Source of the DNA: Bacteroides faecis MAJ27
GTDB taxonomy: Bacteria; Bacteroidota; Bacteroidia; Bacteroidales; Bacteroidaceae
DNA length: 64,000 nt
Direction of reading: 5' to 3'
Assembly (NCBI RefSeq): GCF_900106755.1
Contig: NZ_FNNN01000004.1
Span: 186,001 to 250,000 of the forward strand
Shown piece by piece: positions 1-64,000 of this stretch. Under the pieces are notes generated by a model that saw only the letters and a list, made by a program, of their open reading frames with translations, was not told where the DNA came from and did not search any database. A program made the translations under genes and the position numbers. Positions within the stretch are counted from its first letter, which is position 1. The number at the start of each line of letters is the position of its first letter.

Positions 1-1174
1 CGATTCGCTTGCCACTTCCGGAGATACTGTATGCCAGATAGGACACCGCAAGGACGCGTTGTGGGGAGAAATCACCGCTTCCTTTTATGCGGAGTATGAA
101 GTACCTTCCGTCTCTTTTGACGAAAGTATCGATTACCTGTTCGATTCCATTACGATCCGCCTTTATTCTTCGGGCGACTATCTGGGAGACACATTGGTCA
201 CCCAGCGGATTTCGATGTATCCCCTGACAGAAAATATCCAACTGGACGATGCGAATTATTTATATAGTACCAGCAATATAGCTTATGACAGCCAGAACCC
301 ACTGAGTTCTTTCAGCTTCACTCCCACTCCCGGACGACGGAGCAAGGAACTGGAAGTCCGCCTGCCCGACGAATGGGGCAAGGAATGGTTCAACCTGCTG
401 CTGGAAGACAACCGGGTAATGGAGTCACAAACCTTTTTTCAGAATTATTTCAAAGGTATCGCCTTCATTCCGGATATGAACGCCGCATGCGTCAATGGAT
501 TTCAGGTGAATGATTCCAGCTTCTGCATCACGCTCTATTACCATTCGCTGACGGAGGTCATCACTGAAAAGGAACTGGTATTCAATGCAAGCACTACGCT
601 TACCTTTAATAAAATAGAGTACGACCGGAACGGCACACCGCTAGAGGATCTGCAAAGCGGAGACGACAACGCGTTATCCACCTCTCTGAGCAACCACCAG
701 GCATATATGCAGGGAATGACGGGCATGTACATCTCCATTGATTTTCCCCATCTCAACAATCTTTGTATGGAAGGTGACCTGGTGACCATCGAAAGTGCCA
801 CCTTACAATTATATCCGGTAAAAGGGACTTATGGAGGAATGTATCCGCTTCCCCAAACACTGTCACTTTATACCGCCAACAAAGACAATGTGACGCAGGG
901 AGTTATCACGGACCTTACAGGAAACTCCGTACAAACCGGAAATCTCGTCGTCGATGAAGTGACCTACGAAAAGACTTATTACTCATTCGATCTCACCTCT
1001 TTCCTGCAAACAAATCTGGGAACGACCGGTTACAACCGACAAAAGCTGCAACTAATCCTTCCGGACAATCTGTTTTTCACGACTCTGCAAGGTGTCATTT
1101 TCGGTGACGGAGATAACACGACCAACCGAGAAACCACCAAACTTATCATACTTTACAAAACCTATCAAAAATGA
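1..1174 (+). CDS. DUF4270 domain protein, C-terminal part (5' end outside window)
   Basis: The reading frame is open from the left edge (first whole codon at position 2), so the gene starts outside the window; the TTG at 59 is only an internal codon. About 390 codons are visible. The product resembles the C-terminal part of the DUF4270 lipoproteins of Bacteroidetes: beta-rich segments with a statement-like pattern such as YSFDLTSFLQ and a final KLIILYKTYQK. The role of the family is unknown; members are usually exported lipoproteins, but the signal peptide is not visible here. The stop overlaps the start of the next gene (ATGA at 1171-1174), which implies translational coupling with the outer-membrane protein that follows. 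The family call is by recognition, without a profile search. Confidence 0.75.
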   Translation, partial: DSLATSGDTVCQIGHRKDALWGEITASFYAEYEVPSVSFDESIDYLFDSITIRLYSSGDYLGDTLVTQRISMYPLTENIQLDDANYLYSTSNIAYDSQNPLSSFSFTPTPGRRSKELEVRLPDEWGKEWFNLLLEDNRVMESQTFFQNYFKGIAFIPDMNAACVNGFQVNDSSFCITLYYHSLTEVITEKELVFNASTTLTFNKIEYDRNGTPLEDLQSGDDNALSTSLSNHQAYMQGMTGMYISIDFPHLNNLCMEGDLVTIESATLQLYPVKGTYGGMYPLPQTLSLYTANKDNVTQGVITDLTGNSVQTGNLVVDEVTYEKTYYSFDLTSFLQTNLGTTGYNRQKLQLILPDNLFFTTLQGVIFGDGDNTTNRETTKLIILYKTYQK

Positions 1175-2376
1175 AAAAGATTTTGTTTTGCATTTTGGCT
1201 CTTTACAGCCCTGTCTCCATACTGATCGCTCAAAATACCACCAATTCACCTACCTCCATGTTCGGCTTGGGAGAAATCTCTACCGGTGAAGGCGGACAAT
1301 ATGCAGGTTTGGGAGGCGCAGGCATCGCCCTGCGTGGAAGCAATTTTCTGAACACCGCCAATCCCGCATCACTCACCGAACTTACCGAACAGCGGTTTCA
1401 GATAGATGCCGGTATTATGGGATCTTACCAGAACTATACACAACGGGGAGCCAGCAATCATTCCGTCACAGGAAACCTGAACAATCTAAGTATTGGTTGC
1501 CGGATTATCCCCCGCTGGTATGGAGCCGTTTTTTTGGCGCCCGTGAGCAGTGTAGGATATGCCATCACACTGGATGAAGAAATAGCAGGCACTAATGGAA
1601 GCACCGTTTCCTCTCTTTTTCAAGGAGAAGGAGGGCTTTCCAAGATGGGAGTCAGCACGGCGTACCTGTTTGACAAAGGTCTTTCCGTCGGCACCAACCT
1701 TTCTTATGTCACAGGAACGATCACTCAAACTGAAACACAAGGCAACGCCACCGAAGAAACCAGTTCTTACAAACATACCTTTTATGCCGATTTTGGTATT
1801 CAGTACAAATGGGCAATCGACCGCGAACGTTTCTTCGTTGCCGGAGCCGTATACGGATACTCACAGAACTTCAGGCAAGAGAATAACCTCTACGTCAGCA
1901 GCAGTTCAGGAGGAGAAGATATTGAAAGCAGCCTGAAACGGTACCGTCAGTGCCTTCCACAATTTTTCGGTGTAGGAGCATCCTACAACTGTCTGCGCTG
2001 GATGGCAACCATCGACTATAAATACATTGACTGGAGCCGGATGGAGTCTTCGCAGTCCAACGTCAGTTTTCAGAACCAGCACCGGCTATCCCTGGGAGGA
2101 AAATATACGCCGGGCAATGTGTACCGTAACCCGGTCAGCCTGTTACTGGGAACGGGAATCAGCAATTCATACATCGTTATCCAAAAGAAGAAAGCGACCG
2201 ATTATTACATCAGCACCGGACTAAATTTCGGATTACGCAATAATAATGTACTCTCTTTCGGCCTGAAATACAAAGGTCAGATGAAGGTCCCTAACGGTAT
2301 GCAAAAAGAAAACAGCTTCTCTTTGTTCTTAAATATCACCTTCTCCGAACGGACCTATCGCGCTAAGATACAGTAA
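1171..2376 (+). CDS. Outer-membrane beta-barrel protein, FadL/OMPP1-like
   Basis: 401 residues with a signal peptide (MKKILFCILALYSPVSILIAQ, cleavage near residue 21). A Gly- and Ser-rich N-terminal part contains GLGEISTGEGGQYAGLGGAG followed by LNTANPASLTEL, a pattern seen in FadL-like barrels of Bacteroidetes. The rest alternates aromatic and polar residues as expected for barrel strands. It probably sits in the outer membrane; the substrate is unknown. The start overlaps the stop of the DUF4270 gene by four bases, so the two are likely made from one message. I can support the barrel and the location, not a transport function. Confidence 0.7.
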   Translation: MKKILFCILALYSPVSILIAQNTTNSPTSMFGLGEISTGEGGQYAGLGGAGIALRGSNFLNTANPASLTELTEQRFQIDAGIMGSYQNYTQRGASNHSVTGNLNNLSIGCRIIPRWYGAVFLAPVSSVGYAITLDEEIAGTNGSTVSSLFQGEGGLSKMGVSTAYLFDKGLSVGTNLSYVTGTITQTETQGNATEETSSYKHTFYADFGIQYKWAIDRERFFVAGAVYGYSQNFRQENNLYVSSSSGGEDIESSLKRYRQCLPQFFGVGASYNCLRWMATIDYKYIDWSRMESSQSNVSFQNQHRLSLGGKYTPGNVYRNPVSLLLGTGISNSYIVIQKKKATDYYISTGLNFGLRNNNVLSFGLKYKGQMKVPNGMQKENSFSLFLNITFSERTYRAKIQ

Positions 2377-2436
2377 TATTCATTCTTTTTTTATGCAATT
2401 TGAGTACAAAAAGACGGATTTCAAGAGAGGAATCCG

Positions 2437-2444
2437 TATATTTG
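2437..2444 (+). promoter_or_regulatory. -7 box of the C1 peptidase promoter
   Basis: TATATTTG matches the Bacteroides -7 consensus TAnnTTTG and lies 33 bases before the ATG at 2478. No TTTG sits at the ideal distance upstream, so only the -7 element is claimed. Confidence 0.5.
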
Positions 2445-2477
2445 TAGCCAAAACAATTTAATATTAATTTCATCAGA

Positions 2478-3662
2478 ATGAAAAAGAGTATCCTTATCGC
2501 TGCCTTAGGCTTGTTCAGCCTGAGCGCAATGGCACAAGACGCAAAACCCGAAGAGGGCTTCGTTTTCACAACAGTGAAAGAAAATCCGATTACCTCCATC
2601 AAAAACCAGAACCGTTCGAGCACCTGCTGGAGCTTCTCTGCTTTGGGATTTCTGGAATCAGAACTACTTCGTTTAGGTAAAGGCGAATATGACCTTTCGG
2701 AAATGTTTGTTGTACACAAAACAATGGAAGACCGTGGAGCAAACTACGTACGCTATCATGGCGACAGTTCTTTCTCTCCCGGTGGAAGTTTCTATGACAT
2801 TATTTACTGTATGAAGAACTACGGTCTTGTTCCGCAGGAAGCAATGCCGGGTATCATGTACGGTGATTCACTGCCGGTACACAACGAACTGGATGCCGTA
2901 GCAGAAGGTTACATCAACGCTATCGCCAAAGGTAAACTCACTAAGCTGACTCCGGTATGGAAAAAAGGTCTTAGCGCTATCTACGATACTTATCTGGGAG
3001 CATGCCCGGAAAACTTCACTTACAACGGTAAGGAATATACTCCGAAAACTTTCGCTGAATCACTCGGACTGAAAGCTGAAGACTATGTATCACTGACTTC
3101 TTACACACATCATCCTTTCTATTCTCAATTCGCCATCGAAATTCAGGATAACTGGCGTAACGGTCTGTCATACAACCTTCCGATCGATGAGTTCATGGCT
3201 GTAATGGACAATGCCGTTAAAAAAGGATATACATTCGCATGGGGCAGTGACGTCAGCGAGCAAGGTTTCACCCGTGACGGTATCGCTGTAATGCCGGACG
3301 CTGCCAAAGGTGCAGAACTGACAGGTTCGGATATGGCCCGCTGGACAGGTATGACAGCTGCCGACAAACGCAAAGAACTGACTTCCAGACCACTTCCGGA
3401 AATGGAAATCACTCAGGAAATGCGCCAGACAGCTTTCGACAACTGGGAAACTACAGACGACCACGGAATGGTTATCTACGGTATCGCTAAAGACCAGAAT
3501 GGTAAAGAATACTTCATGGTAAAGAACTCCTGGGGCAAATCAGGTAAATATGACGGAATCTGGTATGCTTCCAAAGCATTCGTCGCTTACAAGACTATGA
3601 ATATCCTGGTACACAAGGATGCACTTCCCAAAGAAATAGCAAAGAAACTGGGTATCAAATAA
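2478..3662 (+). CDS. Secreted C1 (papain-fold, PepC/bleomycin hydrolase-like) cysteine peptidase
   Basis: 394 residues. A signal peptide ends near residue 19 (SAMAQ). The active-site block KNQNRSSTCWSFSALGF gives the oxyanion Gln at about 44 and the nucleophile Cys50. The catalytic His is in DDHGMVIYG (about residue 328) and the Asn in VKNSWG (about 348). Cys, His and Asn in this order with an NSWG motif define papain-like C1 peptidases; the spacing and the long insert fit the C1B aminopeptidase C/bleomycin hydrolase branch. The signal peptide is unlike the cytoplasmic PepC enzymes and suggests the periplasm or cell surface. It is monocistronic, with its own -7 box and a strong terminator after the stop. 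Likely role: trimming peptides for uptake. Confidence 0.88.
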   Translation: MKKSILIAALGLFSLSAMAQDAKPEEGFVFTTVKENPITSIKNQNRSSTCWSFSALGFLESELLRLGKGEYDLSEMFVVHKTMEDRGANYVRYHGDSSFSPGGSFYDIIYCMKNYGLVPQEAMPGIMYGDSLPVHNELDAVAEGYINAIAKGKLTKLTPVWKKGLSAIYDTYLGACPENFTYNGKEYTPKTFAESLGLKAEDYVSLTSYTHHPFYSQFAIEIQDNWRNGLSYNLPIDEFMAVMDNAVKKGYTFAWGSDVSEQGFTRDGIAVMPDAAKGAELTGSDMARWTGMTAADKRKELTSRPLPEMEITQEMRQTAFDNWETTDDHGMVIYGIAKDQNGKEYFMVKNSWGKSGKYDGIWYASKAFVAYKTMNILVHKDALPKEIAKKLGIK

Positions 3663-3684
3663 AGAGATGACTCTTATATAAGAA

Positions 3685-3725
3685 CAAAAGCCCCGGAAGC
3701 GATTTCTGCTCCCGGGGCTTTTGTC
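3685..3725. terminator. Bidirectional terminator between the C1 peptidase and response-regulator genes
   Basis: A long hairpin with arms at 3685-3697 and 3713-3725 (core AGCCCCGG / CCGGGGCT). It is flanked by A's on the left and T's on the right, so it can end the plus-strand peptidase message and the minus-strand regulator message that converge here. Confidence 0.85.
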
Positions 3726-3772
3726 TTATCATCATCTTCCGCCTGCAACGATTTATCAAAGACAGCAGCGCT

Positions 3773-4501
3773 TTAAAAGAGACTCAACTTACCGATATAT
3801 TCCGTAAACTTCTCCTTATAATTATCCCCGACAGGAATATACGTCGTCTTATCAAAGATAATGCGGAGACGGGAAACTTCTGTAATCTTGCGAAGATTGA
3901 CAATATAAGAACGGTGTACCCGCATGAAATACGCGGGAAGCCGCTCCTCCATCTTCTGAAGGCTGGCAAGAGTAATGACCGGTTTATCCTCACCTTCTAT
4001 GAAAATACGTACATATTCACTCATACTCTCAATGTACCGTATATTTTTCACATCGATACGTACCACCCTATAATCACTCTTTACAAACAGAGAATCTCCT
4101 TTTATCTGCGAACTGTTCCCCAGTTCTCCCTGCTGCTCCAGCAACCGGTATTCAAATTGTTTCCGTGCCTTATCCGCCGCTTTCAGTAAATCCTGGAACT
4201 CAAACGGTTTCAAGAGGTAATCGACAGCATCCAGTTTGAAACCGTCAACCGCATATTCAGAATAAGCAGTCGTGAAGATAACCAACGGATGGCTGATAAG
4301 CGAACGGATAAAATCCAGTCCGTTCAAATCGGGCATATTGATATCCACAAGGATCAGGTCTATATCCTCATCAGCCAGTACCTTCATCGCCTCAAAAGCA
4401 TCCTGGCAAGGCTTGACTAAAGACAGAAAAGGAACACGGGATATATAATCCGTCAGTTGCTTCAATGCCAAAGGTTCATCATCAATCGCTATACATTTCA
4501 T
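3773..4501 (-). CDS. LytTR-family response regulator
   Basis: 242 residues. The N-terminal receiver domain (about 1-120) has the acidic pair D7/D8, the phospho-acceptor D53 in LVDINMPD, the Thr in FTTAYSEYAVDGF and the Lys in YLLKPF. The C-terminal LytTR DNA-binding domain (about 135-242) shows the typical KNIRYIESMSEYVRIF and FMRVHRSYIVNL. It is the partner of the sensor kinase just upstream: the kinase stop and this ATG share one base (TAATG at 4501), so they are translated together. LytTR regulators usually act on nearby cell-surface or peptide-linked genes. The target here is unknown. Confidence 0.92.
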   Translation of the reverse strand: MKCIAIDDEPLALKQLTDYISRVPFLSLVKPCQDAFEAMKVLADEDIDLILVDINMPDLNGLDFIRSLISHPLVIFTTAYSEYAVDGFKLDAVDYLLKPFEFQDLLKAADKARKQFEYRLLEQQGELGNSSQIKGDSLFVKSDYRVVRIDVKNIRYIESMSEYVRIFIEGEDKPVITLASLQKMEERLPAYFMRVHRSYIVNLRKITEVSRLRIIFDKTTYIPVGDNYKEKFTEYIGKLSLF

Positions 4502-5715
4502 TATAATAAAGGTACAATAAGTAAAACATCAAATTTATTATCTTCCTCCGTAATGGAAAGGGTATAATCATTACCAAACAACAGCCTTAAGCGTTTACGA
4601 ACGTTCTCCAAACCGATACCATGATGCTGCTCATCAGACGAACCGCCTGTACTGTTGGTACATCTGAAAGAGAGCCTGTTTCCGTCTTCCAGTTGCATCA
4701 CTACATGAACGAACGATTCTTTCCGGTAGCTGATTCCATGCTTGAAAGCGTTTTCCACAAAAGAGACAAAGAGCAAAGGCGGTATCTGTACCTCGGGTAC
4801 TTCAAGAGGAAAATTCTTTTCAATGGATACTCTGTCAGGGTAACGCAAACTCATTAACGTGACATAATTCTCCAGAAACTGGATTTCACGCGACAGCAGA
4901 ATGGTTTTGTTGCTGGCTTCGTAAAGCACGTAACGCATTAACTTGGAAAGTTCCACAATCGTACTTTTCGCTTTTCCCGTATCGATATCCACCAGTGCAT
5001 GAATATTATTAAGCGTATTCATGAAGAAATGCGGGTTTATCTGATATTTCAGGTATTGCAGTTCGGACTGCAGATGTTGGTGTTCCAGTTCTTTCAGCAT
5101 CTCTTCGTCCCGGAAGGACTTGAAAAACAACTTGACTGCAATATTAAATCCGACCATCAGAAAAGCTACCACAAAATGAATAAGATAGCGGATAGTGAAA
5201 GGAGGAAAAGGATAAGGAGCCGGCTTAGGAAAGCCACCTGGTCGTTGGGGCTTTTCCACATCAGGCTCCATCAGTCGAAGCTCATCCCAATGGATAGACT
5301 CTTCTTTACGAGCTCTCTCTCTCATTTCTATAAGTTGATTTCTCCGGTTCTCTTTACTATCGCCATTCTTATCATGAATCTTCTCATGCCTGAACTTCCC
5401 CGGAAACCGTTCCATAGAAGGAGCAGGAGCGATCAGGCACGAAATAGCAATCAGAAAAACCACAGAAATAATATAGGGCCAATATCTTTTTCTGAAAAGA
5501 AAATACGGAACCAATACGTAATTGTTCAACAGAAACAGCACGAAAAAAGGGAGGATAGTCAACCAGGAGTCATGGATCACCGCACGACTTTCCTCTCTTT
5601 CGAGCCCACCATTAACGGCAAAGTATCCGCCGATCAATGGGAGAAGAAAAATAACAGTCCAGATAGCCCCATAAATGCTCTGTTCCAGCAATTGTTGTTT
5701 ACGCAGTCTTTTCAT
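4501..5715 (-). CDS. LytS/YehU-type sensor histidine kinase
   Basis: 404 residues. Three N-terminal hydrophobic segments (about 17-35, 52-72, 78-98) are followed by a highly charged, then Pro-rich loop (about 100-172) and a fourth membrane segment (about 174-196). The His_kinase domain has the phospho-acceptor H229 in the family motif YQINPHFFMNTLN. The ATPase part has the N box FVENAFKHG and the Gly-rich GIGLENVRKRL. These kinases pair with LytTR regulators, as the overlapping downstream gene confirms. The charged Pro-rich loop between membrane segments 3 and 4 is probably the sensor region. A promoter with ideal spacing lies just upstream. Confidence 0.92.
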   Translation of the reverse strand: MKRLRKQQLLEQSIYGAIWTVIFLLPLIGGYFAVNGGLEREESRAVIHDSWLTILPFFVLFLLNNYVLVPYFLFRKRYWPYIISVVFLIAISCLIAPAPSMERFPGKFRHEKIHDKNGDSKENRRNQLIEMRERARKEESIHWDELRLMEPDVEKPQRPGGFPKPAPYPFPPFTIRYLIHFVVAFLMVGFNIAVKLFFKSFRDEEMLKELEHQHLQSELQYLKYQINPHFFMNTLNNIHALVDIDTGKAKSTIVELSKLMRYVLYEASNKTILLSREIQFLENYVTLMSLRYPDRVSIEKNFPLEVPEVQIPPLLFVSFVENAFKHGISYRKESFVHVVMQLEDGNRLSFRCTNSTGGSSDEQHHGIGLENVRKRLRLLFGNDYTLSITEEDNKFDVLLIVPLL

Positions 5716-5740
5716 GCTTCATTGTTCCAAATGACTGATA

Positions 5741-5772
5741 CAAAGATAGAACCGTTACTTCTACTCCACAAA
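5741..5772 (-). promoter_or_regulatory. Promoter of the kinase/regulator operon
   Basis: On the minus strand TTTG (complement of 5769-5772), a 20-base spacer and TATCTTTG (complement of 5741-5748) match the Bacteroides sigma-ABfr promoter. It ends 26 bases before the kinase ATG. Confidence 0.65.
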
Positions 5773-5800
5773 AAGAATCGACCAAAGTACTCTTTTCAAC

Positions 5801-5818
5801 GGTAAACTGCTGTTTACC
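5801..5818. repeat. 7-bp palindrome upstream of the kinase promoter
   Basis: GGTAAAC TGCT GTTTACC: two perfect 7-bp arms around 4 bases. It sits about 30 bp upstream of the -33 box of the kinase promoter and overlaps the stop codon of the small peptide ORF. It could be an operator or an RNA hairpin; a T-run is lacking, so a terminator is less likely. Confidence 0.45.
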
Positions 5819-5918
5819 ATCCCCCGGGGCATCCTCCGCCACCCCTCGTATTTCCCACTTGCGTCACCATCGAGCCCGTTGTTAATGTAGCAGCCTGTGC
5901 ACCGTTCACCTTCAGCAT
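5814..5918 (-). CDS. Possible 34-residue Gly-rich peptide
   Basis: A short ORF starts with ATG inside the last codons of the AraC gene (7-base overlap with its stop) and ends at TAA 5814-5816. The product begins MLKVNGAQAATLTTG and ends with a Gly-rich tail, RGGGGCPGGW, with a single Cys. It resembles the leader-plus-core layout of a secreted or modified peptide, but no modification enzyme or peptidase-transporter is nearby. It lies between an AraC regulator and a LytTR-type kinase. It may be chance translation of a GC-rich stretch; no homologue is claimed. Confidence 0.3.
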   Translation of the reverse strand: MLKVNGAQAATLTTGSMVTQVGNTRGGGGCPGGW

Positions 5919-6763
5919 TCCCTATACTCCTGAGGCGTCATCTGCACATGCTTACGAAAATATTTATTGAAAAAGGAAAGGTTATTGAATCCCAACGAAA
6001 AAGCTATTTCCTTCACAGGCAACCGGGTAGATTTTAATTGCGCCTTCGCATTCATGACAATAATTCCCGTGATGATGGCCAAAGGACTGTGACCGCTGGC
6101 TTTTCGGATAGCACCGGAAAAATGCGCCGGAGTCACTCCGCACTTTTTCGCATAAAAGGAGACTTCATGCTCCTGCGTATAGTTTGCCATCAACAACTGG
6201 ATAAACTGACGATAGAGTTCATGCTCCCGCTTTATCGGCTCGTTGGTCGTCGGTTTGCAACGTTTATACAGCTCGCCCACTCCCTGAAAGAATATGGTAA
6301 ATATAGATTTCAGTATCTCCTTATTGTCCAGCGTGTTCGGCAAGGCATAGGCACGAATAAGCAAGCTAAAAGCATTCCGGTACAATTGAGCTATTTCTTC
6401 CGTCAGCGGCATAATGGGATTATTCAGAATCATAGGAAGAAAATCCAGAAACGTCTCCACATAACTTACCCGCGCTATAAACTCCGAAGAAAAACCGGCA
6501 AAACAGACACGGGTATCCGAAGATACTTCGTGAATCTGGATAAATGATCCGGGAAGCACAGTCACAAAATCATTCCGGCTGATTGTATACTCGGACAGAT
6601 TGATAGTAGCGCGTACGGTTCCCCGCGTACAAAGCACAAAAACTCCCGCCTTTATATGGCAGGGAAAACGACCGTACTGATTCAGGATGTCACCAGTTAT
6701 ACTGTCATCCGTAACAAAATCAACCGGAAGATCAAATTTGGGAAGCGCATCATCTATAATCAT
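5912..6763 (-). CDS. AraC-family transcriptional regulator
   Basis: 283 residues from the ATG at 6763 (MIIDDALPKFDLP); the frame stays open upstream to 6856 but those extra residues look unlike the family. The N-terminal part (about 1-150) is a cupin-like sensing domain (FVTVLPGSFIQIHEVS). The C-terminal part has two helix-turn-helix motifs: HEVSFYAKKCGVTPAHFSGAIRKASG, and VKEIAFSLGFNNLSFFNKYFRKHVQMTPQEYRE, the AraC signature. It is transcribed away from the DUF4925/TonB-receptor operon, which is its most likely target. The small ligand is unknown. Confidence 0.9.
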   Translation of the reverse strand: MIIDDALPKFDLPVDFVTDDSITGDILNQYGRFPCHIKAGVFVLCTRGTVRATINLSEYTISRNDFVTVLPGSFIQIHEVSSDTRVCFAGFSSEFIARVSYVETFLDFLPMILNNPIMPLTEEIAQLYRNAFSLLIRAYALPNTLDNKEILKSIFTIFFQGVGELYKRCKPTTNEPIKREHELYRQFIQLLMANYTQEHEVSFYAKKCGVTPAHFSGAIRKASGHSPLAIITGIIVMNAKAQLKSTRLPVKEIAFSLGFNNLSFFNKYFRKHVQMTPQEYREC

Positions 6764-6939
6764 AATTAAGAAATTTAGTTCCACAAAGATATCTTTTTCC
6801 TTTTGATATCCAGTCAAGCTTTTTATTAAAATATGAAAAACAGAACATTTATTCAAAAGGAAGGGACATTACGAATATTCATTCCAAGACACATATATAC
6901 AAAATAATTAGAATAGAACATCGAATACGAAAAATGGAG

Positions 6940-6971
6940 CTTGACGTAGAAACAAGAATAGACGACATTTG
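6940..6971 (+). promoter_or_regulatory. Possible promoter of the DUF4925/TonB-receptor operon
   Basis: CTTG (6940-6943), a 20-base spacer and GACATTTG (6964-6971) match the Bacteroides promoter except for one base in each box. The imperfect boxes would suit a promoter that needs an activator such as the divergent AraC protein. Confidence 0.4.
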
Positions 6972-7013
6972 CAATGTTTTAATAAATACTTAGATATAAA
7001 AACTAAAAAGAGA

Positions 7014-8354
7014 ATGAAAACATTACGAAAACTATTATTGGTAGCTTGTGCGGCATTCTTCTTTACATCTTGTGAAGAAACCTATAACAACAAGCTGTTC
7101 TGGCCGGGCGAACTCAGCCAGGAATATGGCTCGTATATCAAACCATCGACTCTGGACCTGACCTACAGCGGAGAAAAACTAATCGGAAAATCTGTCAGCT
7201 TCATCACAGAAGACAGCAAAAAGGGAACATTGACTTTGAATGATGTCATTCCGGGAGAAAAAGAGACATCTTTCCGGGTGGAATTATTAGAAAAGGAAGA
7301 TAACTACACCTTCAGCGGAGAGACCGTTTCGGCAGCAGGAGCAACCGTTACATACACCGGTGCCATCACTCCGAAAACGATGAAACTGGATCTGAACGTA
7401 ACCATGCCGCAAAGCCAATGGATGAACAGTTATCTGCTCAGCGAACTGACACGCGGCAGAGGAAAAGACGTCGTACGTAATCAGGAGACCGGACAATACG
7501 AATGGGGCGAAGCGGACAACCAGCTATTGACAGCAGCCTTATATACCGACATGGATCTGGAAATGGTCAAAGATGCCGGAAGTTTATATGCCACCGTCTC
7601 TACTTTAATAAAAGGTATGGGAGGATATCTCCTGCCACAATTGCTCCGGAATATCAATCTGGAATCCGACGGAAACATCACTGCCGAATATACGACTGAC
7701 GAAATGCAACTGGGAGAACAGAAGTTCAGTGAAATCAATATGGACGACCCTGAATCGATGCAGCAAGTCAGCATGTTCATCATGATGAAACTCATGTTCA
7801 ATACTTTATCTGCCGAAGACATCGCTGCCGCAACTCAGGGACGCGCTTATGCTCCCTCTCCCCGTGGACTGGCTCACTGGTATGTAAAGAATGACCTGCT
7901 TTATGTCAAACTGAACCTCCCCGCCATCATCAGCCAAGCTATACAAGGACAGGGAAAGACGGTCGACGGCAATCTGATTGCAGGCATCGCAGATGCCATC
8001 TTGAAAGCCAACCCCTTCTTACTGAAAACACTGCTCGGAGCAGTAAACGAATCGTTGGATAATTCTTTGTTGTCCATGATTGCCAATATGGACTACCAAA
8101 GTTTCCAGATGTTCTTTTCGTGGATAAAAAAAGGTATTCCCATGCATATAGAAAAGGTGAACGGGCATACTCATATATATCTGGACAGGGCAGCATTGAG
8201 CCCTATCATCGCTTTCATTCCGAATCTTCAGCCTGTCATGGAAGGCATTCCTAACTTCGGCCCGATGTTGTACGACTCTTATCTTGGTCCGTTGTACGAT
8301 AACTGGTCTATCATTACCAAGCTGGACTTGGGACTTGACTTGGTTGACAATTAA
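7014..8354 (+). CDS. DUF4925-type lipoprotein
   Basis: 446 residues from the ATG at 7014; an upstream ATG-less extension to 6969 is ignored because the signal peptide starts here (MKTLRKLLLVACAAFFFTSC, lipidation at Cys20, followed by EE). The mature part repeats a pattern of small calycin-like modules (LDLTYSGEKLIGKSVSFITED; TLTLNDVIPGEKETSF), which is why I place it in DUF4925; that assignment is by recognition. It ends 45 bases before the TonB-dependent receptor and is probably co-transcribed with it. By analogy with other lipoprotein/receptor pairs it may capture a ligand at the cell surface, but it is not a SusD protein. Confidence 0.65.
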   Translation: MKTLRKLLLVACAAFFFTSCEETYNNKLFWPGELSQEYGSYIKPSTLDLTYSGEKLIGKSVSFITEDSKKGTLTLNDVIPGEKETSFRVELLEKEDNYTFSGETVSAAGATVTYTGAITPKTMKLDLNVTMPQSQWMNSYLLSELTRGRGKDVVRNQETGQYEWGEADNQLLTAALYTDMDLEMVKDAGSLYATVSTLIKGMGGYLLPQLLRNINLESDGNITAEYTTDEMQLGEQKFSEINMDDPESMQQVSMFIMMKLMFNTLSAEDIAAATQGRAYAPSPRGLAHWYVKNDLLYVKLNLPAIISQAIQGQGKTVDGNLIAGIADAILKANPFLLKTLLGAVNESLDNSLLSMIANMDYQSFQMFFSWIKKGIPMHIEKVNGHTHIYLDRAALSPIIAFIPNLQPVMEGIPNFGPMLYDSYLGPLYDNWSIITKLDLGLDLVDN

Positions 8355-8399
8355 TCATCCGTTTTTCCATCCTAAGAAAAAACATAAATTATAGAAACA

Positions 8400-11246
8400 A
8401 TGAAGAAACTATATATACTGACAGTACTGATTCTCCTGACCGGATTCGGAACTGCTTTTGCCCAGACACTGAAAGGACATATATATGATGCCAACACGAA
8501 CGAACCTTTGGTCGGTGCAGCTGTGACATACAAGCTACACGGTAATCAAGGGGTAGTATCCGACATCAACGGAGCATACGAAATCAAGTTGCCCGAAGGA
8601 GGAGTCGACCTGGTATTCAGCTATGTGGGATATGAAGATGTTCTCATGCCCATAGTGATCGGCAGACGGGACGTAATCACCAAAGATGTTTATATGAAAG
8701 AAAGCACCAAGCTGCTGGAAGAAGTAGTAGTCAGTGCCGGACGCTTCGAACAGAAGCTGAGCAACGTCACCGTATCGATGGATTTGGTAAAGGCAAGCGA
8801 TATCGCCCGCCAGGCACCAACGGACATTACTTCCACGCTCCGCACACTGCCCGGTGTGGACATCGTAGACAAACAGCCTTCCATGCGTGGAGGCAGCGGA
8901 TGGACCTACGGTGTAGGTGCCCGCAGCCAAATTCTGGTAGACGGAATGAGTACGCTGAATCCTAAAACGGGAGAAATCAACTGGAATACCGTACCCCTCG
9001 AAAACATCGAGCAGGTAGAAGTGATCAAGGGCGCCTCTTCCGTATTATACGGTTCGTCAGCCTTGAACGGTATCATCAATATACGTACCGCCCGTCCGGG
9101 ACTGACACCGAAAACCCGCTTCAGCGCATACGTCGGTGTATATGGCGATGCGGAGAACGACGAATACCAATGGAGTGACAAAAGCTTCTGGAAAGACGGA
9201 AAATATTCGGTGAAACCTATCCTGCGCGGCAGCCTGCTGAGCGGAATAAGAAATCCGATTTATGAAGGCTTCGACCTTTCCCATTCCCGTCGTATCGGTC
9301 ATTTCGATGTCAGCGGAAGCATCAATCTGTTCACTGACGAAGGATACCGCCAGCAGGGATACAACAAACGGTTCCGTATGGGCGGCAACCTGACTTACCA
9401 CCAGCCGGACATGGGAATGAAGATACTCAACTACGGGCTGAATGTGGACTTCCTGACCAACCAGTACGGAGACTTCTTTATCTGGAGATCACCGACCGAA
9501 GTTTATAAGCCCTCTCCTTTCACCAATATGGGACGGGAAGAAAACAACTTCCACATCGACCCGTTCATCAACTACGTGAATCCGGAGAACGGAACTTCCC
9601 ACAAGATCAAAGGCCGCTTCTACCATAGTGCCGACAATATTGTACGTCCGAGTTCGGGTGCATCGATCACCGATATCCTGGGAAATATGGGCACCAATGC
9701 ACAGACCATCCAGAACATTGCAGGAGGCGACTACAGCTCCCTCTACCCGGCACTGGTAGGTATCGGGTCGGGCCTCATCAACGGAAATCTGGAAGATGCC
9801 ATGAACGGAGTATTCACTTCACTGGGCAACATCTTCCCGAACGCGACAACGGCAGACTACTGCGACCTTATCTCCTGGGTCATGGACAACGGGCTCCCCG
9901 GCGATCTGGGCAGCATACAGAACGGACAACTGCCCAGCGACCTTATCCCGTGGCTATCAAACGTAATGAATCCGTCCAGAAATGATTCAAAGACTAAAAC
10001 GGACAAAAGCTACAATTATTATCTCGACTACCAGTTCAACAAGAAATGGGACGGCGGTGCACAGATCACTACCGGAATGACTTACGAGCACGTCCGTTAT
10101 GATTCCTCCATTATGGACGAGGTATACAAAAGTGATAACGTGGCTGCCTTCTTCCAGTACGACCAGCGTTTCTGGGACCGTCTGAGCGTATCGGCAGGAG
10201 TACGTGCCGAATATTATCGCGTGGACAACCATTACCGCGAAGCGGAAACAAAGATACTCGGAACCAAAGTTCCGTTCCGTCCCGTATTCCGTGCCGGACT
10301 GAATTACCAGTTAGCCGACTATAGCTTTATCCGTGCCAGTATAGGTCAGGGTTACCGCAATCCGTCCATCAACGAGAAGTATCTCCGCAAAGATATCGGA
10401 GGAGTAGGCATTTATCCGAACCTCGATATCAAACCGGAGAAAGGATACAATGCGGAACTAGGATTCAAACAAGGATACAAAATCGGCAATTTCCAGGGAT
10501 TTGTCGATGTAGCCGGATTCTATACCGAATATAAAGACATGGTCGAATTCCAGTTCGGTCTGTTCAACAATGCGGATTATAGCATGATCAACAGTATCAG
10601 TGATGCCATCCGGATGCTGATGGACGGCAAGGGATTCGGCATCGGGGCACAGTTCCACAACGTATCGAAAGCGCAAATCTATGGAATGGAAATATCAACA
10701 AACGGAGTTTATAACTTCAATAAGAATACAAAATTGTTCTACAACTTAGGATATGTATATACCGAACCCCGTGATGCCGACTACAAAGAGCGCAACGAGT
10801 TGGAAGATACCTACTCCGATGCCCTCCAGATGAAAGAAAAATCGAATACGGGCAAGTATCTGAAATATCGTCCGAAACATACTTTCAAAGCTACGGTAGA
10901 CTTCCAGTGGAAGCGTATCAACCTCGGCGCAAATGTGGCCTGGAAGAGTAAAATTCTTGCTGTGGATTATCTGATGCTGGATGAACGAGAAAAACAACAG
11001 AAAGATCTGATGGATTATGTACGTACCATTCTCTTCGGGCAGTCAAGAGGAGAAACGCTGGCGAGCTATTGGAAAAAACATAATACGGACTATGCAACCG
11101 TTGATTTACGCTTCGGAGTAAAAGCTACGAAAGAAGTCGCCTTCCAGTTTATGGTCAACAATTTGCTGAATAAGGAATATAGCTACCGTCCGATGGCTGT
11201 AGCTGCTCCCCGCACTTTCGTACTGAAAATGGACGTCACATTCTAG
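8400..11246 (+). CDS. TonB-dependent outer-membrane receptor
   Basis: 948 residues. Signal peptide to about residue 21 (GTAFAQ). Then a carboxypeptidase-regulatory-like beta-sandwich (about 23-105: LKGHIYDANTNEPLVGAAVTY), a short TonB-box-like segment (LLEEVVVSAGRFEQKLS), and the plug (about 120-230: VEVIKGASSVLYGSSALNG). The barrel ends in Phe (LKMDVTF), as usual for proteins inserted by BAM. It is a single-substrate type receptor, not the SusC type: there is no SusD partner. The lipoprotein upstream is its likely partner. The substrate (metal complex, vitamin or peptide) cannot be read from the sequence. An insert around residues 420-525 is rich in Asn, Gly and Ser and is probably an external loop. 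Confidence 0.93.
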   Translation: MKKLYILTVLILLTGFGTAFAQTLKGHIYDANTNEPLVGAAVTYKLHGNQGVVSDINGAYEIKLPEGGVDLVFSYVGYEDVLMPIVIGRRDVITKDVYMKESTKLLEEVVVSAGRFEQKLSNVTVSMDLVKASDIARQAPTDITSTLRTLPGVDIVDKQPSMRGGSGWTYGVGARSQILVDGMSTLNPKTGEINWNTVPLENIEQVEVIKGASSVLYGSSALNGIINIRTARPGLTPKTRFSAYVGVYGDAENDEYQWSDKSFWKDGKYSVKPILRGSLLSGIRNPIYEGFDLSHSRRIGHFDVSGSINLFTDEGYRQQGYNKRFRMGGNLTYHQPDMGMKILNYGLNVDFLTNQYGDFFIWRSPTEVYKPSPFTNMGREENNFHIDPFINYVNPENGTSHKIKGRFYHSADNIVRPSSGASITDILGNMGTNAQTIQNIAGGDYSSLYPALVGIGSGLINGNLEDAMNGVFTSLGNIFPNATTADYCDLISWVMDNGLPGDLGSIQNGQLPSDLIPWLSNVMNPSRNDSKTKTDKSYNYYLDYQFNKKWDGGAQITTGMTYEHVRYDSSIMDEVYKSDNVAAFFQYDQRFWDRLSVSAGVRAEYYRVDNHYREAETKILGTKVPFRPVFRAGLNYQLADYSFIRASIGQGYRNPSINEKYLRKDIGGVGIYPNLDIKPEKGYNAELGFKQGYKIGNFQGFVDVAGFYTEYKDMVEFQFGLFNNADYSMINSISDAIRMLMDGKGFGIGAQFHNVSKAQIYGMEISTNGVYNFNKNTKLFYNLGYVYTEPRDADYKERNELEDTYSDALQMKEKSNTGKYLKYRPKHTFKATVDFQWKRINLGANVAWKSKILAVDYLMLDEREKQQKDLMDYVRTILFGQSRGETLASYWKKHNTDYATVDLRFGVKATKEVAFQFMVNNLLNKEYSYRPMAVAAPRTFVLKMDVTF

Positions 11247-11350
11247 AACTACTAAGGAGTTAAAATTGCAATTTCTATTGTCACTTGTCACTTTTCGCAG
11301 TTAATACCCTATCAACCAGAAAAGTAAAAGTGACAATACGCGGTGATAAT

Positions 11351-11395
11351 AAGGTGATAATAGACATGGAGACATTTTCTATTATCACCTTTTTC
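11351..11395 (+). terminator. Terminator after the TonB receptor
   Basis: A perfect 13-bp stem, AAGGTGATAATAG (11351-11363) with CTATTATCACCTT (11379-11391), followed by T's. A second weaker hairpin (TGTCACTTTT / AAAAGTGACA) precedes it between about 11278 and 11340. Confidence 0.75.
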
Positions 11396-11446
11396 CGTTC
11401 CCCACATGCCACATATTAGAGTAAAACTCCGTAGCTCCAATAGGAG

Positions 11447-11582
11447 AACAAGGCTTCCCCAAGCACTTCCGAGCGTCATCTGCCTTCGCTTCACGTATGT
11501 GATCCCACCGGTCTACATACGTGATCCCGTTGGTTCATGTACGTGAACCGACAGAATCACGTACATGAAACGAAGCCTTGTT
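11447..11582. repeat. Nested inverted-repeat element (element 1)
   Basis: The 509-base gap between the TonB receptor and the porin holds this element. Outer arms are 11-bp perfect (11447-11457 with 11572-11582). Next come 19-base arms with 16 matches (11484-11502 with 11557-11575). Inside are a perfect 9-bp pair (11492-11500 with 11515-11523) and a perfect 13-bp pair (11534-11546 with 11557-11569). The unit TCA(C/T)GTA(T/C)(G/A)TGA occurs four times in alternating orientation. Confidence 0.8.
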
Positions 11583-11676
11583 ACTACCCGAAGATGTTAA
11601 TCTAACGTAGGAAAGATACTAATAAACAGACCATTGACCATTAACTCCGGCAGACTGTACAAAATAGGAAGGCATC

Positions 11677-11707
11677 TTTTAAGAAAAGAAAAAATGCCGT
11701 ATCTTTG
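11677..11707 (+). promoter_or_regulatory. Promoter of the porin gene
   Basis: TTTT (11677-11680), a 19-base spacer and a perfect -7 box TATCTTTG (11700-11707), ending 48 bases before the ATG at 11756. Confidence 0.55.
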
Positions 11708-11755
11708 CCGCCCGTAAACAACAAGACGCTAACTCGTAAGCAACAAGACCATAAA

Positions 11756-12436
11756 ATGAAAAAACAACTCCTACTTATTGCAATCTTATTTTGCGCCGTT
11801 TATACACAGGCGCAGGAAGTCTTTGTTAATGCAGATTTTGTCAGCAGCTATATCTGGAGAGGTATGGACAGCGGCAATGCCAGCGTTCAGCCTTCACTTG
11901 GCTTCAACTGGAAAGGGCTGACCGTCTACGCCTGGGGGTCGACAGAATTCCGTCATAAGAACAACGAGATTGACCTCTCACTGGAGTACGAATATAAGAA
12001 CCTTACCTTATATGCCAACAACTATTTTACTCAAACGGAAGACGAACCTTTCAAATATTTCAATTATAAAGCACACTCCACCGGACATACTTTCGAAGCC
12101 GGTGCCGGATACATGCTTTGCGAGAAATTCCCGCTTTCGGTGAGTTGGTACACCACATTTGCCGGCAATGACTATCGCGAAAACGGAAAACGCGCCTGGT
12201 CCAGCTACTGCGAACTCAGCTATCCGTTTCACATAAAAGGAGTGGATTTTGCCCTCGAAGCAGGCTTCACTCCGTGGGAAGGCATGTATTCAGACAAGTT
12301 CAATGTTGTCAACGCAGGGCTTTCCGCCAGCAAAGAATTGAAGATTACCTCCACATTCTCACTGCCCGTATTCGGAAAGCTGATAGCCAACCCCTACGAA
12401 GAGCAACTCTACTTTGTAGTCGGCTTCAGTTTATGA
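11756..12436 (+). CDS. TorF-family putative porin (Gcw_chp)
   Basis: 226 residues from ATG 11756; the extension to a TTG at 11705 overlaps the promoter and is rejected. Signal peptide MKKQLLLIAILFCAVYTQAQ. The mature start EVFVNADFVSSYIWRGMD is the hallmark of the TorF/Gcw_chp family, whose members begin with a strand ending in (Y/W)xxRG. The rest reads as barrel strands (LTVYAWGSTEF, LTLYANNYFT) and ends in Leu after FVVGFS. Probably an outer-membrane channel of unknown specificity. It is monocistronic. Confidence 0.82.
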   Translation: MKKQLLLIAILFCAVYTQAQEVFVNADFVSSYIWRGMDSGNASVQPSLGFNWKGLTVYAWGSTEFRHKNNEIDLSLEYEYKNLTLYANNYFTQTEDEPFKYFNYKAHSTGHTFEAGAGYMLCEKFPLSVSWYTTFAGNDYRENGKRAWSSYCELSYPFHIKGVDFALEAGFTPWEGMYSDKFNVVNAGLSASKELKITSTFSLPVFGKLIANPYEEQLYFVVGFSL

Positions 12437-12507
12437 TTGAAATATAAGTTTATTTTCCTCCTCATTTGCTCAAAAAACTTAATACTGTGCATTTTTTACT
12501 CGTATTT

Positions 12508-12538
12508 CTTGTCAGAACCAAGTGTTTGAGTAATTTTG
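12508..12538 (+). promoter_or_regulatory. Promoter of the etf operon
   Basis: CTTG (12508-12511), a 19-base spacer and TAATTTTG (12531-12538, a perfect TAnnTTTG). It lies about 100 bases before etfB, which implies a leader of roughly 90 bases. Confidence 0.5.
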
Positions 12539-12635
12539 CACGCTGATAGTTAACCGGATAGTTTGAATAGCAAGATACTTACTACTTGACTACTGGCTGC
12601 TAACTTGTAGAAATACTAATACTAAAATTAATAGC

Positions 12636-13508
12636 ATGAGTTTGAAAATTGTTGTATTGGCAAAACAAGTTCCCGACACACGTAACGTTGGGAAAGATGC
12701 CATGAAAGCCGACGGCACTATTAACCGTGCGGCACTCCCTGCCATCTTCAACCCCGAAGACCTGAATGCCCTTGAGCAAGCTCTTCGCCTGAAAGATGCT
12801 CACCCAGGCTCTACCGTAACCATTCTGACAATGGGACCGGGACGCGCTGCTGATATTATTCGTGAAGGACTTTTCCGTGGTGCCGATAATGGTTATTTGC
12901 TGACTGACCGTGCTTTTGCCGGTGCAGATACGCTGGCTACAAGCTACGCTCTGGCAACTGCTATCCGCAAAATCGGTGAGTGCGACATTATTATCGGCGG
13001 TCGTCAGGCTATCGACGGTGATACGGCACAGGTAGGTCCGCAGGTGGCAGAAAAACTTGGACTGACGCAAATCACATACGCTGAAGAGATTCTCGAAGTA
13101 GGTGACGGCAAAATCAAAGTGAAACGCCACATCGACGGTGGTGTTGAAACAGTGGAAGGTCCGCTGCCTATCGTTATCACAGTCAACGGCTCGGCTGCTC
13201 CCTGCCGCCCGCGCAACGCGAAGCTGGTGCAGAAGTACAAACATGCTAAAACCGTGACGGAAAAACAACAAGGTAACCTCGACTATACCGACTTGTATGA
13301 CAAGCGCGACTATCTGAATCTGACAGAATGGAGCGTAGCGGATGTAAACGGTGACCTCGCCCAGTGTGGTCTTTCCGGTTCGCCTACGAAAGTAAAAGCC
13401 ATTCAGAACATCGTGTTCCAGGCTAAAGAGAGCAAAACCATCAGCGGCAGCGACCGTGATGTGGAAGAACTGATTGTTGAACTGTTAGCTAACCATACCA
13501 TCGGATAA
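12636..13508 (+). CDS. etfB: Electron transfer flavoprotein, beta subunit
   Basis: 290 residues, typical of EtfB/FixA. It begins MSLKIVVLAKQVPDT with the nucleotide-binding NPEDLNALEQALRL. The motif GRQAIDGDTAQVGPQVAE (about residues 125-142) is the form found in electron-bifurcating Etf proteins, where it contacts the second FAD; the non-bifurcating type has a different sequence here. The EtfA gene follows after two bases and an acyl-CoA dehydrogenase after that. The complex passes electrons between an acyl-CoA dehydrogenase and another carrier in the cytoplasm. Whether it bifurcates with NADH and ferredoxin is an inference from this motif. Confidence 0.95.
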   Translation: MSLKIVVLAKQVPDTRNVGKDAMKADGTINRAALPAIFNPEDLNALEQALRLKDAHPGSTVTILTMGPGRAADIIREGLFRGADNGYLLTDRAFAGADTLATSYALATAIRKIGECDIIIGGRQAIDGDTAQVGPQVAEKLGLTQITYAEEILEVGDGKIKVKRHIDGGVETVEGPLPIVITVNGSAAPCRPRNAKLVQKYKHAKTVTEKQQGNLDYTDLYDKRDYLNLTEWSVADVNGDLAQCGLSGSPTKVKAIQNIVFQAKESKTISGSDRDVEELIVELLANHTIG

Positions 13509-13510
13509 TC

Positions 13511-14530
13511 ATGAATAACTTATTTGTATATTGCGAAATAGAAGAAGGCATCGTCGCAGACGTCAGCCTGGAGCTTCTGACAAAAGGTCGTTCGTTGGCT
13601 AACGAACTCAACTGCCAACTCGAAGCAGTAGTTGCCGGCACCGGCCTCAAAGAAATTGAAAAGCAAATCCTTCCTTACGGAGTAGACAAACTCCACGTTT
13701 TCGACGGCAAAGGACTTTATCCCTATACTTCACTTCCCCACACTTCTATTCTGGTCAATCTCTTCAAAGAAGAAAAACCGCAAATCTGCCTGATGGGTGC
13801 AACCGTTATCGGTCGTGACCTCGGTCCGCGTGTTTCCTCTGCTTTGACCAGCGGTTTGACTGCCGACTGTACCTCACTGGAAATCGGCGACCACGAAGAC
13901 AAGAAAGCAGGAATAGTTTATAAAAACCTGTTGTACCAGATCCGTCCGGCATTCGGCGGTAACATCGTTGCAACGATCGTGAACCCCGAACACCGCCCAC
14001 AGATGGCAACCGTTCGCGAAGGTGTGATGAAGAAGGAAATCGTTTCTCCGGCTTATCAGGGAGAAGTGATCCGCCACGATGTGAAGAAGTACGTAGCCGA
14101 CACAGACTATGTGGTCAAAGTAATCGAACGCCACGTAGAAAAAGCGAAGAACAACCTGAAAGGCTCTCCGATCATCATCGCCGGTGGTTACGGAGTAGGT
14201 TCCAAAGAAAACTTCGACTTGCTGTTCAGCCTGGCCAAAGAACTTCACGCAGAAGTAGGTGCAAGCCGCGCCGCTGTCGACGCAGGTTTTGCAGAACATG
14301 ACCGTCAGATTGGTCAGACAGGTGTAACGGTTCGTCCGAAACTCTACATTGCTTGTGGTATCTCAGGACAAATCCAGCATATCGCCGGTATGCAGGAAAG
14401 TGGTATCATCATCTCTATCAACAACGATCCGGATGCTCCGATCAATACGATTGCCGACTACGTAATCAACGGAACCATCGAAGAAGTTGTGCCGAAGATG
14501 ATTAAGTATTATAAACAGAATAGCAAGTAA
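13511..14530 (+). CDS. etfA: Electron transfer flavoprotein, alpha subunit
   Basis: 339 residues. The N-terminal domain is EtfA-like (GATVIGRDLGPRVSSALTSGLTADCT). The C-terminal FAD domain has the conserved GVGSKENF, SRAAVDAGF and QIGQTGVTVRPKLYIACGISG, and the late FAD segment ISINNDPDAPINTIADY. It is the partner of EtfB, with two bases between the genes, and carries the FAD that shuttles electrons. It belongs to the same operon as the dehydrogenase that starts six bases downstream. Confidence 0.96.
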   Translation: MNNLFVYCEIEEGIVADVSLELLTKGRSLANELNCQLEAVVAGTGLKEIEKQILPYGVDKLHVFDGKGLYPYTSLPHTSILVNLFKEEKPQICLMGATVIGRDLGPRVSSALTSGLTADCTSLEIGDHEDKKAGIVYKNLLYQIRPAFGGNIVATIVNPEHRPQMATVREGVMKKEIVSPAYQGEVIRHDVKKYVADTDYVVKVIERHVEKAKNNLKGSPIIIAGGYGVGSKENFDLLFSLAKELHAEVGASRAAVDAGFAEHDRQIGQTGVTVRPKLYIACGISGQIQHIAGMQESGIIISINNDPDAPINTIADYVINGTIEEVVPKMIKYYKQNSK

Positions 14531-14536
14531 AGAAAG

Positions 14537-16243
14537 ATGGCAAATTTTTACACAGAAATACCGGAACTCAAGTATCACTTGAACAATCCGATGATGAAAC
14601 GTATTTGCGAACTCAAAGAACGCAACTACAGAGATAAAGATGAATTCGACTACGCTCCCCTGGATTTTGAGGATGCACTCGACTCTTACGATAAAGTATT
14701 GGAGATCACCGGAGAAATAACAGGCGAAATTATCAATGCAAACGCTGAAGGCGTTGACGAAGAAGGTCCTCACTGTGCCAACGGACGGGTGGAATACGCT
14801 TCCGGTACGAAAGAAAATCTGGACGCGATGGTGAAAGCCGGACTGAACGGAATGACAATGCCCCGCCGTTTCGGTGGTCTGAACTTCCCGATCACTCCGT
14901 ACACCATGTGTGCTGAAATCGTTGCCGCTGCCGATGCAGGTTTCGGAAACATCTGGTCTCTGCAGGACTGTATCGAAACACTGTATGAATTCGGTAATGC
15001 CGACCAGCACAGCCGTTTCATCCCTCGCGTATGCCAGGGCGAAACGATGTCTATGGACCTCACCGAACCGGATGCCGGTTCCGACCTTCAGGCAGTGATG
15101 CTGAAAGCAACTTACAGCGAAAAAGACGGATGCTGGCTGCTGAACGGTGTGAAACGTTTCATCACCAACGGCGACGCAGATATCCATCTGGTACTTGCCC
15201 GTTCGGAAGAAGGAACCAGAGATGGTCGTGGTCTGTCTATGTTCATCTATGACAAACGTCAGGGCGGTGTTGATGTACGCCGTATCGAACATAAGTTAGG
15301 TATTCACGGTTCTCCTACCTGCGAACTGGTTTATAAGAATGCAAAAGCCGAACTTTGCGGTGACCGCAAACTCGGTCTGATCAAATACGTAATGGCCTTG
15401 ATGAACGGTGCCCGTCTGGGTATCGCCGCACAATCGGTAGGATTGAGCCAGGCTGCTTACAACGAAGGACTGGCGTATGCCAAAGACCGCAAGCAGTTCG
15501 GAAAAGCAATTATCGAGTTCCCTGCCGTATACGACATGCTGGCCATTATGAAAGGAAAACTGGATGCCGGACGTGCACTGCTTTATCAGACAGCCCGCTA
15601 CGTAGACATCTACAAAGCACTGGATGACATCTCCCGCGAACGCAAACTGACTCCGGAAGAACGTCTGGAACAGAAGAAATACGCCAAACTGGCAGACAGC
15701 TTCACTCCGCTTGCCAAAGGTATGAACTCTGAATACGCTAATCAGAATGCTTACGACTGTATCCAGATTCACGGAGGTTCGGGCTTCATGATGGAATATG
15801 CCTGCCAGCGCATCTACCGCGACGCACGTATCACCAGCATCTACGAAGGTACGACTCAGTTGCAGACTGTAGCTGCTATCCGCTACGTAACCAACGGTTC
15901 TTACCTTGCTACCATCCGCGAATTCGAAACCGTTCCCTGCTCACCGGAAATGGAACCGCTGATGTCTCGCCTGAAAAAGATGGCTGACCAGTTCGAAGCC
16001 AGCACCAATGCCGTTAAAGAGGCTCAGGATCAGGAACTGCTCGACTTCACAGCCCGCAGACTGATGGAAATGGCTGCTGATATCATCATGTGCCACCTGC
16101 TGATTCAGGATGCAAGCAAAGCTGCCGACCTGTTCTCCAAGTCTGCACATGTATATCTGAACTTCGCAGAAGCGGAAGTAACGAAGCATACTAACTTTAT
16201 CAAGAATATGGATAAAGAAGACTTGGCTTTCTACAAAAAATAA
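14537..16243 (+). CDS. Acyl-CoA dehydrogenase (long FadE-like form)
   Basis: 568 residues, well above the roughly 380 of short-chain enzymes. The core has the FAD/acyl signatures AEIVAAADAGFGN, TEPDAGSDLQAVMLKA and RFITNGDADIHLVLAR, and a C-terminal active-site block ITSIYEGTTQLQT, whose Glu is the expected catalytic base. About 120 extra residues follow (from about 460), a helical C-terminal domain as in FadE5-type enzymes. The acyl substrate is not evident. Bacteroides is not known for fatty-acid beta-oxidation, so a reductive role, such as enoyl-CoA reduction in amino-acid fermentation, is possible. Confidence 0.92.
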   Translation: MANFYTEIPELKYHLNNPMMKRICELKERNYRDKDEFDYAPLDFEDALDSYDKVLEITGEITGEIINANAEGVDEEGPHCANGRVEYASGTKENLDAMVKAGLNGMTMPRRFGGLNFPITPYTMCAEIVAAADAGFGNIWSLQDCIETLYEFGNADQHSRFIPRVCQGETMSMDLTEPDAGSDLQAVMLKATYSEKDGCWLLNGVKRFITNGDADIHLVLARSEEGTRDGRGLSMFIYDKRQGGVDVRRIEHKLGIHGSPTCELVYKNAKAELCGDRKLGLIKYVMALMNGARLGIAAQSVGLSQAAYNEGLAYAKDRKQFGKAIIEFPAVYDMLAIMKGKLDAGRALLYQTARYVDIYKALDDISRERKLTPEERLEQKKYAKLADSFTPLAKGMNSEYANQNAYDCIQIHGGSGFMMEYACQRIYRDARITSIYEGTTQLQTVAAIRYVTNGSYLATIREFETVPCSPEMEPLMSRLKKMADQFEASTNAVKEAQDQELLDFTARRLMEMAADIIMCHLLIQDASKAADLFSKSAHVYLNFAEAEVTKHTNFIKNMDKEDLAFYKK

Positions 16244-16266
16244 CCCGGAAAGGGTGATTCACGATA

Positions 16267-16301
16267 AAAGCATCCCTTCTAACGAAGCGGATGCTTTTTT
16301 T
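16267..16301 (+). terminator. Terminator of the etf/acyl-CoA dehydrogenase operon
   Basis: AAAGCATCC (16267-16275) pairs perfectly with GGATGCTTT (16289-16297), continuing into a run of T's. Confidence 0.85.
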
Positions 16302-16407
16302 GTCCTCTTCTTTCCAAAGGGAACTTACTAAATCTCACAACATTAGTATTCTCATTGTCCTCAAAAATATCCCCCTCCCATTTCACTCCTTTTTCATTAT
16401 TATTCAG

Positions 16408-16415
16408 TACTTTTG
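16408..16415 (+). promoter_or_regulatory. -7 box of the DUF5724/DUF4132 operon
   Basis: TACTTTTG fits TAnnTTTG and lies 48 bases before the ATG at 16464. No well-placed -33 box is seen. Confidence 0.45.
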
Positions 16416-16463
16416 TACAAAAAGAGAGTAATAGCAATCTACAACTTATTAAAAGAGGGAAAT

Positions 16464-16640
16464 ATGACGTTTAGACTCAGACCTTTACACGAGGATAAGC
16501 TACATTTTGCAGATTTATCAAATACACAAATTCTGATACTGGCACTCGAAGCGTCTCAGAAAATTAAATGGAATATCGAAGAGATCACTCTTCGTGAAGT
16601 CCGTTTTTATGCTCCGATGGGAACTCAACTTGATAAATAA
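16464..16640 (+). CDS. 58-residue protein of unknown function
   Basis: The ATG at 16464 is preceded by GAGGG at a good distance, unusual for this genome and in favour of this start; an in-frame TTG at 16413 lies inside the promoter. The product (MTFRLRPLHEDKLHF...) has an amphipathic middle, TQILILALEASQKIKWNIEEI, then a strand ending RFYAPMG. The pattern of an Ala/Leu helix followed by W.I..I recalls a small domain found within many Bacteroidetes membrane proteins, but here it stands alone. It opens an operon with the 139-residue protein (8 bases later) and the 1676-residue protein. Function unknown. Confidence 0.7.
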   Translation: MTFRLRPLHEDKLHFADLSNTQILILALEASQKIKWNIEEITLREVRFYAPMGTQLDK

Positions 16641-16648
16641 GAATAAGT

Positions 16649-17068
16649 ATGAAAGCATATATACAAGTGAAACAATTAGGAAAAAGGAAATGCAGCATCG
16701 AAAAGATGCCGGTCGATTTCCCCGTTGCTCCTGCCAGTGTACAGGAGCTGATTGAAGCGGTTGTCAGCTGGCAAGTAAGCGAATACAACGAACGCCTGCT
16801 ACAAAGTGAAATGCTGAAATACCTCACCCGCGAAGAGATGGAGGACAAGGCCGCCGCCGGCAAAGTAGACTTTGGAGCCAACTATAACGGCAAGCCGGCT
16901 GCAGAAGCCGAAGCCATCATCAATGCTCTGCAATCTTATGAAGACGGAATCTTCCGCATCTTTCTGAATGATGCGGAACTCGGAGAGTTATCCTCCCCCA
17001 TCCAACTGAAAGAAGAATCTACACTTACCTTTATCCGGCTGGCAATGCTGTCAGGAAGACTTTGGTAA
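16649..17068 (+). CDS. 139-residue protein of unknown function, partner of the DUF5724/DUF4132 protein
   Basis: Starts MKAYIQVKQLGKRKCSIEK. No signal peptide or membrane segment, so cytoplasmic. The first 30 residues look like a small beta structure, the middle is helical (EAVVSWQVSEYNERLL, LTREEMEDKAAAGKVDFGA), and the end (DGIFRIFLNDAELGELSSPI...LTFIRLAMLSGRLW) is beta-rich with a conserved-looking final Trp. It lies between the 58-residue gene and the large gene, 30 bases before the latter, which suggests the three work together. I do not recognise the family. Confidence 0.8.
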   Translation: MKAYIQVKQLGKRKCSIEKMPVDFPVAPASVQELIEAVVSWQVSEYNERLLQSEMLKYLTREEMEDKAAAGKVDFGANYNGKPAAEAEAIINALQSYEDGIFRIFLNDAELGELSSPIQLKEESTLTFIRLAMLSGRLW

Positions 17069-17098
17069 CTGAAATAAAAACTCTAAAAGCTTAAAGTC

Positions 17099-20000
17099 AT
17101 GAGAATTACTTACAACGACAAATTGAACAAGCTGCTAAACCCCTATTTGGAGAGTTTACTAAAGGAAAAAACAAGTCTGGAGCCGGAAACGCTTACCCTG
17201 TTCGACATGTTCATGGAAGATTTGGATATGGGAGGCCGATATGGTATATTCAGTGAGATACTGGAACCCCGTCTGGAAGAAATCATCCGGGAAGAAAACA
17301 TCGAAAGCATTGCCAACCTGATGGACGGCAAGCTGCACAAACTGTTCCACTATATGCTGGGCGACGAATTTGCCACTTTGTTCCGTACTTATCTGCAACT
17401 CGAAGCACGCTGCCCGCATACCATCGGATACGACCGCCGCGCCCAGCGCTCCACTCATCCGTCCAACCATCTGGACCACGCCAGAGACGCATGGCTCCAG
17501 TTTCTGAAGTTGCGTGCCACCGGATTCTCGGTAGAGGCCATCTTAAAAGGAGGAAATACACCGGAAGATATAGAAGAATTCAGTGGCTATATGAACTCTT
17601 CCTACTGGCTGGCTGCCCAAATAGCACAAGGTAACGAAACTGTTATCGAATACCTGCATCAAGTACTGACCAGCGAAAACAACGCTAACCGCCTGCAACG
17701 CTGGTATCTCCACGCCATCGCCATCAGCGGACACCGTCCGTTGCTGGAATTGGAAGGCAAACTGCTGCTGGCTGCCAAACTACAGGAAGGACTGCGCCAA
17801 GCCATCGTAGAAACGATGGACGAAGGATGCCCCGAAAGTTACCTCTACCTGTTCTCCATTATCTATCACAATGGGCTGCAACGTTTTGCCTCCGTCAAAC
17901 GAAGCATCGCCGTATGCACCGGAATCGGTGAACAGGACAGCAGCGAACGGATCACCAACAAGTATGTAGATCTGATCTGGAATTTCCTGAATCATCCCGA
18001 AGCTGCCCGCAACACCCTGCAAAGCAAAGATACAGTCGAACTTTATCTGGCTTTGTGGAGCATCGGATTCTATGATACTGATGAGATAAGAGTCATCGTG
18101 CCGGATATCATCAGAAAAGGTGCCAAGCATCAGATACAGACGTTATTGTACTTCCTGCGCTGTACGCAATCATCTCAAATGAATCATCTGATCAGCAAAG
18201 ACGCATTCGAAGTGTGGCACGACGACCCAAAAGTCGTGGCGGCCATCCTTCCTCTTTATATGGACGGTCTTTATCTGAGCCGGTATAGCGATAATAAGGA
18301 GACTCCCGCACTCAGCGATTATTTTGAAACACCGGAAGAGGCTGTCCGCCAATACGAATACCTGAAACAAGTCTATCAGTCCATTTCTGCCAAGGAGACT
18401 TATTCACCCTACGTATTTCCCTGGGACAGCATCATACTTACCCGTTCGGACGTAGTTCTCAAAATGGCGTACATCGCATGGATGACCAACGATGCCCGGC
18501 TGAGGGAGGAACTTTGCGAGTATCTTCCCGCACTAGAGTCTTACAGCCGTGCCAGCTATATCGGAATCGTTATGGCCCATACCGAAAGCAAAGTGGAACA
18601 GGAATATGTGCTGCAATCGCTCGGTGACCGCTCGACAGACATACGGGACGAGGCATACAAGGTATTGTCCGAAATGTCCCTGTCCCCCGAACAATATCAG
18701 AGTATAGAAGAACTGCTCCGTTTCAAATATAGTGAGATGCGCATCAATGCCATCAACCTGCTGATGAAACAGCCGAAAGAACAACTGACCGGCAGTATCC
18801 GCCGATTGCTGAGCAACAAGAATGCCGAACGTCGCCTGGCAGGACTGGATATGATGAAGACCATCCGTAACGTAGATTTCCTAAAGGAGAGTTATCGGGA
18901 ACTGCTGTCCACAGTCAGAGAGATTCAGAAGCCGAATGCCAAGGAGAAGATTCTGATCGAATCGCTCATCGGAGACGGCACGGAACAGAGTACGACAAGT
19001 AACTATACCCGAGAGAATGGCTTCGGGTTATACGATCCCGCGTTTGAGGTCAACCTGCCCGCTATTACTCCCGATGCCGGATTCAACGTTAAGAAAGCAT
19101 TTGAGTTTATCCGTCTGGGAAAAGCCAAGGCAATCTTCGACAAGCTGAACAAATATATCGAAAAACATAAAGAAGACGAATTCACTGATAAATACGGCGA
19201 GGTACGTCTGGTGGGCAACAGTGTGTTACTGAACTGGTACAAGCACTACGACGGACTGAGCGAACTCGGACTCCCGGAGCTCTGGCAGGATTTCTACCAA
19301 CAGGAAATCGGAAGTTACGACAAGTTGCTGATGATGAAATTCATGCTGGCATCTACCGGCGCTCCTAATGAAATAGAAGACGACGAGGACGATGAATTTG
19401 ACGAAGAAGAGCAGGAAGACAAAGAAGCGGCTATCCAATCGCTCAACACGTTCGAACCGCTTATCAATAAGATGTATGCAGGCTTCACTTACCGCGGGTT
19501 ACAAAAGTCACTCCGCAAGCTGACTTATTACACACAGATAGAGGATATTATCGACGGACTGGCACATGAGTACAGAAATGAAGCAACCTATCAGCAGTTC
19601 TCCGTCAATATGCTTTTACAGTTGCTGCCCCTGCTCAATGCGAAGAATATCTTCCGTCAATACACCAATAAGCATACATGGCTCAGAGACAAACAAGAAT
19701 ACGGAGCAAGGGAGATCGTTTATCCGATACATAACAACAAGTTCGTACGCTTCTGGCTTGATGCGCCTCAGCATCCCATCAATGATGCGCTCTTCACCCG
19801 TTATTTCACCGTACGCTACCAGCTCTACAAGCTCACCAATTACATGGAACATACTCCCGAACTGGAAGAGACCGAAGTCTACCTGCAAAGTATGGACTTT
19901 GCCCACGCATGGATGTTAGGGCTCATTCCTGCCGAAGAAATATACAGGGAACTGATGGGACGTATCAATTCCCCCACACGCATCAAAGATGTGACTACGG

Positions 20001-22129
20001 CATTGGACGACCGTTGTCATCCTCTCTTCCATTCGCTGACACAGAAGGTAGTGAACCGGATTCTGGAAATAGAGCTGCAACGGGGAGACTCCGAAACCCA
20101 AGTCACCCGCCTGGCTGAAGAACTGCACCGTGTCTACGGAGCGGAAACACTGATCCGCATCCTGCAAGCGTTCGGCAAAGACACTTTCATCCGCGACAGT
20201 TACAACTGGCGCAACACCAAACGGGGAGTATTGAGCAGTCTGCTCCATGCCTGTTATCCATCTCCGGACGATGACAGTGATACACTGAAGGAGCTGGCCC
20301 GCCAAGCCGACATCAGCCATATACGACTGGTGGAAGCTGCCATGTTCGCCCCGCAATGGCTGGAACTCACCGAAAAAGCGACCGGATGGAAAGGGCTGGA
20401 AAGTGCCGCCTACTACTTCCATGCCCATACCAGCGAGTGTTTCGACGATAAGAAGAAAGCGATCATCGCCCGCTACACCCCGATTGATATAGAAGACCTT
20501 CAGGAAGGTGCTTTTGACATCAGCTGGTTCAAGGAGGCTTATAAGACCATCGGCAAGGAACGTTTTGAGGTAGTATACAATGCTGCCAAGTATATTTCGT
20601 TAAGCAATACTCATACCCGTGCCCGTAAATTTGCCGATGCCGTCAACGGTAAGACGAAAGCGGCAGATGCAAAAAAAGAAATCATAGCGAAGCGAAATAA
20701 AGACCTGCTGATGAGCTACGGGCTGATCCCGTTGGGACGGAAAGCGGATAAAGAATTGCTCGAACGTTATCAGTTCCTGCAAAAGTTCCTGAAAGAAAGC
20801 AAGGAATTCGGCGCACAAAGGCAGGAAAGCGAAAAGAAAGCAGTCGCTATCGCCCTGCAAAACCTGGCACGCAACTCCGGTTACGGAGATGTCACCCGCC
20901 TGACATGGAGCATGGAGACGGAACTGGTCAAAGAAATCATCCCTTACCTGACCCCTAAAGAAATAGAGGGCGTGGAAGTATACGTGCAGGTCAACAATGA
21001 GGGCAAACCGGAAATCAAACAACTAAGAGCCGGAAAAGAACTGAACAGCCTGCCTCCCAAACTGAAAAAGCATCCATACGTGGAAGAACTGAAAGCGGTA
21101 CACAAAAAACTGAAAGACCAGCACGCCCGTTCGCGTATCATGCTCGAACAGGCAATGGAAGACTGTACCCGTTTTGAAGAAAGCGAATTGCGTAAACTGA
21201 TGAAGAACCCGGTGATCTGGCCGTTACTGAAAAATCTGGTCTTCACCAGCAATGGCAGGACTGGTTTCTATACTGACGGATTATTGATTACAGCCGACAA
21301 CATGTGTCTTCCGCTGACTCCGAAAGATGAGTTGCGCATTGCTCACCCCACAGACTTGCATGCAAGCGGCAACTGGCATGCCTATCAGAAATTCCTGTTC
21401 GACAAATCCATCCGCCAGCCTTTCAAGCAGGTATTCCGCGAATTGTATCTTCCCACCCCGGAAGAGGAAGATGCTACGCAATCCCGCCGGTATGCCGGAA
21501 ATCAGATTCAGCCGCAGAAAACGGTTGCCGTACTGAAAGGACGCCGCTGGGTAGCCGACTACGAGGACGGGCTTCAGAAGATATATTATAAAGAGAACAT
21601 TATCGCCACCATCTATGCGATGGCGGACTGGTTCTCTCCTGCCGACATCGAAGCTCCCACACTGGAATTTGTCTGCTTCCACAACCGTCAGGATTATAAG
21701 CCGATGAAGATTTCGGAGATTCCGCCCGTGATCTTCTCCGAAGTGATGAGAGACGTGGATCTTGCTGTCAGTGTGGCACATGCCGGAAGTGTAGATCCGG
21801 AAACCAGTCATTCTACAATTGAGATGCGCCGTGCATTGGTGGAACTCACGCTGCCTTTGTTCCATTTCAACAACGTGAAGGTAAAAGGAAACTTTGCATA
21901 CATCGAAGGCAAGTTGGGCAAATACAACATTCATCTGGGCAGCGGTGTTATTCATAAAGAAGGCGGCGCACAAATAGCCGTTCTTCCGGTACACTCGCAA
22001 AGTCGCGGACGACTGTTCCTGCCTTTTGTAGATGAAGACCCGAAAACTGCGGAGATACTGACGAAAATCATTTTCTTCGCAGAAGATGACAAGATAAAAG
22101 ACCCTGGTATCTTAAACCAAATCAAATAG
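17099..22129 (+). CDS. Giant DUF5724/DUF4132 domain protein
   Basis: 1676 residues, no signal peptide. The N-terminal two thirds (to about 1250) are helical and HEAT-like, for example the repeated GDRSTDIRDEAYKVLSEM and KYSEMRINAINLLMKQ around residues 505-560. A very acidic stretch lies at about 761-778 (EIEDDEDDEFDEEEQEDKEA). The C-terminal part (from about 1400) has the DUF4132 pattern: LLKNLVFTSNGRTGFYTDG, HPTDLHASGNWHAYQKF, PFKQVFRELYLPTPEE, RRWVADYEDGLQK, and a final HLGSGVIHKEGGAQIAVLPV. DUF4132 is also found in MolR-type proteins; the function is not established. It is co-transcribed with two small genes upstream and a GAF gene seven bases downstream. No enzymatic motif can be named. 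Confidence 0.85.
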   Translation: MRITYNDKLNKLLNPYLESLLKEKTSLEPETLTLFDMFMEDLDMGGRYGIFSEILEPRLEEIIREENIESIANLMDGKLHKLFHYMLGDEFATLFRTYLQLEARCPHTIGYDRRAQRSTHPSNHLDHARDAWLQFLKLRATGFSVEAILKGGNTPEDIEEFSGYMNSSYWLAAQIAQGNETVIEYLHQVLTSENNANRLQRWYLHAIAISGHRPLLELEGKLLLAAKLQEGLRQAIVETMDEGCPESYLYLFSIIYHNGLQRFASVKRSIAVCTGIGEQDSSERITNKYVDLIWNFLNHPEAARNTLQSKDTVELYLALWSIGFYDTDEIRVIVPDIIRKGAKHQIQTLLYFLRCTQSSQMNHLISKDAFEVWHDDPKVVAAILPLYMDGLYLSRYSDNKETPALSDYFETPEEAVRQYEYLKQVYQSISAKETYSPYVFPWDSIILTRSDVVLKMAYIAWMTNDARLREELCEYLPALESYSRASYIGIVMAHTESKVEQEYVLQSLGDRSTDIRDEAYKVLSEMSLSPEQYQSIEELLRFKYSEMRINAINLLMKQPKEQLTGSIRRLLSNKNAERRLAGLDMMKTIRNVDFLKESYRELLSTVREIQKPNAKEKILIESLIGDGTEQSTTSNYTRENGFGLYDPAFEVNLPAITPDAGFNVKKAFEFIRLGKAKAIFDKLNKYIEKHKEDEFTDKYGEVRLVGNSVLLNWYKHYDGLSELGLPELWQDFYQQEIGSYDKLLMMKFMLASTGAPNEIEDDEDDEFDEEEQEDKEAAIQSLNTFEPLINKMYAGFTYRGLQKSLRKLTYYTQIEDIIDGLAHEYRNEATYQQFSVNMLLQLLPLLNAKNIFRQYTNKHTWLRDKQEYGAREIVYPIHNNKFVRFWLDAPQHPINDALFTRYFTVRYQLYKLTNYMEHTPELEETEVYLQSMDFAHAWMLGLIPAEEIYRELMGRINSPTRIKDVTTALDDRCHPLFHSLTQKVVNRILEIELQRGDSETQVTRLAEELHRVYGAETLIRILQAFGKDTFIRDSYNWRNTKRGVLSSLLHACYPSPDDDSDTLKELARQADISHIRLVEAAMFAPQWLELTEKATGWKGLESAAYYFHAHTSECFDDKKKAIIARYTPIDIEDLQEGAFDISWFKEAYKTIGKERFEVVYNAAKYISLSNTHTRARKFADAVNGKTKAADAKKEIIAKRNKDLLMSYGLIPLGRKADKELLERYQFLQKFLKESKEFGAQRQESEKKAVAIALQNLARNSGYGDVTRLTWSMETELVKEIIPYLTPKEIEGVEVYVQVNNEGKPEIKQLRAGKELNSLPPKLKKHPYVEELKAVHKKLKDQHARSRIMLEQAMEDCTRFEESELRKLMKNPVIWPLLKNLVFTSNGRTGFYTDGLLITADNMCLPLTPKDELRIAHPTDLHASGNWHAYQKFLFDKSIRQPFKQVFRELYLPTPEEEDATQSRRYAGNQIQPQKTVAVLKGRRWVADYEDGLQKIYYKENIIATIYAMADWFSPADIEAPTLEFVCFHNRQDYKPMKISEIPPVIFSEVMRDVDLAVSVAHAGSVDPETSHSTIEMRRALVELTLPLFHFNNVKVKGNFAYIEGKLGKYNIHLGSGVIHKEGGAQIAVLPVHSQSRGRLFLPFVDEDPKTAEILTKIIFFAEDDKIKDPGILNQIK

Positions 22130-22136
22130 AAAAGAA

Positions 22137-22607
22137 ATGGCAGAAAATTTACTGATCCACACAGGCAGCAAGGAAGAGAAATATCGTGAGCTGCTTCCAC
22201 AGCTACAAGCATTGGTAAGTTCAGAAACGAATCTTATCGCTAACTTGGCGAATATAGCTGCCGCACTGAAGCAGACTTTCCACTTTTTCTGGGTGGGCTT
22301 TTATCTGGTGGAAGGCGACGAACTTGTATTAGCACCGTTTCAAGGGCCTATCGCCTGCACACGCATTCGTTTCGGCAGAGGAGTTTGCGGTACGGCATGG
22401 AAGGAGGCGCAGACGCTGATTGTTCCTGATGTAGAGCAGTTTCCCGGCCATATAGCTTGCAGTTCCAACTCCAAGTCGGAAATAGTAGTGCCTGTTATAA
22501 AAGAGGGAAATGTCATCGGAGTGCTGGACATCGACAGCGATACGCTGAATAGCTTTGATGAAACGGATGCACGCTATCTGAGAGAAATCTGTACGTACAT
22601 CGGATAG
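22137..22607 (+). CDS. GAF-domain protein, free methionine-(R)-sulfoxide reductase type
   Basis: 156 residues, a single GAF domain. The block FQGPIACTRIRFGRGVCGTAW followed by FPGHIACSSNSKSEIVVPV contains the Cys residues (about 76, 86 and 110) that act in fRMsr enzymes; the order and spacing match. The end, GVLDIDSD...FDETDARYL, is also typical. The enzyme would reduce free Met-R-sulfoxide with thioredoxin, part of oxidative-damage repair in the cytoplasm. It sits seven bases after the DUF4132 gene and is likely read from the same message. Confidence 0.88.
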   Translation: MAENLLIHTGSKEEKYRELLPQLQALVSSETNLIANLANIAAALKQTFHFFWVGFYLVEGDELVLAPFQGPIACTRIRFGRGVCGTAWKEAQTLIVPDVEQFPGHIACSSNSKSEIVVPVIKEGNVIGVLDIDSDTLNSFDETDARYLREICTYIG

Positions 22608-22635
22608 CTTTCTTTGTACTGTAACCGTCCTAATA

Positions 22636-22720
22636 AAACAGAGGCTCCGTTCATATGAATCAGAGCCTCTGTTTACTATAAATAGAGCCTCCGTTTGCAC
22701 CAAACAGAGGCTTCATTTTA
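22636..22720. repeat. Alternating hairpin element (element 2)
   Basis: Four copies of an 11-base unit in alternating orientation. AAACAGAGGCT (22636-22646) pairs perfectly with 22664-22674. A third copy (22686-22696, one mismatch) pairs with a fourth (22702-22712). It fills the gap between two convergent genes and reaches the stop codon of cbpM, so it may end both messages. Confidence 0.8.
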
Positions 22721-23041
22721 CCAGTCTGCTTCTTCTATTTCTTTTTCCCGAAACAGCATGAGTTGTTTGCGGAGAGAAGCAATTTCACGCCTCATCCCTT
22801 CCATCCTTTCCAGCATATGATGAATGGCGTCGATGCCTTCCATATTAATGGATAAGTCATAGTACATCCGGCTATAACGTTCCACATTCGGAAGTTCGGA
22901 GACAAGCAGATAATGCTCGCCGGCTTCGGTACGTACAGTTATCAAACCACCTTCTTCCAGCATCTCAATGAATGAAGGTTCAATATGACATTTGTGACAG
23001 TATTCACTGACAATAATTAATTCGGTCTGCATAGTGCTCAT
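22718..23041 (-). CDS. cbpM: CbpM-like chaperone modulator
   Basis: 107 residues. An N-terminal MerR-like winged helix (SEYCHKCHIEPSFIEMLEEGGLI) and a C-terminal coiled coil (MLERMEGMRREIASLRKQLMLFREKE) match CbpM, which binds the J-domain of CbpA and lowers its co-chaperone activity. The neighbour upstream on the same strand is CbpA, five bases away, which supports the assignment. The stop codon lies at the edge of the hairpin element. Confidence 0.85.
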   Translation of the reverse strand: MSTMQTELIIVSEYCHKCHIEPSFIEMLEEGGLITVRTEAGEHYLLVSELPNVERYSRMYYDLSINMEGIDAIHHMLERMEGMRREIASLRKQLMLFREKEIEEADW

Positions 23042-23046
23042 TCATT

Positions 23047-24012
23047 TTAGTTCATACTCTGTAATTGACGGAACAACTCCTTCTGCGCTTCTGTCAGATT
23101 CGTCGGAATCTTGACGGAATAGGTCACTATCAAGTCACCGGATTGTCCTTCCTTCTTATAAACCGGGAATCCCTTACCTTTCAGACGTACTTTCGTACCG
23201 TTCTGAGTCTCCGGCTTAATCTTCAGCTTCACTTTACCGTCCAGCGTGTCAACCACTTTTTCACCACCTAATACAGCAGTATAGAGGTCTACTTCCACAT
23301 CTACGTACAAATCATCACCCAAGCGTTTGAACACAGGGTCTTCGGCAATGACGAACGTGATGTACAGGTCACCTGCCGGGCCTCCGTTCACCCCTTCGGC
23401 TCCGTAGCCTTTCAGTTTAATCACCTGTCCGTCGGCCACACCTGCCGGAATGGTAATACGTACTTGTTTACCATTAACGGTCAATATCTGTTTATGCGTC
23501 TGAGCAGCATCACGAAGGGAAAGATGAAGTTCAGCATTAAAGTCCTGTCCACGGAATCCGGCAGAGCCTTGTCCCCTGCCCCGATGTCCGAACATCGATT
23601 CGAAGAAATCAGAGAAACCACCGGCATTGCCTCCGGAGAACCCTTCACCACCGTCGGACGAATACCAATATGTTCCGTTGCCATCAGAGAATCCCTGACC
23701 TGCACCACCGAATCCTCCGAATCCGCCGGCACCGCCATAGCCACCTGCTTGTTGCTGTGCTCTTTTCTGAGCTTCGAACTCATCAGCATGTTTCCAGTGC
23801 TCCCCGTATTCGTCATACTTCTTACGTTTCTCGGGGTCACTCAATACTTCATTGGCTTCATTTATCTCCTGAAACTTGTCCTTTGCACTCGGGTCATTAG
23901 GGTTCAGGTCAGGATGATACTTACGGGCCAACTTACGAAAAGCCTTTTTTATATCATCCTGAGAAGCACTTTTGTCAACTCCAAGAATCTTATAATAATC
24001 TATATAGGCCAT
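23047..24012 (-). CDS. cbpA: CbpA-type DnaJ co-chaperone
   Basis: 321 residues. A J-domain (1-70) with the HPD motif in [10 protein letters not shown] is followed by a long Gly/Phe-rich linker (about 85-145). The two C-terminal peptide-binding beta domains are present ([52 protein letters not shown]). The Cys-rich zinc finger of DnaJ is missing, so it is the CbpA class. It stimulates DnaK and hands over unfolded clients. It forms an operon with cbpM. Confidence 0.95.
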
Positions 24013-24101
24013 GTTTTATGAATTTAATCGTTCATACTTCTATATCGCAAATAACACGCCAATCCTGCTTTTGGATAAAAGAATTAACAAGGATTAATGA
24101 A

Positions 24102-24179
24102 TAAGTATTAGGTATTACACCGTAGCTGTATAGGCAGAGCTACACGACGCTACGATCAATACCTGATACCTAATACTTA
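24102..24179. repeat. 78-bp element with 14-bp terminal inverted repeats, copy A
   Basis: TAAGTATTAGGTAT at 24102-24115 and its exact complement at 24166-24179. The right repeat contains the last codons and the TAG stop of the sulfatase-fold gene (stop 24170-24172). A second copy with identical ends lies at 62818-62894. Both share ACCGTAG just inside the left repeat. Confidence 0.8.
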
Positions 24180-25873
24180 AATCCTGTTGCTTTCAGCATC
24201 TGGAAGTCCGGCTTTCTCATTCCCAGATCATCTAACGGACGGGGTTCATTATGGTCATTCAGATATACTCTCGGCTTCATGGTGTAAAGAGGGCTGACCA
24301 CAGAGTATGCGTCGTTGCGATAAGAGGTTTCCACTCCCCCCAGTTCCAGCATGGTAGGAAAGAACGAACAGCTGGAAGATATATTTTTATCCTTATTCTC
24401 CACCATTGCTTTCCAATGTTCCGGATACGTTTCCCGATAGATGTCGGACATCCATATCAGGAAAGGGACATGGAGTTGATAATAAGAAGGAACCGGAGAA
24501 GCATGAAGAAACAGATGACGCGAATCATCAAAAATATCTTCTCCGTGATCAGAGGTGTAGAGCATGGCAGCATCCACCTGCTGCTCTTCAAGCATATGAA
24601 TCAGACGTGCCAGGAAACCATCCGTATAACGGATAGTGTTATCGTAAGCATTCACCAGATTATCACGATACTTTACTTCTGCTTCTACCGGATAGTCAGG
24701 CAGGAAGAAGGCATCTTCCGACGGATAACGTTCGCGGTAATTGAAATGAGAACCGTATGTATGAAGCACGATAAACTGTTTCCGGTTCCCTTTCGCCAAT
24801 TCTTTTTCTACCAGTTTCAGCAGTTCATCGTCGGAAGGATTGTATGCCGCATCCGGCGAGTCTTCTTTTATAAAATCAAATGTGTCGGCTTCCATCCCGA
24901 AGAAATCGATGAAAGAATGATTATAACGCTGATTGGAAAAAAAGGCCGTCCGGTAACCAGCTTCGCTAAAGGCTGTGATGATTCCTTTCTGATAGTAAAT
25001 GGAATCGAAGTTACAGGCGGTAATACCGGACATCAGCATGGGTACGCTTTTGTGGGTGGTATTGGATTCTGTCAGAACTTTCGGGAAAGCAACGATTCCC
25101 GGTTGACGGGACAACAGTGGATTTGTCTCACGTTCATATCCGTATAGTTGCCAGTTCAATGCGCGGGATGTTTCTCCTACTACCATTACGTACACTTCGC
25201 GCTTATCCGCCGGATGAGTGGCTTTAGCATGAAAAGTGAATTCTTTCGAGGTGTGGTGGTAATTTTGTGTCAATGCTGTCCGTTGAAAAGCAAGTCCCAC
25301 GTTATAGCATACATTGAAAGGGTACAGGTCCGATTTCAGTTCATACCGGGAGTCTTCCCAATAAGCACCGGCAAGAGTCAGAAGGGAGATTCCCAGCAGC
25401 ACAAAAGCTCTTTTCCGTTCTCTGCGGATAAATTCCACAGAAAGCCGGCGCTTGCGGAGAATAGAAATCATACCCAATATGAGAGCAGGGATATATAGCA
25501 GGACTACAGTGACGATAGCCGGCAATAAGTTGTCCAGCAATTCCATCGCTTCACTCGAATTGGTCGTTACCAAATTCAGAAACATATCTACAGCGATGAT
25601 GGACTGTCCGAACAGATAAAGCAGCACGATCTGGAAGGCTCCGAAAAACAGGAACACGAACAGAATCCAAAGCATCTTACCACAGTTGCGGGACAAAGTC
25701 ATCAACAGATAGTAACAGGCAAAAGGCAACAACACATTGCATACTTTCGCCATTAGCGGCAAAGGTTCTGTAAAACACAGAACGATGTTGGGCATTATCA
25801 GAACAATCAGGAACAAATAGAACAAGTGTTCCTGATTTTCAAACCATTTCTTTATGTTCTTAAAAAGCTTCAT
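24170..25873 (-). CDS. Phosphoethanolamine transferase-like (EptA/sulfatase-fold) membrane protein
   Basis: 567 residues from ATG 25873 (MKLFKNIKKWFEN); a longer reading is open to 25909, but the shorter start fits the family. Five membrane segments occupy about residues 15-170. The periplasmic alkaline-phosphatase-fold domain has the metal-binding VVGETSRALNWQLYGYERETNPLL, the nucleophile Thr region ESNTTHKSVPMLMSG, a YNHSFIDFFG segment and the metal ligands TSDHGED and HLFLHASPVPSYY. EptA-type enzymes move phosphoethanolamine from phospholipid to lipid A or glycans. The start overlaps the Omp85-like gene by 14 bases, so they are coupled. The C-terminal residues and stop lie in a repeat. Confidence 0.85.
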   Translation of the reverse strand: MKLFKNIKKWFENQEHLFYLFLIVLIMPNIVLCFTEPLPLMAKVCNVLLPFACYYLLMTLSRNCGKMLWILFVFLFFGAFQIVLLYLFGQSIIAVDMFLNLVTTNSSEAMELLDNLLPAIVTVVLLYIPALILGMISILRKRRLSVEFIRRERKRAFVLLGISLLTLAGAYWEDSRYELKSDLYPFNVCYNVGLAFQRTALTQNYHHTSKEFTFHAKATHPADKREVYVMVVGETSRALNWQLYGYERETNPLLSRQPGIVAFPKVLTESNTTHKSVPMLMSGITACNFDSIYYQKGIITAFSEAGYRTAFFSNQRYNHSFIDFFGMEADTFDFIKEDSPDAAYNPSDDELLKLVEKELAKGNRKQFIVLHTYGSHFNYRERYPSEDAFFLPDYPVEAEVKYRDNLVNAYDNTIRYTDGFLARLIHMLEEQQVDAAMLYTSDHGEDIFDDSRHLFLHASPVPSYYQLHVPFLIWMSDIYRETYPEHWKAMVENKDKNISSSCSFFPTMLELGGVETSYRNDAYSVVSPLYTMKPRVYLNDHNEPRPLDDLGMRKPDFQMLKATGFKY

Positions 25874-27056
25874 TGATATTAAATATAAATCCGGTCTGGT
25901 GCTTGCCAAACCCTAAATCCAAACGTACATTTACTCTCTTCTTAAATTCCCAGCGGTAGCCGAAACCGTAATTGGGAAGAATATGTTTCGGCGTAAAATT
26001 GGAGAAGCGCGGAAATACAGTTCCCGCTCCTGCCCATACGGCAACTCCATTCCGCTTCCAGACATGCTGACGGAGTTCTATCTGTGCATCCATTGCACAC
26101 TTGTCGCGATAGCGCCCTTCATAATAACCACGCATCGAGTAAGAACTTCCGAGTGTTGCCATCAATCCCCACGGAGGATTGCCATAATTCAGCAAAGTGT
26201 GAAACTGCCCTGCCAATACCCCGCCTTTCCATACCGAATGGTAATAGCTGGTCGTCAGTTCCGTACTGCTGAAAGCATATTTATTGCCAAGAAAAGCCGG
26301 ACTAAATCGTTGGTCGATCCGCAGATAATATCCCCGATAGGCATTTGTCAGAAAATCACGGGAATCATAAAGGAGGGAAAGCCCGAGACTCGTATTGGTA
26401 GTCCGTGCCGACATGCCTTCCCAAAGCTCCGGTTTCTCAAGGTCACGTCCGTCTATATAATCGAACACAGCCGTTGGCCCGATATAGAAACTCTTCGCTA
26501 CACGGAACATGAAGTCTACTTTCACCTGTGCCTGAAAGCGTTTATAGTCACTTTCATTATCAGAGTTCGCTCCATTATCATATCCCCTTCCCCAATAAAG
26601 GCTGGGGAAAGAATAAAAATAAAGGTTATAATTCAAGCGGTATTTTTCTTGTGGGAACAGGTGATTGCCTCTTACACCCAACAGGTAGAATCCAACAGTA
26701 GAGACATCTCCATAAAGAGAAACATTCGAAGGAGGAAGAATCGTATCATTGCGGTCTGTGCGATACAGACCTGCTGCCACCAATCCAAGCCCAAACTTTG
26801 TGTCACTGGAATAATGAGGACCACCAATGACACTGAAATCGAATTTTTTATTTTTCTTTTCCTTATTGGCGTCATTAAAGTAGTCGAGAAACTTCTTGAA
26901 AAAGCTACGCTTTGCCTGGAGTGAGTCCGACGTTACTATAGAGACAGAATCTACCGGCAAATCTTTGCCCATAGAGTCAGTCTGCGCATGTATAGTAGTT
27001 CGTGTCAACAACAATAGCGCCAATAATATTAGTCCGTTTCGTCTAGTATCCATCAT
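25860..27056 (-). CDS. Omp85/BamA-like outer-membrane barrel without POTRA domains
   Basis: 398 residues. Signal peptide to about residue 24 (TTIHAQ). A short charged linker (RSFFKKFLDYFNDANKEKKNKKFDF) is followed by barrel strands (SVIGGPHYSSDTKFGLGLVAAGLYR). The later segment MRGYYEGRYRDKCAMDAQIELRQHV matches the conserved (V/L)RG(Y/F) region of Omp85 barrels, and the end, RLDLGFGKHQTGFIFNINEAF, closes on Phe. No POTRA domain precedes the barrel, so it is unlikely to be BamA itself. It is translated with the phosphoethanolamine-transferase-like protein. Its cargo is unknown. Confidence 0.8.
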   Translation of the reverse strand: MMDTRRNGLILLALLLLTRTTIHAQTDSMGKDLPVDSVSIVTSDSLQAKRSFFKKFLDYFNDANKEKKNKKFDFSVIGGPHYSSDTKFGLGLVAAGLYRTDRNDTILPPSNVSLYGDVSTVGFYLLGVRGNHLFPQEKYRLNYNLYFYSFPSLYWGRGYDNGANSDNESDYKRFQAQVKVDFMFRVAKSFYIGPTAVFDYIDGRDLEKPELWEGMSARTTNTSLGLSLLYDSRDFLTNAYRGYYLRIDQRFSPAFLGNKYAFSSTELTTSYYHSVWKGGVLAGQFHTLLNYGNPPWGLMATLGSSYSMRGYYEGRYRDKCAMDAQIELRQHVWKRNGVAVWAGAGTVFPRFSNFTPKHILPNYGFGYRWEFKKRVNVRLDLGFGKHQTGFIFNINEAF

Positions 27057-27143
27057 AATAAGAAAAAATATGGGGACAAAGTTAGTCCCAAACTTCTTAT
27101 TACAACAGTATTATAGGCGCTTTTGTTGTTCCATTCTTCTCTT

Positions 27144-28157
27144 TTAACGTCTCAAAAGTCGAATAAATTGATTTACATCCTCTTCCGTAGTATCAAAAGA
27201 AGTCACCAGACGGATCTCATTATTCGCTTCATTCCAGAAATAGAAAAAATAAGATTCCAGCATCCGGTCGATAGTCGGGCGGGGCATGGTCAGAAACAAC
27301 TGGTTGCTCTCCGGCTTTTGAGTGAAGGTAACTTCCGGCAGTTCCTTCAGTGCCTGATAAAGCTTGCCTGCCATCTTATTGGCATGAGCGGCATTCTTCA
27401 GCCACAAATCATCGGTCAGATAGGCAGTAAACTGACAGGAAAGATAACGCATCTTAGAAGCCAACTGGGCAGATTGCTTTCGGACAAAGCGGGCTTCTCT
27501 TTGCAGATCTTTATTAAATATAATCACACATTCTCCCATCATCAGCCCATTTTTAGTTCCACCGAAACTTAGGATGTCTACACCACAGTCTACAGTCAGC
27601 TCTTTAAGGGAAAGACGGAGAGCGGCACAGGCATTGGCTATTCTTGCTCCGTCCATGTGGACATACATACCGTTCAGATGGGCAAAGTCAGTCAGGCGTT
27701 TCAGCTCTTCGGGAGTATAAATCGTTCCGAGTTCGGTACATTGGGAAAGGTAAAGCGCTCTGGGTTGCGAATGGTGCTGGTCGCCAAAGCCATGCAGATA
27801 AGGTTGCATTAATTCGGGAGTCAGCTTACCATCGGCTGTGGCAATGGGACGAATCTGGCAACCGGTCATCTTAACGGGAGAACCGCATTCGTCTACATAA
27901 ATATGGGCAGTTTCCGCACAGAAAATAGAATGATACGGACGGGTCATCACTTGCAACGCCACCACATTACTGCCCGTACCATTGAATACAAACAGAGGTA
28001 CACAGTCCGGGGTAAAAGTTTCTTTTATCTTAGCTACGGCTTCTTCCGTCCATTGATCATCACCATAACCTAACGCATGATCCGCGTTCGCCCGGCTCAA
28101 TGCTTCCATCACCAATGGATGCACACCGGAATTATTGTCAGAGGCAAAACTTCTCAT
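27144..28157 (-). CDS. ltaE: Low-specificity L-threonine aldolase
   Basis: 337 residues, fold type I PLP enzyme of the beta-eliminating lyase family. It opens MRSFASDNNSGVHPLVMEAL with GYGDDQWT. The PLP lysine is in DILSFGGTKNGLMMGE (K at about residue 203) and the PLP-stacking and binding residues are in TGSNVVALQ and MDGARIANA. It cleaves L-threonine or L-allo-threonine to glycine and acetaldehyde in the cytoplasm. It stands alone on the minus strand, upstream of the Omp85-like gene. Confidence 0.92.
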   Translation of the reverse strand: MRSFASDNNSGVHPLVMEALSRANADHALGYGDDQWTEEAVAKIKETFTPDCVPLFVFNGTGSNVVALQVMTRPYHSIFCAETAHIYVDECGSPVKMTGCQIRPIATADGKLTPELMQPYLHGFGDQHHSQPRALYLSQCTELGTIYTPEELKRLTDFAHLNGMYVHMDGARIANACAALRLSLKELTVDCGVDILSFGGTKNGLMMGECVIIFNKDLQREARFVRKQSAQLASKMRYLSCQFTAYLTDDLWLKNAAHANKMAGKLYQALKELPEVTFTQKPESNQLFLTMPRPTIDRMLESYFFYFWNEANNEIRLVTSFDTTEEDVNQFIRLLRR

Positions 28158-28209
28158 TATTTCTTCTTGTTTCTTCGCAATGCTTTAATTGTTATGCAAA
28201 GTAACAGAA

Positions 28210-28584
28210 TTATTTCCAGATATACTTCTTATGCAGCCAATAATCTAACGCGAGCAAGACCAACGCCAACAAAGCAATATATACATAGAATGCAAACAAA
28301 GAAGAATCCTGCCGGAGATTCATTTTCGGCATAATACCGGCAAAACTGAAGTCGAGATAAAAAGTAAGTACGTAGATACCAAGTCCCACCAACGCCAGAA
28401 CGGATACCAGCAAAGCCACCCACCCTATGCTCGTTTTCCGTTTCGTCTGCTTCTCGGCTTCCAGATGAATACGCTCCATCATCCGATACGAAAAATTGGA
28501 AGACAGTTGTTCCGTTTGCCTCCGTTCCAATGCTTGTTTCAGCATATTGCCCGTATTCTCTTTTATCTTTCTTTCCTCTTCCAT
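28210..28584 (-). CDS. Small membrane protein, possible anti-sigma partner
   Basis: 124 residues with a cytoplasmic N-terminal half of about 75 residues (MEEERKIKENTGNMLKQALERRQTEQLSSNFSYRMMERI) and two membrane segments (about 78-98 and 100-118, with a short loop in between). It starts 11 bases after the ECF sigma gene and is likely co-expressed. That arrangement and the helical N-terminus fit an anti-sigma or sigma-linked membrane protein, but no zinc-binding anti-sigma motif is visible. Function inferred from position only. Confidence 0.6.
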   Translation of the reverse strand: MEEERKIKENTGNMLKQALERRQTEQLSSNFSYRMMERIHLEAEKQTKRKTSIGWVALLVSVLALVGLGIYVLTFYLDFSFAGIMPKMNLRQDSSLFAFYVYIALLALVLLALDYWLHKKYIWK

Positions 28585-28595
28585 ATCTCCTCTTC

Positions 28596-29144
28596 TTATT
28601 TATTATTCATCAATACACAGATCTTTTTCCGGGTACGATGAAGTCTGACCTTTACATTACTAATCGATATTTTCAGTACCTCACCGATCTCTTCCAGTGA
28701 CTTTTCTTCATAATAGAACAAAGTAATCAATGCTTTCTCTTCTCCGTTCAACTGATCTATTGCCCTGCTCAGACGATCTACCTGTTCTTCGTCCTCTGCC
28801 CGGGCAAGCACACTGTCCGCTACATCATCGGGTACATTATTAATAGTGTTCTCTTCTATATAAAGCAGTTCCTGCTTCTTTTTCCGGGTAGCCGAGATAG
28901 CGGCATTGTAAGCAATGCGATAAATCCACGTAGAAAACCGGCACTCTCCTTTATAACGATTCAAATGGCGAAAAGCTTTCAGAAAAACATCCTGAAGCAA
29001 TTCTTCCGCATCTTCGTGGCAACCGACAATCTGTACTATCAGCGCATACAACGGACGACTATAGCGGTCAAGAAATACGGAAAAATGTTCCGTTTCTCCC
29101 TCCAGTATGCGTTTAATATAGTATGATTCGTCTTTCTGTTCCAT
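28596..29144 (-). CDS. ECF-type RNA polymerase sigma factor
   Basis: 182 residues. Region 2 (FSVFLDRYSRPLYALIVQIVGCHEDAEELLQDVFLKAFRHL... FSTWIYRIAYNAA) and region 4 (LNGEEKALITLFYYEEKSLEEIGEVLKISISNVKVRLHRTRKKI) are complete, giving a standard sigma-70 group IV protein. The small membrane protein follows 11 bases later. The divergent DUF6249 gene, 155 bases away, may be a target. No autoregulated promoter motif can be named from one site. Confidence 0.93.
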   Translation of the reverse strand: MEQKDESYYIKRILEGETEHFSVFLDRYSRPLYALIVQIVGCHEDAEELLQDVFLKAFRHLNRYKGECRFSTWIYRIAYNAAISATRKKKQELLYIEENTINNVPDDVADSVLARAEDEEQVDRLSRAIDQLNGEEKALITLFYYEEKSLEEIGEVLKISISNVKVRLHRTRKKICVLMNNK

Positions 29145-29299
29145 CTTGACTCTTTAGACGCCGACCGTTACAAAAGGTTACAGTTCGGGAAAGGAAAAAT
29201 GCAGGAATCCAAATTATCTGCTTTTCTGTGTAACCTTTTTCCATCCACTGCGTCAAACGATACAAAGAACGAAAATATTCACTTAAAAACAGTATAATT

Positions 29300-29716
29300 A
29301 TGATGGATTTTATCACCATTCCCTTGGTAGTAGGTACTATTACATTAGGAATCTACAAATTATTTGAACTTTTTGTATGTAAGAAAGAGCGGATAGCCAT
29401 GATTGAAAAACTGGCTGACAAGCTCAACACTGGAGAAATTAACAGCAACTTATCTCTCAACCTTAACTACTCCCGTTCCCGGTTCACTTTCGGATCTTTG
29501 AAAAGTGGTCTGCTGATGCTCGGAATAGGACTGGGTCTGCTGGTTGCCTTCTTCATCTGTATCAACGCATTTCCGGGATATACCAACTCCAGAAACTGGG
29601 ATGTGGAACGTCAGGCAAGTATCGTATATGGCGCATGTGTACTTCTCTTCGGCGGTGCGGGACTACTGACAGCTTTCCTCATTGAAATGAAAATACACAA
29701 GAAAGAGAAAGAATAA
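29300..29716 (+). CDS. DUF6249-type membrane protein
   Basis: 139 residues or fewer (two start codons in tandem, MMDF). Three membrane segments at about 3-24, 69-93 and 109-130. The cytoplasmic part holds KKERIAMIEKLADKLNTGE, a pattern common in DUF6249 proteins. It is divergent from the ECF sigma operon, so it may be controlled by it. Function unknown. Confidence 0.7.
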   Translation: MMDFITIPLVVGTITLGIYKLFELFVCKKERIAMIEKLADKLNTGEINSNLSLNLNYSRSRFTFGSLKSGLLMLGIGLGLLVAFFICINAFPGYTNSRNWDVERQASIVYGACVLLFGGAGLLTAFLIEMKIHKKEKE

Positions 29717-29724
29717 AAAAACAG

Positions 29725-29766
29725 AATCCCCAAAGCCTCATCTACCAAGATGTACCTTCGGGGATT
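29725..29766. terminator. Bidirectional terminator after the DUF6249 gene
   Basis: AATCCCC (29725-29731) pairs with GGGGATT (29760-29766), with further pairing inside, A's before and T-rich sequence after. It separates convergent genes. Confidence 0.6.
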
Positions 29767-29799
29767 TAATTTGTTCTCATTAAAACATCAGACATTCTT

Positions 29800-30018
29800 T
29801 TATCCAATATAAACATTTACGCAGAGATATACATAAAGCTCTTCATCACATTCGTAGAACTCTATCTTATTTTCTCTCGATAACCAGCCCAGAGCGGCAC
29901 CCAATTCCTTATCCTTCAACCCGGACTTTCTCTTTAAGGTACCATAGCCCCATTTCTCATTGTTACTCAACAATTGCCAGACTTTACCGGCATACACGCC
30001 GATTTGCTTTCTATCCAT
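29800..30018 (-). CDS. Winged-helix DNA-binding protein (DUF2582-like)
   Basis: 72 residues, MDRKQIGVYAGKVWQLLSNNEKWGYGTLKRKSGLKDKELGAALGW... A single winged helix: the helix KVWQLL, the turn TLKRKSGLKDKELGAALGWL as recognition part, and a wing, NKIEFYECDEELYVYL. The length and the pattern GxVWxLL...W fit DUF2582 (Pfam PF10771). It is cytoplasmic and monocistronic. DNA or protein partner unknown. Confidence 0.75.
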   Translation of the reverse strand: MDRKQIGVYAGKVWQLLSNNEKWGYGTLKRKSGLKDKELGAALGWLSRENKIEFYECDEELYVYLCVNVYIG

Positions 30019-30254
30019 TTTCTACTGCTATTAAGAGGTTAAAAACATTAGGTTAAGATTTCGCCTATAAAGATAACAAATGGATATCACAATTGTTTCC
30101 TTTCCGATACTAAAAAGTTGTTACAAAATTATTTTTAACACAAAACCCGCGATGTGTACCGACACAACGGACTTATTAGCATATGTTAAAACAGAACTTT
30201 TCTTGGCATACATCTGTTATTACATTAAGAATCAATCCTAAACCTATTATAAAT

Positions 30255-31994
30255 ATGGCAAAAAAAATAGCAGAACAACTGATAGACACTTTAGTTGAAT
30301 CCGGTGTAGAACGTATCTATGCCGTGACGGGCGATAGTTTAAACGAAGTAAACGAAGCTGTCAGAAAGAATCATAAAATACAATGGATACATGTACGTCA
30401 TGAAGAAACCGGAGCCTATGCCGCAGCAGCCGAAGCACAACTGACCGGACGAATAGGATGCTGTGCGGGCAGCAGCGGACCGGGGCATGTTCATCTCATC
30501 AATGGACTATACGATGCCCAACGGTCGGGAGCACCGGTCATTGCAATCGCTTCTACCATCCCCAGCGGAGAATTCGGAACTGAATACTTTCAGGAAACCA
30601 ATACCATAAAGCTCTTTAACGATTGCAGCTACTATAATGAAGTAGCGACGACTCCCGGACAATTTCCACGTATGCTTCAATCGGCCATTCAGACAGCCAT
30701 TACCCGAAAAGGGGTAGCCGTCGTCGGGCTGCCGGGAGATCTTGCCAAAGCATCTTCCGTCTCTGCCGATTCTTCGGTAAAAAATTATCCTGCCCCGCCT
30801 GAAGTCTGTCCGGCAGAAGAAGACTTGGCACAATTGGCAGACTTGCTGAACAATCATAAACGCATTACTCTTTTCTGCGGCATCGGCTGTCGGGGAGCAC
30901 ACGAGGAAGTAATCGCGCTTTCCGAGAAACTGAATGCCCCTGTGGTATATACTTTCAAAGGAAAAATGGAAGTACAATATGAGAATCCGTATGAAGTCGG
31001 AATGACCGGACTGCTGGGAATGCCCTCCGGATATTACAGCATGCACGAAGCCGAAGTACTTCTTATGCTCGGCACGGACTTTCCCTATGCTGCTTTCCTG
31101 CCGGACGACATCAAGATTGCACAAATAGACATCAAGCCCGAACGTCTGGGACGACGCGCTAAAGTAGATATCGGCCTTTGCGGAGATGTAAAAATGAGTA
31201 TTCAGGCATTACTGCGTATGTTGAATCCCAAAACAGACGACACTTTTCTGCTGAAACAACTGAAAAGATATGAAGGAGTAAAGAAAGATCTGGCAGCTTA
31301 TACAGAAGACAAAGGAGATATCAACAAAACCCATCCGGAATATGTCATGTCCGAGATTGATAAACTGGCATCGGACGATGCGATATTCACAGTTGACACC
31401 GGAATGACTTGTGTATGGGGTGCACGTTATCTACAAGCTACAGGAAAACGCCACATGCTGGGCTCTTTCAATCACGGTTCTATGGCAAACGCCCTGCCAC
31501 AGGCCATCGGAGCAGCGCTGGCTTACTCCGACCGTCAGGTAATAGCGCTCTGTGGAGACGGAGGTTTGTCTATGACTTTAGGTGATCTGGAGACTGTTAT
31601 CCAATACAAACTACCGATTAAGATCATCGTATTCAATAACCGCTCCCTGGGAATGGTTAAACTGGAAATGGAAGTCGACGGACTTCCGGACTGGCAGACA
31701 AACATGCTGAACCCGGACTTTGCACAGGTAGCCGAAGCAATGGGAATGACAGGATTCAATGTCAGCGATCCGGAAGAAGTACTGACTACTTTATTAAATG
31801 CATTCGAACTGGATGGTCCGGTACTGGTAAATATCATGACCGATCCGAACGCTCTTGCCATGCCCCCTAAAATAGAATTCGGGCAGATGGTAGGTTTCGC
31901 CCAGTCCATGTACAAACTGTTGATCAACGGACGTTCACAAGAAGTGATTGATACGATTAATTCTAATTATAAACATATACGGGAAGTATTTTAA
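30255..31994 (+). CDS. poxB: PoxB-like pyruvate dehydrogenase/oxidase (thiamine diphosphate)
   Basis: 579 residues from ATG 30255 (MAKKIAEQLIDTLVESGVERIYAVTGDSLN); the frame extends to 30183, but the family begins here. It carries the catalytic Glu in HVRHEETGAYAAAAEAQLTG, a FAD-type central domain, and the thiamine diphosphate motif GDGGLSMTLGDLETVIQYKLPIKIIVFNN. The length agrees with E. coli PoxB (572). The reaction is pyruvate to acetate and CO2 with electrons passed to FAD and a quinone at the membrane. The C-terminal tail, needed in E. coli for membrane binding, is about as long. Bacteroides normally oxidises pyruvate by pyruvate:ferredoxin oxidoreductase, so this would be a second route. 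Confidence 0.88.
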   Translation: MAKKIAEQLIDTLVESGVERIYAVTGDSLNEVNEAVRKNHKIQWIHVRHEETGAYAAAAEAQLTGRIGCCAGSSGPGHVHLINGLYDAQRSGAPVIAIASTIPSGEFGTEYFQETNTIKLFNDCSYYNEVATTPGQFPRMLQSAIQTAITRKGVAVVGLPGDLAKASSVSADSSVKNYPAPPEVCPAEEDLAQLADLLNNHKRITLFCGIGCRGAHEEVIALSEKLNAPVVYTFKGKMEVQYENPYEVGMTGLLGMPSGYYSMHEAEVLLMLGTDFPYAAFLPDDIKIAQIDIKPERLGRRAKVDIGLCGDVKMSIQALLRMLNPKTDDTFLLKQLKRYEGVKKDLAAYTEDKGDINKTHPEYVMSEIDKLASDDAIFTVDTGMTCVWGARYLQATGKRHMLGSFNHGSMANALPQAIGAALAYSDRQVIALCGDGGLSMTLGDLETVIQYKLPIKIIVFNNRSLGMVKLEMEVDGLPDWQTNMLNPDFAQVAEAMGMTGFNVSDPEEVLTTLLNAFELDGPVLVNIMTDPNALAMPPKIEFGQMVGFAQSMYKLLINGRSQEVIDTINSNYKHIREVF

Positions 31995-32053
31995 CGATTT
32001 CTTCTCCAACGATATTTATTCTTGCACACAAACAAGATGATTATCTTCAGAAA

Positions 32054-32106
32054 GGCATAACCTGATCTCATTGCTGACTAACAATGAGCCAGGTTCCGCC
32101 TTTTTT
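32054..32106 (+). terminator. Terminator of poxB
   Basis: An extended stem from 32054 to 32100 (GGC..AACCTG..CTCATTG against CAATGAG..CAGGTT..GCC), followed by six T's. Confidence 0.8.
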
Positions 32107-32172
32107 CTATATCTTACCGAAAGATAATCATTTTATTTTCTTATGTTTGTAATCATTAAAAAAGAGAAGCAC

Positions 32173-33090
32173 ATGGAAAAACCGGACTCTTCACTCCTAT
32201 TCAGACAATCAATGTATGCCGATAAAAAGCAATGGAACCAATTTCTTTCTATCTTCCTGTTGGCCGCAGGCGTTGGTTTTACAGTGGCAGGAATCATCTT
32301 TTTCTTCGCCTATAACTGGGAAGATCTCCCCAAATTTGCAAAACTGGGAATAGTACAAACATTACTCGTTGCATCTGTCCTGCTGACAATATTCACTCGA
32401 TGGAACGTACTTATCAAACAGATTATCCTCACCGGAGCCACTTTCCTGGTAGGTACACTCTTTGCCGTATTCGGGCAAATCTACCAGACGGGGGCTGATG
32501 CATACGACCTGTTTCTGGGCTGGACACTGTTCACCATCCTTTGGGCAGTCGCCATCCGCTTCACTCCACTCTGGCTCACATTTATAGGACTGCTCTGCAC
32601 GACTATATGGTTATACGTTCTGCAGATTGTGTCTGATAATCTATGGGCAGTCACTTTACTGACCAGCGCAGTAACCTGGATTTGTGCCCTGACAACTGTC
32701 ATCACAGAATGGATGAGTATAAAAAGAACTTTCAGCAGACAGAACCGCTGGTTTGTCAGCCTGCTTTCACTGGCAACCATTGTACACGTGAGTTATCTTA
32801 TGATTGCGGCAATTTGCGAAGAAGGTGTTATTGTATCCGTTCCGCTCGCAAACACTATCCTGTTGTTTTCGGCTGGATTATGGTTCGGATGGAAACAGAA
32901 GAATTTATTCTATCTTTCCGCTATTCCTTTTGCAATACTGATGATTCTGCTGTCCCTGTTTATCTGTCACAGCAAACTAAGGGAAGTCAACATATTCCTC
33001 TTTTCAGGAATTATCGTCATCACGGGTACCACCTTATTGATTTATACAATCCTCCATCTTAAAAAACAATGGTATGGCACAGAAGAGTAA
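32173..33090 (+). CDS. DUF2157 membrane protein
   Basis: 305 residues from ATG 32173 (MEKPDSSLLFRQSMYADKKQW), with ten or so membrane segments. The N-terminal GVGFTVAGIIFFFAYNWEDLPKFAKLGI is the DUF2157 signature (a Trp-x-x-(I/L)P motif after the first membrane segment). It is the first gene of a three-gene operon with a DUF4401 protein and a GDYXXLXY protein; the genes overlap by 17 and 14 bases. This triad occurs in many bacteria but its function is not established. Confidence 0.85.
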   Translation: MEKPDSSLLFRQSMYADKKQWNQFLSIFLLAAGVGFTVAGIIFFFAYNWEDLPKFAKLGIVQTLLVASVLLTIFTRWNVLIKQIILTGATFLVGTLFAVFGQIYQTGADAYDLFLGWTLFTILWAVAIRFTPLWLTFIGLLCTTIWLYVLQIVSDNLWAVTLLTSAVTWICALTTVITEWMSIKRTFSRQNRWFVSLLSLATIVHVSYLMIAAICEEGVIVSVPLANTILLFSAGLWFGWKQKNLFYLSAIPFAILMILLSLFICHSKLREVNIFLFSGIIVITGTTLLIYTILHLKKQWYGTEE

Positions 33091-34030
33091 CCTGACAATC
33101 GAAGTCCTTTCAATTATCGGAGGGATTCTGACTGCTATCTTTTTCCTGGGATTTCTGGCACTCGCCTCCATCCTCCGCTCCGAAATTTCCTGTCTGATCA
33201 CAGGAAGTATTTTAATCATTACTACTTTGATTATCAATCGCCGCCTGACCAAGCCTTTTCTGGATGCGATGAATATCACCTGCTATATAGCCGGATGTAT
33301 ATTAGCCGGTTTTGGCATGAGTTCAAACATAGATGTCCTCTTTATCGTACTGATAGGAATCAGCATAGTTACAATGTTACTATCCAAAGGATTCATCCTG
33401 ACTTTCCTTTCGGTGATTTCATTTTATACAGCCTTATTCGGAGAAATAACAAATTTACTCTCTCCGCCGAATCCTCTGAATGTGGCTATTGTACCTATCA
33501 TGGCTGTTTTTTTATTTGTCAATCTATTGGAGACGAAAATACTCAGCCATACAAATGGGGATCTTTCTAAATACAAACCGATTCATTCCGGTCTGTTTGT
33601 CTCATGCGTCCTTGCGTTGGGAGGATTGTCTATCAATTACTTAACCCAAAGCAGCAATGATTGGATCATATCAGTTTTCATGTTGGCGGGAATCCTTATA
33701 ACAGTTTATAAAATCATGCAGGTGATGCAGGTCAAGAGCCTGATACATCAAGTGTGCATTTATCTCCTTTGCATCCTTATCTGCCTTCCCAGCCTGCATG
33801 CCCCTTATTTATCCGGCAGTATCCTGTTGATACTGATATGTTTTCATTATGGCTATAAAGCTGAGTGCGCAGCCGCACTCCTTCTCTTCATTTACGCTAT
33901 ATCCAAATATTACTATGATCTGGATATAACTTTGCTGACGAAATCAATCACCCTGTTCTGCACAGGAATCGTGCTGCTTATAGCCTGGTATGTGCTCACT
34001 CAAAAAAAGACAAGACATGAAAAAATATAG
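33074..34030 (+). CDS. DUF4401 membrane protein
   Basis: 318 residues with about ten membrane segments. It begins MAQKSNLTIEVLSIIGGILTAIFFLGFLA and ends with a membrane helix and a short basic tail (TQKKTRHEKI). It overlaps DUF2157 by 17 bases and the GDYXXLXY gene by 14 bases, so the three proteins are very probably made together. DUF4401 call by position in the triad and general shape. Confidence 0.78.
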   Translation: MAQKSNLTIEVLSIIGGILTAIFFLGFLALASILRSEISCLITGSILIITTLIINRRLTKPFLDAMNITCYIAGCILAGFGMSSNIDVLFIVLIGISIVTMLLSKGFILTFLSVISFYTALFGEITNLLSPPNPLNVAIVPIMAVFLFVNLLETKILSHTNGDLSKYKPIHSGLFVSCVLALGGLSINYLTQSSNDWIISVFMLAGILITVYKIMQVMQVKSLIHQVCIYLLCILICLPSLHAPYLSGSILLILICFHYGYKAECAAALLLFIYAISKYYYDLDITLLTKSITLFCTGIVLLIAWYVLTQKKTRHEKI

Positions 34031-34520
34031 TTCCATACTGATCATCGCTAATTTAGTCCTTCTTTTGGTATACTTCAACTGGTCTGTCTATCAGAAAGAA
34101 CAGACGTTGAAAGAGGGACAGCTCGTATTGCTGCAACTGGCTCCTGTCGATCCCCGTTCACTGATGCAAGGAGACTATATGAGACTTAGCTATAAAGAAG
34201 CCAATTCTGAGTTGACAGACGGTCAGGAAGCCAAACGCGGTTATGTCGTACTAAAACTGGATCATAATCATGTCGGAAAAATAATGCGGCTGCAGGAATC
34301 TCCCGAACCTGTAAATGAGAACGAAATTGTACTGAAATATAAAACAATAAATGGCAGGTTATTCCTCGGTGCCGAGTCCTTCTTTTTTGAAGAAGGACAG
34401 GATTCTGTCTATAATGATGCCGCTTATGGTGGCTTAAGGGTAGATAGCAAAGGAGAAAGTTTACTCGTGGGATTGTATGACGAGGATTTCCGGCAGATAA
34501 AACCGTATAGAAGCAAATAA
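34017..34520 (+). CDS. GDYXXLXY protein
   Basis: 167 residues from ATG 34017 (MKKYSSILIIANLVLLLVYF); the earlier start lies inside the previous gene. One membrane segment (about 5-22) anchors an extracytoplasmic domain. The name-giving motif GDYMRLSY is at about residues 50-57 (LMQGDYMRLSY). It ends the triad. Function unknown; the domain probably faces the periplasm. Confidence 0.88.
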   Translation: MKKYSSILIIANLVLLLVYFNWSVYQKEQTLKEGQLVLLQLAPVDPRSLMQGDYMRLSYKEANSELTDGQEAKRGYVVLKLDHNHVGKIMRLQESPEPVNENEIVLKYKTINGRLFLGAESFFFEEGQDSVYNDAAYGGLRVDSKGESLLVGLYDEDFRQIKPYRSK

Positions 34521-34539
34521 GCTGATTCCGTCCGGCATA

Positions 34540-34575
34540 AAAAAGAGGATGCCAGTGAGAAAGGGTGGCATCCTC
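34540..34575 (-). terminator. Terminator of the ompA-family transcript
   Basis: GAGGATGCCA (34545-34554) pairs perfectly with TGGCATCCTC (34566-34575). On the minus strand it is followed by a run of T's (A's at 34539-34544 on plus), so it ends transcription coming from the OmpA gene about 200 bases away. Confidence 0.8.
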
Positions 34576-34780
34576 CATAGGGGACAAATAGTAAAGGAGT
34601 ACTTTCACAAGTACAATCTCTATATTCGGATTCCCCTTTGAGTCTTTTCACATTCTAGTGAAAAAGGGAATATAGAAGTCCCGACTTTCACAAGCATAGA
34701 CTTCTATGTATTTCTCATGCAAGAACACCTCATATCGAGGTTAATGGGGAAAATAGAATCTCACATGAGAGTGGGAAATA
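34576..34780 (-). ncRNA. Structured 3' untranslated region, possible 3'UTR-derived RNA
   Basis: Between the OmpA stop and its terminator lie about 205 bases with no ORF but several hairpins: 34599-34614 (5-bp stem), 34620-34675 (outer CTATATT/AATATAG and inner TTTTCAC/GTGAAAA at 34645-34664), 34674-34705 (7-bp AGAAGTC/GACTTCT), 34728-34740, and 34759-34770. No Rfam family is recognised. Such a layout suits a stable 3'UTR or a processed small RNA. Confidence 0.35.
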
Positions 34781-35902
34781 TCATTCTGCAATACAAATAC
34801 TTACACGGTTCTCTTCAGGAGTGGAATAAGGTTGTACAGTATCCCCCTTAAAATCTACGATAATCCGATCAGCTGTAATACCTTTAGCTTTCAATGCTTC
34901 AGCGACATTGTTAGCCCGAGCTTCAGACAATCTTCTGTTGATTCCAGGATTACCTGTATTGACATCCGCATAACCTGTCACATTCATTGTTGCAGTAGGG
35001 TACTTTTTCATATATTCAATCAAAGAAGCAATCTTAGCTTGCTGGTCATCTTGAATACGTGCAGAATTTAAAGCGAAAAAGATATTCTGTTTCAAAGCTT
35101 TCCTGATAACTGTTTCTTTTTTCGGTTGCTCCACTACAGGAGCAGATTTAACTTCTTCCGCCACTGGTATTGTAACCGGTGGTTCCACTTCATGGTAAAC
35201 AGGAGCTGTCGTTCTATGGCTTTTACCCAACGTAAAAGTAAGACCTGCCAAGGCATTGAATTGCCAGTCAGCATTACGTCCCTTCTTTGAGTTGAACTTG
35301 TCAGATAGCATATTGGCATTCAGTTCCAGATTAATGGCTACATGGTCGTTCAAACGAAAGTTTGCTCCCACACCACCACGTCCTGCAACATATACTTTCT
35401 TACCTGTCCAAAGATGATGCAGTTTATATCCGCCCGCGTTTAATGCTACAGCTTCATCATTACTAAAAGCGCCATTCAAGCCCACTCCCAGAAAGAGATA
35501 AGCATTGAAAATACGTTCGGAATTAAAGCCACGACACAAATCACTCAGATCGAGCATAGCATCTACACTGCCTTGCAAATACTTATATTTATAAGTAGTA
35601 GTCGGATTCACCCAGCCTCCCTTAGCTTGCCAGCCGCTAACCTCAGCCCGGAGCCCGAACAAAGGAGTAAACTTATAACCAAAAGCCATTGCTACAGACG
35701 GAGAAAGTAAATCTCCAAAAGCAGATTCACCCACAGTATAAGCACCGCCACCCTGAACAGATAAAAACCAATGTGGATTGAACACCGTCTTCCCTTCCTC
35801 TATAGCACGAGGTTGGCCGCTTATATTACCCGACTGTTGAGCAAAAACGACAGTAGAGCACATCAAAAATGCAACTAAAAGAATGTGATAGTTATTCTTC
35901 AT
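34781..35902 (-). CDS. OmpA-family outer-membrane protein
   Basis: 373 residues from ATG 35902 (MKNNYHILLVAFLMCSTVVFAQ, a clear signal peptide); the extension to 35923 is ignored. An N-terminal eight-strand type barrel (about 40-215) is followed by a Pro/Glu/Val-rich linker (VYHEVEPPVTIPVAEEVKSAPVVEQPKKE) and a C-terminal OmpA domain (from about 255: KQNIFFALNSARIQDDQQAKIASLIEYM... VTGYADVNTGNPGINRRLSEARANNVAEAL). The OmpA domain binds peptidoglycan. It follows the surface lipoprotein on the same strand (125 bases), so both are likely under the invertible promoter. Similar lipoprotein-OmpA pairs are known at phase-variable surface-layer loci of B. thetaiotaomicron. Confidence 0.9.
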   Translation of the reverse strand: MKNNYHILLVAFLMCSTVVFAQQSGNISGQPRAIEEGKTVFNPHWFLSVQGGGAYTVGESAFGDLLSPSVAMAFGYKFTPLFGLRAEVSGWQAKGGWVNPTTTYKYKYLQGSVDAMLDLSDLCRGFNSERIFNAYLFLGVGLNGAFSNDEAVALNAGGYKLHHLWTGKKVYVAGRGGVGANFRLNDHVAINLELNANMLSDKFNSKKGRNADWQFNALAGLTFTLGKSHRTTAPVYHEVEPPVTIPVAEEVKSAPVVEQPKKETVIRKALKQNIFFALNSARIQDDQQAKIASLIEYMKKYPTATMNVTGYADVNTGNPGINRRLSEARANNVAEALKAKGITADRIIVDFKGDTVQPYSTPEENRVSICIAE

Positions 35903-36027
35903 GTTTGTACTATATAATTTCAATTCAAAACAGAGAACGCCCCTTTATTTCCTTGGAACGTCCTCTGTCATTATGAAAAGCCATACTTTTTCAAGTCAGA
36001 CTTTTTTTGTGAGGAGACAATAGTCTG

Positions 36028-38946
36028 TTATTGAGCGTCTTTTGCCAATTTAACAGGGATATTACATGTTACGACTGACAAGTCTTTGAATGTAACCTTC
36101 GCTGTCACAGTAAGATTGTAGTCTTTCACCAAAGTAGAACCTTGATTTTTCCAAGTTACAACACCTGTTACATCATTTACTTCCAGTTTAGAATCCTTAG
36201 ACATATTAGAAGTCAGTTCAGTCCAAGCAGCATTCTCTACGAAAGCATATTCTACGCTGACAATATCATTAGTCAACTTATAAGTATCTGTAGCCTTAGA
36301 GCTTAATACCAAAGTTTTTGACGTATTGTTGTAAGAATAGATATTGCTACCTTCATTGTCTTTAACAACAACCTGCGGCATCGTTGCACCTGTGTTCTCA
36401 CCAATACCATTACCATAAATACTTATGCCATTAGTAGTACCGGCAACAAACGGATTAACGAATACAATGTTATAGTTGAAGTTACATGTTTCATCGTTCA
36501 CCAAAGTAACCTTGTAAGTCATGTTCTTAACATCGTCACGCTTAGTCATCGCTTCAGTCAACTTCACAGTTTCATCCGTATTGAATGAAGTCAAAGGATC
36601 AGGAGTAACTCCAGTAATACCACTAGCCCACTGGAACTGGAGAGCGTTCACATTATTCACCTTATTATAATATTCGAAGATATTCTCTCCTTCCATATTA
36701 GCGAAGTGCTCGCTTACTACAGAAGACATTTCCCAGTGACCGGAAGTATTCTGTCCCTTTATCACGATACAGTCATTATAAGTTTTGCCATCAGCAAGAG
36801 ACTTATAAGTTTCGTTGTAATACAGAGGATTATAAACATAAGGAACACATTCTTCCTTCACATAGAATATTTGCTCAAGTTTAATATCGCCATGTGAATT
36901 ATCATTAGAAGGAATGATAATCTTCACTGAATACTTAGCACCCTTACCGTCAATATCCTTATAAGTGTTCTGAGTCTTAATCAGGTTGTTGATACCAACT
37001 TTAATAGCTGAAGTCTTAGTAGCATCATCATTCAACTTAATGTTAAGCAGAAGACCCTTATTAGAGATTACAACATCAGTTTGCTGAGAAACTTCTTCAC
37101 TGATGATTGTTTCTTCCTGACCACTCTTATTTGTTACAGTAACCAATACATTATATTTATGATCCTGACCACCATAATAATTCCAGAATGTAGTAGAAGT
37201 CAACTTAGCAGTACCATAAATCTTATTGTTGATAGCCTGATAATCCATGTTCACATTATCAAGAGGATAAGCATTGGTAAATGCATTATCATCGCTTTCT
37301 AACTTATGATAATCAGCAGCCTTAGGATCAGACATATTGATAGTACCATAATCAGGTTTAGTACCCGGAGTAGGATCTTCTTCTGTAATAGACAGTTTAA
37401 TGTAAGAAGAAGCAACCAGTTTCTTCGCACCATTATTGCTAGTCAGGAAAGCATCTACTCTCACTACCGGAGTACGTCCGATAGCCGGAGTTCCGTTAAC
37501 GACTTCCGGATTAACTTTGATCACACCATTAGCAAGAGTGTTTTCTCCCTCTTTTGTAATAAACCACTGTTGATTAGTCTTTTCATCATCATTAGCCAGA
37601 TATTTTTCAGGTATAGAGAATTCATAGCTCATACCTTTGAAACCCAATTCAGCCAACCAGTCAGTCTTGATATCAGAATACAATCCTACGTAATCTTTAA
37701 GATTAATAGTGCCTGTATACTTAAATGCGGCATTTGCCTCAGCATCCAGTGCAACAAACTGTTTGATGAAAGCGTCTGATTCACCTTTAGCAATAGATTG
37801 TGTACGTTTGTAGAATGTTACAGCAGCCTCACCCTGCACCGTTTTTACACTATCGGCAAGTACGAGGTCTATTTCTTCAGAAGTCACATGAACATAATCA
37901 GAAGTCAAAGGTGTCTGACCATACCATGCCTGCAAAGCAGCGATGTTATATTCTTGATTTTCAACCAATGCATTCGGATTGACAGTAGCATCGATGACAG
38001 CAACACCATCACTTACAGTTTTATTGTCTACGTTCAAAAGAACAGTTCTGTCACCGGCAGCACGAGTCGTAATTTTACGGTCAATGAAACCATATACAGT
38101 TTTTGCATCTACATTTGCATCTTCCGGATTCAAACGATAGTTCATTGCAACAACGTTAGATTTTCCCCAGTCAGACTGTTCTTTGAAAGCGTTGTTAGCA
38201 GTATTATACTTAGTTTCATCCAAATAGTTCTTAATATGATAGAAAGGATTACTAGTAGTAGCATATGGAACATCCTGGCTTACAACATCAGGTATAAATG
38301 CTATAGAAGACAAAGCGATACCAGAAACCAAGTCAACAGAGATAGACTGACCATCTTTTCCCTGAACACCGGTAAGAGTTAACACATTACCATTAAGTAC
38401 TGCGCTAATACCTCCTTCAGAGGCAACTTTCCAATTGATGTCTGTTGATTCAACAAATTTGTTATCTTTCCATATATCAAAGCATCCGGTTTCCTGATTA
38501 GGTACATAGTACAGCCCATTTTCACCCGGCTTGCCATCTTCACCCGGTTTGCCATCAGCTCCCGGCTTACCATCAGCACCTGCTTGTCCATCTACACCGA
38601 CAGCTTTGTATTGAGTCTTCACGCCATCTTTATACCAATAGCCACCACTTTCGCCGATTGTCCAGACAGCAGCATCTTTACCAGCAGCACCGTCCTTACC
38701 GTTTGTCAACTCATAGCTTTTACCATCGCTGAGCGTTACAGTAATTCCATTTTCTCCCTTAGTAACGTTCGTGATGACAGCTCCACCATTTACTTTAGCC
38801 TGCAATTCATCCAGTGACACTTTTACAGCATCAATCTGTTGTTGCAGATTGTCAATGTCATCATCGTAGTCTTTACAGCCTACATAGGTGACAGTAGAAA
38901 GTGCCAACGCCCCGAAGAACATCACTCTTACAAATTTTCTTTTCAT
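36028..38946 (-). CDS. Large surface lipoprotein with collagen-like repeats (S-layer-like family)
   Basis: 972 residues. Lipoprotein signal MKRKFVRVMFFGALALSTVTYVGC (lipidation at Cys24), then KDYDDDIDNL: the acidic residues after the Cys are the usual Bacteroides surface-export signal. A short coiled coil (about 30-55, DNLQQQIDAVKVSLDELQAKV) precedes Gly-rich repeats (GKDGAAGKDA; about 115-145 GADGKPG-type triplets) in the PL29/DUF4988-like N-terminal region. The remaining 800 residues are Ig-like and beta-rich. B. thetaiotaomicron has a family of phase-variable, surface-layer-like lipoproteins with this build. Expression here should depend on the invertible segment just upstream. Confidence 0.82.
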   Translation of the reverse strand: MKRKFVRVMFFGALALSTVTYVGCKDYDDDIDNLQQQIDAVKVSLDELQAKVNGGAVITNVTKGENGITVTLSDGKSYELTNGKDGAAGKDAAVWTIGESGGYWYKDGVKTQYKAVGVDGQAGADGKPGADGKPGEDGKPGENGLYYVPNQETGCFDIWKDNKFVESTDINWKVASEGGISAVLNGNVLTLTGVQGKDGQSISVDLVSGIALSSIAFIPDVVSQDVPYATTSNPFYHIKNYLDETKYNTANNAFKEQSDWGKSNVVAMNYRLNPEDANVDAKTVYGFIDRKITTRAAGDRTVLLNVDNKTVSDGVAVIDATVNPNALVENQEYNIAALQAWYGQTPLTSDYVHVTSEEIDLVLADSVKTVQGEAAVTFYKRTQSIAKGESDAFIKQFVALDAEANAAFKYTGTINLKDYVGLYSDIKTDWLAELGFKGMSYEFSIPEKYLANDDEKTNQQWFITKEGENTLANGVIKVNPEVVNGTPAIGRTPVVRVDAFLTSNNGAKKLVASSYIKLSITEEDPTPGTKPDYGTINMSDPKAADYHKLESDDNAFTNAYPLDNVNMDYQAINNKIYGTAKLTSTTFWNYYGGQDHKYNVLVTVTNKSGQEETIISEEVSQQTDVVISNKGLLLNIKLNDDATKTSAIKVGINNLIKTQNTYKDIDGKGAKYSVKIIIPSNDNSHGDIKLEQIFYVKEECVPYVYNPLYYNETYKSLADGKTYNDCIVIKGQNTSGHWEMSSVVSEHFANMEGENIFEYYNKVNNVNALQFQWASGITGVTPDPLTSFNTDETVKLTEAMTKRDDVKNMTYKVTLVNDETCNFNYNIVFVNPFVAGTTNGISIYGNGIGENTGATMPQVVVKDNEGSNIYSYNNTSKTLVLSSKATDTYKLTNDIVSVEYAFVENAAWTELTSNMSKDSKLEVNDVTGVVTWKNQGSTLVKDYNLTVTAKVTFKDLSVVTCNIPVKLAKDAQ

Positions 38947-39008
38947 AACTACTTAAAAATTACATTAATAATATATTATTAAACACTAAGTTTCAATAAT
39001 AAACGCCC

Positions 39009-39027
39009 GTTACTTTATAGGTAACAG
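39009..39027 (+). repeat. Left inverted repeat of the invertible segment
   Basis: GTTACTTTATAGGTAACAG, perfect inverse of 39291-39309. Its core GTTAC-N7-GTAAC is itself a palindrome with a 7-base centre, the usual layout of a tyrosine-recombinase crossover site. Confidence 0.9.
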
Positions 39028-39290
39028 GAAAACCTTTGTCCAGGCTTTTAGAGGGCCTTCTATACGAAAAACTAAATGATTTGGCTACGAAACATATTTA
39101 CCCCTGCTTCTGAAATGCGGCAGAGGGGAGGGAAATCTTTTATTCTGATGAAAGGATTACAAAAGTCCAATACTAAGAAATCCGCTGTTTTATCGTGTAA
39201 TTTCTCTTTTTTTAGTAGTTTACTAGAAATAATATCTTTTTTGTTTGCATGTTTTCCAAAATATATCCATCTTTGCAACGCTATTCGGCT
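39028..39290. other. Invertible 263-bp promoter segment (DNA phase switch)
   Basis: Lies between perfect 19-bp inverted repeats, with the lipoprotein gene (minus strand) to the left and a tyrosine recombinase to the right. The best Bacteroides promoter inside points to the right (plus strand), away from the lipoprotein. No minus-strand TAnnTTTG was seen in the segment or the 62 bases between it and the lipoprotein. Inversion would place the promoter about 80 bases upstream of the lipoprotein, reading into it. This sequence therefore shows the OFF orientation. Confidence 0.85.
39244..39275 (+). promoter_or_regulatory. Promoter carried by the invertible segment
   Basis: TTTG (39244-39247), a 20-base spacer and CATCTTTG (39268-39275; one mismatch to TAnnTTTG). 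The spacing is ideal. In this orientation transcription would start near 39282 and run across the right repeat into the 3' end of the recombinase, antisense to it. Confidence 0.65.
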
Positions 39291-39309
39291 CTGTTACCTA
39301 TAAAGTAAC
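39291..39309 (-). repeat. Right inverted repeat of the invertible segment
   Basis: CTGTTACCTATAAAGTAAC, exact inverse of 39009-39027. It ends 10 bases before the stop codon of the recombinase. Confidence 0.9.
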
Positions 39310-39319
39310 ATCCTTATTT

Positions 39320-40258
39320 TCAGACGATTGCCCATCCAGTTGATCGCCGAACAAAATCCACGATCTTTTTATTAGCCTCATCAATTTTCTTATTATGAAA
39401 AGGCTTCAGATAGGTTTCTGTCACAGTGATAGATGAATGTCCCATTGCTTCGGAAATAATTCCCGGATGGATTTCACAATGATACGCAGTCGTAGCCCAC
39501 GTATGGCGAGCCGTGTATGAGCTCAATTTTCCTTCCATCCCCATCAATTTCCCCAATAGCATCAGTTTTTGGTTGAAGCTACGCAAAGCCAGTTGGTATT
39601 CACGGTAAGCCTCTTCTGTTCCTTCATCACTACTCAGAATTGGAAATAAATAAGGAGAACTCTCATTACGATCCATATATCGTCGCAACAACACCATTGC
39701 TTCCGGTGCAAGAGTGACAGACAACGAACGTCCCGTTTTGCGGCGACGATAAGTGATTACATTGTCTCGCAAATCACTTTTCCGCAGATAAGCCAGATCT
39801 ACAAAAGGCAGACCACGAAGCAGGAACATCAGAATAAACAAATTCTGCGCATGCCTTAAATCCGGGGTCACTTCTGGCAATTCCGGCAGACGTCCGAAAA
39901 CCTTGCGCATTTCTTCATCCTCCAACGCTCGCTTTCTATCAGCACGTGTACCTGTATAAACAGAACGAAACAAATGAGGGATATACTCCGCTTTCCGAAG
40001 ATCCACGGCTCGATTGTAAACTGCACGAAAAACCCGAAGATAGGTGGAAACAGTATTCCAACTACACCCCCGACTCCGAAGATTTACTTCAAAGGCTTTC
40101 AACCATTCGGGAGTCACCCGACGAAAATCAAGATGTTTACTTCCATGAAAGGTGATCACGGTATTCAACGTACTTCGATATACATGGGCAGTCCCAAAAT
40201 TTCCCTCTGCCCGTAGCTCATCGGCTACTTTTCTAAAAAATAAAATTAAATTCCCCAT
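39320..40258 (-). CDS. Tyrosine site-specific recombinase (promoter invertase)
   Basis: 312 residues from ATG 40258 (MGNLILFFRKVADELR); the longer frame overlaps the promoter. An N-terminal SAM-like core-binding domain (about 1-115) precedes the catalytic domain with Arg in LFILMFLLRGLPFVDLAYL, Lys in RRRKTGRSLSV, the second box SSYTARHTWAT (Tyr in place of the first His, as in many Bacteroides enzymes), His in EAMGHSS and the nucleophile Tyr in TETYLKPF. No phage or conjugation genes are nearby. The position next to the inverted repeats makes it the probable invertase of the promoter segment. Confidence 0.9.
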   Translation of the reverse strand: MGNLILFFRKVADELRAEGNFGTAHVYRSTLNTVITFHGSKHLDFRRVTPEWLKAFEVNLRSRGCSWNTVSTYLRVFRAVYNRAVDLRKAEYIPHLFRSVYTGTRADRKRALEDEEMRKVFGRLPELPEVTPDLRHAQNLFILMFLLRGLPFVDLAYLRKSDLRDNVITYRRRKTGRSLSVTLAPEAMVLLRRYMDRNESSPYLFPILSSDEGTEEAYREYQLALRSFNQKLMLLGKLMGMEGKLSSYTARHTWATTAYHCEIHPGIISEAMGHSSITVTETYLKPFHNKKIDEANKKIVDFVRRSTGWAIV

Positions 40259-40284
40259 CGTATTAAAACTGTTAATTACAAAAC

Positions 40285-40292
40285 CAAAAATA
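40285..40292 (-). promoter_or_regulatory. -7 box of the recombinase gene
   Basis: TATTTTTG on the minus strand (TAnnTTTG), 26 bases before the ATG. At 40302-40316 CCTATAAACAGTAAC resembles half of the invertible-segment repeat and overlaps the expected upstream promoter region. Confidence 0.45.
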
Positions 40293-40361
40293 CACACTTT
40301 TCCTATAAACAGTAACAGTGAGTCCAGAATTAACAAAATCGGGGAACAAAGAGTTTAACGC

Positions 40362-40394
40362 AAAAAAGAACCGCCCCCTGTAGGGAAGCGGTTC
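40362..40394 (-). terminator. Terminator of groES-groEL
   Basis: GAACCGC (40368-40374) pairs with GCGGTTC (40388-40394). On the minus strand a run of T's follows (A's at 40362-40367 on plus). Confidence 0.8.
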
Positions 40395-40425
40395 CAAACT
40401 ATTTTTTAATCTAAGAAAGACGAGA

Positions 40426-42078
<1,653 letters not shown>

Positions 42079-42114
42079 TTAATGATTTACAATTTTCTAT
42101 TTAAGATCCCGAAA

Positions 42115-42387
42115 TTAACCCAAGATAGCGAGAACGTCGCTCTGACGCATGATAAGGTATTTAGTACCTTCGACTTCAAGTTCTGTTCCGGCGTATTTGC
42201 CATAAAGAACTGTATCGCCTACTTTCAATACCATTTCTTCGTCTTTCGTACCGTGACCTACTGCCACAACTTCACCCTTCAAAGGTTTTTCTTTTGCTGT
42301 ATCAGGAATAATGATACCACCAATTGTTTTTTCTTCTGCAGGTGCAGGGAGAATAAGCACTCTGTCTGCTAACGGTTTAATGTTCAT
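42115..42387 (-). CDS. groES: Co-chaperonin GroES
   Basis: 90 residues, [44 protein letters not shown], with the mobile loop ([14 protein letters not shown]) and the conserved [23 protein letters not shown] end. It caps GroEL. It is the first gene of the groESL operon; no CIRCE-type operator was found in the 250 bases upstream. Confidence 0.99.
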
Positions 42388-42646
42388 AGTTCTTTTTTGA
42401 TTTTATTTGTTATACATTATATTCATGTTTTGTCCTCTTTTGAAGAGGACGCTAAACTCATTGCGAAAAGCGTGCCAAAGCAAAAGAATGATTGTTTGGC
42501 AGAGTTTGACTGACAAAATGACTGACAACCTGCTCCTATTGGCAAAAAAGCATATTTGTTCCTTACTTTTTAAACAAAAGAAGAGGATTATTCCTTTTAA
42601 TAGTGTATATTCGTAAACGAACCTCAAAATGCATTGTATTAATAAT

Positions 42647-43675
42647 ATGAATAAAATAGGATTCGGTATATCCGTCACGCTCTGTATCCTGTGTTCCTGC
42701 ACATCGCGTACAGGAGACATGCCTTCTACCGAAACACTGCAAACAGACTCCCTCATGCAAGATACGATTGCGGAGACGGTAGCCGAACCTGTAGTTAAAA
42801 CAATTACTCCGGAACAAATCCATATCACCAAAGAACTGCTATATGACAAATATACGCTGGAGGACACCTATCCTTATAAGGATACTACCCGCAGTTTTCA
42901 GTGGGATAAGATAAAGGAACAGCTTGCTTTGCTCGAAAATATACAGCAGCAGCCTTCTCAATGGGCGATACTGCAGAACTACAAAAACAGAAACGGCGAA
43001 GCGCCTCTGGTGAGAACATTCAAAAGAAATGCTTACGGACGTGTAGCAGATACTCTCGGCGTAGAACGTTACCAGTCCGTTCCGCTTTATCTGCTGACAG
43101 ATACCTTAGTACCCGAACGTTACGGTCAAGACGGGGAACTGACACGATTCCTCGAAGACAGGGAGAAATTCGTGAAAGCAGAACCTATATTTACCGGAGG
43201 AGAATGGATGATTCCTAAAAAGTATGTCAAGGTAATCGGTGACACGGTTGTTTTCAACAAAGCGATCTTTGTAGACCGCCACAATCAGAACATCGCCACG
43301 CTAGAACGAACGGGCGAAGGCGAATGGGTAGTACGCAGCATGAATCCTTCCACGACCGGACTTCACCGTCCGCCATATGCGCAGGAGACACCTTTGGGGA
43401 TGTTCGTACTGCAAGAGAAAAAAGTAAAGATGGTCTTTCTGAAAGATGGTTCCAAAGAGACAGGCGGCTACGCTCCTTATGCCAGCCGTTTCACGGATGG
43501 AGCATACATTCATGGAGTACCTGTCAACGAGCCACGAAAGACGCAAATAGAATATAGCTGGTCATTGGGAACAACTCCCCGATCGCATATGTGTGTACGG
43601 AATGCGACCTCCCACGCTAAGTTTATTTTTGACTGGGCACCTGTTAACGAGACGATTATTTTTGTTTTGGAATAA
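42647..43675 (+). CDS. L,D-transpeptidase-like lipoprotein with an SHMCVR active site
   Basis: 342 residues from ATG 42647 (MNKIGFGISVTLCILCSC); an in-frame ATG at 42629 is possible but gives a worse signal. A lipobox ends at the Cys near residue 18. The C-terminal YkuD-type domain has the conserved His in YIHGVPVN and the catalytic Cys in RSHMCVRNA. The usual box is SHGC, so the Gly before the Cys is Met here. These enzymes make 3-3 peptidoglycan cross-links or anchor proteins. The next gene is another enzyme of this type, which suggests shared work on the cell wall. Confidence 0.85.
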   Translation: MNKIGFGISVTLCILCSCTSRTGDMPSTETLQTDSLMQDTIAETVAEPVVKTITPEQIHITKELLYDKYTLEDTYPYKDTTRSFQWDKIKEQLALLENIQQQPSQWAILQNYKNRNGEAPLVRTFKRNAYGRVADTLGVERYQSVPLYLLTDTLVPERYGQDGELTRFLEDREKFVKAEPIFTGGEWMIPKKYVKVIGDTVVFNKAIFVDRHNQNIATLERTGEGEWVVRSMNPSTTGLHRPPYAQETPLGMFVLQEKKVKMVFLKDGSKETGGYAPYASRFTDGAYIHGVPVNEPRKTQIEYSWSLGTTPRSHMCVRNATSHAKFIFDWAPVNETIIFVLE

Positions 43676-43692
43676 AATAGTTTTTATATTTG
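43661..43692 (+). promoter_or_regulatory. Promoter of the second transpeptidase gene
   Basis: TTTG (43661-43664), a 20-base spacer and TATATTTG (43685-43692): a perfect Bacteroides promoter whose upstream part lies in the last codons of the previous gene. Confidence 0.7.
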
Positions 43693-43720
43693 CCACGTTT
43701 TTATTCCTAGCTTACACACT

Positions 43721-44416
43721 ATGTTTCAGAAAGTTATCTTTTGTTTGTTATTTCTTTTCATTCCTCTGAACCGTGCTGCTGTCAATACGGTTGCCAACTC
43801 TCCTTTTACCTCTTCGGAACCGGTTTCGGAGCTAGCCGCCGGTGAGCTGCTTTTCGAAGAAATGGAATTAGGAGGAACTGTCAATTTCATTGCTTTCCGG
43901 CAGGCTGTAGCAGGTTATAATCGAATCAAAGAAAAAAGCAAACCGATTCTGACACTGATAGACTTCTCCAAACCTTCTACCGAGAAACGCTTCTTTGTGT
44001 TTGACATGGAAAAGAAGAAATTACTGTATTCATCAGTCGTTGCACACGGCAGAAATAGCGGAGAAAATTACGCCACATCATTTTCCAACCAATATGGTTC
44101 ATATAAAAGTTCGCTAGGCTTTTATCTTACCGAAAATACTTACCAAGGAGGAAACGGATATTCCCTTATTCTCAACGGACTGGAAAAAGGAATCAACGAT
44201 AAAGCAAAAGCACGGTCTATCGTAGTGCACGGAGCTCCATACGCCAATCCGTCAGTAGCTGCTTCGGGGCGATTAGGCAGAAGCCTCGGATGCCCCGCCC
44301 TTCCGACTAAACTCGCCCGCCCCATTATCAATACGATCAAAGACGGCAGTGTCATGTTTATCTATGCCAATAATCCGCATTATCTGGCACAAAGTAATAT
44401 TCTACATAAGAATTAA
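43721..44416 (+). CDS. Murein L,D-transpeptidase family protein (YkuD_2 type)
   Basis: 231 residues. Signal peptide MFQKVIFCLLFLFIPLNRAA. The catalytic domain has IDFSKPSTEKRFFVFDMEKKKLLYSSVVAHGRNSG, the His in SIVVHGAPYANP and the Cys in GRLGRSLGCPALP, the pattern of the YkuD_2 family (Pfam PF13645). It has its own promoter 30 bases upstream. Probably acts in the periplasm on peptidoglycan. Confidence 0.9.
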   Translation: MFQKVIFCLLFLFIPLNRAAVNTVANSPFTSSEPVSELAAGELLFEEMELGGTVNFIAFRQAVAGYNRIKEKSKPILTLIDFSKPSTEKRFFVFDMEKKKLLYSSVVAHGRNSGENYATSFSNQYGSYKSSLGFYLTENTYQGGNGYSLILNGLEKGINDKAKARSIVVHGAPYANPSVAASGRLGRSLGCPALPTKLARPIINTIKDGSVMFIYANNPHYLAQSNILHKN

Positions 44417-44551
44417 TCAATCTTTTCATCTTTCACATTCATCAGATTATAGTATACTAATAGACTGGCTGTAATTCATTAATAGACAAATTCCGTTGCA
44501 TCAGGAGCAAACTTCATTTGTTCTAATGATAAACTTATCTTTTATCTAAAG

Positions 44552-44647
44552 CAAACTCAAAACGCAAGCTTTGTTTTTATAAATGCAAGCTTCATTTCTA
44601 TAAACGCAAGTTTCGTTTATAAAAACAAAGCTTGCGTTTTGAGTTTG
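44552..44647. repeat. 32-bp perfect inverted repeat with tandem 21-bp units (element 3)
   Basis: Arms at 44552-44583 and 44616-44647 are exact inverse copies of 32 bases around a 32-base spacer. Three tandem 21-base units (44563-44583, 44584-44604, 44605-44625; pattern (C/T)GCAAG(C/T)TT..TTT..ATAAA) run across the left arm and spacer. Weaker inverted matches extend further out (GCAAACTTC near 44507 with GAAGTTTGC near 44662). It lies between two convergent genes. Confidence 0.9.
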
Positions 44648-44780
44648 GATCTAATACAAAGGAAGTTTGCCATTAGAGGAAAAGAAGTTAATCTCTAATG
44701 AAACAGAACTTATCTATTAATAGATGACGGAAAGAGTAATAGGTTATTAGATAAGGAAACAGAGACCAAGATGAAAAAAG

Positions 44781-44872
44781 GGTGAAAGATGAAAGATAGG
44801 TGAAAGATCTTTCACCATCACAGACCCTTGATCAATAAAGAGATTCCGCAGTATCGGTGAAAGATGAAAGAT
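44781..44872. repeat. Palindrome with flanking direct repeats beside element 3
   Basis: GGTGAAAGATCTTTCACC (44799-44816) is an 18-bp perfect palindrome. GGTGAAAGATGAAAGAT occurs at 44781-44797 and again at 44856-44872. The rest of the 487-base gap 44417-44903 holds only these repeats; no ORF is supported. Confidence 0.8.
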
Positions 44873-44903
44873 CTTTTTGAAGTTTTTATTCAGGAGAGAA
44901 ATG

Positions 44904-45455
44904 TTATTTCAAAGCAGCCATATACTTCCAAAGCGGAGCTACATTCAATGCCTGCATTATCTGATTGTTGTCCAGCAGGCTTCTAACTTCTTCCAGAGTC
45001 AGCAGATGAACAGATAAATCTTCTGTTGCTTCCAGATGCTGATGGTCTATCAATTCTACATCAGTGGCAAGAAAGCAATAGGTCAGATTGGTATGAGTAC
45101 TTGGATTGGCAGAGATCACCATATATTCCTGCCAGTTTCCCTTGCCGTATCCGGTTTCTTCCCACAATTCACGTTGGGCGGATATCAGAGGGGAAGCATC
45201 CTCCTTTTCACAAACGCCTGCACAAAGTTCATAACAGGTCTTTTCTACTCCCGGACGATATTGGCGCACAAACACGAACTTGCCTTCTTTCGTAATGGCA
45301 ATCGTATTCACCCAGTCGGGATACTCCAGTATATAATACTCAGGGATATGATTCCCATTGGGAAGCAACATATCTTCGCAACGTACAGTCAACCAAGGAC
45401 GGCGAAACAGGTATTTACTGCTCACCGTTTTCCATGCTTTCTCTTTTTCATCCAT
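44904..45455 (-). CDS. NUDIX hydrolase, ADP-ribose pyrophosphatase-like
   Basis: 183 residues from ATG 45455 (MDEKEKAWKTVSSKYLFRRPWLTVRCEDM); a longer frame to 45584 would add a hydrophobic segment unlike the family. The substrate strand TIAITKEGKFVFVRQYRPGVEKTCYELCAG and the Nudix helix ending AQRELWEETGYG match ADP-ribose pyrophosphatases. The box is not canonical: the spacing from the first Gly to the REL is one residue longer and an Asp replaces the first Glu. It would hydrolyse a nucleoside-diphosphate-sugar or ADP-ribose in the cytoplasm. Confidence 0.88.
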   Translation of the reverse strand: MDEKEKAWKTVSSKYLFRRPWLTVRCEDMLLPNGNHIPEYYILEYPDWVNTIAITKEGKFVFVRQYRPGVEKTCYELCAGVCEKEDASPLISAQRELWEETGYGKGNWQEYMVISANPSTHTNLTYCFLATDVELIDHQHLEATEDLSVHLLTLEEVRSLLDNNQIMQALNVAPLWKYMAALK

Positions 45456-45675
45456 AATGATTCCATTTGTCTTTGACAAAAGTAATGTTTTTCTTCGGAT
45501 TCCCCAAAATGAGTTTATAGTAGGAAGTCTCATCAAACAGTCAATAACAAGCAGCATAATAACCAAGAAAAAAAGATTCACCAAATAAACTTTAATTTTT
45601 AGCGTTTAGTCACATCATTCCACATAATAGGCTCATATAGCGAATTATACATTTTTTGATGTTATTTTTAAAGTA

Positions 45676-45683
45676 TACATTTG
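45676..45683 (+). promoter_or_regulatory. -7 box of the AT-rich lipoprotein gene
   Basis: TACATTTG (TAnnTTTG), 63 bases before the ATG at 45747. The 291-base gap 45456-45746 holds nothing else that I can support. Confidence 0.45.
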
Positions 45684-45746
45684 CGGCTGATAAATAACAC
45701 ACAACTTAATAACAAAACATTATCAAATTATAAAAGCGATACTATT

Positions 45747-46412
45747 ATGAAAAGTTTAAATTACTGGATTTTGATGCTATTAATGGCAACTTCATGCCTC
45801 ACATTAGCTTCTTGTGGAGACGACGACGACGAACAAGGAAACGAAAACACAAAAAAATGTTATATAGACACTGATGGAAGACATGTCGACTTCAAGTATG
45901 CTTATCTTTCAATAGATGAACCCTCCTATTCTGGCGGTTTATATGAGTACGAACTTGAATTCTCTAATATTGACTATTTTTATTATACTAAAAAACAAGA
46001 AGAAATTATTGGTAAAAAAGTGTCTTTTGCAGTCATCTCTTTTGTTTCACCTAAGAAATATGACATTAATTCTCTTCCTGAAGGAGATTTTCCTTTTCAA
46101 GCATATTATAGTAGTAAAAAAGATGACTATTATTATGACTGTGAAATTAATATCAATTGTGTAAAAAATAGTGATGGAAGTGACTATTGTGAACAATATT
46201 ATGAGGCAGATTGGAACAAGGGATATCAATCAAGCGATCTAATCATTAGCAAGACATCAGATGGACTGTATAAAATAGAAATTAAAAATCTGAATTTAGA
46301 AGCCGCTCAACCCGGCGAATTTGACATAGAACAAAATAAAGAACGTAAAACTACCGGTTCATTCTATTTTGAAGGAAGATTCGAAGATATATCTTCTTTA
46401 GATTTTGATTAA
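45747..46412 (+). CDS. Hypothetical lipoprotein, AT-rich
   Basis: 221 residues from ATG 45747 (MKSLNYWILMLLMATSCLTLASC, lipidation near Cys23, followed by GDDDDEQ, a strongly acidic surface-export type sequence). The mature part is rich in Tyr, Asp, Asn and Lys. It has repeated short beta-like segments (YAYLSIDEPSYSGG, VKNSDGSDYCEQYYEADW) and ends GSFYFEGRFEDISSLDFD. No family is recognised. Its codons are clearly richer in A/T than those of the neighbours, which suggests recent acquisition or fast evolution. It stands alone, with its own -7 box and terminator. Confidence 0.8.
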   Translation: MKSLNYWILMLLMATSCLTLASCGDDDDEQGNENTKKCYIDTDGRHVDFKYAYLSIDEPSYSGGLYEYELEFSNIDYFYYTKKQEEIIGKKVSFAVISFVSPKKYDINSLPEGDFPFQAYYSSKKDDYYYDCEININCVKNSDGSDYCEQYYEADWNKGYQSSDLIISKTSDGLYKIEIKNLNLEAAQPGEFDIEQNKERKTTGSFYFEGRFEDISSLDFD

Positions 46413-46434
46413 AAACATATAATGGACACATACT

Positions 46435-46492
46435 AAAAGCCCCTTTCGATTTTCTATTTTTTTAATTCAAAAGAAAATCGAAATAGGCTTTT
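46435..46492. terminator. Bidirectional terminator between the lipoprotein and the small membrane protein
   Basis: A long stem: AAAAGCC..TTTCGATTTTC on the left (from 46435) and GAAAATCGAAA..GGCTTTT on the right, around a T-rich loop. It separates convergent genes. Confidence 0.75.
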
Positions 46493-46508
46493 GCTATATT
46501 CCCCCCTT

Positions 46509-46670
46509 TTATTCGCAAGAGATCTCAATGGTTTGCACCTGTTCCAAATACTTTTTTGTAGCACCAACCAGCGAACTCCCCATATAATACAAAAACATCA
46601 GGCTGACAATAATCATCAATGCACCGATCATCGCAAAGCGACTTCTTTGCTCCAACATACTACTACTCAT
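46509..46670 (-). CDS. 53-residue single-span membrane protein
   Basis: A complete small ORF read on the minus strand: ATG 46670, TAA at 46509-46511. It starts MSSSMLEQRSRFAMIGALMI, has one membrane segment (about 13-37, with GALMIIVSLMFLYYMGSSLV) and ends in a polar tail, KKYLEQVQTIEISCE. A purine-rich site (GAGGAGAAAGAG) precedes the ATG and a -7 box lies upstream. The hydrophobic-then-charged build, start context and own promoter favour a real gene. It is divergent from the hydrogenase operon. Function unknown. Confidence 0.6.
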   Translation of the reverse strand: MSSSMLEQRSRFAMIGALMIIVSLMFLYYMGSSLVGATKKYLEQVQTIEISCE

Positions 46671-46700
46671 ATCTCTTTCTCCTCTCTATTTTATGCTTCA

Positions 46701-46708
46701 CAAAGATA
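46701..46708 (-). promoter_or_regulatory. -7 box of the small membrane protein
   Basis: TATCTTTG on the minus strand, 30 bases before the ATG at 46670. Confidence 0.5.
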
Positions 46709-46889
46709 ACACCGGAATGCTACAAAAAATTGACAAGAATGTTTCAAAAAACTTAAATATTGAATTTATTTAACCAACCGGAAAGACATAACTTCTTATA
46801 TTCGGATTGTTTTATCCATCCGGAAACATGAATGTAACAATCTGCGACATTCAATTTAACGATTATTAGTTTATCCGCAAACTAGTTAC

Positions 46890-46897
46890 TATCTTTG
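46890..46897 (+). promoter_or_regulatory. -7 box of the hydrogenase operon
   Basis: TATCTTTG, a perfect TAnnTTTG, ending 29 bases before the ATG at 46927. The -33 box is not clear. Confidence 0.55.
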
Positions 46898-46926
46898 CAC
46901 CCACTAACAATCCTTTTAATTACTAT

Positions 46927-48396
46927 ATGGCTTTTACGAATAATATTATGATTGTCCGGCACAAATTGCTGGCTGACCTTGTCAGACTCTGGAAAAACGA
47001 CCAGTTAGTAGAAAAAATAGACCGCCTCCCTATTGAGCTGAGTCCGCGCAAATCAAAACCGCTGGGACGTTGCTGCGTACATAAAGAACGCGCTGTATGG
47101 AGATACAAAACTTTTCCGCTGATGGGACTGGATATGACAGATGAACACGACGAAGTAACTCCTCTCTCCGAATATGCACGGATGGCACTGGACCGTCCGG
47201 AGCCAAGTAAGGAGAATATCATGTGCGTCATTGATGAAGCCTGTTCTTCCTGCGTACAGATTAATTACGAAATTACCAATCTTTGCCGGGGATGCGTGGC
47301 ACGCAGCTGCTACATGAACTGCCCCAAAGATGCGATACGTTTCAAGAAAAACGGTCAGGCAATGATTGATCACGATACTTGTGTCAGTTGTGGTATTTGT
47401 CATAAGAGTTGCCCTTATCATGCGATTGTATATATCCCTGTGCCCTGCGAAGAGTCCTGCCCGGTGAAAGCTATAAAAAAAGACGAACATGGCGTGGAGT
47501 ACATTGACGAGAGCAAATGTATCTATTGCGGAAAGTGTATGAATGCCTGTCCATTCGGTGCTATCTTCGAAATCTCACAGACATTCGACGTATTGCAGCG
47601 AATCAAGAAAGGAGAAAAGATGGTTGCCATCATCGCTCCGTCTATCCTCGGACAGTTCAAAACGTCTATTGAACAGGTGTACGGTGCTTTCAAAGAGATA
47701 GGCTTCACCGATATCATCGAAGTAGCCGAAGGAGCCATGATGACCACCAGCAACGAAGCACACGAACTGTTGGAAAAACTGGAAGAAGGACAGAAATTCA
47801 TGACTACTTCCTGTTGCCCCTCTTACATCGAACTGGTAGAGAAACATCTGACAGAAATGAAACCATACGTTTCTACCACAGGATCACCGATGTATTATGC
47901 AGCAAGAATCGCTAAAGAGAAGCATCCCGATGCGAAGATTGTATTTGTCGGTCCATGTGTAGCCAAACGGAAAGAGGTACGCCGTGACGAAGCGGTAGAC
48001 TATATCCTGACTTTCGAGGAAGTCGGTTCTATCCTTGATGGAATGGACATTCAACTGGAGCAGGTGGATTCTTTCTCCATCCTGCATACTTCCGTACGCG
48101 AAGCACATGGTTTTGCGCAGGCCGGCGGTGTGATGGGAGCAGTGAAGGCATATCTGAAAGAGGAAGCGGATAAGATCAATGCTATCCAGGTATCAGATAT
48201 CAACAAAAAGAATATAGCCTTGCTGCGTGCCTGTGCCAAAACAGGAAAAGCAGCGGGACAATTTATCGAAGTGATGGCTTGCGAAGGCGGTTGCATCACC
48301 GGACCAAGTACACACAATGACATTGTTTCAGGACGTCGTCAATTGGTACAAGAGCTGCTCAAGCGAAAAGAAAGCTATGAGACAATGGGTAGATAA
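46927..48396 (+). CDS. Monomeric [FeFe] hydrogenase (group B-like)
   Basis: 489 residues, cytoplasmic. After an unusual N-terminal region of about 100 residues it carries Cys-rich FeS motifs: CSSC..CRGC..CYMNCPKDAIRF, CVSCGICHKSCPYHAI, CEESCPVKAI and CIYCGKCMNACPFGAIF. The H-cluster domain has the three signatures: L1 TSCCPSY (about residue 293), L2 GPCVAKRKE (about 342) and L3 EVMACEGGCITGP (about 448). These differ from group A enzymes, whose L1 usually ends in Trp and whose L3 has GGG. The maturases HydE, HydG and HydF follow directly. It probably evolves H2 from reduced ferredoxin, disposing of electrons from fermentation. The active-site gene is complete. Confidence 0.93.
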   Translation: MAFTNNIMIVRHKLLADLVRLWKNDQLVEKIDRLPIELSPRKSKPLGRCCVHKERAVWRYKTFPLMGLDMTDEHDEVTPLSEYARMALDRPEPSKENIMCVIDEACSSCVQINYEITNLCRGCVARSCYMNCPKDAIRFKKNGQAMIDHDTCVSCGICHKSCPYHAIVYIPVPCEESCPVKAIKKDEHGVEYIDESKCIYCGKCMNACPFGAIFEISQTFDVLQRIKKGEKMVAIIAPSILGQFKTSIEQVYGAFKEIGFTDIIEVAEGAMMTTSNEAHELLEKLEEGQKFMTTSCCPSYIELVEKHLTEMKPYVSTTGSPMYYAARIAKEKHPDAKIVFVGPCVAKRKEVRRDEAVDYILTFEEVGSILDGMDIQLEQVDSFSILHTSVREAHGFAQAGGVMGAVKAYLKEEADKINAIQVSDINKKNIALLRACAKTGKAAGQFIEVMACEGGCITGPSTHNDIVSGRRQLVQELLKRKESYETMGR

Positions 48397-49414
48397 ACTA
48401 CGAAAAGAAAGGACACTCCGACCGGAAGAATTTCGGCAACTGTTGACCGAATGTGACGGAGAATTATTGCGCTATATCAACGAACAGGCGCAAGAAGTCA
48501 GCCTCCGTCATTTCGGTAACCGGATTTTTATTCGCGGGCTTATTGAAGTCAGCAACTGTTGCCGGAATAACTGCTATTACTGCGGTATCCGGAAAGGAAA
48601 TCCGAATCTGGAACGTTATCGGCTAACCGCAAAAAGCATACTGGATTGCTGCAAGCAGGGCTATGAACTCGGTTTCCGCACATTTGTGCTGCAAGGAGGA
48701 GAAGATCCTGTACTGACAGATGAACGGATAGAAAGTATAGTCTCAGCGATTCACCGGAATTATCCCGATTGTGCCATTACACTGTCACTCGGTGAAAAGC
48801 CGTGTGAAGCATACGAACGTTTTTTCCAAGCAGGTGCCAACCGCTATCTGCTGCGTCACGAGACTTATGATAAATCGCATTATCGGCAACTACACCCCGA
48901 GGGTATGTCGTGCGGACATCGTCTGCAATGCTTGCAGGATTTAAAAGAAATCGGTTATCAGACGGGAACCGGGATCATGGTCGGCAGTCCGGGGCAGACA
49001 GTGGAACATCTGATCCAGGACATTTTGTTTATCGAACAATTTCGTCCCGAAATGATTGGTATCGGTCCTTTCCTGCCTCATCGTAACACCCCTTTTGCCC
49101 AGTCCCCCTGCGGAACCGTGGAACAGACCATCCTTTTATTATCCATCTTCCGACTGATGCATCCGTCGGCACTGATTCCGGCCACCACAGCACTGGCTAC
49201 ACTCACTCCCGACGGACGGGAACGGGGAATACTGGCTGGCGCCAATGTGGTCATGCCCAATCTGTCGCCACAGGAAGAACGTAAAAAATACAATCTGTAT
49301 AACAACAAAGCCTCCCTCGGAGCGGAATCTGCGGAAGGACTTAGAATATTACAACAACAGTTGGAAAACATCGGTTATCAAATCTCCTTCGACAGAGGCG
49401 ATTACAAACAATAA
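48377..49414 (+). CDS. hydE: [FeFe] hydrogenase H-cluster maturase HydE (radical SAM)
   Basis: 345 residues from ATG 48377 (MRQWVDKLRKERTLRPEEF), overlapping the hydrogenase by 20 bases; a start at 48317 would give a longer overlap and no match to the family. The radical SAM motif CCRNNCYYC (CX3CX2C) is in EVSNCCRNNCYYCGIRKGN, followed by LQGGEDP and the barrel. HydE takes part in building the dithiolate bridge and the 2Fe subcluster. It is followed four bases later by HydG. Confidence 0.95.
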   Translation: MRQWVDKLRKERTLRPEEFRQLLTECDGELLRYINEQAQEVSLRHFGNRIFIRGLIEVSNCCRNNCYYCGIRKGNPNLERYRLTAKSILDCCKQGYELGFRTFVLQGGEDPVLTDERIESIVSAIHRNYPDCAITLSLGEKPCEAYERFFQAGANRYLLRHETYDKSHYRQLHPEGMSCGHRLQCLQDLKEIGYQTGTGIMVGSPGQTVEHLIQDILFIEQFRPEMIGIGPFLPHRNTPFAQSPCGTVEQTILLLSIFRLMHPSALIPATTALATLTPDGRERGILAGANVVMPNLSPQEERKKYNLYNNKASLGAESAEGLRILQQQLENIGYQISFDRGDYKQ

Positions 49415-49418
49415 AGAA

Positions 49419-50837
49419 ATGTATAAAGTAGATTCATCCCAAGCAGAAAAATTCATTCATCATGAAGAAATTCTGGAAACTCTTGAATATGCACGGAATC
49501 ACAAAGACAACCGCACATTCATAGAACAGCTGATCGAAAAAGCCGCTCTTTGCAAAGGATTGACGCATCGCGAAGCAGCCACCCTGCTGGAATGTGACCA
49601 GCCTGACCTGATAGAACGAATCTTCCATCTCGCCAAAGAAATCAAACAGAAGTTTTACGGCAACCGCATTGTCATGTTCGCGCCACTCTACTTGTCAAAT
49701 TATTGCGTAAACGGGTGTGTGTATTGCCCATATCACGCAAAGAACAAAACAATCGCCCGCAAAAAACTGACACAGGAAGAAATTCGCAAAGAAGTAATCG
49801 CCTTGCAGGATATGGGGCATAAACGTCTGGCACTCGAAGCCGGAGAACATCCGACACTGAATTCACTGGAATATATACTGGAATCTATCCGGACCATTTA
49901 TAGCATCAAACACAAGAATGGGGCTATCCGCCGGGTTAATGTGAATATCGCAGCCACTACCGTCGAAAACTATCGCCGGTTGAAAGATGCCGGTATCGGT
50001 ACCTATATCTTATTTCAGGAAACATATCACAAAGAGAACTACGAAGCCCTCCATCCCACCGGGCCAAAAAGCAACTACGCTTATCATACGGAAGCAATGG
50101 ACCGTGCCATGGAAGGAGGAATCGATGACGTAGGAATGGGAGTACTTTTCGGATTGAACACTTACCGTTATGACTTCGTAGGATTGTTGATGCATGCAGA
50201 ACATCTGGAAGCCCGTTTCGGTGTAGGTCCCCATACTATCAGCGTACCCCGTATCTGTTCGGCAGATGATATTGATGCGGGAGATTTTCCCAATGCAATT
50301 TCAGATGATATATTCAGCAAGATTGTAGCCGTCATCCGAATAGCAGTTCCTTATACCGGAATGATTATATCAACCAGAGAGTCACAAGAGTCCCGCGAAA
50401 AGGTTCTTGAACTCGGCATCTCACAGATCAGTGGCGGTTCCCGTACAAGTGTAGGCGGATATGCAAAGACAGAGCTTCCGGAAGACAACTCTTCACAATT
50501 TGATGTGAGCGATACCCGGACGCTGGACGAAGTGGTCAACTGGTTGCTCGAATCCGGACATATCCCCAGTTTCTGCACCGCCTGTTATCGGGAAGGACGG
50601 ACCGGTGACCGGTTTATGTCTTTAGTCAAATCGGGCCAGATAGCCAACTGCTGCGGACCGAACGCATTAATGACTCTGAAAGAATACCTCGAAGATTATG
50701 CATCGGAAGATACCCGAATCAAAGGAATGAAGTTGATAGCTAAAGAGACCGACCGGATTCCGAACCCAAAAATCAGAGAAATAGCGATTCGAAATCTAAA
50801 AGAAATAGCGGAAGGAAAAAGAGATTTCAGATTTTAA
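49419..50837 (+). CDS. hydG: [FeFe] hydrogenase H-cluster maturase HydG (tyrosine lyase)
   Basis: 472 residues from ATG 49419 (MYKVDSSQAEKFIHHEEIL); the longer frame overlaps hydE heavily. The N-terminal radical SAM cluster motif is in LYLSNYCVNGCVYCPYH. The C-terminal auxiliary cluster motif is in SFCTACYREGRTGDRFM with the later Cys in ANCCGPNAL. HydG cleaves tyrosine to give the CO and CN ligands of the H-cluster. Part of the hydrogenase operon. Confidence 0.97.
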   Translation: MYKVDSSQAEKFIHHEEILETLEYARNHKDNRTFIEQLIEKAALCKGLTHREAATLLECDQPDLIERIFHLAKEIKQKFYGNRIVMFAPLYLSNYCVNGCVYCPYHAKNKTIARKKLTQEEIRKEVIALQDMGHKRLALEAGEHPTLNSLEYILESIRTIYSIKHKNGAIRRVNVNIAATTVENYRRLKDAGIGTYILFQETYHKENYEALHPTGPKSNYAYHTEAMDRAMEGGIDDVGMGVLFGLNTYRYDFVGLLMHAEHLEARFGVGPHTISVPRICSADDIDAGDFPNAISDDIFSKIVAVIRIAVPYTGMIISTRESQESREKVLELGISQISGGSRTSVGGYAKTELPEDNSSQFDVSDTRTLDEVVNWLLESGHIPSFCTACYREGRTGDRFMSLVKSGQIANCCGPNALMTLKEYLEDYASEDTRIKGMKLIAKETDRIPNPKIREIAIRNLKEIAEGKRDFRF

Positions 50838-50848
50838 TTCATCATAAA

Positions 50849-50934
50849 TTAGGCACGGATGACGCGGATTACACAGTTCTTATTAATGTGTTAACGCAAA
50901 ACAAAACCGTGTAATCCGCATCATCCGTGCCTAA
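50849..50934. repeat. Hairpin with 26-bp arms between hydG and hydF
   Basis: Arms 50849-50874 and 50909-50934 match in 25 of 26 positions (core GGCACGGATGACGCGGATTA and its complement), around a 34-base loop. No T-run follows. I recall the same word in intergenic repeats of other Bacteroides, but did not check. It splits the hydrogenase operon. Confidence 0.85.
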
Positions 50935-50995
50935 ATAATTATAAATATCTGATTCTCAATTTAAGTAGAAAACAACATTATTTATATCCACTTAT

Positions 50996-52213
50996 ATGCA
51001 TAGCAGTTTTACTCCCAATGCCAGCCGGCTCCATATCGCCCTCTTCGGAAAGCGCAATAGCGGGAAATCTTCCCTGATCAATGTGCTGACCGGGCAGGAT
51101 ACCGCTCTTGTTTCCGACACTCCCGGAACAACGACCGACCCCGTACAGAAAGCAATGGAAATTCACGGTATCGGTCCTTGCCTGTTCATAGACACTCCGG
51201 GATTCGACGATGAAGGCAAATTAGGAAACATGCGCATCGAACGTACATGGAAAGCCGTAGAAAAAACCGATATTGCCATTCTGCTTTGTGCAGGTGATGC
51301 CTCCATAGAAATACCCGAAGATGCGGATTTCACCGAAGAACTTCACTGGCTGGAACAACTCAAAGCAAAAAACATTCCGACTATTCTGCTTATCAACAAG
51401 GCAGATATACGAAAATCCCCCGCATCACTCGCTACCCGAATAAAAGAAACTTTTGGGAATCATCCTCTCTTGGTCAGTGCCAAAGAGCGGACAGGCATAG
51501 AACTGATACGCCAGGCGATTCTGGAAAAACTGCCGGAAGATTACAATCAGCAAAGTATCACAGGCAGATTAGTAACAGAAGGAGACCTCGTCTTACTGGT
51601 TATGCCACAAGATATTCAGGCTCCTAAAGGGAGACTGATTTTGCCACAAGTACAAACCATGCGGGAACTGCTCGACAAGAAATGTCTGATCATGAGCTGC
51701 ACCACAGATAAATTATCAGAAACATTGCAAGCTCTCGCCCGCCCTCCTAAACTAATTATTACAGACTCACAAGTATTCAAAACAGTCTACGAGCAAAAAC
51801 CGACAGAAAGCAGACTGACCTCTTTTTCTGTTCTTTTTGCAGGTTATAAAGGAGATATCGGATACTATGTAGAAAGTGTCTCAGCCATCGAAAGCCTGAC
51901 AGAATCCTCCCGCATACTGATAGCCGAAGCTTGTACACATGCCCCTCTATCCGAAGATATCGGCAGAGTAAAGCTCCCACGCTTATTGCGAAAGCGGATT
52001 GGAGAAAAGTTACAAATAGACATCGTGGCAGGAACCGATTTTCCACAAGATCTCACTCCCTATTCTTTGGTTATCCATTGCGGCGCCTGTATGTTCAACC
52101 GCAAATATGTACTGAATCGTATCGAAAGAGCCAGGCAACAGAACGTACCGATGACAAATTACGGAGTGGCTATTGCTTTCCTCAACGGGATACTTAATCA
52201 AATAGAATATTAA
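50996..52213 (+). CDS. hydF: [FeFe] hydrogenase H-cluster maturation GTPase HydF
   Basis: 405 residues. The N-terminal GTPase domain has the P-loop GKRNSGKSS, the switch DTPGTTTDP, DTPGFDDEG and NKAD. The C-terminal domain has the FeS-binding HCGACMFN region (the family CxHx..HCxxC pattern) and VPMTNYGVAIAFLNGIL. HydF is the scaffold on which the 2Fe subcluster is assembled before transfer to the hydrogenase. It is separated from hydG by 158 bases holding a large inverted repeat, yet follows the same direction. Confidence 0.95.
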   Translation: MHSSFTPNASRLHIALFGKRNSGKSSLINVLTGQDTALVSDTPGTTTDPVQKAMEIHGIGPCLFIDTPGFDDEGKLGNMRIERTWKAVEKTDIAILLCAGDASIEIPEDADFTEELHWLEQLKAKNIPTILLINKADIRKSPASLATRIKETFGNHPLLVSAKERTGIELIRQAILEKLPEDYNQQSITGRLVTEGDLVLLVMPQDIQAPKGRLILPQVQTMRELLDKKCLIMSCTTDKLSETLQALARPPKLIITDSQVFKTVYEQKPTESRLTSFSVLFAGYKGDIGYYVESVSAIESLTESSRILIAEACTHAPLSEDIGRVKLPRLLRKRIGEKLQIDIVAGTDFPQDLTPYSLVIHCGACMFNRKYVLNRIERARQQNVPMTNYGVAIAFLNGILNQIEY

Positions 52214-52301
52214 AATAAAAAGAACATTTGGTTGCATGCTTCAAGCATTTGTCTTATATTAGTCACGCAATCAAATATTTATTAACTTTAGACATAGACA
52301 A

Positions 52302-54839
52302 ATGAAAAAGAGAACTATGGCTTTAGCCATCTTTCTGGCAACCGGTGTTACTATTCAAGCACAAGACAGACTGACACAGTACAAAGTCCGGAATGCCATC
52401 AGCGTTCGTACCCCCATTATGAACGACAGCATCAATCCTAAAGGAGAAAAACACACTAAAAAGATGTTACTCCAAACCCCAGTCGTACTGCACTTACCGG
52501 ATACACCGATGCAGTCACTCACTACTGACACAGCAGGGTATCTAAGTTTTGAAAAAGCGGATAAAGACAACAAACTTTACCTGGTCAAGACGCAGATTCG
52601 TGCAGAGCGCTTCTTGAAAGGGAAGTTGAAAATCACCTCTCCCGTCCGCTGGGAAGTCTTTATTGACGGAGCCTCCAAACAAGTGAAGGATGCGGCAGAG
52701 GACAGTATCACTTCCGGATCATCACGCGACATAGCCCTTAGCCTGGAACCCGAACGGGATTACGAAATTATCATCAAACTGCTTTCTGCTGCCGATGACA
52801 AAGCCACTCCAACGCTGAAATGCGAACTGATCAAAGACGAGAAATTCAAAGACATTCCCTGCAACTTAGATCCGGAAGCACGAAAACGTTTTTCCCTTGA
52901 CAATACAGTATATGGAAGCCGGGCCATCGCTGTTTCTGTCTCTCCCAGCGGAAAATATCTGTTGACCCGCTACTGGGACAACCACGCTGCCAAACGTTCA
53001 CGTACCTATTGCGAACTGACAGAGCTAAAATCCGGTAAAGTACTCCTGACCAATCTCAGAGACGGTATGAGCTGGATGCCGAAAAGCGATAAACTATACT
53101 ATACAGTAACTGCCCTGGCCGGAAATGATGTAATCAGTCTCGATCCTGTCACACTCCGCGAAGAGACTATCCTACAGAGTATCCCTGAGCAGAGTTTCAC
53201 CTGGTCACCCAACGAAGATTTCCTGATTTACTATCCCCGTGAGGAAGGAGTAAAGGAGGATGGGCCTCTCCGTCGTATCGTTAGTCCGGCAGACCGTATT
53301 CCGAATACTCGCGGACGGAGTTTCTTAGCTAAATATAACCTGTCCGACGGAGTTTCCGAACGACTGACCTATGGTAACCACAGCACTTACCTGCAGGACA
53401 TTTCGCCGGACGGAAAATACATGCTATATAGTACCTCTAAAGAAAATATCACTCAACGTCCGTTCTCTTTATCCTCACTCTATCAAGTAGATCTGGAAAC
53501 ATTGAAAGTCGATACTCTCTTCTACGAAGACCGTTTTCTGGGTGGTGCAGGCTATTCACCGGATGGAAAACAGTTACTGCTGACAGGCAGCCCCGAAGCC
53601 TTCGGCGGCATTGGAAAGAACTGTGGCGATCATCCTATCGCCAATGATTTCGATACCCAGGCTTTCATCATGGACCTCGCTACCCGTAAGATACAACCAA
53701 TCACCAGAGATTTCAACCCCACTGTCAGCCCCTTGCAGTGGAACCGTGGAGATGGTTGCATCTACTTTAACACGGAAGATGAAGACTGCAAAAACATCTA
53801 TCGTTATTCACCGAAAGACGGACGTTTTGAAAAACTGAATCTGGAAACAGATGTCACCACTAACTTCGCTCTGTCCGAGTATAATCCGGGCATAGCCGCT
53901 TATATCGGTCAGTCGGATTACAATGCGGGAGCTGCCTACCTCTATGACATGAAGAAAAAAACGTCCCGCCTGCTGGCCGATCCGATGAAACCGATTCTGG
54001 ATAAAATAGAATTGGGAAAAATAGAACCGTGGAACTTTACCGCTTCCGATGGAACTGTCATCACAGGTAAGATGTGTCTGCCTCCGAATTTCGATCCTAA
54101 CAAGAAATATCCGATGATTGTATATTACTATGGCGGCACGTCCCCGACTACCCGCGGAATCAGTAATCCGTATTGCGCGCAATTATTCGCTTCACGTGAT
54201 TATGTAGTATATGTCATCCAGCCTAGCGGGACAACCGGCTTCGGGCAGGAGTTCTCCGCCCGCCATGTCAATGCTTGGGGGAAACGTACAGCAGATGATA
54301 TCATCGAAGGTACAAAGCAGTTCTGCAAGGAGCATCCGTTTGTGGACGATAAAAAAATCGGTTGTCTCGGTGCTTCCTATGGAGGCTTCATGACGCAGTA
54401 TTTGCAGACACAGACCGATATTTTTGCCGCAGCCGTATCACACGCGGGCATCAGTGATGTAACCAGCTACTGGGGTGAAGGTTATTGGGGATATTCCTAC
54501 AATGCTATCGCCGCTGCTGACAGTTATCCGTGGAAGGACCCGGAATTATTCACCAAGCAAGGCTCTCTGTTCAACGCCGACAAAATCAACACTCCATTGC
54601 TGTTGCTTCACGGTACGGTAGATACGAATGTACCTGTCGGCGAAAGTATCCAGCTTTTCAATGCGCTGAAAATACTTGGCAAAACGGTAGAACTTGTAAC
54701 CGTAGACGAAGAGAATCACTTTATTTCCGATTACGACAAGCGAATCAAATGGCATAATTCTATTATGGCATGGTTTGCACGCTGGTTGCAGAATCAACCG
54801 GAATGGTGGAATGAAATGTATCCGGAACGCCACTTATAA
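52302..54839 (+). CDS. S9 (prolyl oligopeptidase/DPP IV-type) secreted peptidase
   Basis: 845 residues. Signal peptide MKKRTMALAIFLATGVTIQAQ. The N-terminal two thirds form a beta-propeller-like region (repeated WSPNEDFL, ISPDGKYMLY, YSPDGKQLLLTG). The C-terminal alpha/beta-hydrolase domain has the triad Ser692 in GASYGGF, Asp774 in HGTVDTNVP and His806 in DEENHFIS. The family cleaves dipeptides or short peptides after Pro or Ala; the exact specificity cannot be told. It probably acts in the periplasm. A strong terminator follows. Confidence 0.93.
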   Translation: MKKRTMALAIFLATGVTIQAQDRLTQYKVRNAISVRTPIMNDSINPKGEKHTKKMLLQTPVVLHLPDTPMQSLTTDTAGYLSFEKADKDNKLYLVKTQIRAERFLKGKLKITSPVRWEVFIDGASKQVKDAAEDSITSGSSRDIALSLEPERDYEIIIKLLSAADDKATPTLKCELIKDEKFKDIPCNLDPEARKRFSLDNTVYGSRAIAVSVSPSGKYLLTRYWDNHAAKRSRTYCELTELKSGKVLLTNLRDGMSWMPKSDKLYYTVTALAGNDVISLDPVTLREETILQSIPEQSFTWSPNEDFLIYYPREEGVKEDGPLRRIVSPADRIPNTRGRSFLAKYNLSDGVSERLTYGNHSTYLQDISPDGKYMLYSTSKENITQRPFSLSSLYQVDLETLKVDTLFYEDRFLGGAGYSPDGKQLLLTGSPEAFGGIGKNCGDHPIANDFDTQAFIMDLATRKIQPITRDFNPTVSPLQWNRGDGCIYFNTEDEDCKNIYRYSPKDGRFEKLNLETDVTTNFALSEYNPGIAAYIGQSDYNAGAAYLYDMKKKTSRLLADPMKPILDKIELGKIEPWNFTASDGTVITGKMCLPPNFDPNKKYPMIVYYYGGTSPTTRGISNPYCAQLFASRDYVVYVIQPSGTTGFGQEFSARHVNAWGKRTADDIIEGTKQFCKEHPFVDDKKIGCLGASYGGFMTQYLQTQTDIFAAAVSHAGISDVTSYWGEGYWGYSYNAIAAADSYPWKDPELFTKQGSLFNADKINTPLLLLHGTVDTNVPVGESIQLFNALKILGKTVELVTVDEENHFISDYDKRIKWHNSIMAWFARWLQNQPEWWNEMYPERHL

Positions 54840-54844
54840 TAGAA

Positions 54845-54888
54845 AATTCGTGCAGCATCCTTTGCGTTCGCTGCACGAATTATTTTTT
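54845..54888 (+). terminator. Terminator of the S9 peptidase
   Basis: AATTCGTGCAGC (54845-54856) pairs perfectly with GCTGCACGAATT (54870-54881), followed by T's. Confidence 0.88.
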
Positions 54889-54903
54889 ATCCTAAAACGC
54901 ATT

Positions 54904-56304
54904 CTAATCCAATTCTACCTCTATGGACGCTGGATAAAGTCGTAGGGGATCAAAGAACGCAGCGCAGCTGTTGACTATGTTCTTCAAATCGGCTTTCATT
55001 TTTCCTTCAAACACCTTTTTGCCGTTCACTGTCAAAGTCACCTTTTCATTTAAATCAACCAGTTTATCACAGAGATAAATGATAACTTTCCCCTTGTGTG
55101 CCTGCATATATTTCTTTGCAAACTTCATCTCTATTCCCCATCGGGGATCTTTCTCTATGACTTCATAAACAACCTCATTTACCTTCAAAGAAATATCATT
55201 TCCTGAAATATTCATCTCATAATAAGTACGAGACTTCCCTTCTTCATCGGATCTTTCCTTCACATACAAATTATAAAAGCCCGTCCGGTAAATTCCGTCC
55301 ATTTCAAAGTTCTCCCAACTTACATATCTGGGATAAGGATTACGGACATATTGCTTTAGCCAAGGAGTTGTCGGACGATAATCAATGCTGTGTCCCATTC
55401 CGGGAATCAGTTCTATCTTATGAATAAAATGGCCAGGACGTTGATGTGCCAAACTATCAAATGCTTCCAACGCGTATCCGGTCAGTGTATTCCGATAAAA
55501 TCCGGTATCTTTATCCCCTGTCCGCAAAGAAAAAGCGATGTTACTACAATTCTCTGCCGGAGCATTCTTCAAAGGTTCCCCTCCCGCCATCGGTCCCGCT
55601 GCAGCCCAATAATCAGCATAAAACGAAGCCAGACGCTGACTACCATATCCGCCTTCCGAAATTCCAAAGACATAAACTCTATTCGGATCAATCTCTCCCA
55701 AGAGCAATGCTTGCCTCAGCAATTTCTCCCAGGCAAACTGTTTAGCTTTCTGCCACCAACGATAGTAATCACCTTCATTCGGAATCTGTGGAATAAAGTA
55801 AACGGAAGGAGCATCATCAAAATTCCGGCAAATTTTCAACCCTGTACTCCATTCCCGCTCCTTAGGGCCCGAGCCATGCAGATAGAGAAATAATGGAAGT
55901 TCAGCTCCTGTTTCAACCGCTCCTTTCATTCCCCAACAATAGGGCATCACAGCATTCGGTTCCAAGTTTTCAGGAAGTTTCCAATAACCGGAAGAATTAG
56001 ATGAAAGTGTATCCAAAGCTATTAATTTTTCTTCCTCAAAACCAGCATTTGCCTCTTTCCACAACTGCCATACGGCATCACGATACTGCTCCACTTCTGA
56101 CAGTTTCAATGACTTTCCTGCATCAAAGGTGGTTGTTTTACCAGAAAGGTATTCAGAAAAGAACGTAACAATCTCTTTTCTTACTTGCGTCTTCACTGAT
56201 TTCTTTGGATAGATCTTATTAAACTCGAATTCATGAGCTGTCGAAGAGACAGTAGTGACAGCACAGATAATGCCTAAAAATAACGTGTTTCTAATCGTAT
56301 TCAT
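54904..56304 (-). CDS. Secreted alpha/beta-hydrolase, esterase-like
   Basis: 466 residues from ATG 56304 (MNTIRNTLFLGIICAVTTVSSTAHE); the extension to 56331 is not needed. After the signal peptide comes a helical part with FSEYLSGKTTTFDAGKSLKLSEVEQY. The hydrolase core has LFLYLHGSGPK (oxyanion region), the nucleophile in VYVFGISEGGYGSQR and a late His in PGMGHSIDYRP. The C-terminal 130 residues form a beta-rich extra domain (ISLKVNEVVYEVIEKDPRW...LTVNGKKVFEGKM). Possible substrates are acetylated glycans or peptides; not decided. Confidence 0.8.
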   Translation of the reverse strand: MNTIRNTLFLGIICAVTTVSSTAHEFEFNKIYPKKSVKTQVRKEIVTFFSEYLSGKTTTFDAGKSLKLSEVEQYRDAVWQLWKEANAGFEEEKLIALDTLSSNSSGYWKLPENLEPNAVMPYCWGMKGAVETGAELPLFLYLHGSGPKEREWSTGLKICRNFDDAPSVYFIPQIPNEGDYYRWWQKAKQFAWEKLLRQALLLGEIDPNRVYVFGISEGGYGSQRLASFYADYWAAAGPMAGGEPLKNAPAENCSNIAFSLRTGDKDTGFYRNTLTGYALEAFDSLAHQRPGHFIHKIELIPGMGHSIDYRPTTPWLKQYVRNPYPRYVSWENFEMDGIYRTGFYNLYVKERSDEEGKSRTYYEMNISGNDISLKVNEVVYEVIEKDPRWGIEMKFAKKYMQAHKGKVIIYLCDKLVDLNEKVTLTVNGKKVFEGKMKADLKNIVNSCAAFFDPLRLYPASIEVELD

Positions 56305-56455
56305 ATAACTCTGGATTTTGTCGTTTTTCAAATATTTGCCAATGATTTAATGTTATATACAAAGATATTAATTAATGCCCAGCTCTCCCTGCTTTTTCCG
56401 TTTAATCTAAAGTGAATATCTTTTGTTTTTGAATAGTATACTCATGATTTTTATC

Positions 56456-56463
56456 TATATTTG
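56456..56463 (+). promoter_or_regulatory. -7 box of tag
   Basis: TATATTTG, a perfect match, ending 18 bases before the ATG at 56482, so the leader is very short. Confidence 0.5.
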
Positions 56464-56481
56464 TAATATACTATAAATGTT

Positions 56482-57060
56482 ATGCTTATGCAAGATATAA
56501 TAAACGGACGCTGTGGTTGGTGCGGAACTGACGAGCTGTATGTGAAATACCATGATCAGGAGTGGGGAAAACTGGTAACCGACGACAAGACGCTGTTTGA
56601 GTTTCTTGTGCTGGAGAGTGCCCAAGCCGGATTGAGTTGGATAACCATTCTTAGAAAACGTGAGGGATATCGCAAAGCTTTTTGCGATTTCGACGCTGAA
56701 CTTGTAGCACAAATGACCGACGAAGATGTTGAAAGGCTGATGCAGTTTGACGGTATTGTGAGAAACCGCCTGAAAATCAAATCGACAATCACCAATGCAA
56801 AGCAATTTCTCGCCATACAAAAAGAATTCGGTAGTTTTTATGACTACACACTTTCATTCTTTCCCGACAGAAAACCAATTATCAGTACCGTTCGTTCATT
56901 GAGTGAGATTCCTGTATCATCTCCCGAATCCGATACCATGAGCAAGGATATGAAAAAACGAGGATTTAAATTCTTCGGAACTACGATTTGCTATGCTCAC
57001 TTGCAGGCTGCAGGATTTATCAACGATCATCTGGCAGACTGTATTTGTCGAAAAAGATAA
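56482..57060 (+). CDS. tag: DNA-3-methyladenine glycosylase I
   Basis: 192 residues. It has the family motifs: N-terminal RCGWCGTDELYVKYHDQEWG with zinc-binding Cys and His, LFEFLVLESAQAGLSWITILRKREGYRKAF, and the helix-hairpin region FDGIVRNRLKIKSTI. The end, FKFFGTTICYAHLQAAGFINDHL, carries the last zinc ligands. It removes 3-methyladenine from DNA in base-excision repair. It stands alone between a hydrolase gene (divergent) and hisS (convergent). Confidence 0.95.
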   Translation: MLMQDIINGRCGWCGTDELYVKYHDQEWGKLVTDDKTLFEFLVLESAQAGLSWITILRKREGYRKAFCDFDAELVAQMTDEDVERLMQFDGIVRNRLKIKSTITNAKQFLAIQKEFGSFYDYTLSFFPDRKPIISTVRSLSEIPVSSPESDTMSKDMKKRGFKFFGTTICYAHLQAAGFINDHLADCICRKR

Positions 57061-57110
57061 ATACAGATAAGTTTCTTATCCGAAGTAAACACGAAAGTCA
57101 ATATTTAAGA

Positions 57111-57148
57111 ACTGCCTCCACAGAATCTTCACATTCCATAGAGGCAGT
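57111..57148. terminator. Terminator between tag and hisS
   Basis: ACTGCCTC (57111-57118) pairs with GAGGCAGT (57141-57148), followed by a T-rich stretch; it can serve both convergent genes. Confidence 0.6.
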
Positions 57149-57196
57149 CTTTATATAAAATAAGAAAATCGCACACTTAGAGATTCTCCATCCAAT

Positions 57197-58558
57197 CTAT
57201 TTTATTTTTGCAATCAGTTCTTCCACCGAAACAAGATTCTGTTCGCCAGTCTCCATATTTTTCAGCATTGCTTTGCCTTCATTCATCTCGTTCTCTCCTA
57301 CAATAGCAACGAACGGAATATTCTTCGCATTGGCATAGCTCATTTGCTTCTTCATCTTTGCCGCATCCGGGAAAATCTCAGCACGAATACCTGCCGCACG
57401 TACTTTTGCCAGCATATTCATAGAGAAAGCAGCTTCCTTCTCACCAAAGTTCACGAACAGCAATTCTGTACCGTTTACAGCTTCTTTCGGATAAAGATCC
57501 AGTTGATTCAAGACATCAAAAATCCGGTCTGCACCGAAAGAGATTCCGACACCCGACACTCCAGTCATACCAAATACTCCTGTCAGGTTGTCATAACGAC
57601 CACCACCGGTGATACTACCGATCTGTACATCCAGAGCCTTCACTTCAAAGATAGCACCGGTATAATAATTCAATCCGCGAGCCAAAGTCAAATCAAGTTC
57701 AATTTCATTCTGTAAGCCCATTGTTTCTAACGTACCCAGAATAAATTCGCTTTCTTCCACTCCTTTCATACCTGTTTCGCTAGCTGCCAATACACTCTTT
57801 AAAGTAGCCAGTTTTTCAGCATTTGTTCCGCTCAACAAAATAATTGGCTGCAATTTGGCAATCGCCTCATCACTGATACCTTTCTCTTTCAGTTCCGTAT
57901 TGACATTCTCCAAACCAATCTTATCCAGTTTATCAATAGCCACTGTGATATCTACGATTTTATCAGCTTCCCCAATGATTTCAGCGATACCGGAAAGAAT
58001 CTTGCGATTATTAATCTTAATGCACACACGGATATTGAAACGGCTGAATACTGTATCGACAATCTGCATTAATTCTACCTCATTCAGCAAGGAATCACTA
58101 CCGACCACATCGGCATCGCATTGATAGAACTCACGATAACGTCCTTTCTGCGGACGGTCTGCACGCCAAACCGGCTGTATCTGATAACGCTTGAACGGAA
58201 AAGTAATTTCATCACGATGCATTACCACGTAACGGGCAAAAGGCACCGTCAAGTCATAACGCAAACCTTTCTCACAGAATTTGCTTGCCAGCTTAACGGC
58301 ATTACGACTCAATAACTCTTCATCCGTGATGCCTGAAAAGTAATCTCCGGAATTCTGAATCTTAAATAGAAGTTTATCACCCTCATCGCCATATTTCCCC
58401 ATCAGTGTAGAAAGCATCTCCATCGATGGAGTCTCTATCTGCTGGAAACCATACAGATGATATACATCACGAATCGTATTGAATATATAATTACGCTTCG
58501 CCATTTCTACCGGCGAAAAGTCACGAGTTCCTTTAGGAATACTTGGTTTTGCTGCCAT
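57197..58558 (-). CDS. hisS: Histidyl-tRNA synthetase
   Basis: 453 residues, class II synthetase. The motifs are in order: N-terminal [25 protein letters not shown], motif 2 [24 protein letters not shown], the His-specific [15 protein letters not shown] and [13 protein letters not shown], and motif 3 [13 protein letters not shown]. The C-terminal anticodon-binding domain follows ([33 protein letters not shown]). It charges tRNA-His. Confidence 0.98.
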
Positions 58559-58687
58559 GATATAATTACTGTTTAGTATTTTAATTGCGCAAATTTACTG
58601 CAAATTTCCGAGCAACGCTTGCATATATCCGAAAAAATCGTCAATATTGTAAAAAACGTGAATATACGTATTATGACTAAACAAGAC

Positions 58688-58719
58688 GCCTCCACCGTCT
58701 TTGAAAACGATGGAGGCGC
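58688..58719 (-). terminator. Hairpin after the YugP-type peptidase
   Basis: GCCTCCACCGT (58688-58698) pairs with ACGATGGAGGC (58707-58717; one mismatch). It lies downstream of the metallopeptidase and upstream of hisS. The T-run is weak. Confidence 0.5.
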
Positions 58720-58743
58720 CCTAATAATTATTAAATTGGCTTC

Positions 58744-59424
58744 TTAGTCTCTTCTACCCATTGCAATCATAATATAATAAATCAATGTAGCCAACGAACC
58801 CAGTGCAGCTACTACATAGGTATATGCAGCAGAACGAAGAGCATCTTCGGCTTGTGTATGATTGTATGAATTTGTAATGCCGGATGAACTTAACCACACC
58901 AATGCACGTTTACTTGCATTGATTTCTACCGGCAAGGTGATAAAACTGAACAAAGTGGTGGTAGCAAACAGAATGATACCAATCCACAACAATTGCGGAA
59001 ACGTATTGAATAGTAAAATACCACCCAACAACACCCAAGTCATGATAGAGGACGAAAAATTCACTACCGGAACCAAGGCACTACGCATTTTCAATGGAGC
59101 ATACATGCGAGCATGCTGAACAGCGTGTCCACATTCGTGCGCTGCCACGGCAGCCGCCATGATACTATTACTTTCGTATACACCTTCACTCAGATTCACT
59201 GTTTTGTTAGCAGGATTGTAGTGATCGGTCAACTGACCGGGTGTATGAGTTACTTGTACATCATAAATTCCATTGTCGTGCAGCATCTTTAAAGCTACGT
59301 CGCGTCCTGTCATACCGTTTCCTGTCGGAATTTTGGAATACTTCTTGAATTTGTTCTGCAAATTCATCTGTACCAACCAACTTGCTACGGCAATACCAAT
59401 AAATAATACCCAGTAAGACATCAT
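58744..59424 (-). CDS. Zinc metallopeptidase, YugP family (membrane)
   Basis: 226 residues with four membrane segments (N-terminal MMSYWVLFIGIAVASWLVQM; then around 115-135, 145-165 and near 200-220). The catalytic motif HECGHAVQHARMY is in the VAAHECGHAVQH segment (about residues 92-100), with an earlier VNLSEGVYESNSI. It fits Pfam YugP (PF04298). Substrate and role are unknown; it probably works in or at the inner membrane. Confidence 0.9.
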   Translation of the reverse strand: MMSYWVLFIGIAVASWLVQMNLQNKFKKYSKIPTGNGMTGRDVALKMLHDNGIYDVQVTHTPGQLTDHYNPANKTVNLSEGVYESNSIMAAAVAAHECGHAVQHARMYAPLKMRSALVPVVNFSSSIMTWVLLGGILLFNTFPQLLWIGIILFATTTLFSFITLPVEINASKRALVWLSSSGITNSYNHTQAEDALRSAAYTYVVAALGSLATLIYYIMIAMGRRD

Positions 59425-59479
59425 ATACTTTTCATTTTAATTATTACTCTATATCTATATAAACAAATTGTTTGCCAAA

Positions 59480-59516
59480 AATAAAGGGAAACTACGTATG
59501 TAACGATAGTTTCCCT
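59480..59516 (-). terminator. Terminator of the fucosidase gene
   Basis: AGGGAAACT (59485-59493) pairs with AGTTTCCCT (59508-59516). On the minus strand a T-rich run follows (59478-59484). Confidence 0.75.
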
Positions 59517-59543
59517 ATGCTTTTATGAAGAATTAGCTAAAAA

Positions 59544-60860
59544 TTAGTCAATTGTTAGTTCTACAACGTAATCAACATCTTTGGGTATCTCTGCAAATTC
59601 CAGCAACACACCTGCTTTATTTTTAGAAAAACGGACGGGAGTACCATTTTTAAATAGCACTGCCTTCTTGACTTTCTTGTCTGCCAAAGGCAAGAACAAC
59701 GCCTTATCCTGCAAATTCAAAATGTGTACATATAGTCTGTTCCCCTTCTGCGTCGTCACTCCCCAATCGTGTGGAGCAACTACACCGCCACGGGTTCCAT
59801 ATATCGTTTCACCGTATTGCTTCATCCACTCTCCCACTTCTTTCAACCGTTGTACGGCTACCTCCGGAAGTTCTCCGTCGGGTTGAGGACCGATATTCAT
59901 CAGTAAGTTCGCATTCTTTCCTGCCGCTTTCACCAAATAATGAATCAGTGTCTTCGTCGATTTATAATTCTGATCTGTAATCTTATATCCCCACATGCCA
60001 TTCATCGTTTCACATGTTTCCAAAGGCAGATGGCTAACACTTTGTCCGGAAAGTCCTGCTGTATTTTCTCCGGGCAGATCACGCTCAAATATCTGAATAT
60101 CTTCACCGGAGAAGGGAGTCTGATGATGATTGTTTCCTATCAGGCAACCTGGCTGTAATCTATGTATCAGGGCATATTGTTCCGGCAATTCCCAATTAAA
60201 GTCAGGATTTCCATCCTGGTCCCACCAACCGTCAAACCAAATTGCTCCTATCGGACCATACTTAGTCAGCAACTCCGTCAGCTGATTATTCATGAATTGA
60301 TAATAACTTTTCCAGTCTCCTTTCGGATTCGAACGTCCCGTTCCCCGTCCTGTACGTCCCCAGGGATAATCTTCCCGCGTCCAGTCAAGGTGAGAATAGT
60401 AGAAATGAAGTTTGATTCCCTGTTTGCTGCAAGCAGCTGCCAATTCCTTTATAATATCCCGTTTAAAAGGAGTTGCCTTTACAATGTTGAAATCCGAATA
60501 CTTGGTATCGAACATGGAGAAACCATCATGATGGCGGGAAGTCAGACAAATATATTTGGCACCCGATGCCTTGATGGCAGCCACCCACTTATCTGCATCA
60601 AATTTGGAAGGATAGAAGCCACCTGCCAGTTTGGCATATTCCTTATAATTCAGATTATTGTTTGTCATAGTCCACTCACCGGTGGCAAGCATGGCATACA
60701 GTCCCCAATGAAGAAAAATTCCGAACTTATTATCCTGAAATTCTTCACGGGCTTTGAGATTTTCTTCACTAGGTTGGTAGGAAGGCTGTGCATAGAGCTG
60801 AGAAGATACTCCCAGACTCATACCTATTAACAATAGGAAAGAGATGAAATGTGTTTTCAT
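59544..60860 (-). CDS. GH29 alpha-L-fucosidase
   Basis: 438 residues. Signal peptide MKTHFISFLLLIGMSLGVSSQLYAQ. The catalytic (beta/alpha)8 domain has FGIFLHWGLYA, ICLTSRHHDGFSMFDTKYSDFNI and the nucleophile Asp at about residue 210 in GAIWFDGWWD. The C-terminal beta domain is short (LYVHILNLQDKALFLPLADKKVKKAVLFKNG). It removes terminal alpha-L-fucose from host or plant glycans, most likely in the periplasm. There is no susCD pair here, so it is not part of a local polysaccharide-utilisation locus. The general acid/base cannot be assigned from sequence alone. Confidence 0.95.
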   Translation of the reverse strand: MKTHFISFLLLIGMSLGVSSQLYAQPSYQPSEENLKAREEFQDNKFGIFLHWGLYAMLATGEWTMTNNNLNYKEYAKLAGGFYPSKFDADKWVAAIKASGAKYICLTSRHHDGFSMFDTKYSDFNIVKATPFKRDIIKELAAACSKQGIKLHFYYSHLDWTREDYPWGRTGRGTGRSNPKGDWKSYYQFMNNQLTELLTKYGPIGAIWFDGWWDQDGNPDFNWELPEQYALIHRLQPGCLIGNNHHQTPFSGEDIQIFERDLPGENTAGLSGQSVSHLPLETCETMNGMWGYKITDQNYKSTKTLIHYLVKAAGKNANLLMNIGPQPDGELPEVAVQRLKEVGEWMKQYGETIYGTRGGVVAPHDWGVTTQKGNRLYVHILNLQDKALFLPLADKKVKKAVLFKNGTPVRFSKNKAGVLLEFAEIPKDVDYVVELTID

Positions 60861-60888
60861 AATGCGTTATAGTTAATATTGGGGGTAA

Positions 60889-60922
60889 AGAAAAAAAAGC
60901 GGAGTAATTTCCATTTCTCCGC
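60889..60922 (-). terminator. Terminator of the fur-purA operon
   Basis: GCGGAG (60899-60904) pairs with CTCCGC (60917-60922). On the minus strand a run of eight T's follows (60890-60898 on plus are mostly A). Confidence 0.8.
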
Positions 60923-60978
60923 CTCTCTCATTAAGTTATAGAACAAAGTTATTCTTCTATTCGACAGAATAACATTTC

Positions 60979-62250
60979 TTATTCTTCAGTATACCGTTCG
61001 ATAGTCTGCGCTCTGTCCGGTCCAACAGATACAATCTTGATTTCCACACCAAGTTGTTCTTCAAGGAAAGTCAGATAAGCGTTGAATTCCTCGGGGAATT
61101 CGTCTTCACTCTGCATCTTTGTCATATCTGTCTTCCAGCCCGGCAGCTCTGCATATACAGGCTCTACACCTTCATTGATGTCGTATGGGAAATAATCTAT
61201 CTCTTCGCCATCTATTTTATAAGCTACACAAGCTTTGATCGTATCGAATGTATCGAGTACATCGCTTTTCATCATGATCAACTTGGTAACACCATTTATC
61301 ATTACAGAATACTTCAAAGCTACCAGATCAATCCATCCGCAACGACGTTTACGTCCTGTTACTGAACCAAATTCATGTCCCAGTGTGCACATATTGTCAC
61401 CAGTTTCGTCGAACAGTTCTGTCGGGAACGGACCGGCACCTACACGAGTACAGTATGCTTTGAAAATACCAAACACTTCACCGATACGGTTCGGAGCTAC
61501 TCCTAAGCCGGTACATGCGCCTGCACAAACCGTATTGGAAGAAGTTACGAACGGATACGAACCGAAATCAATATCAAGCATAGTTCCCTGAGCACCTTCG
61601 CAGAGAACGCTCTTGCCATCTTTCAGATAGTTGTTTACTTCATGTTCACTGTCCACAAAATGGAATTGCTTCAGATATTCGATACCTTCCATCCATGCTT
61701 TTTCGAGTTCAGTGAGATCATATTCATAGTTCAGACTCTTCAGAATTTGTTCGTGACGAGCTTTTGCCGCACCATATTTCTGATCGAAGTTATGAAGAAT
61801 ATCACCTACACGAACACCATTACGGCTTACTTTATCCGTATAAGTAGGACCGATACCTTTACCGGTAGTTCCTACTTTCGCATCTCCTTTAGCTGCTTCG
61901 TAAGCGGCATCCAGAATACGGTGCGTCGGAAGAATGAGATGAGCTTTCTTAGAAATGTGCAAACGCTCTTTCAATGGGTGTCCCGATGCTTCGAGTGCCT
62001 CAGCTTCCGCTTTGAACAATGCCGGATCGAGCACTACACCATTACCGATAATATTTACCTTATCTCCCTGAAAAATACCGGAAGGAATAGAACGAAGTAC
62101 ATACTTCTGTCCTTCGAACTCAAGTGTATGACCGGCATTCGGACCGCCCTGGAAACGAGCGACCACATCGTACTTAGGTGTTAATACGTCGACTACTTTT
62201 CCTTTACCTTCGTCGCCCCATTGTAATCCTAATAGAACATCTACTTTCAT
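60979..62250 (-). CDS. purA: Adenylosuccinate synthetase
   Basis: 423 residues. It begins MKVDVLLGLQWGDEGKGKVVD with the GTP-binding GDEGKGK, then GPNAGHTLEF, GTTGKGIGPTYTDK and the catalytic regions. It converts IMP and aspartate to adenylosuccinate with GTP, the first committed step of AMP synthesis. The ATG overlaps the stop of the Fur-family gene (ATGA at 62247-62250), so the two are translationally coupled. Confidence 0.98.
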   Translation of the reverse strand: MKVDVLLGLQWGDEGKGKVVDVLTPKYDVVARFQGGPNAGHTLEFEGQKYVLRSIPSGIFQGDKVNIIGNGVVLDPALFKAEAEALEASGHPLKERLHISKKAHLILPTHRILDAAYEAAKGDAKVGTTGKGIGPTYTDKVSRNGVRVGDILHNFDQKYGAAKARHEQILKSLNYEYDLTELEKAWMEGIEYLKQFHFVDSEHEVNNYLKDGKSVLCEGAQGTMLDIDFGSYPFVTSSNTVCAGACTGLGVAPNRIGEVFGIFKAYCTRVGAGPFPTELFDETGDNMCTLGHEFGSVTGRKRRCGWIDLVALKYSVMINGVTKLIMMKSDVLDTFDTIKACVAYKIDGEEIDYFPYDINEGVEPVYAELPGWKTDMTKMQSEDEFPEEFNAYLTFLEEQLGVEIKIVSVGPDRAQTIERYTEE

Positions 62251-62738
62251 TTTTCTTTTTTATTGTTGTTACTGACTTTTTTCCGTTTATTAGCTCTGTC
62301 ACACTTGCTGCACAATCCATATATATATAAGGAGTAATGCGAAAGTTGAAAGCGGCTTAATTTTGTATTTTCGATGGCATGCTGTAATTCCTCGTTCTGA
62401 AACTCGGTCACTTTGCCGCATTGAGTACATATCTGATGATGATGTGTCTCGCGATTGTATGATTTTTCGTATTGGGAGGAAGTACCGAACTGATGCTTGA
62501 TGATCAGCCGTGCGTTGATAAGCAGAATAATAGTATTATAAAGAGTTGCCCGACTTACCCGGAAATTCTCCTGATCCATCATTCTGGAATAGAGCATATC
62601 GATGTCGAAATGGCCGTCGATGGAATAGATAGTTTCGAGTATGGCGTAACGTTCGGGAGTCTTTCGATGCCCGTTCGCTGTGAGATATTCTGTGAATATC
62701 TGTCTTACCGTATCTTTCACATTTTGAGTTTCCATCAT
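62247..62738 (-). CDS. Fur-family metal-dependent regulator
   Basis: 163 residues from ATG 62738 (MMETQNVKDTVRQIF); an in-frame ATG lies three bases further on, and the GTG at 62744 is less likely. The winged-helix domain (GHRKTPERYAILETIYSIDGHFDIDMLYSRM... FRVSRATLYNTIILL) and the metal-binding C-terminal part (HHHQICTQCGKVTEF... LCSKCDRANKRKK, Cys pairs at about 100 and 140) are Fur-like. The metal (iron, zinc or peroxide-sensing) is not decided. It is coupled to purA by an ATGA overlap, an unusual but clear link. Confidence 0.92.
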   Translation of the reverse strand: MMETQNVKDTVRQIFTEYLTANGHRKTPERYAILETIYSIDGHFDIDMLYSRMMDQENFRVSRATLYNTIILLINARLIIKHQFGTSSQYEKSYNRETHHHQICTQCGKVTEFQNEELQHAIENTKLSRFQLSHYSLYIYGLCSKCDRANKRKKVSNNNKKEK

Positions 62739-62817
62739 CAGCACAAAATTAGCGCGAACAAAGTTAAGCCTTTTTTGTGGAAAGCAAAAAAATTTCTGAG
62801 AAATAAGTAACAGGTAA

Positions 62818-62894
62818 TAAGTATTAGGTATGAACCGTAGTTACTTAAAATTCCATTCGGCGGATGATGCCCACATGACAATACCTAATACTTA
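62818..62894. repeat. 77-bp element with 14-bp terminal inverted repeats, copy B
   Basis: TAAGTATTAGGTAT (62818-62831) and its exact complement (62881-62894), the same ends as copy A at 24102-24179. ACCGTAG follows the left repeat as in copy A. The AlkD-like gene ends 12 bases to the right (stop 62906-62908), again within a TTAATACTT word. Confidence 0.8.
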
Positions 62895-62905
62895 ATATTT
62901 ATTAC

Positions 62906-63574
62906 TTAATACTTATCATTAGCTTCTTCTCTCACCATATTATAGAGCATCTGCTCCGTTTCCACTGTAGAATCCGCCATCCCATCAACCAGCCGGCATA
63001 CACGAAAAGCATGCTCTTCGTTATGTTGCATATACTTACGGATAACCAGCATAGCTGCATTCCGCACATGATAACTTTCAGAATGAACGGCACAGAATGC
63101 CTGGTCAAGCAACTCACCGGAAGCTCTTTCCGTCATATCCCCCTTTTTCATCAAAAGACGGGCTGCCGTCAGGAAACCGCAGGTTTGCACATATTCCTGT
63201 TCATCAGCCATCCAATGAAAAGATTTAGCAGGGGCATACGGCAGATGCTGAAAAAGATTCATACAGGTCAGCTCCGCTATCTCTATGTTACGGATGCTTT
63301 CTACCCAGATATCGGCAATCTCGGGATAAAATGTATCGATAGGCTGTAACATTCCCGCCATGATTTTACACTCGCGAATGTCCTCTTTCCACAATGCCTG
63401 CGCCAGGCCGTGATTCTTTTCGTAACCTTCGGCAATCATCTTTATGCGAGGAAGTTCAACTCCGAAATTGAGTTTGTATACCAACCCCTTTTCACGCATA
63501 CTTTGGGACACAGCCCCGTTCATAGAGAGACGGAGCTGTGTTTTAATATCTTTCAGTTGTTCTTTTATATCCAT
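62906..63574 (-). CDS. DNA alkylation repair (AlkD)-like HEAT-repeat protein
   Basis: 222 residues from ATG 63574 (MDIKEQLKDIKTQLRLSMNG); a TTG at 63580 is a weaker start. The helical HEAT-like repeats are clear: VYKLNFGVELPRIKMIAEGYEKNHGLAQALW, ECKIMAGMLQP, VESIRNIEIAELTCMNLFQHLPYAP, RNAAMLVIRKYMQHN. The fold and length fit the AlkD family, but the DNA-binding aromatic and acidic residues cannot be assigned by eye. It starts nine bases after the DPP III gene and ends beside a repeat. Confidence 0.7.
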   Translation of the reverse strand: MDIKEQLKDIKTQLRLSMNGAVSQSMREKGLVYKLNFGVELPRIKMIAEGYEKNHGLAQALWKEDIRECKIMAGMLQPIDTFYPEIADIWVESIRNIEIAELTCMNLFQHLPYAPAKSFHWMADEQEYVQTCGFLTAARLLMKKGDMTERASGELLDQAFCAVHSESYHVRNAAMLVIRKYMQHNEEHAFRVCRLVDGMADSTVETEQMLYNMVREEANDKY

Positions 63575-63582
63575 TTTCAATA

Positions 63583-64000
63583 TTAGTTATTTACGGAAGG
63601 CAACGGAGAATAATCTTTGCTGTAACGCAACATTTGCTCTACGTAGTCTTCGTCATAAGACACGGTAACATCAGTGATATTTCCATCCTTGTCAGTCACC
63701 AGTTCATATACCGGATTTATAAACCCTTTATAAGGAGCCAGATTCAGCTTTTTATAACGCTCCAACACTTCGGCATGCAAAGTCGGATCAACTTTCACCG
63801 CATAATTTTCGACCAATGTACGGGCTCCTTCAAAATCACCTGTTGACTTGATTCGCTGAATTTCAGCCAGCAGTTCACCGAACAGTTCACGTACTTTCTC
63901 GTAATCATTGACTACTACATAAGTTTTTCCGTCCTTCTTCACCATTTCGACCACTTTGTCGGGAGCACCTTTTTCAAATACCCAACGGGCAATCAGCTGG
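63583..64000 (-). CDS. Dipeptidyl-peptidase III (M49), C-terminal part (5' end outside window)
   Basis: The frame is open to the right edge, so the start is outside; the GTG at 63954 is internal. The visible C-terminal 138 residues (...QLIARWVFEKGAPDKVVEMVKKDGKTYVVVNDYEKVRELFGELL... KVDPTLHAEVLERYKKLNLAPYKGFINPVYELV) match the end of bacterial DPP III. The zinc-binding HEXXGH motif would lie outside the window. Bacteroides DPP III removes dipeptides from the N-terminus of peptides. An AlkD-like gene follows. Confidence 0.8.
   Translation of the reverse strand, partial: QLIARWVFEKGAPDKVVEMVKKDGKTYVVVNDYEKVRELFGELLAEIQRIKSTGDFEGARTLVENYAVKVDPTLHAEVLERYKKLNLAPYKGFINPVYELVTDKDGNITDVTVSYDEDYVEQMLRYSKDYSPLPSVNN

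What the first reader, a model, noticed from the sequence alone, without database searches (positions are those of the whole stretch)
39009..39309. Invertible promoter caught in the OFF orientation upstream of a collagen-like surface lipoprotein
Perfect 19-bp inverted repeats (39009-39027 and 39291-39309) enclose 263 bp with one well-spaced Bacteroides promoter (39244-39275) that points away from the lipoprotein gene. A tyrosine recombinase ends 10 bp from the right repeat. Inversion would aim the promoter at the lipoprotein and OmpA genes. Phase-variable surface-layer-like lipoproteins of B. thetaiotaomicron are controlled this way; the orientation and site details are read from this sequence.
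Basis: partly seen in the sequence, partly recalled or inferred. Interest (0 to 1): 0.85.

Follow-up and report, generated by a model that had tools for sequence, protein, structure and literature searches.

The report
Invertible OFF promoter of surface lipoprotein
In this gut Bacteroides genome a short promoter segment lies between two matching inverted repeats and points away from a large lipoprotein gene, so the gene is likely silent until a neighbouring recombinase, as predicted, flips the segment; it is one of 14 such switches in the genome and belongs to a kind of on/off surface control already known in Bacteroides.

Summary
Perfect 19-bp inverted repeats (39009-39027, 39291-39309) enclose a segment with one Bacteroides-type promoter (39244-39275) that points away from the lipoprotein and OmpA-like genes and towards the 3' end of a tyrosine recombinase gene. 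It belongs to a switch family: this genome (B. thetaiotaomicron or a close relative) holds 14 such segments, all OFF. Of 83 switches fetched here and from relatives, 82 have the recombinase in view, always pointing at the switch; 79 are OFF and 3 ON. For those 3, an orthologous locus elsewhere carries the segment inverted between colinear flanks, so members of the family do invert. The two free bases in the centre of each repeat agree in 114 of 116 pairs although eleven versions occur, as strand exchange would demand. Correction: the lipoprotein shows no sequence relationship to the BT1927-like S-layer lipoprotein of the same genome; one switch family serves two unrelated lipoprotein/barrel pairs. 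New member of a known kind. Boldest open reading: the OFF promoter drives antisense RNA into the recombinase gene and so keeps the switch OFF. Inversion of this very copy was not seen and needs reads.

The parts
39009..39027 (+). left arm of the switch; contains GTTAC-7 bp-GTAAC (likely two recombinase half-sites round a 7-bp exchange region, central bases TA at 39016-39017)
39291..39309 (-). right arm, perfect inverted copy of the left arm; same central bases
39028..39290 (.). 263-nt predicted invertible segment, in OFF orientation
   Evidence: orthologous segments of the family seen in both orientations
39244..39275 (+). Bacteroides-type promoter (TTTG - 20 nt - CATCTTTG), pointing away from the lipoprotein
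   Evidence: both TTTG boxes invariant in 35 of 35 aligned segments
39101..39128 (.). conserved dyad CCCCTGC-N12-GCAGAGGGG inside the segment; function unknown, possible insulator or protein site
39320..40258 (-). tyrosine recombinase (312 aa), likely the invertase of this switch; 3' end 10 nt from the right arm
38947..39008 (-). leader between left arm and lipoprotein start codon; nearly identical in three paralogous cassettes (C17a, C17b, C41b)
   Evidence: printed flanks
36028..38946 (-). lipoprotein of 972 aa, predicted surface exposed: DUF4988 N-terminus, collagen-like stretch at 38509-38598, predicted beta-rich multi-domain chain
34781..35902 (-). OmpA-like outer-membrane protein (373 aa from the ATG), probable partner in the same operon

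Best explanation
A 263-nt promoter segment between two perfect 19-bp inverted repeats points away from a lipoprotein-OmpA gene pair in this assembly, and the tyrosine recombinase encoded 10 nt beyond the right repeat likely inverts it, which would switch the pair ON. Shown: the repeats, the promoter-like element, its direction, the gene order, 13 further switches of the same design in the genome, and inverted orthologous segments at three loci of relatives. Inferred: that this copy inverts, that the neighbouring recombinase does it (rather than a sibling acting in trans), that the promoter is active, and that the lipoprotein is surface exposed. Likely working: each arm holds two GTTAC/GTAAC half-sites round a 7-bp exchange region; strand exchange between the arms reverses the segment; when ON the transcript would run through the left arm into the lipoprotein and OmpA-like genes. 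Most cells are probably OFF, with a rare ON subpopulation that presents a different surface, by analogy with BT1927 (about 1 in 1,000 cells ON in rich medium, PMC12548429).
For: Perfect arms beyond chance. 14 pairs of the same site in this genome, 243-267 bp between the 17-base sites; 12 fit the strict pattern and 2 have one changed end base; each lies beside a recombinase homologue (the one at C17b is split in two frames). In 158 genomes of the genus (149 plus 9 new ones), 27 hold strict pairs; the reversed-pattern control is 0 in both calls. Orthologous loci differ by inversion of exactly this segment with colinear flanks: L091/L076 (segment 97% identical, flanks 93-95%), L082/L062 (short flanks only, 219 and 278 bp), L075 and L061/L105. 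The two free bases of the arm core agree in 74 of 75 pairs (2000 shuffles: mean 22.5, maximum 36) and in 41 of 42 read from listings, one pair being in both sets: 114 of 116. K174, R251, H274 and Y283 are invariant in 14 own-genome recombinases, the window's included. Published: mutating one repeat of the BT1927 switch locks it (PMC12548429).
Against: No reads were available, so both orientations of this copy were not seen. The syntenic switch of B. xylanisolvens (L118) is OFF too. The promoter box CATCTTTG departs by one base from TANNTTTG. The recombinase has proline (P151) where most tyrosine recombinases have the first catalytic arginine, although paralogues share this. Some switches sit beside split or interrupted recombinases (C17b, L062, L097, L116), so either they are locked or a sibling enzyme acts in trans. 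Single sites at 3 mismatches are not much above the control (25 and 33 against 19 and 19); only the pairing at about 260 bp is. Core matches in orthologues are partly inherited, so the shuffle test overstates independence.
Confidence: 0.93

Rival explanations
1. The segment once inverted but this copy is now locked OFF.
For: All 14 switches of the genome are OFF; one split recombinase (C17b) and two arm-core mismatches elsewhere (L062, L199) suggest that switches of this family can decay.
Against: Arms are still 19 of 19 identical with matching core TA/TA and the recombinase frame is open with its conserved residues.
Confidence: 0.05
2. The switch inverts, but through a sibling or master recombinase acting in trans (as recalled for Mpi of B. 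fragilis) rather than through the neighbouring enzyme.
For: Fourteen switches share near-identical half-sites, and C17b has matching arm cores although its own recombinase is split.
Against: 82 of 83 switches fetched keep a recombinase homologue (7 of them partial) within 85 bp of an arm; the one without (L204) ends 137 bp beyond an arm at a contig edge. This argues for local action.
Confidence: 0.18
3. The repeats are binding sites of a regulator or terminator hairpins and the DNA does not invert.
For: Each arm is itself an imperfect palindrome, and the left arm was flagged as terminator-like on the minus strand.
Against: Inverted orthologous segments with arms as boundaries; co-varying cores between arms about 260 bp apart.
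Confidence: 0.01

Closest known systems
BT1927 phase-variable S-layer locus of B. thetaiotaomicron (Taketani 2015 and Porter 2020, not held; known here through passages and the introduction of PMC12548429 and passages of PMC12578637)
   Same: Same switch family: the switch in front of the BT1927-like gene of this genome (C41c, L024) has the same site, length, promoter and recombinase arrangement; lipoprotein followed by an outer-membrane barrel.
   Different: The lipoprotein and its partner show no sequence relationship to the BT1927-like pair; S-layer formation by the window's protein is untested.
Invertible promoters of Bacteroides capsule (UpxY) operons
   Same: Same half-sites, similar segment size, promoter position and convergent recombinase in own-genome switches such as C52cps (NusG-like first gene).
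   Different: Recombinases of a second clade (39-44% identical to the window's); core CT in the six own-genome copies; the CCCCTGC-N12-GCAGAGGGG dyad in 0 of 35 such switches against 23 of 40 lipoprotein-type ones by pattern.
Inverton groups of hCom2 strains (PMC11892184, passages and section 7)
   Same: B. thetaiotaomicron invertons with a Bacteroides promoter motif and tyrosine invertases oriented so that the inverton promoter cannot drive them.
   Different: That paper calls the invertases 'non-regulatable'; 'antisense' does not occur in its text, and the parts read do not speak of matching arm cores.
E. coli fim switch
   Same: Promoter on an invertible element flanked by short repeats, two site-specific recombinases (PMC8777976, passages). 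Orientational control of fimE is recalled; one search showed only a reference title.
   Different: Other repeat sequence (PMC8777976, passage); relatedness of the recombinases was not tested.

Membership tests
Bacteroides recombinase-flipped invertible promoter (inverton) | Perfect inverted repeats round a promoter next to a surface-protein gene | tested here: met
   promoter activity and surface exposure are predictions
Bacteroides recombinase-flipped invertible promoter (inverton) | Both orientations occur | tested here: inconclusive
   met for three orthologous loci of relatives; not seen for this copy, no reads
Bacteroides recombinase-flipped invertible promoter (inverton) | Open tyrosine recombinase gene beside the switch | tested here: met
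   first catalytic arginine position is P151
BT1927-type phase-variable S-layer locus | Switch of the same sequence family as the BT1927-like gene's | tested here: met
   alignment of 35 segments including C41c; BT1927 primers of PMC12548429 fit the C41c lipoprotein gene with 2 mismatches of 53
BT1927-type phase-variable S-layer locus | Lipoprotein homologous to BT1927 | tested here: not met
   against the BT1927-like C41c protein: BLASTP E 0.22 over 27 residues; profile comparison probability 2.6%; partner barrels unrelated by BLASTP
BT1927-type phase-variable S-layer locus | Forms a surface lattice, resists phage or complement | not testable with these tools
   needs locked-ON cells and microscopy

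The most novel reading that the evidence does not exclude
The OFF state maintains itself: in OFF the promoter fires straight into the 3' end of the recombinase gene and the antisense transcription lowers recombinase, while in ON that brake is lifted and the enzyme soon flips the segment back. This would explain why 79 of 82 assembled switches are OFF. Alongside it, the central two bases of each arm act as a pairing key that keeps many near-identical switches, including tandem neighbours, from recombining with one another.
Probability: 0.27. Interest if true: 0.68.

Novelty: new member of a known kind. Interest (0 to 1): 0.4.

Why it matters
Phase-variable lipoproteins are reported to let a few gut Bacteroides cells survive phage attack in advance (PMC12548429, introduction). 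This locus adds a member, shows that one switch family stands before unrelated lipoproteins, and gives two testable rules for the family: arm cores match, and the OFF promoter faces the recombinase gene, which could explain the rarity of ON cells.

Tried and rejected
Rejected: a recombinase-binding site in front of the recombinase gene (autoregulation). By eye the window shows a degenerate copy, but best matches upstream of 71 recombinases score no better than mononucleotide shuffles. Rejected after checking: that the lipoprotein is an allele of BT1927; the BT1927 primers fall in the C41c gene, not in C41b as I first took it, and the proteins show no relationship. Weakened on checking: a 45-base stretch of a B. 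thetaiotaomicron primer (BT1222-3OUT, PMC12548429) matches this genome exactly, but it also matches G058 exactly (2 of 158 genus genomes), so it does not settle the species.

Inconclusive: the dyad at 39101-39128 as terminator (conserved; 8 of 34 consensus pairs of the alignment change on both sides, 4 of them in the dyad; no T-run directly behind it). Different cores in tandem cassettes: C17a/b, C34a/b, C41b/c in this genome, and pairs in G020, G077 and G143 (6 of 6, the G143 pair resembling C41b/c); too few for a test, none was run. The OFF transcript meets a weak arm hairpin and CTTATTTT before the recombinase gene, which could end it early; this speaks against the antisense reading. A recombinase search in genome contigs found no relative. 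The structure of the C41c lipoprotein, folded without an alignment, came out at mean pLDDT 45 and says nothing. The B. thetaiotaomicron dRNA-seq papers were read only in passages: the word recombinase occurs in neither text, and no antisense RNA to an invertase was seen.

Not in print as far as searched: for antisense or overlap-region work on these switches; only the held open-licence library was searched, and Taketani 2015 and Porter 2020 are not in it.

Full report
Observation. The arms are 19 of 19 complementary with 263 nt between and the only such motif in the window at up to 3 mismatches; none of 40 simulated windows held a perfect inverted repeat of 16 bp within 400 bp, while the real window holds one other place, at 44552-44650. 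The promoter 39244-39275 reads to the right, away from the lipoprotein.

Genome. The window is G000:C52:186001-250000 of a 5.96-Mb genome in 76 contigs. BT1927 primers (PMC12548429) fit one of its genes with 2 mismatches of 53, and a 45-base stretch of a B. thetaiotaomicron primer beside BT1222 matches exactly, but that stretch also matches G058, another genome of the genus. So the genome is B. thetaiotaomicron or a close relative. The BT1826 forward primer has no exact match in 158 of 158 genus genomes, this one included, and the BT1826 pair fits nothing near the window's lipoprotein. That VPI-5482 carries BT1826 near groEL is recalled.

Site family in the genome. Single sites like GTTACCTATAAAGTAAC at up to 3 mismatches are hardly above the control (25 and 33 against 19 and 19), but 14 form inverted pairs of one design, 12 of them by the strict pattern. 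Seven stand before lipoproteins that match the window's (which also lists two weak matches elsewhere), one before a different, BT1927-like lipoprotein (C41c), three before operons whose first genes look like UpxY/NusG (tested for L028 only; the other two by eye), one before a YjbH-like gene, one before a DUF3575 gene, and one (C38) without an ORF of 90 aa or more in the adjoining 700 bp. All 14 have the promoter facing the recombinase side, i.e. OFF. C29 keeps a recombinase and a single arm.

Relatives. The paired pattern with free core bases is found in 25 of 149 genus genomes and in 10 of 17 handles, 8 of them already counted: 27 of 158; the reversed-pattern control found none. One search listed 63 pairs of relatives before its list was cut; I fetched 60. 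With the 14 own copies and two named loci (L118, L119; the variant arms of L119 were set by hand) this makes 76 (recounted). The recombinase points at the switch in 76 of 76, 13-85 bp away; six of these matches are partial. The promoter faces it in 73 and faces the other way in 3. Seven further switches gave six convergent and OFF, one of them with a partial recombinase, and one (L204, at a contig edge) with no recombinase in view. These copies are related to one another, so the counts are not independent.

Inversion. For each of the three ON cases an orthologous locus is OFF. BLASTN shows flanks in the same order and the segment reversed: L091 against L076 (flanks 9-2307 and 2559-4701 forward, 304 bp at 97% reversed), L082 against L062 (flanks of 219 and 278 bp, segment 94%), L075 and L061 against L105 (segment 80-81%). 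L062 is of the lipoprotein type. Its recombinase is interrupted (only residues 247-304 beside the switch, a different integrase upstream) and its two arm cores differ, so it may be locked ON.

Arm cores. The search left the two central bases of each arm free, yet they agree in 74 of 75 pairs (shuffles: mean 22.5, maximum 36) and in 41 of 42 read from listings. One pair, L118 = G110:C1:1747757, is in both sets, so the sum is 114 of 116. Ten cores occur in the first set and an eleventh. Two modules of G081 are 99% identical over 1299 bp but differ in the core, in both arms alike; C41b and C41c are 94% identical over 506 bp and differ in both core bases. Matching of the exchange region is what tyrosine recombinases generally need (established knowledge); the pattern suggests that the arms still recombine. 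Inheritance in orthologues accounts for part of the agreement.

Recombinase. Domains are SAM-like and catalytic; the four solved structures found by sequence are XerC-, XerA- and XerD-like. K174, Y248, R251, H274 and Y283 are invariant among 14 own-genome recombinases including the window's (the split C17b gene was left out). The usual first arginine aligns with P151. IntDOT is recalled to lack it too.

Lipoprotein. DUF4988 N-terminus, collagen-like stretch of ten triplets, 1630 homologues at E up to 1e-10 among the 7993 candidates scored; of the 120 listed the best full-length one is 77% identical, and a shorter one is 94% identical over 76% of the query. The model (mean pLDDT 83.7, pTM 0.47) is a chain of beta-rich domains after one long N-terminal helix; the 50 Foldseek rows shown are titin, cadherins and other multi-domain proteins at TM-scores of at most 0.13 over the query, so only the general build is informative. 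In the paralogous cassettes the matches are confined to N-terminal stretches of 51 to 321 residues. B. xylanisolvens XB1A has a cassette at the same place, in the same order; its lipoprotein matched over the first 102 residues only. In B. faecichinchillae (L126) the flanking matches are 351 bp apart where the window has 5.9 kb: the cassette is present or absent as a unit. The window's OmpA-like protein is 59% identical to the partner of C41b and shows no relationship to that of C41c.

Mechanism and its uncertain steps. Shown: anatomy, family, inversion at related loci, core matching. Inferred: inversion here, local action of the recombinase, promoter activity, surface exposure, benefit. PMC12548429 (passages and introduction) reports that BT1927 is ON in about 1 in 1,000 cells in rich medium and that a locked-ON strain was nearly completely resistant to at least four phages, though only after colonies had been aged.

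Antisense reading. Because the recombinase gene converges on the switch in every case seen, an OFF promoter points into its 3' end. PMC11892184 (passages and section 7) notes that invertase genes lie so and concludes that they are unlikely to be regulated by the inverton promoter. Antisense interference would be a way round that conclusion and would make OFF self-sustaining. No expression data were available to me, and a weak arm hairpin followed by CTTATTTT lies in between.

Verdict. A real, well-formed invertible promoter, new as a locus, known in kind.

Noticed in passing
L024:7053-12971 (C41b and C41c): Adjacent switches 94% identical over 506 bp stand before unrelated lipoproteins and differ in both arm-core bases; tandem cassettes had different cores in 6 of 6 cases seen (one resembling another).
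   Followed up: partly
L021:12809-13755 (C17b): Recombinase gene split in two frames although its switch keeps matching arms.
   Followed up: no
L062:591-2197 and L097:585-2215: Recombinase gene of a lipoprotein switch interrupted at about residue 247, with a different integrase gene upstream; likely insertion of a mobile element. L062 is ON with unequal arm cores, L097 is OFF with equal cores.
   Followed up: partly
L030:5352-7398 (C38): Switch with an open recombinase gene but no operon in view; the neighbouring gene is a NAD kinase reading towards it.
   Followed up: no
L032:4318-5283 (C29): Recombinase of the family with one arm only and no lipoprotein of the family beside it: likely a remnant cassette.
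   Followed up: no
window 39320-40258: Proline 151 stands where tyrosine recombinases usually have the first catalytic arginine; own-genome paralogues of the capsule clade have serine or proline there.
   Followed up: partly
window 39101-39128: Conserved dyad CCCCTGC-N12-GCAGAGGGG with variable loop, found by pattern in 23 of 40 lipoprotein-type switches and 0 of 35 capsule-type ones.
   Followed up: partly
window 44450-44749: Long imperfect palindrome (148-nt arms, 72% complementary, 4-nt loop) in an intergenic stretch; perhaps a hairpin element.
   Followed up: no
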